DNA of 21,604 bases from a virus: positions 1,014 through 22,617 of the IMG/VR virus record IMGVR_UViG_3300030116_002437. One strand, written 5' to 3'. Shown here one piece after another: positions 1-21,604 of this stretch. The notes under the pieces are model-generated. The model did no database searches. It saw nothing but the letters and a program-made list of their open reading frames with translations, and was not told the origin of the DNA. Both the position numbers and the translations under genes were made by a program. The stretch's first letter is position 1. Each line of letters starts with the position of its first letter.

Positions 1-714
1 TTGAGAACAGCAGATGTTTTAGAATATGCAGACTTCAAAGATCAATTTGCAATGCAAATCGGTAAGTATAATCTTAATATTCTTGAGGATATTAAAAATT
101 TATATTTATATGATTTTGGTATTTTCTTAGAGCTTATGCCTGACGAAGAGGAGAAAGCTATGTTAGAAGCAAATATACAAATGGCTCTTTCCAAAAATGA
201 TATAAACTTAGAAGATGCTTTGGACATAAGAGAGATCCATAATTTAAAACAAGCAAATCAATTACTAAAACTAAAGCGTAAACAGAAACAACAAGCTGAA
301 CAGGAGCAAGCAATGCAAATGCAAGCTATGCAAGCTGAACAGCAACAACAAAATATTATGGCTCAGGCTCAAGCTGAACAACAGAAAAAAATGATGGAAA
401 TGGAAAATGCTATGCAGTTAAAACAAGCTGAAATAGCTATGGATATTGAAAAAATGAATAATGAAGCTCAATTAAAATCTATGTTGATGGAGAAGGAGTT
501 TGCATTTAATATGCAGTTAAAGGGTATTGAACAATCACAAATTGATCAAAGGGAGGCTGCAAAAGAAAAAGGTAAAGCTGATAGAATTACTATGGCTAAC
601 ACACAACAATCAAGATTAATAGAACAACGTAAAAGAAACTTACCTCCAATAACTTTTGAGTCTAATGAAGATTCTTTGGATGGTTTTGATTTAGCTGAAT
701 TTGATCCACGGTAA
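1..714 (+). CDS. Portal protein, C-terminal part (5' end outside window)
   Basis: This is the last 237 residues of a probable portal protein, the dodecameric ring at the head vertex through which DNA enters and leaves. The frame is open at base 1, so the TTG there is probably not the real start. Residues about 28-95 (DFGIFLELMPDEEEK, then a region ending KLKRKQK) resemble what I recall of the portal C-terminal region in crAss-like and marine Bacteroidetes phages. Residues about 95-150 are extremely rich in Gln, Met and Ala and should form a long coiled coil. The protein ends in an acidic tail, SLDGFDLAEFDPR. The phosphatase gene starts 2 bases after the TAA stop, so the two are probably cotranslated. 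The position just upstream of scaffold and capsid genes supports the call. Recognition is from family memory; the diagnostic N-terminal portal core is not in the window. Confidence 0.72.
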   Translation: MRTADVLEYADFKDQFAMQIGKYNLNILEDIKNLYLYDFGIFLELMPDEEEKAMLEANIQMALSKNDINLEDALDIREIHNLKQANQLLKLKRKQKQQAEQEQAMQMQAMQAEQQQQNIMAQAQAEQQKKMMEMENAMQLKQAEIAMDIEKMNNEAQLKSMLMEKEFAFNMQLKGIEQSQIDQREAAKEKGKADRITMANTQQSRLIEQRKRNLPPITFESNEDSLDGFDLAEFDPR

Positions 715-716
715 AA

Positions 717-1253
717 ATGTTTGACGACTTTAACATTTCTAAATATAAAGATGTTAGTTATCCTTCTGATTTTTCCCTCAAAGCTTTAGGAGAAATTAAA
801 AAGCTTCAGCGCACACCTGTAGATTCAAACTTTGCAAACAAATATGATAATGTTTACAAAACATTTAAAAATTTGTTTAACAATAGAACCAGAAAGTTTC
901 CAGATAAGTTAGTGCAAGATTTAATTACAGAATCTCAACCAGTGATTTTAAAAATCAAAGACTATCACAATCGAAAGAGACCAAACGAATTAGCTAAAGT
1001 ATACAATATAGATTTGTCTTATCATGATATGAAAAGCGCAAAAACTCCTGCGTTTCCTTCAGGACATTCGGCACAATCTATGTTAGTGGCTTTAGTGTTA
1101 ACCGACTTATATCCAGAAATGGAAAAAGAATTAATGCAAGCTGCGCAAAATATTTCTAAAAGTAGAATACTTGCAAGAGTGCATTATGAATCCGATAAAA
1201 TTGTCGGAGAAAAACTTGGAAAAAGCTTATTTAATCATTTAAAAACCGCTTAA
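717..1253 (+). CDS. PAP2-family (acid phosphatase type) phosphatase
   Basis: This 178-residue protein carries the full three-part PAP2 signature: K81-x6-R88-P89 (KDYHNRKRP), P114-S-G-H117 (FPSGHSAQS) and S149-R150-x5-H156-x3-D160 (SRILARVHYESD). In this family the second-motif His assists catalysis, the third-motif His attacks phosphate to form a phosphohistidine intermediate, and the Lys and Arg residues hold the phosphate. Members hydrolyse phosphomonoesters or lipid pyrophosphates. I see no signal peptide and no clear membrane span, so it looks like a soluble enzyme of the bacterial acid phosphatase type, and the substrate cannot be told. Residues 1-75 are a charged helical region. The gene starts 2 bases after the portal stop and precedes the promoter of the scaffold gene, so it is transcribed with the portal. 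A phosphatase inside a head-assembly gene block is unusual. All catalytic residues are present, so it is probably active. Confidence 0.88.
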   Translation: MFDDFNISKYKDVSYPSDFSLKALGEIKKLQRTPVDSNFANKYDNVYKTFKNLFNNRTRKFPDKLVQDLITESQPVILKIKDYHNRKRPNELAKVYNIDLSYHDMKSAKTPAFPSGHSAQSMLVALVLTDLYPEMEKELMQAAQNISKSRILARVHYESDKIVGEKLGKSLFNHLKTA

Positions 1254-1274
1254 AATATATAATAAATTATTGTT

Positions 1275-1282
1275 TAATTTTG
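1275..1282 (+). promoter_or_regulatory. Bacteroidetes-type -7 promoter box, TAATTTTG
   Basis: The box matches TAnnTTTG, the -7 consensus of Bacteroidetes housekeeping promoters. It lies in the 46-base gap after the phosphatase gene and ends 17 bases before the ATG at 1300, which would give a very short leader. The upstream sequence is almost pure A/T and has no clear -33 TTG/TTTG element at the usual spacing. It would drive the scaffold and capsid genes. Confidence 0.55.
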
Positions 1283-1299
1283 TCTAAAAATTTAATCTA

Positions 1300-2442
1300 A
1301 TGGAAATAAAAGTAAAAGAAGTGGATGGCAACACTCAAAAATCAAAAGCCGAAATAGAAGCTCAATTATTAGAAAAACATAATAAAGAGCAAGAAGAGGA
1401 AACTCAACCTGAAAAAGTAGAAGAGGTTGAAGAAACGAAATCTCAGCAAGAAGAAGCTGAGCCGCAGACTGAAGAGCCTGCTGAAGAAAAAACTCCCTCG
1501 TCAGAGTTAAATGACGAACACGTTCTTTCTTATATTAATGAAAGATATAACAAAGAAATAAATTCAGTTGATGAATTGTTTGCTACGAAAGAAGCTAATG
1601 AAGAATTACCTGAAGATGTTAAGTTATATTTTGATTATAAAAAAGAGACAGGCCGTAGCATTGAGGACTTTGCTAAATTGCAAAAAGACTATGGTGCTAT
1701 GGACGATGATTCTGTTTTAGCTGACTATTATGGTATACAAGAGGAAGGTCTTGATGCTATTGATATTCAAGATATTATGGAGGACAAATTCGGATTCAAT
1801 GAAGAAGAAGATGAACCCAAAGATATTAAGAAGAAAAAGTTAGCTAAGAAAAGAGAACTTGCAAAAGCGAGGAAATTTTTTAACGAACAGAAAGATAAGT
1901 ATAAAGTCCCTCTTGAGTCAAGTGGGGGTGGATTATCTGAAGATCAAGAAAAAGACCTTAATGCTTACAAGAATTATATTAAGGAATCGGATTCTCAAAA
2001 AGAGCGCCAAGCTAAGGCTTATGATTATTTTAAAAAGCGTACAGGTGAAGTATTCAACAATGAGTTCAAAGGTTTTGAGTTCAATGTATCTGACGATAAA
2101 AAAATTAATTATAAACCAGGCACTGCTGAAGAATTAAAAAGCAAACAATCAGATGTTAACAAATGGTTAGGTTCATTTTTAACAGAAGAAGGTTTGATTG
2201 GTGATGCAAAAGCTTTTCATAAAGCTATGTCTGTTGCCATGAATCCTGAAAAGTTTGCAAAGTTTTTTTACGAGCAGGGTGTTGCTGCAACGGTAGACAA
2301 TGTAGCAAAAAAGTCTAAGAATATCAATATGGATGTTCGTAGAGCCCCGCAATTAAGTACAAAAAATAGTTTAAAAATAAAAGCGATTGGCGATACTTCG
2401 AGCGGAAGAGGACTTAAAATTAGAAGTATTAAAAAAGTTTAA
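1300..2442 (+). CDS. Probable capsid scaffolding protein
   Basis: This 380-residue, highly charged protein lies directly upstream of the major capsid gene, the usual place for a scaffolding protein. Scaffolds guide capsid assembly and then leave or are degraded. Residues about 10-70 are a low-complexity Glu/Gln/Lys stretch, likely disordered or coiled coil. Residues about 72-150 include YFDYKKETGRSIEDF, a segment I recall from related marine phage proteins at this position. Residues about 165-215 are Lys-rich helices, and the last 40 residues are basic (IKAIGDTSSGRGLKIRS), which fits the capsid-binding basic tails of known scaffolds. There is no signal peptide or membrane segment. The start ATG at 1300 sits 17 bases after a promoter box and has no Shine-Dalgarno sequence. 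The role is inferred from position and composition; it could instead be an internal head protein. Confidence 0.62.
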   Translation: MEIKVKEVDGNTQKSKAEIEAQLLEKHNKEQEEETQPEKVEEVEETKSQQEEAEPQTEEPAEEKTPSSELNDEHVLSYINERYNKEINSVDELFATKEANEELPEDVKLYFDYKKETGRSIEDFAKLQKDYGAMDDDSVLADYYGIQEEGLDAIDIQDIMEDKFGFNEEEDEPKDIKKKKLAKKRELAKARKFFNEQKDKYKVPLESSGGGLSEDQEKDLNAYKNYIKESDSQKERQAKAYDYFKKRTGEVFNNEFKGFEFNVSDDKKINYKPGTAEELKSKQSDVNKWLGSFLTEEGLIGDAKAFHKAMSVAMNPEKFAKFFYEQGVAATVDNVAKKSKNINMDVRRAPQLSTKNSLKIKAIGDTSSGRGLKIRSIKKV

Positions 2443-2461
2443 CAAATTAAAATTTTAAATT

Positions 2462-3937
2462 ATGGCAGTAAATATTAGCCCTGGCTTCGATTTACAACCT
2501 TCAGCTCAACAGGTTCCTGTTGAAACGAATTATATCAAAGATTTTGATTTCTTGAATCAGTATCTACCAGATACTTACGAGAAAGAATTTGAAAGATATG
2601 GTAATAGAAGCATTAGTTCATTCCTACGTATGGTAGGAGCAGAAATGCCTTCTAACTCTGACCTTATTAAATGGGCAGAGCAAGGAAGATTGCATATTAA
2701 ATATAAAGCGTGTACATCAGCAGCTGCTGCAGGTGTAGACTCTGGTGCAGTTTGGACAATTCCTAACAACCTTACAAACTTCAATCCTGCGTTAGCTAAC
2801 CCTAACACATCTAAAGATGCGAAGAATGTATTGAGAGTAGGACAAACTGTATTCATCTCGGATAACACTCCTGGTTCTAACCTTACAAACAAAGCGATTG
2901 TAACGTCTGGACCTACAAATGCTAATCCTAACACATTTACAGTTGCTTATTATGAAGCGGCTGGTCAGGCTGTTGCAGCAGGTGTTGCTTGTGACGTATT
3001 TATCTACGGTTCTGAATTTGCAAAAGGAACTGAAGGTATGGTTGGATCATTAGATTCTGATGATTTATTTTTTGATAATAAACCAATTATCATTAAAGAT
3101 AAATATTCAGTATCTGGTTCTGATATGGCTCAAATTGGTTGGGTTGAAGTAAGCGGAGAAGATGGTGTAAGTGGTTACTTATGGTATCTAAAGTCTGAGC
3201 ATGATACAAGATTAAGATTTGAGGATTACATGGAAACAGCAATGATTGAAGCTGTTCCAGCTGAAGCAGCTTCTGGTGCAGGAGACTTCTTACAAGGAAC
3301 TGGTGCTGGTGCATCTGTTGCTGGATTAAGTGGTTCTAAAGGTGTATTCTTTGAAGTAGGAAACAGAGGTAATGTATATGGTGGTGGAAACCCAACATCA
3401 TTAGCAGACTTTGATTCTATTATTCAAAGATTAGACAAGCAAGGAGCTATCGAAGAAAACGTAATCTTTGTAAATAGACAATTCTCATTTGATATTGACG
3501 ATATGTTATCAACACAAAACTCTTACGGAGGTGGTGGTACATCTTATGGTCTATTTGATAATGACGAAGAAATGGCTTTAAATCTTGGATTCTCTGGATT
3601 TAGAAGAGGTTATGACTTCTATAAGTCTGATTGGAAGTATCTAAATGATCCTACAATGAGAGGTGGATTAGTAGCAGGAGCAATCAATGGTCTATTAGTA
3701 CCAGCAGGTTCAACTTCTGTTTACGATCAAATCTTAGGTAAAAACGCTAAGAGACCTTTCTTACACGTAAGATATAGAGCTTCAGAAGCTGAAGATAGAA
3801 GATATAAAACTTGGATCACTGGTTCTGCTGGTGGAGCAAGAACTTCATCTTTAGACGCGATGGAAGTTAATTTCTTAACTGAAAGAGCAGTTTGTGTATT
3901 AGGCGCAAACAACTTCTTCTTATTCCAAAGTGCATAA
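2462..3937 (+). CDS. Major capsid protein
   Basis: This 491-residue protein is the probable major capsid protein, the subunit of the icosahedral head and presumably of HK97 fold. The N-terminal segment, residues about 24-82 (with DFDFLNQYLPDTYE, GNRSISSFLRMVGAEMP and WAEQGRLHI), resembles major capsid proteins of crAss-like and marine Bacteroidetes phages as I remember them. Residues about 85-185 form a separate Ala/Asn/Thr-rich, strand-forming insertion (VGQTVFISDNTPGS and later DVFIYGSEFAKGTEGM), possibly a surface domain. The C-terminal half has the Gly-rich strands common in capsid proteins. The gene follows the scaffold by 19 bases, has an A/T-rich leader without a Shine-Dalgarno sequence, and is followed by a hairpin terminator, as expected for a strongly expressed virion gene. 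The HK97 fold is inferred, not visible from sequence alone. Confidence 0.85.
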   Translation: MAVNISPGFDLQPSAQQVPVETNYIKDFDFLNQYLPDTYEKEFERYGNRSISSFLRMVGAEMPSNSDLIKWAEQGRLHIKYKACTSAAAAGVDSGAVWTIPNNLTNFNPALANPNTSKDAKNVLRVGQTVFISDNTPGSNLTNKAIVTSGPTNANPNTFTVAYYEAAGQAVAAGVACDVFIYGSEFAKGTEGMVGSLDSDDLFFDNKPIIIKDKYSVSGSDMAQIGWVEVSGEDGVSGYLWYLKSEHDTRLRFEDYMETAMIEAVPAEAASGAGDFLQGTGAGASVAGLSGSKGVFFEVGNRGNVYGGGNPTSLADFDSIIQRLDKQGAIEENVIFVNRQFSFDIDDMLSTQNSYGGGGTSYGLFDNDEEMALNLGFSGFRRGYDFYKSDWKYLNDPTMRGGLVAGAINGLLVPAGSTSVYDQILGKNAKRPFLHVRYRASEAEDRRYKTWITGSAGGARTSSLDAMEVNFLTERAVCVLGANNFFLFQSA

Positions 3938-3955
3938 GAAGTAAAAACTAATATT

Positions 3956-3987
3956 AGGGGAGTTACATTACTCCCCTGATATTTTTT
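3956..3987 (+). terminator. Rho-independent terminator after capsid gene
   Basis: AGGGGAGT (3956-3963) pairs perfectly with ACTCCCCT (3970-3977) around the six-base loop TACATT. A T-rich tract ending in six T follows at 3980-3987. It lies 19 bases after the capsid stop codon and should end or weaken the scaffold-capsid transcript. Confidence 0.85.
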
Positions 3988-4012
3988 ATAAATTAAATTA
4001 AAATTAAATACA

Positions 4013-4768
4013 ATGAAAAAAAAAGAAAAATATACCCACAAAGCCTATAGACTATTAGGCGATACGGCACCGCTAACATACATGTTAGCTTCACGCCACA
4101 CATCAAGATCACCCTTATTATGGTTCGATGAAGATAAAGGAATTAACAGGCCTTTACGTTATGCGAGAAACCAAAAGTCACCTTTTGAAGATGAGCAAGA
4201 CGGTAATGCTGTTCTTGAACCAATAGTGTTTGAGGATGGAATGTTACAAGTACAGAAGTCTAACCAAACTTTACAAAAATTTCTTTATTATCATCCGTCA
4301 AACGGAAAAGTGTTTGAAGAAATAAATAGAGAAAGAGATGCAGCTGCTGAGCTTGCGTATGTAGAACAAGGATTAGAAGCTCAGATTATGGCTAAAGAAT
4401 TGAAAGGAGATAAGCTACTTACAGTATGTAGAGTTCTTATGGGTGCAGCGGCAGATAATATGACAACTGCTGAATTAAGAAGAGATGTTATGTTGTATGC
4501 AAAGCAAGCACCAGAAGAATTTATTGAAACAGTACAAGATCCTCAATTAGATCTTTACGGTGATGTAGTTCAGTTTTTTACAAACACTTGGTTAATTTTG
4601 AAAAACAATGGTAAAGATGTTTTCTTTAACTTACCAAAAAACAAAAGAAAATTATTATCAGTGCCATTTGGTGAAGATCACTATTACATAGTGGCTTCAT
4701 ATTTTCAAGATGATGATGGTTTAGAAACATACAAGCTTCTGAAAAAAAGGCTAAAGAAAGATAAATAA
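4013..4768 (+). CDS. Conserved phage structural-module protein, function unknown
   Basis: This is a 251-residue soluble protein without signal peptide or membrane segments. I recognise it as a family found next to capsid genes in marine Bacteroidetes-type phages, but I know no function for it. The N-terminal part (APLTYMLASRHTSRSPLLWFDE, then RNQKSPFEDEQDG and EPIVFEDGMLQV) looks like a conserved strand-rich segment. Residues about 100-175 are helical and contain MTTAELRRDVMLYAK. The C-terminal part (KNKRKLLSVPFGED, then a basic KLLKKRLKKDK tail) could contact nucleic acid. It starts 25 bases after the capsid terminator with no visible promoter between, so its expression probably depends on read-through. 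That position suggests a minor head or head-completion protein; this is inference only. Confidence 0.7.
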   Translation: MKKKEKYTHKAYRLLGDTAPLTYMLASRHTSRSPLLWFDEDKGINRPLRYARNQKSPFEDEQDGNAVLEPIVFEDGMLQVQKSNQTLQKFLYYHPSNGKVFEEINRERDAAAELAYVEQGLEAQIMAKELKGDKLLTVCRVLMGAAADNMTTAELRRDVMLYAKQAPEEFIETVQDPQLDLYGDVVQFFTNTWLILKNNGKDVFFNLPKNKRKLLSVPFGEDHYYIVASYFQDDDGLETYKLLKKRLKKDK

Positions 4769-4775
4769 GGATTTG

Positions 4776-4783
4776 TATCTTTG
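4776..4783 (+). promoter_or_regulatory. Bacteroidetes-type -7 promoter box, TATCTTTG
   Basis: This is a match to TAnnTTTG, 7 bases after the stop of the preceding gene and 31 bases before the ATG at 4815. No clear -33 element is present. It would drive the single gene at 4815-5144, which is closed by the terminator at 5164-5198. Confidence 0.55.
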
Positions 4784-4814
4784 AGGTATTGTTTAACCCT
4801 TAAATTTTTTAACT

Positions 4815-5144
4815 ATGCTTAAATTTTTAAAAGTAGAGGTTGATGGTGTTGACCATATAATTCCTATCAATTCCATTTTAGGTATTGAAGTAGGTGCTGA
4901 TACGCAAGTGCAGATTTTGACTAATATTAAAGGTCATGGTGCTACTGGCGCTTCAGAGGTATTAGGCTACCAACTTGTTGCTTCAGGCGCAAGTGATGCA
5001 GCTAAAACGAAAGAGCAATTAAATAGCATCGTAGATGAGATTGAAAATGCACTTTCTACAGCTTGGACTAAACCAATGTACTTACTACAACCTAAATACG
5101 CTATTACAGCTGTAGGACAGATTGAGGAAGAGTGGTCAAACTAA
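4815..5144 (+). CDS. Small structural-module protein, 109 residues, function unknown
   Basis: This small protein has no clear signal peptide or membrane span. The N-terminal half alternates hydrophobic residues as in beta strands (MLKFLKVEVDGVDHII, then TQVQILTN). A helix follows at about 60-82 (TKEQLNSIVDEIENALSTAW), with more strands after it. I recall similar 100-130 residue proteins in the head-tail region of marine phages, without a known function. A decoration or minor virion protein is possible. Its context is notable: it has its own promoter-like box 31 bases upstream and a strong terminator 20 bases downstream, so it appears to be a one-gene transcription unit, which suggests it is needed at a level different from its neighbours. 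The leader (4784-4814) is A/T-rich and contains no Shine-Dalgarno sequence. Confidence 0.7.
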   Translation: MLKFLKVEVDGVDHIIPINSILGIEVGADTQVQILTNIKGHGATGASEVLGYQLVASGASDAAKTKEQLNSIVDEIENALSTAWTKPMYLLQPKYAITAVGQIEEEWSN

Positions 5145-5163
5145 TCTCTTAATCAAAGTTATG

Positions 5164-5198
5164 AAAGGGGCTTAAACAATTAAGCCTCTTTTTTTTTT
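5164..5198 (+). terminator. Strong rho-independent terminator
   Basis: A 12-base-pair stem (5164-5175 with 5180-5191, including one G-T pair) encloses the four-base loop ACAA. It is followed without a gap by an uninterrupted T-run, 5189-5198, whose first bases are also the end of the stem. It closes the 109-residue gene and lies just before the promoter box of the tail gene cluster. Confidence 0.92.
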
Positions 5199-5201
5199 AC
5201 T

Positions 5202-5209
5202 TATATTTG
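5202..5209 (+). promoter_or_regulatory. Bacteroidetes-type -7 promoter box, TATATTTG
   Basis: This TAnnTTTG match starts three bases after the T-run of the terminator and ends 15 bases before the ATG at 5225, so the leader would be about ten bases or less. No -33 element is recognisable because the T-run occupies the region. It would start the transcript of the connector and tail genes (5225-14291). Confidence 0.6.
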
Positions 5210-5224
5210 TAAAAAGAATCTCGC

Positions 5225-6187
5225 ATGATAAATTCAGTAAGAAATACAGTATTGGCTATTGCTAATAAAAATAATTATGGGTATATATCCCCACAAGATT
5301 TTAATTTGTACTGTTTACAAGCTCAAATGGATTTGTTTGAGGATTATTTTTATCAATATAATAATTGGATAAATAGAGAAAATGCAAGAACATCAGGTAC
5401 AGGATACGCTGATATAATCAAAAACTTAGAAGAAGTAATAGATACGTTTTCAGCTACAGCTTATTTAGCACAACCAGTAGCTAACGTAAACAATCAATAT
5501 AATTTACCCGCAGACTATTATTTGATAAATAAAATATTTTACTATCCAACAATAAAAGTTAGCGGAACAACAACAGGAGTAAATGGTTATGAGTTAATTG
5601 ATGCGAATCAAACTTTTACAACTTCTGTAGCGGTAGGTGACATAATAACAAATACCACTGACAATACTTCTGCATACATTACCGCTATAACAAATAACAC
5701 TACTTTAGTTATTAGCGAAAATATTATGGCTAACGCAGAAGCGTATAATATATATGACCAGTATAATATTACAGAAGTCGAAAGAGTAAATCAAAATAAA
5801 TTATTTTATTTAACGAGCTCTAATCTTACTTATCCTACTACGCAATATCCTGCTTATGTTTTAGGTGGTGCAAGCTCTAACGTAACTCCTGGTGTTTTAG
5901 GTAATACCATATCAGTATACCCTACTACTATAACTCAAGGTGGAGCGATACAAGCACAGTATATTAGGTATCCTGTCGCCCCTAACTGGACTTATCTAAC
6001 TACATCTGGACAAGACCCTATATTTAATCCAGCTGCAGCAGATTATCAAAGTTTTGAATTACCTGCCTCTGATGAGCCAAACTTGGTTGCAAAAATTTGT
6101 CAATACATAGGTATAGAAATTAGAGAAGATGCGGTATATAAATTTGGACAAACAGAAGAATTAACAGATACACAAGAAACAAGCTAA
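5225..6187 (+). CDS. Ring / head-tail connector protein (first)
   Basis: This 320-residue protein belongs, as far as I can recognise, to the connector or ring proteins under the portal of crAss-like and marine Bacteroidetes phages. Recalled family features are an N-terminal helical segment (MINSVRNTVLAIANKNNYGYI, then FNLYCLQAQMDLFEDYFYQY) and a central strand segment (NKLFYLTSSNLTYPTTQYP). Residues about 112-179 look like an inserted beta module (VAVGDIITNTTDNT, TLVISENI, AEAYNIYD) between two parts that would otherwise run on. Such VGD-type modules recur in phage structural proteins. The protein likely forms a ring between portal and tail. It is the first gene after a strong terminator and promoter box, and its stop is followed one base later by the next ATG, so translation of the two is probably coupled. 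Confidence 0.68.
   Translation: MINSVRNTVLAIANKNNYGYISPQDFNLYCLQAQMDLFEDYFYQYNNWINRENARTSGTGYADIIKNLEEVIDTFSATAYLAQPVANVNNQYNLPADYYLINKIFYYPTIKVSGTTTGVNGYELIDANQTFTTSVAVGDIITNTTDNTSAYITAITNNTTLVISENIMANAEAYNIYDQYNITEVERVNQNKLFYLTSSNLTYPTTQYPAYVLGGASSNVTPGVLGNTISVYPTTITQGGAIQAQYIRYPVAPNWTYLTTSGQDPIFNPAAADYQSFELPASDEPNLVAKICQYIGIEIREDAVYKFGQTEELTDTQETS
5558..5761 (+). other. Inserted VGD-type beta module in the ring protein
   Basis: Residues about 112-179 form a self-contained strand-rich segment with the pattern VGDIITNTTDNTSAYITAI, then TLVISENI and AYNIY. The flanking segments (YYLINKIFYYP before; VERVNQNKLFYLTSSN after) read as one continuous family domain once it is removed. The module type is recalled from other phage structural proteins, and its role here is unknown. 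Confidence 0.5.
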
Positions 6188-6188
6188 G

Positions 6189-7103
6189 ATGACATATATA
6201 AATCAATATCAATATTACACAAATAATGGAGGAAACCCTGAAGATGCAAATTGGGGTTCTTACCAGTATATATCTTTACAGGACATAGTAAATAATTTTA
6301 TGTTGATGTATCAGGGTAATCATGAATTGATTAATAATATTAACAGATTTCAAGTTTTATTTTATGCAAAGCGTGGTATTCAAGAGTTGAATTACGATGC
6401 TATGAAAGAAATAAAAATATTGCAATTAGATGTCGGAAACAACTCAAGGTTTATTCTACCTTCAGACTATGTGAATTGGGTGCGCATTTCTCAATTTAGA
6501 AATGGTGTTCTTTATCCTTTAAGTGAGAACATACAAACTAATTGGAGTAATGCTTACTTACAAGACAATCAAAGTAGAATATTATTTGACCAAGACGGTA
6601 ATGCTTTAAGACCTGAAGATTCACAAGTAGATTTAAGTAGGGGAAGAGTAGGTATTTACTTAAATGACAACAGCATGTTTCATGGTTGTGAAGGAACTTG
6701 TGTGGATGGGGTATGGTATTTTGATTATTCTGTTGGCGCAAGATTTGGTTTAAACACTGAAACTGCTAACATAAACCCTACATTTACAGTAGACAAAAGA
6801 GCTGGCGTTATTAACTTTAGTTCTATGGGAGGTGACGCATCAATTGTATTAGAATATGTTTCAGATGGAATGGAAGGCGGAAACGATGCGCGAGTGAGTG
6901 TAAACAAATTGTTTGAAGAATATATCTACGCATATATTAAATATTCTATTTTGAATAGCAGATTAGGAGTGCAAGAGTACATTGTTAATAGAGCAAGAAA
7001 AGACAAGTCTTCTTTATTAAGAAATGCTAAAATAAGATTAAGTAATATACATCCTGGTCGTCTCTTAATGAACTTAAGAGGTCAGGATAAATGGATAAAG
7101 TAG
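6189..7103 (+). CDS. Ring / tail tubular protein (second)
   Basis: This 304-residue protein resembles the tail tubular or adaptor proteins that sit between portal and tail in short-tailed phages (T7 gp11-like role, crAss-like ring protein). Recalled features are the N-terminal helical region around residues 28-75 (ISLQDIVNNFMLMYQG, then FYAKRGIQELNYDAMKEIK), the strand motif LPSDYVNWVRIS at about 90-101, and the basic C-terminus RLLMNLRGQDKWIK. Residues about 160-180 hold a short Cys-x3-Cys pair (HGCEGTCVDG). It starts one base after the previous stop and ends one base before the next start, which points to coupled translation of the connector genes. I expect it in the virion as a ring below the first connector protein. 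The family call is firmer than the exact position in the tail. Confidence 0.75.
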   Translation: MTYINQYQYYTNNGGNPEDANWGSYQYISLQDIVNNFMLMYQGNHELINNINRFQVLFYAKRGIQELNYDAMKEIKILQLDVGNNSRFILPSDYVNWVRISQFRNGVLYPLSENIQTNWSNAYLQDNQSRILFDQDGNALRPEDSQVDLSRGRVGIYLNDNSMFHGCEGTCVDGVWYFDYSVGARFGLNTETANINPTFTVDKRAGVINFSSMGGDASIVLEYVSDGMEGGNDARVSVNKLFEEYIYAYIKYSILNSRLGVQEYIVNRARKDKSSLLRNAKIRLSNIHPGRLLMNLRGQDKWIK

Positions 7104-7104
7104 T

Positions 7105-10100
7105 ATGCCAATAGTAACCACGAATTTTATTAAAGGACGAATGAATAAGTCCGTGGACGAGAGACTTCTCCCTCCTGGAGAATACGTCGATGCAATGAAC
7201 GTACGCCTTGGTTCTACGGAAACTACTGAAATTGGTGCGGTTGAAAATAGTAGAGGTAATACTCAGCTTACAACTTTAGAGTTTAACAATGTTGCTCTTT
7301 CTAATACAGCTGTATGTCTTGGTGCGTATGAAGATAGCGCTAATGAAACTTTATATTGGTTTGTTCACGATAATAACTATACAGGTAATAACACAAAGCT
7401 TGATTTAATTTTATCTTACAACACTAATGATGATACATTAAGATACCATGTAATTACATTTGGTGTTTTAAATTTTGACCCTAAGTATTTAGTTACGGGT
7501 GTAGAAAAAATAGAAGACTTATTATTTTTTACAGACAATTTTAATCCACCAAGAAAAATAAACATTACTCACTCTTACGACTTTCCTGTAGGGGGTGTAG
7601 ACCAAATAGTAGAAGAAGATATTAGTGTTATTGTAAAACCACCAGGGTATGAATTTATCCCAGGCACTACACCAACAGCAGATATTCCTTTACCTGCGCC
7701 TACAACTACAGGTTTATCCTTAACTAATAGTTCAGAAAATTATATAGAAGACAGGTTCTTGTGTTTTGCTTATAGATACCGATATTCTAACAATGAATAC
7801 AGTGCTATATCTTTATTTTCATTACCTGCTTTTTCTACAGGACCTTTTAAGTTTAGTGTAAAAAATTACAACAACGAAGGAATGAGTAACAGATTTAATG
7901 CTGTTAATGTTTCTTTTAGTACTGGTAGCGAAAGAGTTAAAGAAGTTGATTTACTTTTTAAAGACACTAATAGTAACAATATATATGTAATTGAAAGATT
8001 TAACAAATTAGAAAATGGGTGGGCAGACGATGCTGTTCAAACTTTTCAATTTAACAATAGTAAAATATACTCTGTATTAGGAACAGATGAGTTAGGCAGA
8101 TTATATGATAACGTTCCCAAAAAAGCACAAGCTCTAACTATAATGGGTAATCGTTTGATATATGGCAACTATGTTGATGGTTATAATATTACAAATGAAA
8201 ATGACCAAGAGATAGCTATAAATTATGACACTGAGTTAGTTTCAAAAAATGTAGATTTTATAGAAATTGATGACCCTACAATTGTTAATGGTGTAAATTA
8301 TACAATAGACCCAAGCAATACGGTGACAGCTACAAATGCTAAAATTAATTTTGATTTAAGTTCTGTATCTAATTTACTAAAACAAGGTTCTACTCTTAAT
8401 TTTAGTATAACTATAGAGCACGCTTCAATAGGAGGTACAACTACTACAGATTGTTTTACAGAGAATAACTTATTTACTAATGGTGTTATAACATTTGAAT
8501 TCTCAGTAGCTCTTACTCAAAATTATTCAAGTGTATATGATTTGGCTATTGGCCCTGACTTTAGGGATGCAATAGGAACACAAATAAATGTAAACTTTCA
8601 GCCTATGGCTGATGCTTCTCAAGGTGGTTCGCTAACCGACAGGTTTAATAATGACTTGGTAAAACCATCTCAAGTATGTACATTTAGTAAAGAAATAAGT
8701 GGGGTAACAAGCTCAACCGCTCAACAAGGATGGCCTATTACAGCCTCTCCAGGTAGTAATACGATTGGACTACAAGTTATTGCAATGAAATTTATTAGCG
8801 CTGCAAGCTCAGGTCCACCAGCTGTGCCTCAAACAGACTTGTATGAGTATTTTAGGATTTCAACTGGTAGTGTGGTTTTATCAACCGCATCAAACACTGG
8901 TTCATTACATAGCAATAGAGACTTTGCTACAGGAATAGTTTATTTAGATGAGTACGGGAGAGCCTCTACAGTTTTAACTTCAAACTTTAATACTATCAGT
9001 GTGCCTGCCGCAAACAGTATTAATTTAAACAGTATAAAAGCTACGGTAGAAAGTTATGCTCCATCATGGGCGCAGAGATATAAGTTTGTAGTAAAGCCAA
9101 GTAAAGGTAATTATGAAACTATATTTTCTAATTTTTATTATACAGTACAAACTTCACAAGTTACATATTTTAAGTTAGAAGGAGATAACCAAAATAAAGT
9201 TAAGACAGGAGACACATTAATTGTAAAAACAGATGTCGATGGCCCTATTAGTCAAGTAGTAAAAGCAAAAGTATTAAATGTAGAAGCTCAGGCGAGAGAT
9301 TTTTTAAATGATGACCAAGGTATGGGTCAAGGCACAAATCAATTACCTGGCTTGTATATGGAAATCAAGCCATCTGGTTTTACAACAGTTATACCAGATG
9401 ATGCAGTAATAGATGCTGGAGACAGAAAGGTAACTGGTACGGGAGATGACGGAACTTGTAAACATGGAATAAGATATCCACTATTTACAACTGACCAAAA
9501 TGGTGTGAATACCAACTATGATATTCCAGCTGGCTCTTCTATTGACATTAAGATTAGAATTAAGAGGTCCGCAAGAGGAAGTGCTTGTGAAGGGTTTGAA
9601 TGGAAATGGGAACAAACTTTATTTTCTACCAGTACTTACCCCGACTTCAGAAGATGGTGGATAGGTGACCAAATAAACCCAGCAAATGCTTCTCCAGGTA
9701 AAATACAAGCTGATGGCAATATTGAAGTAGTAAACAAAACAGCAGTGGGTCTTTTCTCACAAGGGGTACCTGGGGTGACTTGTACTGATAATAGCGGAGC
9801 GAGTATGGGTGATGATTCTGTTTTCTTTCAATTTGTTCAAGATACTGTGAATGATGTCAACTCACCTTTAGGTTTGGTTGTTAAAACAAAGAAGCAAGGA
9901 TGCGCTGGATTCCAACCTTTCTCAAGAAGAAGAAATGTTTCAGTTAGTGTGGAAATAGTTGTAACAAGAGCAAACACTATGATTGTTTTTGAAACAGAAC
10001 CACAGGATGCAAATCCAGACATATTCTACGATGCGTCCGAGTCTTATCCTATAATACGAGACAACACTGGTAATTACCTACATCAGGCAGGTAGTGCGGA

Positions 10101-11922
10101 TGGAGACCAAAATCAAACAACAACACAGCCAGCCATTGTTACTTTACCTTTTATTGACTGTTATACTTTTGCCAATGGTGTAGAAAGTTTTAAAATAAAA
10201 GATGATTTAGCAGGAAGAGCTTTAACAATGGGCCAGAGAACTTTAGCTGTATCAGAGCAAGACTTTAAAGAAGCTCACAGGTTTGCAGATTTAACTTATA
10301 GTGGTGTGTTTAGTAGTAATGCTGGTGTAAATAATTTAAATGAGTTTAATTTAAGCTTAGCTAATTTTAAAGAATTAGAAACTTCATTTGGTCCAGTAAG
10401 AACTTTATATGCCAGAGAAACAGATATCCTTACATTGCAAGAAGATAAAATTAGTTATGTGCTTGCGTCAAAAAATTTAATAAGTGACTCTACGGGTGGT
10501 GGTGCAATTGTTTCTTCACCTACAATTTTAGGGACTCAGATAGCAAGAACAGAAGAATATGGTATAAGCTTTAACCCTGAAAGTTTTGCGGTATACGGAA
10601 ATAGTTACTATTTCACAGACGTAAAAAGAGTTGCTGTAATAAGACTTGTTGGAAATTCTACAAATGACCAGTTGGAAGTTATATCTGACCAAGGTATGCG
10701 TTCATGGTTTAGAGATGAATTTCAATTAGCTTTAGGTACACAAAAGTTAGGAGGGTATGACCCTTACATGGATGAATATGTATTATCTACTAACGACAAA
10801 GAAGTTCCACGCCCACCAGTTGTATATGAATGTGGTTCAGAATTTAACACTAACAATGCTTCTTCAGCTGTTACTTATACTGTAGATTTTGGAACTATTA
10901 TAGGCGACATCGTGGTTAACTATGGAGTAACATCAGGAACTGTAGTTGTTCAAATAAACTGGAACGGTACAATAGTTTCTTCAGGAGCTGTTACATCTGG
11001 AGGTAGCATAACTATTTCAAAAACAGCTAATACCCCAACTACAGCTGTTGTGACGGTAACACCTCAAAATAATCAAACAGCATCCTTTAGTGTTAATCCA
11101 ACTTGTGTTACACCTTTAAATATTACAGTATATAAATGTGTTATTAATTCAAATATAGATAGTGGAAGTTTAATTCATGTAGAATATGGATGGAGTGATT
11201 CTCAAACTATAAGCCCGATAGACACTGACCAAATTACTATGGGTTCAAATCCAGATGTGTTTAGTTATTTCCAAGGCCAAACAGGTGTTCGTTCTGTTGG
11301 AGTATATCCATACAATGGAGCAAGTTTAAACATGCGTGTAGACAAAAAAGCTTTAGATGATTACAATTGGAAATATCCAAATGATAACTTTAAGTTTTTA
11401 TCGACAAACACTTTATATGCAAACAATACAACAGATGTAGCTGCAATGTTAGCTGCGGCTACTCCTATACCTAATAGTTTAGTTTCAAATCCAACAGGCA
11501 CAAATATAAGAGAGGCAACGGTAGGACCAACCACAACACCTGCTTTTACCTTACCGACAAATAATCAATATTTATATTTGATATATGATTTTAGATTTAC
11601 ATCAGCTCAGAAATTATGTTACTCGGATACGTCTGCAGCTGAAGCATGCTGTGAATGTACGATTCCTTGTACGTCTTTTCAAGCAAGCACAAGACAAAAT
11701 ACTAAATCAATTGCATGTAATCAACCTCTTACACAAACGTTTTACTTTGCGGGAAGTGGTAGTATAGCTTTATATGATTTGGTTTACGAAGATGCTCAAT
11801 GCGCAGGTAATGCTCCTGGAGAAGGAATTAATAATTTACCAGCAGGTTATTACAAAATAACAGGAAATGAGTATATTAGAGTCAATAGTTTAGGAATGAT
11901 TATAGAAAAAGATAGTTGTTAA
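7105..11922 (+). CDS. Tail stabilization / hub protein with C-terminal adhesin-like modules
   Basis: This giant 1605-residue protein begins with NFIKGRMNKSVDERLLPPG and YVDAMNVRLGSTE, which I recognise as the start of the stabilization-type tail proteins of crAss-like and marine Bacteroidetes phages (compare the T7 gp12 / P22 gp10 role). Further family segments are FAYRYRYSNNEYSAISLFS (about 222-240), SNRDFATGIVYLDEYGRAS (about 603-621), FNPESFAVYGNSYYFTDVK (about 1155-1175) and YDPYMDEYVLS (about 1218-1228). The family architecture seems to break off there. Residues 1243-1334 are a Cys-bounded Ig-like domain (NWNGTIVSSGAV), 1335-1510 a further strand-rich domain, 1515-1522 a CxECxxPC cluster and 1538-1605 a Cys-ended beta module, ending DSC. 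The next gene starts one base after the stop and continues the same module type. The protein likely closes the tail tube and displays receptor-facing domains. Confidence 0.78.
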   Translation: MPIVTTNFIKGRMNKSVDERLLPPGEYVDAMNVRLGSTETTEIGAVENSRGNTQLTTLEFNNVALSNTAVCLGAYEDSANETLYWFVHDNNYTGNNTKLDLILSYNTNDDTLRYHVITFGVLNFDPKYLVTGVEKIEDLLFFTDNFNPPRKINITHSYDFPVGGVDQIVEEDISVIVKPPGYEFIPGTTPTADIPLPAPTTTGLSLTNSSENYIEDRFLCFAYRYRYSNNEYSAISLFSLPAFSTGPFKFSVKNYNNEGMSNRFNAVNVSFSTGSERVKEVDLLFKDTNSNNIYVIERFNKLENGWADDAVQTFQFNNSKIYSVLGTDELGRLYDNVPKKAQALTIMGNRLIYGNYVDGYNITNENDQEIAINYDTELVSKNVDFIEIDDPTIVNGVNYTIDPSNTVTATNAKINFDLSSVSNLLKQGSTLNFSITIEHASIGGTTTTDCFTENNLFTNGVITFEFSVALTQNYSSVYDLAIGPDFRDAIGTQINVNFQPMADASQGGSLTDRFNNDLVKPSQVCTFSKEISGVTSSTAQQGWPITASPGSNTIGLQVIAMKFISAASSGPPAVPQTDLYEYFRISTGSVVLSTASNTGSLHSNRDFATGIVYLDEYGRASTVLTSNFNTISVPAANSINLNSIKATVESYAPSWAQRYKFVVKPSKGNYETIFSNFYYTVQTSQVTYFKLEGDNQNKVKTGDTLIVKTDVDGPISQVVKAKVLNVEAQARDFLNDDQGMGQGTNQLPGLYMEIKPSGFTTVIPDDAVIDAGDRKVTGTGDDGTCKHGIRYPLFTTDQNGVNTNYDIPAGSSIDIKIRIKRSARGSACEGFEWKWEQTLFSTSTYPDFRRWWIGDQINPANASPGKIQADGNIEVVNKTAVGLFSQGVPGVTCTDNSGASMGDDSVFFQFVQDTVNDVNSPLGLVVKTKKQGCAGFQPFSRRRNVSVSVEIVVTRANTMIVFETEPQDANPDIFYDASESYPIIRDNTGNYLHQAGSADGDQNQTTTQPAIVTLPFIDCYTFANGVESFKIKDDLAGRALTMGQRTLAVSEQDFKEAHRFADLTYSGVFSSNAGVNNLNEFNLSLANFKELETSFGPVRTLYARETDILTLQEDKISYVLASKNLISDSTGGGAIVSSPTILGTQIARTEEYGISFNPESFAVYGNSYYFTDVKRVAVIRLVGNSTNDQLEVISDQGMRSWFRDEFQLALGTQKLGGYDPYMDEYVLSTNDKEVPRPPVVYECGSEFNTNNASSAVTYTVDFGTIIGDIVVNYGVTSGTVVVQINWNGTIVSSGAVTSGGSITISKTANTPTTAVVTVTPQNNQTASFSVNPTCVTPLNITVYKCVINSNIDSGSLIHVEYGWSDSQTISPIDTDQITMGSNPDVFSYFQGQTGVRSVGVYPYNGASLNMRVDKKALDDYNWKYPNDNFKFLSTNTLYANNTTDVAAMLAAATPIPNSLVSNPTGTNIREATVGPTTTPAFTLPTNNQYLYLIYDFRFTSAQKLCYSDTSAAEACCECTIPCTSFQASTRQNTKSIACNQPLTQTFYFAGSGSIALYDLVYEDAQCAGNAPGEGINNLPAGYYKITGNEYIRVNSLGMIIEKDSC
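11647..11670 (+). other. CxECxxPC cysteine cluster (copy 1)
   Basis: This encodes CCECTIPC (residues 1515-1522 of the 1605-residue protein). The same pattern, CEECAEPC, recurs in the next gene at 12089-12112, and both are followed by an alanine-serine pair after a short gap. It is a candidate disulfide or metal cluster in a virion surface domain; the role is inferred. Confidence 0.5.
11716..11919 (+). repeat. Cys-ended beta module 1 (C-terminus of stabilization protein)
   Basis: Residues 1538-1605 run from a Cys to the terminal Cys with the pattern FYFAGSG, then LVYED, LPAGYYKI and YIRVNSLGMI. The same order of features appears four times in the neighbouring 519-residue protein. Sequence identity between copies is low, so this is a protein-level repeat, not a DNA repeat. 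Confidence 0.55.
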
Positions 11923-11923
11923 T

Positions 11924-12091
11924 ATGGCAGTAACGTACGGAACATTTTATTTTGATGGGTTGAATTTTTCAAACGCAACCACTATATACGATGATGCAGC
12001 TCTTACACAAGTAGCTGCTGACGGTTGGTATGCACAAAATGGAATAGTTAGGCAACAAATAAACGGTGTGCTTTTAAATGCACAATCTTGT
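11924..12091 (+). repeat. Cys-ended beta module 2
   Basis: Residues 1-56 of the 519-residue protein follow the module pattern: FYFDG, then TTIYDD, AADGWYAQNG and a final Cys. It directly continues the module that ends the preceding gene. Confidence 0.5.
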
Positions 12092-13483
12092 GAAGAATGT
12101 GCTGAACCATGTGGACAAGGATTATCAGCATCTTCGAGTGACCCTGGTTATTTTAATTCAATTATAGATACAGGTAGTTTAAACACTGGAGCTGTTGTTA
12201 TATATATTTATGCAACTACAAGTATACCTGATGGTATTGTGGCTACTTGGAATAATACTCCTGTTAACAGATTAACTTCTAAATATAATCACAACGGTGT
12301 TACATTAGAAGATTGTAATGATAGTGCTGTGGATTATGCGGGTGTCAATCAGCAACCTCCACAAGCAAATACACCATCATACGTAGGTAATGAAAACAAT
12401 TTACTTTGTGGAACCTATAATAATATAGCTGAATATAATTTAGTAAATGGTAATTATGTGGCCACTGGGGGGACAAGAACGATAACTGTTAATACAAATC
12501 AAGTTGGGTTTGCAGATGATAGCTCTACTCCTACAAATTCTCCTGTATTTACAATGGTGGTTCCAAAAACAATTGCTACTGTTTCTGCAGTACAAGTAGA
12601 GATTTTTGCTCCAATGACAGGGACAGCTTTTAGATGGGAAATACTGTGTCCTGTTGAACTTCCTGCTTTTAGTGGTTCATCTTTACAAACTGTCACTAAC
12701 TGTACCTCTAATACTACTCAATACTTCTTTGCGCGTAATGCTACTGGCACTACAGCTCCTTTTACAAAAGATAGTAACTCAATACCTGAGGTAGGAAACT
12801 GGGTGTTTACAGATGCAAATGGAGCTAACTATGTAAATGATACGTCAGCATTAAGATACATAATAGTTAACAGTACAACAGCATTAGGGATAAGAAATGG
12901 TGTTGTAGTATCGTCAACAGCGTGTACTAATACAGGCGGATATACAGCGTTTAACGCATCAGTACTTCAATCATCTATTAGTCCTATTTGTGATGGTGGC
13001 TCAGCTCCAGCTACAGGACAAACTTATTATCACGATGGCTCAGGAACTTATCCAGTAAATGGAGATATAGTATATTCAGATTCAGCTGGTAATAATCCTT
13101 TAACTGCAGGCATATATTACTTGAGCTCAGCGGGAGGAGTAAATACTTACATGACTATTGGTATAGGGGGAGCTGCAACTATAAGCACTTGTACTCCACC
13201 AACAACAATATTTTACATGAGTGCATTAGGTAATACTTGTAATGTATTTTGTAATAACAATTACAATATTAGTGTTCCAAGAGGTACAACAAATAATGCC
13301 TCTTATGCAAACGTACAAATAGGTGATACAATATCAGGTAGCACTTTAACAAGTGGGTGGTATGCTTACGCAGCATCAAGCACTAATACAGCAACAGGTA
13401 CGTTCCGTATAATGCAAGTAGGAACGCAAAATAATATTACATCACTTGCAGAGTGTAGTGGTTCATCATGTATATTAATATAA
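11924..13483 (+). CDS. Cysteine-rich modular adhesin-like tail protein
   Basis: This 519-residue protein is made of strand-forming, Thr/Asn/Gly/Ser-rich segments with regularly placed cysteines. I count four copies of one module: residues about 1-56, 260-334, 356-423 and 423-511. Each starts near an aromatic strand (FYFDG, QYFFA, TYYHDG, IFYMS), has a mid-module Gly-aromatic turn (DGWY, GNWVF, AGIYY, SGWYAY) and ends in Cys. Residues 56-63 carry CEECAEPC, matching CCECTIPC in the preceding protein. Residues about 70-250 are a different strand-rich domain (IIDTGSLNTGAVVIYIYA). No signal peptide is present, as expected for a virion protein. It lies one base after the stabilization gene and four bases before the next, so all three are probably cotranslated. 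A surface-exposed, receptor- or glycan-binding role is likely but inferred; no enzymatic motif is visible. Confidence 0.65.
   Translation: MAVTYGTFYFDGLNFSNATTIYDDAALTQVAADGWYAQNGIVRQQINGVLLNAQSCEECAEPCGQGLSASSSDPGYFNSIIDTGSLNTGAVVIYIYATTSIPDGIVATWNNTPVNRLTSKYNHNGVTLEDCNDSAVDYAGVNQQPPQANTPSYVGNENNLLCGTYNNIAEYNLVNGNYVATGGTRTITVNTNQVGFADDSSTPTNSPVFTMVVPKTIATVSAVQVEIFAPMTGTAFRWEILCPVELPAFSGSSLQTVTNCTSNTTQYFFARNATGTTAPFTKDSNSIPEVGNWVFTDANGANYVNDTSALRYIIVNSTTALGIRNGVVVSSTACTNTGGYTAFNASVLQSSISPICDGGSAPATGQTYYHDGSGTYPVNGDIVYSDSAGNNPLTAGIYYLSSAGGVNTYMTIGIGGAATISTCTPPTTIFYMSALGNTCNVFCNNNYNISVPRGTTNNASYANVQIGDTISGSTLTSGWYAYAASSTNTATGTFRIMQVGTQNNITSLAECSGSSCILI
12089..12112 (+). other. CxECxxPC cysteine cluster (copy 2)
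   Basis: This encodes CEECAEPC (residues 56-63), followed shortly by LSAS. It has the same spacing as the cluster at 11647-11670 in the preceding gene. There the cluster lies before the beta module; here it follows one. Confidence 0.5.
12701..12925 (+). repeat. Cys-ended beta module 3
   Basis: Residues 260-334 of the 519-residue protein run Cys to Cys with TQYFFARN, GNWVFTDANG, YIIVNS and GVVVSSTAC. Same feature order as the other copies, with low identity. Confidence 0.5.
12989..13192 (+). repeat. Cys-ended beta module 4
   Basis: Residues 356-423 run Cys to Cys with GQTYYHDGSG, GDIVYSDSAG, LTAGIYYLS and a final TISTC. This is the copy closest to the module at the end of the stabilization protein (FYFAGSG, LVYED, LPAGYY). 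Confidence 0.55.
13190..13456 (+). repeat. Cys-ended beta module 5 (longer, with extra Cys)
   Basis: Residues 423-511 run from the shared Cys of the previous module to Cys 511, with IFYMSALG, LTSGWYAYA and FRIMQVG. It is longer than the other copies because of an inserted segment with two more cysteines (NTCNVFCNNN). Confidence 0.45.
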
Positions 13484-13487
13484 AAAT

Positions 13488-14291
13488 ATGGCTTTAAATT
13501 CTTCGAACATATATACTTTAACATACCATCCTGACAATCAGGGGTGGCCTTCATTCTATTCATTTTTCCCTGAATATATTATTGGAATGAACGCATACCT
13601 GTATACGTTTAAAGGAGGTAATCTTTATCGCCATAATACTAATGATAATAGAAACGAATACTATGGAGTTCCTGGCACTGACCCAGCAAACGCTTCAACT
13701 ATAACGAGTGTTTTTAATCCAGAGCCAACTTTATCTATTAAATTATTTAAAACACTTTCGTTTGAAAGTAACGAGGTGTGGGACTGTACAACTTTAACCA
13801 CAGATTTAAGTCAAGGCGATGTAGATTCAATACACTTCGAGCAAAAAGAAGGCGAATGGTTTGCTTACGTAAGACATCTCGATGGTGTAACAGATTTTAC
13901 TTTACGTTATGCTAATGGTTTAGGTACTGTTCAGGGAGCACCTACAGGAGGTAATACTAATAGACTTGTAACTTTAGGTCAACCAATAGGTAATATTGTT
14001 AGCGTAGGAGCAGTGCTTTATACTTTAGTTAATGGGCAAGCTCCAGTAGTTGCAGGAACAATTATAGATATTGACAGGAATAACAATACTATTAATGTAA
14101 ACGAAACCATTCCTACACCACCTACTCCAGTGGGTCCAGTCAATGGTGATTTTCTTTTATTTACAAATAATACTGTTGCAGAATCTTATGGTATGAGAGG
14201 ATACTATATGGAGTTTAAACTATCTAACAACCTTAGTACGCCAGTTGAGATGTTTTCCGTAGGAAGTAATGTGATGAAAAGTTTTCCATAG
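13488..14291 (+). CDS. Stabilization-protein C-terminal-like protein (separate gene)
   Basis: This 267-residue protein contains WPSFYSFFPEYIIGMN, LYTFKGGNLYRHNTN, NEYYGVPG and KLFKTLSFESNEVWD in residues about 19-105. I recall this run as the usual C-terminal part of stabilization-type tail proteins, normally following the YDPYMDEYVL segment within the same polypeptide. Here that segment lies in the gene at 7105-11922 and the adhesin-like region separates the two. Residues about 115-145 (SIHFEQKEGEWFAYVRH) also fit that family. Residues about 165-225 look like an extra strand-rich insertion (IGNIVSVGAVLYTL to GDFLLFTN). The protein probably packs against the 1605-residue protein in the tail as a split subunit. 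It starts four bases after the previous stop and is the last gene before a new promoter box. The alternative is an independent paralogous tail protein. Confidence 0.62.
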   Translation: MALNSSNIYTLTYHPDNQGWPSFYSFFPEYIIGMNAYLYTFKGGNLYRHNTNDNRNEYYGVPGTDPANASTITSVFNPEPTLSIKLFKTLSFESNEVWDCTTLTTDLSQGDVDSIHFEQKEGEWFAYVRHLDGVTDFTLRYANGLGTVQGAPTGGNTNRLVTLGQPIGNIVSVGAVLYTLVNGQAPVVAGTIIDIDRNNNTINVNETIPTPPTPVGPVNGDFLLFTNNTVAESYGMRGYYMEFKLSNNLSTPVEMFSVGSNVMKSFP

Positions 14292-14299
14292 AAATTTAT

Positions 14300-14307
14300 T
14301 ATCTTTG
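14300..14307 (+). promoter_or_regulatory. Bacteroidetes-type -7 promoter box, TATCTTTG
   Basis: This TAnnTTTG match lies 8 bases after the previous stop and ends 18 bases before the ATG at 14326. The box overlaps a possible in-frame TTG start at 14305, which makes that start unlikely, since transcription would begin downstream of it. It would drive the cupin and ejection-protein genes. No clear -33 element is visible. Confidence 0.57.
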
Positions 14308-14325
14308 TCTGAAATAGTATACAGT

Positions 14326-14859
14326 ATGCAAGAATCTTTGGTAACACAAGAATACAAGCCTGAAGATATATTAAATGCTGTTCACTATAATAAAGGTATT
14401 TTGTGGGATAAAATAACTGAGTTTCGTGAACAGATATCTGTTTTAGATGACGCAGCTACACATGAACTTGGAAAACCTCAAGAGGATTTAATGAAAGAGA
14501 GATACCCTTTAAAGCATCATTTTGCTGGAGGGTTATATACAAGGGAAATATTTATGCCACAGGGACATGTGATTGTTTCGTTTATACATAAGCAAGACCA
14601 TCCATCATTTTTACTTGAAGGTAAGGTTTCGTTTTTAAATGATGCAGGGAAGATAGTAACATTAAGTGCACCGCACACTGTGCAAACTGTTGTTGGAACA
14701 CAAAGAGTATTTTATACTCATGAAGATACTAAATGGGTATGTGTGTATAACACAAAAGCAGAAACAGTAGAGGAGGCAGAAAAAGAAATATATGCGGTAA
14801 GCTATAAGGAGCTGCCAAATAAAGTAATAAATAAAGTTTTAAAATTATGTCAGGAGTAA
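14326..14859 (+). CDS. Cupin-fold phage protein
   Basis: This 177-residue protein has a cupin-like double-stranded beta-helix core at about 72-142: REIFMPQGHVIVSFIH, then PSFLLEGKVSFLNDAGKI, and PHTVQTVVGTQRVFYTHED. The EGKVSFL turn and the later GTQRV turn correspond to the two cupin motifs. The usual metal ligands are only partly kept: His88 and His92 are present, but the spacing is not the classic HxH, so metal binding and catalysis are doubtful. I recall similar proteins near the tail genes of marine phages, with unknown role. The N-terminal 70 residues are helical. I chose ATG 14326 over an in-frame TTG at 14305 because a promoter box occupies 14300-14307. The 3' end overlaps the next gene by 13 bases, so the two are likely translationally coupled. 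Confidence 0.7.
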   Translation: MQESLVTQEYKPEDILNAVHYNKGILWDKITEFREQISVLDDAATHELGKPQEDLMKERYPLKHHFAGGLYTREIFMPQGHVIVSFIHKQDHPSFLLEGKVSFLNDAGKIVTLSAPHTVQTVVGTQRVFYTHEDTKWVCVYNTKAETVEEAEKEIYAVSYKELPNKVINKVLKLCQE

Positions 14860-15722
14860 TAGCGGCAATAGGATTAGCACTTTCAGCAGCAGGTACAGGA
14901 GTTAGTTTTGCTCAGGCTGCTAAAGCTAAAAGAGACCAAAAAACAGCTATAAGAGAACAAAAGGCTCTAATGCAAAAAGCCAAACAAAGAGCTGAGAAAA
15001 ACTTTTATGAAACCCTCAATGTTCCTATTGATGCGTTTGATAATCAATTTAAACAAAACCAACAAGTAGCTGCTCAAGCTTTAGCAGCTTTACAACAGGG
15101 AGATGCAAGAAATTTAGCAGCAGGTATGGGTGGTTTACAACAAGCAGCTACCCAAGCAAATGAGGTTGTACGTACGGGTATGCAAGATGCGTTGTACGAA
15201 AACCAAAAAATGAAAGCTAAAGCTAAAGACCAATTAAACCAACAATTACTTGACATGGAGGTTGGTGCAGCAGCTGATGCAGCGCAGATAGCAAGAGATT
15301 ATGGTAGAGATTATGCAGCTGGTATCCAAGGAGGTATTGCTTCCGCCGCACAAGCTGCACAGTCGGCATCTCAATTAGTGCCTTTATTCGGTACTTCAAA
15401 AACAGATAGAGCAGCTAACACTTTAGATACAAGGTTTGGAAGCGATGAAGACTTAGCTAAGACAATAGAAAAAGATGACGACGGTAATATAATTGGAGGA
15501 GGCACAGGATTAACTCGACAGTCAAGGATTGACAAGTTAAGAAAACTACAATTAACTCCAAAAGAAGTAAGACAAGTAAGTGATGGTCAAACTTTAAATG
15601 TAGATAAATTTAAAGAGCTTATTACAGGTAATCCTGATGATGCAAGATTTAAAGATTTACAAGAAAGTATTGGAGCTGTTACTGGTTTAGAAGAGCTTAA
15701 GAAATTATTATACGGATATTAG
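14847..15722 (+). CDS. Internal virion / DNA ejection protein, T7 gp14-like
   Basis: This 291-residue protein starts with a Gly/Ala-rich hydrophobic helix (residues about 4-26, IAAIGLALSAAGTGVSFA), followed by basic and Ala/Gln-rich helices (AKAKRDQKTAIREQKALM, residues 26-60) and a long Ala/Gln coiled-coil region to about 185. This layout matches T7 gp14-type internal proteins, which are ejected first and form a pore in the outer membrane. The C-terminal third is charged and probably globular (QLTPKEVRQVSDGQTLNVDK). The start ATG lies inside the end of the cupin gene, giving a 13-base overlap. The next gene starts five bases after the TAG stop. Position before two larger internal proteins supports the call. 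It rests on layout and composition, not on a conserved catalytic motif. Confidence 0.68.
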   Translation: MSGVIAAIGLALSAAGTGVSFAQAAKAKRDQKTAIREQKALMQKAKQRAEKNFYETLNVPIDAFDNQFKQNQQVAAQALAALQQGDARNLAAGMGGLQQAATQANEVVRTGMQDALYENQKMKAKAKDQLNQQLLDMEVGAAADAAQIARDYGRDYAAGIQGGIASAAQAAQSASQLVPLFGTSKTDRAANTLDTRFGSDEDLAKTIEKDDDGNIIGGGTGLTRQSRIDKLRKLQLTPKEVRQVSDGQTLNVDKFKELITGNPDDARFKDLQESIGAVTGLEELKKLLYGY

Positions 15723-15727
15723 AAGTT

Positions 15728-17821
15728 ATGGCAGAGAATACACAAAAACCTACAGCTTCTAATAAATACTCTTTATATTCAGGAAGAGAAGAAGCGGTAA
15801 ATTGGGGACAGGTTGCGGTAGATTTAACCAAAGGGTTAGAGGGAATTCGTGACTCAAGAGCAGCTGCTAAACAAAAAATAATAGACGACACCAATGCGGC
15901 GATGGATAAGCTCAGTGAAATAGCTGACTTACAAGCTCCATCTATGAACAGTTTAATTATAGACGGTTCTGACTTTTCAAAAAACACATTACAAGCAAAC
16001 ATGGATTTAGTTAAGCGTGGTCTATTAGACCCTAAAGACTACATGCTTATAATGCAACAACAAAAAGATGGGTATAAAGCATTAAGCAACTATGCTAAAA
16101 ACTATGACGCTAAATATAAAGAAGGTATAGAGAGAATTAAAAATGGAGAAGCTTCTAATCTTGAAGAGTTTTTTAGAGGTACAGGTTTTAGTTTTGGTAA
16201 TACAAAAAATAAAAAGCTTTGGTCTGACCCAGCAACTGGTCAATTATTGTTAGTTGAAATGGAACCAGACCCAGATAACGAAGGTCAATTCAGGCTACCA
16301 AGTCGTGAAAAAAATCCAGGAGCTTACACCACTCCAGCTTCTATGTTAAACCTTATTAACTTCCAAGAAAATTCCAGAGACTTAAACGAAGACGTAGCTA
16401 ATTTAGTTACAAATAATTTAGCTGAGGTTGTAACCTCAACCATTACTTCATACTCTGTTTTATCAGGAGGTAAAGATGTAAAGAGCATTGAGGATTTTAG
16501 ACAGTTGTTCGATGATGTTGAAGGTGAAGGCTTTACTGATGAACAGGGAAATAAAATGACATTCGATGACTGGTTAGAATCACAAGCAAAAGGTGTAGTA
16601 TCAGATTCAAATGCAGCTGCAGAATATCTTTTAAATGCTGGTTTAGGATTTAGTTTTACTGATGACCCAGATGTTGCAAAAAAAGATTCTAAAAAAATAT
16701 TGGTAAACACAGGAGAAGGTCAAATGCCAACTGTAACATTAACTGATGAGCAGGAAGCAGAAGCTATTAGGTTAGCTAAGAATCAAATTAATTCTCAGTT
16801 AGATTCAGTGGTTAAAGTAAACGCAGGTCTTGGTGGTCAGCAAGAAAGAGCGCAAACTACTGGTGAAATAAATCAAGACACTCTTGATAAAAATATCAAT
16901 GGATATCTTGCTGATTTAAATGTGGTGTTGACTGACCCAGATATAAAATCTTCTGAAGGTCGTTTAAACAAGCTTATACAACAGAGAAATGAGCAAAATA
17001 TTGCAAACGGTAATCCAGTTATTACTAACGTAGATATTACAGATGATATCATATTAGTGGAGTTTGACGGTAGAGAGCCAATAAGAATAGTAAGAACTGA
17101 GTATGATGAGAAAGATGGGGTTGCAGCACAAACTACATTACAAGAAGATATAGCTTCTCTGTATGATGTTTTAAGTCCATTCGGTGATAAAGAAGGTTAT
17201 GACTTGTCAGCTACGGAAGTAACACAAAGAGTAAATGATAACATAGAATTAGGTGATAGAGGTAAACAAAGACAAGTAGGATTTGAAGAGGCAGTTGAAT
17301 TGGCTTCTACTGATAATACTTCTGCTAAAGTTTTTGAGATAGATGGTAAAGAAGAAACAATTGCTGAATACTTAAAGGTTAGTGGTGGTATGGATGAAAC
17401 TACAGCGGGTAATACTAATAATGAAATACAAAGAGTATTAACTCAGACTATTAATAGGTTCTTGTCTGCTGCTGACAAGCAAGCATTTGGAGACGCAGGT
17501 TTCACTGGTTTAAAAATAGATGTATCAGGTAGTGGTAAGAGCAATAGAATTACTCTGATATATAATAAACCAGTTCCAGACCCTGATAATCCAGGTGAGA
17601 TGATTATGGAAGAAGTAAAAGTTGATGTTGGTGGAGCAAAGAGAAATACAACCATGGAACAATTAGCTGACTCAGTTGCTCAAGCTATGAATATAGTAAA
17701 CGAGGATGCTAATAAAAACAGAGAGGGTGGAGGTCAAACTTTTATGACTACTTATCCTGAATGGAAAAAGAAGAATCCAAATAAAACCTATTTGGATTAC
17801 AAAAAAGAAATGGGATTATAA
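15728..17821 (+). CDS. Probable internal virion protein (T7 gp15 position)
   Basis: This 697-residue, acidic, mostly helical protein has no signal peptide or membrane segment. Residues about 1-60 are helical with a central motif KGLEGIRDSRAAAKQKI. The middle has many DD, NQ and TDD turns without a recognisable domain. The C-terminus ends in MTTYPEWKKKNPNKTYLDYKKEMG, a basic, aromatic tail. I do not recognise a specific family. Its place between a gp14-like protein and a giant gp16-like protein matches the T7 and P22 order of ejection proteins, which suggests it is packed in the head and delivered into the periplasm at infection. The gaps to both neighbours are five and three bases, so it is part of a coupled operon. 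No protease, lysozyme or nuclease motif is visible. Confidence 0.6.
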   Translation: MAENTQKPTASNKYSLYSGREEAVNWGQVAVDLTKGLEGIRDSRAAAKQKIIDDTNAAMDKLSEIADLQAPSMNSLIIDGSDFSKNTLQANMDLVKRGLLDPKDYMLIMQQQKDGYKALSNYAKNYDAKYKEGIERIKNGEASNLEEFFRGTGFSFGNTKNKKLWSDPATGQLLLVEMEPDPDNEGQFRLPSREKNPGAYTTPASMLNLINFQENSRDLNEDVANLVTNNLAEVVTSTITSYSVLSGGKDVKSIEDFRQLFDDVEGEGFTDEQGNKMTFDDWLESQAKGVVSDSNAAAEYLLNAGLGFSFTDDPDVAKKDSKKILVNTGEGQMPTVTLTDEQEAEAIRLAKNQINSQLDSVVKVNAGLGGQQERAQTTGEINQDTLDKNINGYLADLNVVLTDPDIKSSEGRLNKLIQQRNEQNIANGNPVITNVDITDDIILVEFDGREPIRIVRTEYDEKDGVAAQTTLQEDIASLYDVLSPFGDKEGYDLSATEVTQRVNDNIELGDRGKQRQVGFEEAVELASTDNTSAKVFEIDGKEETIAEYLKVSGGMDETTAGNTNNEIQRVLTQTINRFLSAADKQAFGDAGFTGLKIDVSGSGKSNRITLIYNKPVPDPDNPGEMIMEEVKVDVGGAKRNTTMEQLADSVAQAMNIVNEDANKNREGGGQTFMTTYPEWKKKNPNKTYLDYKKEMGL

Positions 17822-17824
17822 GAA

Positions 17825-20800
17825 ATGAATGAGATTCAATTAAAAATATTAGAAGACTTATTTGCTATGGTTCCAGAGGGAACCTTTAGAGATGTAGAAG
17901 AGCTTCAAGAATTTATAGAAGATGAGGGGACTGAAGATTTGTTTGAGATGCTACCAGAAGGTGTGTTTGAAAGCGAAGAACAGTTTGGGGAGTTTCTAAC
18001 ACCCTTAAAAAAAAAAGATTTTTCTGGAGAGGGTCCTCAACAGCCTGTGGATTCGGCTACACAAACTCCTGCAGAAGAGACTCCTTCGCCGCAAGGAGCT
18101 GGTTCTTTGGGTTCACCAAATAGAAGTGTAAACCGTTTAAACCCTGCTTCTCTTAATCAATCACTTGTACAACAACCCTTACCCGATAAACCTGTCGGTA
18201 CTAAGTTTGGTGCTAACGTAGATGTTGGTGAGAAGAATACTTGGCTTGAAGAAATGCTGGGTAAAAATACAGTTACAGATTTCTTTGGTGATATGTATAG
18301 GGCAGGAGCTCAAGGTCTTGGTCAAGGTGCTACCATAGATGATGCTCGAAGATTATTTGTTTCGGGTAGTGAAACTTCAGATGCAGATGTAGAACAATAC
18401 ATTGCTGCTGTTAAGAACATGGACAACTATGGTATGTCTGACGAAATGAAATCTTTCAATAGAATTTATGAAGATAATGGTGGAGGAGTTTTAGGTTTTA
18501 TGTTCGGTGTAGCTCAAAATCCTTCAGTCATTGGTCAGTTATTTGTATCCTCAGTTGCATCAATGGTTAATCCTGAAGTGTTAGGAGGGGCGGCAGGTGG
18601 TGCTGCATTAGGCGCGACAGTTGCAGGAGGAACAGGTGCAATAGCGGGTTCTATAGGTGGACCAATAGGAAGTGCTATAGCAGGTTCTGTAGGTGCATTA
18701 GGAGGTGGTATAAACGGTGCCATCTTAGGAGCAAGTGCTACACTTGAAACAGGTTTGGCTTTTACTGAGTTTATGAAAGAAGAAGTTGACCGTGCTGGAT
18801 TTAAATTTGACAAAGATGGTGTAAGAAAAATATTAAGCAACCCTACTGCTATGCAATCTATAAGAAACAAAGCCATGGCAAGAGGTCTTGTTATAGGTAC
18901 TATAGATGCGTTTACAAGGGGTGTTGCAGGTAAGGTAGGGGGTAGTACTATAAAGGCTGCAAAGGCCGCGGATAGAGCTATAACAAAAGGAATGAAAGCG
19001 CGAGCTGCTTTAAAGGCTGCAGGTATTGAAGCTGTTGGTGGAGCAAGTGGTGAAGCTACCGCAAGAGCAGTTACGGGTCAAGAAATGGATGTAGCTGAGA
19101 TTGGATTTGAAGGTATAACAGGACAAGCTTCTTCTGTATTATCAGTACCCGCTGCAGTAAGCGGCATGAGCTTAACAGATATAGGTAATAACATGGTAGG
19201 TAAAGGTAAAAACTTTTTTAAACCACCAAGCTATGGGTATCTGACAAAGAAAGGTACTAAAATGTTAATGAGTAAGCAAGATGTTGAGGCTGCTATTGAT
19301 ACCATGACAGACCAAGAAATAATAGATTCACAATTTGTTATTGAAAATGACACAGCTCTTGAAGAAAAATATACTAAAAGAAGACAAGAAGCAAACTTGA
19401 ATCAGCAAACACCTGATAACTTAAAAGGAGAAAGAAGAAAGAAATACATTGAGCTACTTCAAGAAAGAGATAATATGGAGAATCCAGATTCTCCAGAAAA
19501 CAAAGAGCGAATAAAACAAATAAATGAAGAGCTTGATGCTATTGTAAAAGAAGCAGAAACAGATGTTGGAGAAACTGTAAAGCTACCAGATGGTTTAGAA
19601 AGATATTTTTCTGTAACACAGTTAGAAGCTATACAAGCATTACAAGAAGAGGGTGTAGAAAAACCTACTGATGAACAGGTTAAAAACAAACAAAAAGAAT
19701 TACTTAAATTAGCAATAGAAGCAGCTAAAAAAACTGCAGCTGAAGTAGATAGGTTTAAGAATGTAAAAGATTTAGATGATGAAGAAGCTAAAGAACAAGC
19801 TAAAGACCAGCTAATATCTGAAGGTATACTTGAACCAACCGAACAACAAATAAACGAAAGAGCCAATGCCATTCAAGAGTCAAGCGCAACGCAGGTGGAT
19901 GTACAAGAATCTACCCCAGATAGCCCAGAAGTGGGAGAAGGAGACGCCCCAGGGGTCGTTACCCAAGAGGGTGAAACCCAAAACCAAGGTGTTGACAAGC
20001 CTATTGAGACGCAAACGCAAGAGGAAATAAGTGTAAACGTAGCACCATTTTTTGAAACTTCAATAGAGTCTACAACCGAAGCAGGTGGTTTAAGAAAGTC
20101 GCCACAATATCAAGAGTATAAACAATCACTTCAAAATATTGCAGATGATTTAGGAGTAGAGATTGAAATTGAAGAGTCAGTAGGCGGTTACGTAAATGAT
20201 GCGGGTACCAAAATTAGAGAGGTAAGTAACGTTGTAAAATTAAAACAAGCAACACTGGAACAAGCCTCACAGTATGCAGCTCTTACAGCTGCATTAGCTC
20301 CAGAGGTACAAGAGTCTTCCATTGCTGCTGAGTACACTACGGACGGTGCAGAAAATCATAATGGTAATGAAATTACTATTAAAGTTTCTGATAGTGAAGG
20401 CACATTTCAAGCCCTGCAAGAAGCAGGTATTGATGAATACACTTTGTCAGAAACAAATAATTTATTAACTTTGTTGGACATTTTTGATTTTAGTGACCCA
20501 GACAAGGATGCTAAACTTGAAAAATTAATAGACATATTAGACGAAAAAAATATTACTTATGAAGTCTCAGATAAAAAAGCAATCAACTCAAGATTTATTG
20601 ACAAGAAGAGCAGGCAACAGATTCTTTCAGATGGTAGACAAAGCGCCATACAACAACAACAAGAAGGGTCAAGCCTTTATAAGAAAATCATCTCAGCGAT
20701 AAATCGCGACGCACAGAAGCAAGGTATATCCCCGAATGAATATATAGGTAAACCCTCAGAGCCAGCCACACCTGAAGTTACAGCTGATACAGATAGAGTT

Positions 20801-21604
20801 CAAAAGATTATAGATGATATAGTCAAAAAAACTGAACAAAGAGAACAGACTCGTGACGATGGTGGTAAAACCAAAAAGAAAAGAAGAGCTGCAAAAAAAC
20901 AAACTCTTCTTGATAATACTATTAGTTATCTTCAAAATTCTAAATTATATCAACAGCTTGATGATATATCAAGAGAAAGATTAATAAACGAACTAAATAA
21001 AAGATTTGGTTTTAAAATTAAAAAAGCAGCAATACCTTCTTTTGTAAAACCAAAAGATAAAAAGGTAGTAGTTAATGAAAGAGTTGCTTTAAAGGACCAA
21101 ATAAAATTAGAAGCAAAAGCAGCAAGAGAATCAGCAGCTGCTTATAAAAAGTCTATGAAAAACATAGCTGCTTTAATCAGCAGCTTCGGAAAAAATCTTG
21201 GTAAGATTTCACAATCTAAAGTAAAAGCTATTACAAAAAGATTTGCGAATGTAAATCTTAATAATAAAAAATCAGTAGATAGCTTCCTTACATTTGTAGA
21301 TAATGTATTTACTAAACAAGATTATGTGCAGCGTTTAAACACTGCGAAGAGTCAAGCTAAAAAAGCTAAGAAGCAAGTAGGCGGAGCAAAGACTGGTGTA
21401 CTACCAGCTGATTTAAAAGCTGCATTAAAGACAGTGTTCAGTATAAATCCTGCACTAATACCAGAACCTTTATTAGATTCTTTTATAGAACTTACATCTG
21501 AGTATGGCTCAGGTAAAAAAGTTCCTTCATTTAAGAAAGCTCAAGAAACTTTACCAAAAGCTTTAGAAATAATTAATGGTGTACAAGAAAATATAAACGA
21601 AGAT
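17825..21604 (+). CDS. Giant internal virion / ejection protein, 3' end outside window
   Basis: The frame is open for 1260 codons from the ATG at 17825 to the window end. Residues 12-31 and 39-58 are two copies of a motif of the form LFxMxPEGxFxxxEExxEF. Residues about 67-125 are a Pro/Gln/Ser-rich linker. Residues about 220-305 form a long hydrophobic Gly/Ala stretch with glycine-zipper spacing (VNPEVLGGAAGGAALGATV, then GAIAGSIGGPIGSAIAGSV), typical of proteins that insert in or cross membranes. After about residue 420 it is largely Lys/Glu/Gln helices with acidic linkers, and a Lys-Arg patch lies near 1018 (GGKTKKKRRAAKKQ). No lytic transglycosylase or other enzyme motif is visible in the part present, unlike T7 gp16. 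Position and layout suggest a head-packaged protein that forms the DNA channel across the envelope. Catalytic domains could lie beyond the window. Confidence 0.68.
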   Translation, partial: MNEIQLKILEDLFAMVPEGTFRDVEELQEFIEDEGTEDLFEMLPEGVFESEEQFGEFLTPLKKKDFSGEGPQQPVDSATQTPAEETPSPQGAGSLGSPNRSVNRLNPASLNQSLVQQPLPDKPVGTKFGANVDVGEKNTWLEEMLGKNTVTDFFGDMYRAGAQGLGQGATIDDARRLFVSGSETSDADVEQYIAAVKNMDNYGMSDEMKSFNRIYEDNGGGVLGFMFGVAQNPSVIGQLFVSSVASMVNPEVLGGAAGGAALGATVAGGTGAIAGSIGGPIGSAIAGSVGALGGGINGAILGASATLETGLAFTEFMKEEVDRAGFKFDKDGVRKILSNPTAMQSIRNKAMARGLVIGTIDAFTRGVAGKVGGSTIKAAKAADRAITKGMKARAALKAAGIEAVGGASGEATARAVTGQEMDVAEIGFEGITGQASSVLSVPAAVSGMSLTDIGNNMVGKGKNFFKPPSYGYLTKKGTKMLMSKQDVEAAIDTMTDQEIIDSQFVIENDTALEEKYTKRRQEANLNQQTPDNLKGERRKKYIELLQERDNMENPDSPENKERIKQINEELDAIVKEAETDVGETVKLPDGLERYFSVTQLEAIQALQEEGVEKPTDEQVKNKQKELLKLAIEAAKKTAAEVDRFKNVKDLDDEEAKEQAKDQLISEGILEPTEQQINERANAIQESSATQVDVQESTPDSPEVGEGDAPGVVTQEGETQNQGVDKPIETQTQEEISVNVAPFFETSIESTTEAGGLRKSPQYQEYKQSLQNIADDLGVEIEIEESVGGYVNDAGTKIREVSNVVKLKQATLEQASQYAALTAALAPEVQESSIAAEYTTDGAENHNGNEITIKVSDSEGTFQALQEAGIDEYTLSETNNLLTLLDIFDFSDPDKDAKLEKLIDILDEKNITYEVSDKKAINSRFIDKKSRQQILSDGRQSAIQQQQEGSSLYKKIISAINRDAQKQGISPNEYIGKPSEPATPEVTADTDRVQKIIDDIVKKTEQREQTRDDGGKTKKKRRAAKKQTLLDNTISYLQNSKLYQQLDDISRERLINELNKRFGFKIKKAAIPSFVKPKDKKVVVNERVALKDQIKLEAKAARESAAAYKKSMKNIAALISSFGKNLGKISQSKVKAITKRFANVNLNNKKSVDSFLTFVDNVFTKQDYVQRLNTAKSQAKKAKKQVGGAKTGVLPADLKAALKTVFSINPALIPEPLLDSFIELTSEYGSGKKVPSFKKAQETLPKALEIINGVQENINED
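17858..17998 (+). repeat. Tandem PEGxF motif repeat, two copies
   Basis: This encodes LFAMVPEGTFRDVEE (residues 12-26) and LFEMLPEGVFESEEQ (residues 39-53), each followed by an (L/G)xEF ending. The period is 27 residues. It sits at the extreme N-terminus of the giant ejection protein, a place suited to a docking or packaging signal. The function is inferred. Confidence 0.65.
18484..18741 (+). other. Glycine-zipper membrane-type segment
   Basis: Codons about 220-305 of the giant protein contain almost only small and hydrophobic residues, with repeated GxxxG-like and GG spacing (GGAAGGAALGA, GSIGGPIGSAIAG). The segment is long enough for several membrane crossings. It is the best physical hint in the window for membrane insertion during DNA ejection. 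Confidence 0.6.

Follow-up and report, generated by a model that had tools for sequence, protein, structure and literature searches.

A Class A-Like PAP2 Phosphatase Gene, Predicted to Encode a Soluble Protein, at an Exchange Site Beside the Portal Gene of Uncultured Phages

An intact gene for a PAP2-type phosphatase was found between the portal gene and a probable scaffold gene in the window, the 21,604-nucleotide stretch of viral DNA analyzed here (bases 1014–22617 of a 22,617-base IMG/VR fragment). We propose, at about even confidence, that it encodes a soluble, signal-less phosphatase of the PhoN type, carried as swappable accessory cargo by marine flavobacterial podoviruses near the Pervagoviridae. 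The enzyme would be expressed late, remain in the cytoplasm and, most tentatively of all, act on soluble phosphomonoesters.

The PAP2 Gene and Its Genomic Context

The PAP2 gene (717..1253, + strand) was an intact open reading frame of 178 codons with an ATG start, encoding a 178 aa protein with a predicted pI of 9.46. It began 2 bases after the portal stop codon (712–714), as the first-pass annotation had stated, and 46 bases separated its end from the next gene. The three PAP2 motifs were complete: K81-DYHNRK-R88-P89 (K-x6-R-P; 957..983, +), P114-S-G-H117 (1056..1067, +), and S149-R-ILARV-H156-YES-D160 (S-R-x5-H-x3-D; 1161..1196, +), the last containing the nucleophile-type His156. The full motif set did not arise in any of 200,000 shuffles of the protein's residues. 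The Pfam PAP2 profile PF01569 matched at 40.9 bits (E = 2e-10; gathering cut-off 27.2), so the earlier claim of a complete PAP2 gene with every catalytic residue was borne out and the family placement withstood a profile search. The PHROGs search returned no match for the protein.

Kyte-Doolittle hydropathy, the only measure applied here, revealed no segment hydrophobic enough for a membrane span or a signal peptide, which agreed with the earlier description. The highest 19-residue mean was 0.87, in the PSGH helix, and the highest 12-residue mean within residues 1–35 was 0.34. Across the family, the highest 19-residue value was 0.88, which indicated that there are no transmembrane helices around the active site.

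Upstream, the C-terminal part of the portal gene (1..714, +) matched phrog_6547 ("portal protein"; E = 7e-23). The sole match of the downstream gene (1300..2442, +) was phrog_16786 (unknown function). Its counterparts in relatives are annotated as "structural protein," and its place before the major capsid protein gene (2462..3937, +; phrog_13704) suggested that it encodes the scaffold. Promoter-like sites in the block occurred at chance level, and the terminator scan detected none on the + strand between portal and scaffold. Directly 3′ of the capsid gene, a strong hairpin with a T tract resembled a terminator (3950–3983). A very long ORF (17825–21604; 1260 codons here) ran off the end of the window; it probably encodes a large virion protein, and its homolog in genome record G002 comprised 2191 aa.

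The capsid protein of the window shared 63% identity with its counterpart in an uncultured spring-water phage (MW202828), 51% with that in Maribacter phage Panino, 44–45% with those in Flavobacterium Elemovirus, and 38% with those in Cellulophaga phages Calle and phi38:1. Calle is a member of the Pervagoviridae (PMC8776804). This kinship of the capsid sequence to flavobacterial phages suggests that the host is a flavobacterium. The head-gene order of the window was also found in Calle (Callevirus, Pervagoviridae), Elemovirus, Panino, and the uncultured Caudoviricetes sp. ctfjg026, with capsids 38–63% identical to that of the window. However, the portal gene of these phages was followed directly by the scaffold-like gene, and no PAP2 was present in the records searched.

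Predicted Fold and Relation to Class A Acid Phosphatases

An AlphaFold2 model of the window protein, built on 52 relatives, had a mean pLDDT of 95.9 and a pTM of 0.92. In comparisons with Foldseek and VIA-align, it displayed the PAP2 helical fold (Z 7–17.5 against PAP2 enzymes overall). A comparison with class A acid phosphatases had been suggested in the first-pass annotation, and these enzymes were the top solved folds over the whole model (residues 1–178): PhoN 2a96 ranked first (Z 17.5, 171 residues, 2.6 Å), and P. aeruginosa 7f17 and E. blattae 1eoi reached Z 17.2 and 17.1. All 13 top-ranked structure matches were class A or acid phosphatases, while membrane PAP2 enzymes and vanadium haloperoxidases scored Z ~14 and lower. 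A profile search against PDB sequences ranked the enzymes alike (PhoN, E = 2e-9).

The class A enzymes (PhoN of Salmonella, 2a96/2akc; E. blattae, 1d2t/1eoi; P. aeruginosa, 7f17), which matched the fold at Z 15–17.5, have in common with the window protein all catalytic residues, a similar helix order, and solubility, predicted in the case of the window protein. However, the latter is ~20% identical to them, strongly basic, shorter (178 aa), phage-borne, and without a signal peptide. It reads PAFPSGHS and does not carry G-S-Y-P-S-G-H-T, which we take to be the class A signature (PROSITE PS01157). A signal peptide directs the secretion of class A enzymes into the periplasm, and the hydropathy profile of the window protein contained no hydrophobic N-terminal segment. 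The NCBIfam PhoC equivalog model gave 27.3 bits against a cut-off of 430, a score that marks distance and not missing homology. Because the signal peptide and GSYPSGHT are both missing, the window protein is built like the class A enzymes but is not filed among them, and the substrate range of PhoN is not simply transferable to it.

The window protein shares the profile and the three motifs with the PAP2 superfamily (PF01569). Compared with that superfamily at large, it represents a phage subfamily, predicted to be soluble, with an extra invariant Y83-H84-x-R86 in motif 1. Its nearest database entry, BFVD A0A1B1IV46 (UniProt, viral, 176 aa; TM-score 0.94, 42% identity), clearly belonged to the same family.

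Conservation and Patchy Presence in the Portal–Scaffold Slot

IMG/VR scans gave 13 encoding stretches with the single protein and 130 with an alignment, 80 of which were kept. All 80 kept loci had the portal gene upstream and/or a scaffold-like gene downstream of PAP2, and the gene thus occupied the same position in many uncultured relatives. The pooled scans comprised 121 full-length locus copies (some of them one contig fetched twice) and 69 distinct proteins. The full motif set K-x6-RP / PSGH / SR-x5-H-x3-D was kept in every one of the 121 copies, and dN/dS was 0.035–0.28 (14 pairs), which indicated purifying selection. The PAP2 start abutted or overlapped the portal stop in most relatives, and the start codon and the portal stop shared one base in 57 of the 121 full-length copies; this arrangement suggests that translation of the two genes may be coupled. 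IMGVR_UViG_3300030101_004148 (G010) contained two different head blocks with a PAP2 copy in each (L033, L041). Chimeric or concatenated assembly is the probable cause, since the record was 105 kb in size compared with ~60–65 kb in its relatives.

The major capsid protein was used as a vertical marker for the presence or absence of PAP2, and the capsid-protein scan gave 67 close-relative loci in which the sequence covered both portal and capsid. PAP2 was absent from 59 of these loci and present in eight, one of which (L134) carried a frameshifted copy. In the PAP2-less loci, the gene following the portal was either the scaffold-like gene or another short ORF that preceded it. No PAP2 was found elsewhere in the whole available sequence of 14 PAP2-less records, several of which were fragments, and PF01569 matched none of four cultured-relative or complete records. 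On the capsid tree, with L134 scored as lacking PAP2, its presence needed eight changes, at least five of which were forced by well-supported branches. PAP2 therefore did not accompany the portal-scaffold-capsid block wherever that block was present, either in the close-relative loci or in the cultured relatives. The first-pass annotation had regarded absence or decay in close relatives as evidence against its proposal. Absence was observed in most of these loci, and the copy in L134 was frameshifted; the full-length copies have intact motifs and are under purifying selection.

The slot of some relatives contained small Lys/Arg-rich ORFs instead of or beside PAP2 (L003 4087–4374, L024 2861–3190, L140 6449–6772, L143 951–1328, L171 3981–4352, and L204 6476–6823). 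These ORFs belonged to more than one family, and the two tested, those of L003 and L143, had no Pfam or PHROG match.

Exchange of the PAP2 Gene

The PAP2 of the window grouped with those of L003, L006, and L256 (88% identity), while its capsid protein was nearest to that of L053 (96%). For both the scaffold-like protein and the C-terminus of the portal, L008 was nearest. When the PAP2 grouping was imposed as a constraint, the capsid, scaffold, and portal data each rejected it (AU p = 0.0003, 0.0007, and 0.003, respectively); these p-values are indicative, as the L003/L006/L256 group was named after the PAP2 tree was seen. The trees indicated that the head block is a mosaic and that related phages, here the window and a sister lineage, exchanged the PAP2 gene. 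The position of PAP2 next to the portal gene marks a site of insertion and exchange and is not indicative of a head function.

A Second Location and the Wider Family

The DNA pattern Y-H-x-R-x-R-P-x24-P-S-G-H was present in at least 120 IMG/VR stretches, including known slot members. Among the matches listed, PAP2 copies 42–49% identical were found outside the slot in the same phage lineage, the terminase and portal of their carriers being 67 and ~49% identical to those of G002. This second location was a late-type block between GroEL and terminase, ~7 kb away from the slot, where PAP2 adjoined an endolysin gene (phrog_894, Peptidase M15) and small Lys-rich ORFs. In L319 and L359, second-location loci with portal and scaffold in view, there was no PAP2 between these two genes.

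A third set among the matches listed consisted of proteins of 229–237 aa, 30–40% identical over partial lengths, which belonged to other, apparently marine phages and were flanked by DUF6356, DNA polymerase, or glycosyltransferase genes. In L277, L294, L349, L365, L370, L375, and L297, PAP2 overlapped with the end of a gene of the DUF6356 type (assigned by profile match in L277, the one locus tested) and was usually located 5′ of a DNA polymerase gene, forming a second recurrent neighborhood. A few further matches to the pattern (L287, L314, L315, and L346) may be bacterial DNA. Only K81, Y83, H84, R86, R88, P89, PSGH, P133, R150, H156, S159, and D160 were invariant in 26 diverse phage and bacterial sequences, a set that corresponds to the catalytic residues plus the Y-H-x-R element.

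Charge and Co-occurring Genes

The PAP2 proteins of the slot had pI values of 8.8–10.0 (mean 9.55) and a charge of about +9, and the second-location forms had pI values of 8.9–9.7. The larger relatives in other, more distant phages ranged from 5.6 to 7.1, and the median for G002 proteins of >100 aa was 6.0. The slot proteins were more basic than 94% of the proteins of >100 aa of one near-full-length member. Judged from composition, which is weak evidence when taken alone, such a strong positive charge could reflect DNA contact or packaging into the head.

Gene content was compared between five PAP2-bearing and four PAP2-less near-full-length records, and no co-occurring gene pointed to a substrate. 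Apart from PAP2, nothing but small ORFs was restricted to the bearers; most of these ORFs were basic, and they occurred in four of the five. A protein of 370–424 aa with a signal-peptide-like start was encoded in all five PAP2-bearing genomes and in one of the four PAP2-less genomes (G002 2187–3461, locus L214; L302 10126–11232; L353 789–1907). The one copy tested had no Pfam or PHROG match, and the protein might be an outer-membrane protein. A small secreted protein, thioredoxin-like by eye, adjoined it and also occurred in one PAP2-less genome.

Possible Function

The roles of the catalytic residues of PAP2 enzymes are known from the family. In the window protein, His156 would take the phosphate with the assistance of His117 and Asp160, and Lys81, Arg88, and Arg150 would hold it. 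Synthesis of the protein would be late and coupled to that of the portal; the protein would stay in the cytoplasm, where it would strip phosphate from soluble phosphomonoesters, e.g., nucleotides or sugar phosphates, in late infection. Against this proposal, dephosphorylation of nucleotides late in infection lacks an obvious benefit for the phage, and the positive charge fits a DNA-binding or head-located protein equally well.

The latter point leads to a possible but clearly less probable explanation, in which the basic protein enters the head along with the DNA during assembly, is injected into the next host, and acts there early, e.g., on defense nucleotides or host metabolites. The putative co-translation with the portal gene, the high pI, and the small basic ORFs in the slot and at the second location are consistent with such virion cargo. 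However, at the second location PAP2 is not among the head genes, no signal for packaging is known, and the basic pI by itself says little. We consider it unlikely that PAP2 forms a phage-specific basic cytoplasmic family that is head-packaged, swappable with other basic cargo, and injected against a host metabolite or defense signal. A structural role in the head, with the enzyme fold serving for binding only, is highly improbable. The gene lay between portal and scaffold in every locus of the first scans, and a head-assembly function had been hinted at in the first-pass annotation, but the hint did not hold: most relatives have an otherwise intact head block without PAP2, sister phages hold the gene elsewhere, and a purely structural protein would not need the catalytic residues that are all kept. 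Head assembly was rejected as a candidate on the presence/absence pattern and the second location, and such a role is unlikely.

Among the other enzymatic readings, it is doubtful that the protein serves phosphate acquisition, releasing phosphate from organic phosphates of the host to supply phage DNA synthesis where the water is poor in phosphate. As a group, class A acid phosphatases act on a broad range of phosphomonoesters, and the members came from uncultured, apparently marine contigs with patchy presence. However, external organic phosphate is out of reach for an enzyme without a signal peptide, dephosphorylating the cell's own nucleotides brings zero net gain, and no phosphate-stress genes were noticed nearby. 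It is very unlikely that the protein works in the envelope, with undecaprenyl pyrophosphate, phosphatidic acid, or lipid A as its substrate. BcrC, PgpB, and LpxE are PAP2 proteins that do so, and LpxE and PgpB matched the fold at lower scores. Membrane-lipid and C55-PP substrates, an option in the first-pass annotation, are nevertheless disfavored, since the protein has no membrane segment and its fold is nearest to the soluble class A enzymes, which outscored all membrane PAP2 enzymes; the NCBIfam undecaprenyl-diphosphatase models gave 13–15 bits against cut-offs of 229–250. Least probable is an activity like that of vanadium haloperoxidases, which share the active site and fold and matched the model at Z 11–14, but they are two to three times longer than the window protein, while the class A phosphatases are of similar size and scored higher.

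The gene product gp045 of phi38:1 is annotated as a cytosolic 5′-nucleotidase (PMC13288928). Replacement of PAP2 by such an enzyme in PAP2-less relatives was considered and rejected, as NT5C (PF06941) matched none of 28 records. A known defense or anti-defense family was also considered, and PADLOC gave no match.

Novelty and Implications

No full-length relative was found among 50,697 phage records. The tblastn search of cultured phages gave eight matches, all partial and at most 37% identical, several of them in bacterial-looking records. No close copy was found in a host genome, the top cellular matches being 23–43% identical over partial lengths. A single mention of a phage PAP2 or class A acid phosphatase was found in the literature (PMC9469726). 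The mycobacteriophage phosphoesterase gp48 is a metallo-enzyme (PMC12287305) and hence only a loose analogy. The first-pass remark that no standard phosphatase was known at this position was thus consistent with our search, which found no described phage counterpart.

In uncultured marine flavophages, these PAP2 proteins represent a conserved enzyme family without an entry in PHROGs, and they identify the portal–scaffold junction as a slot where accessory genes are exchanged. One class A-like phosphatase, predicted to be soluble, connects several marine phage groups that are unrelated to one another. Should it be active, it would be an intracellular phage phosphatase, unlike the periplasmic PhoN or the membrane PAP2 enzymes.
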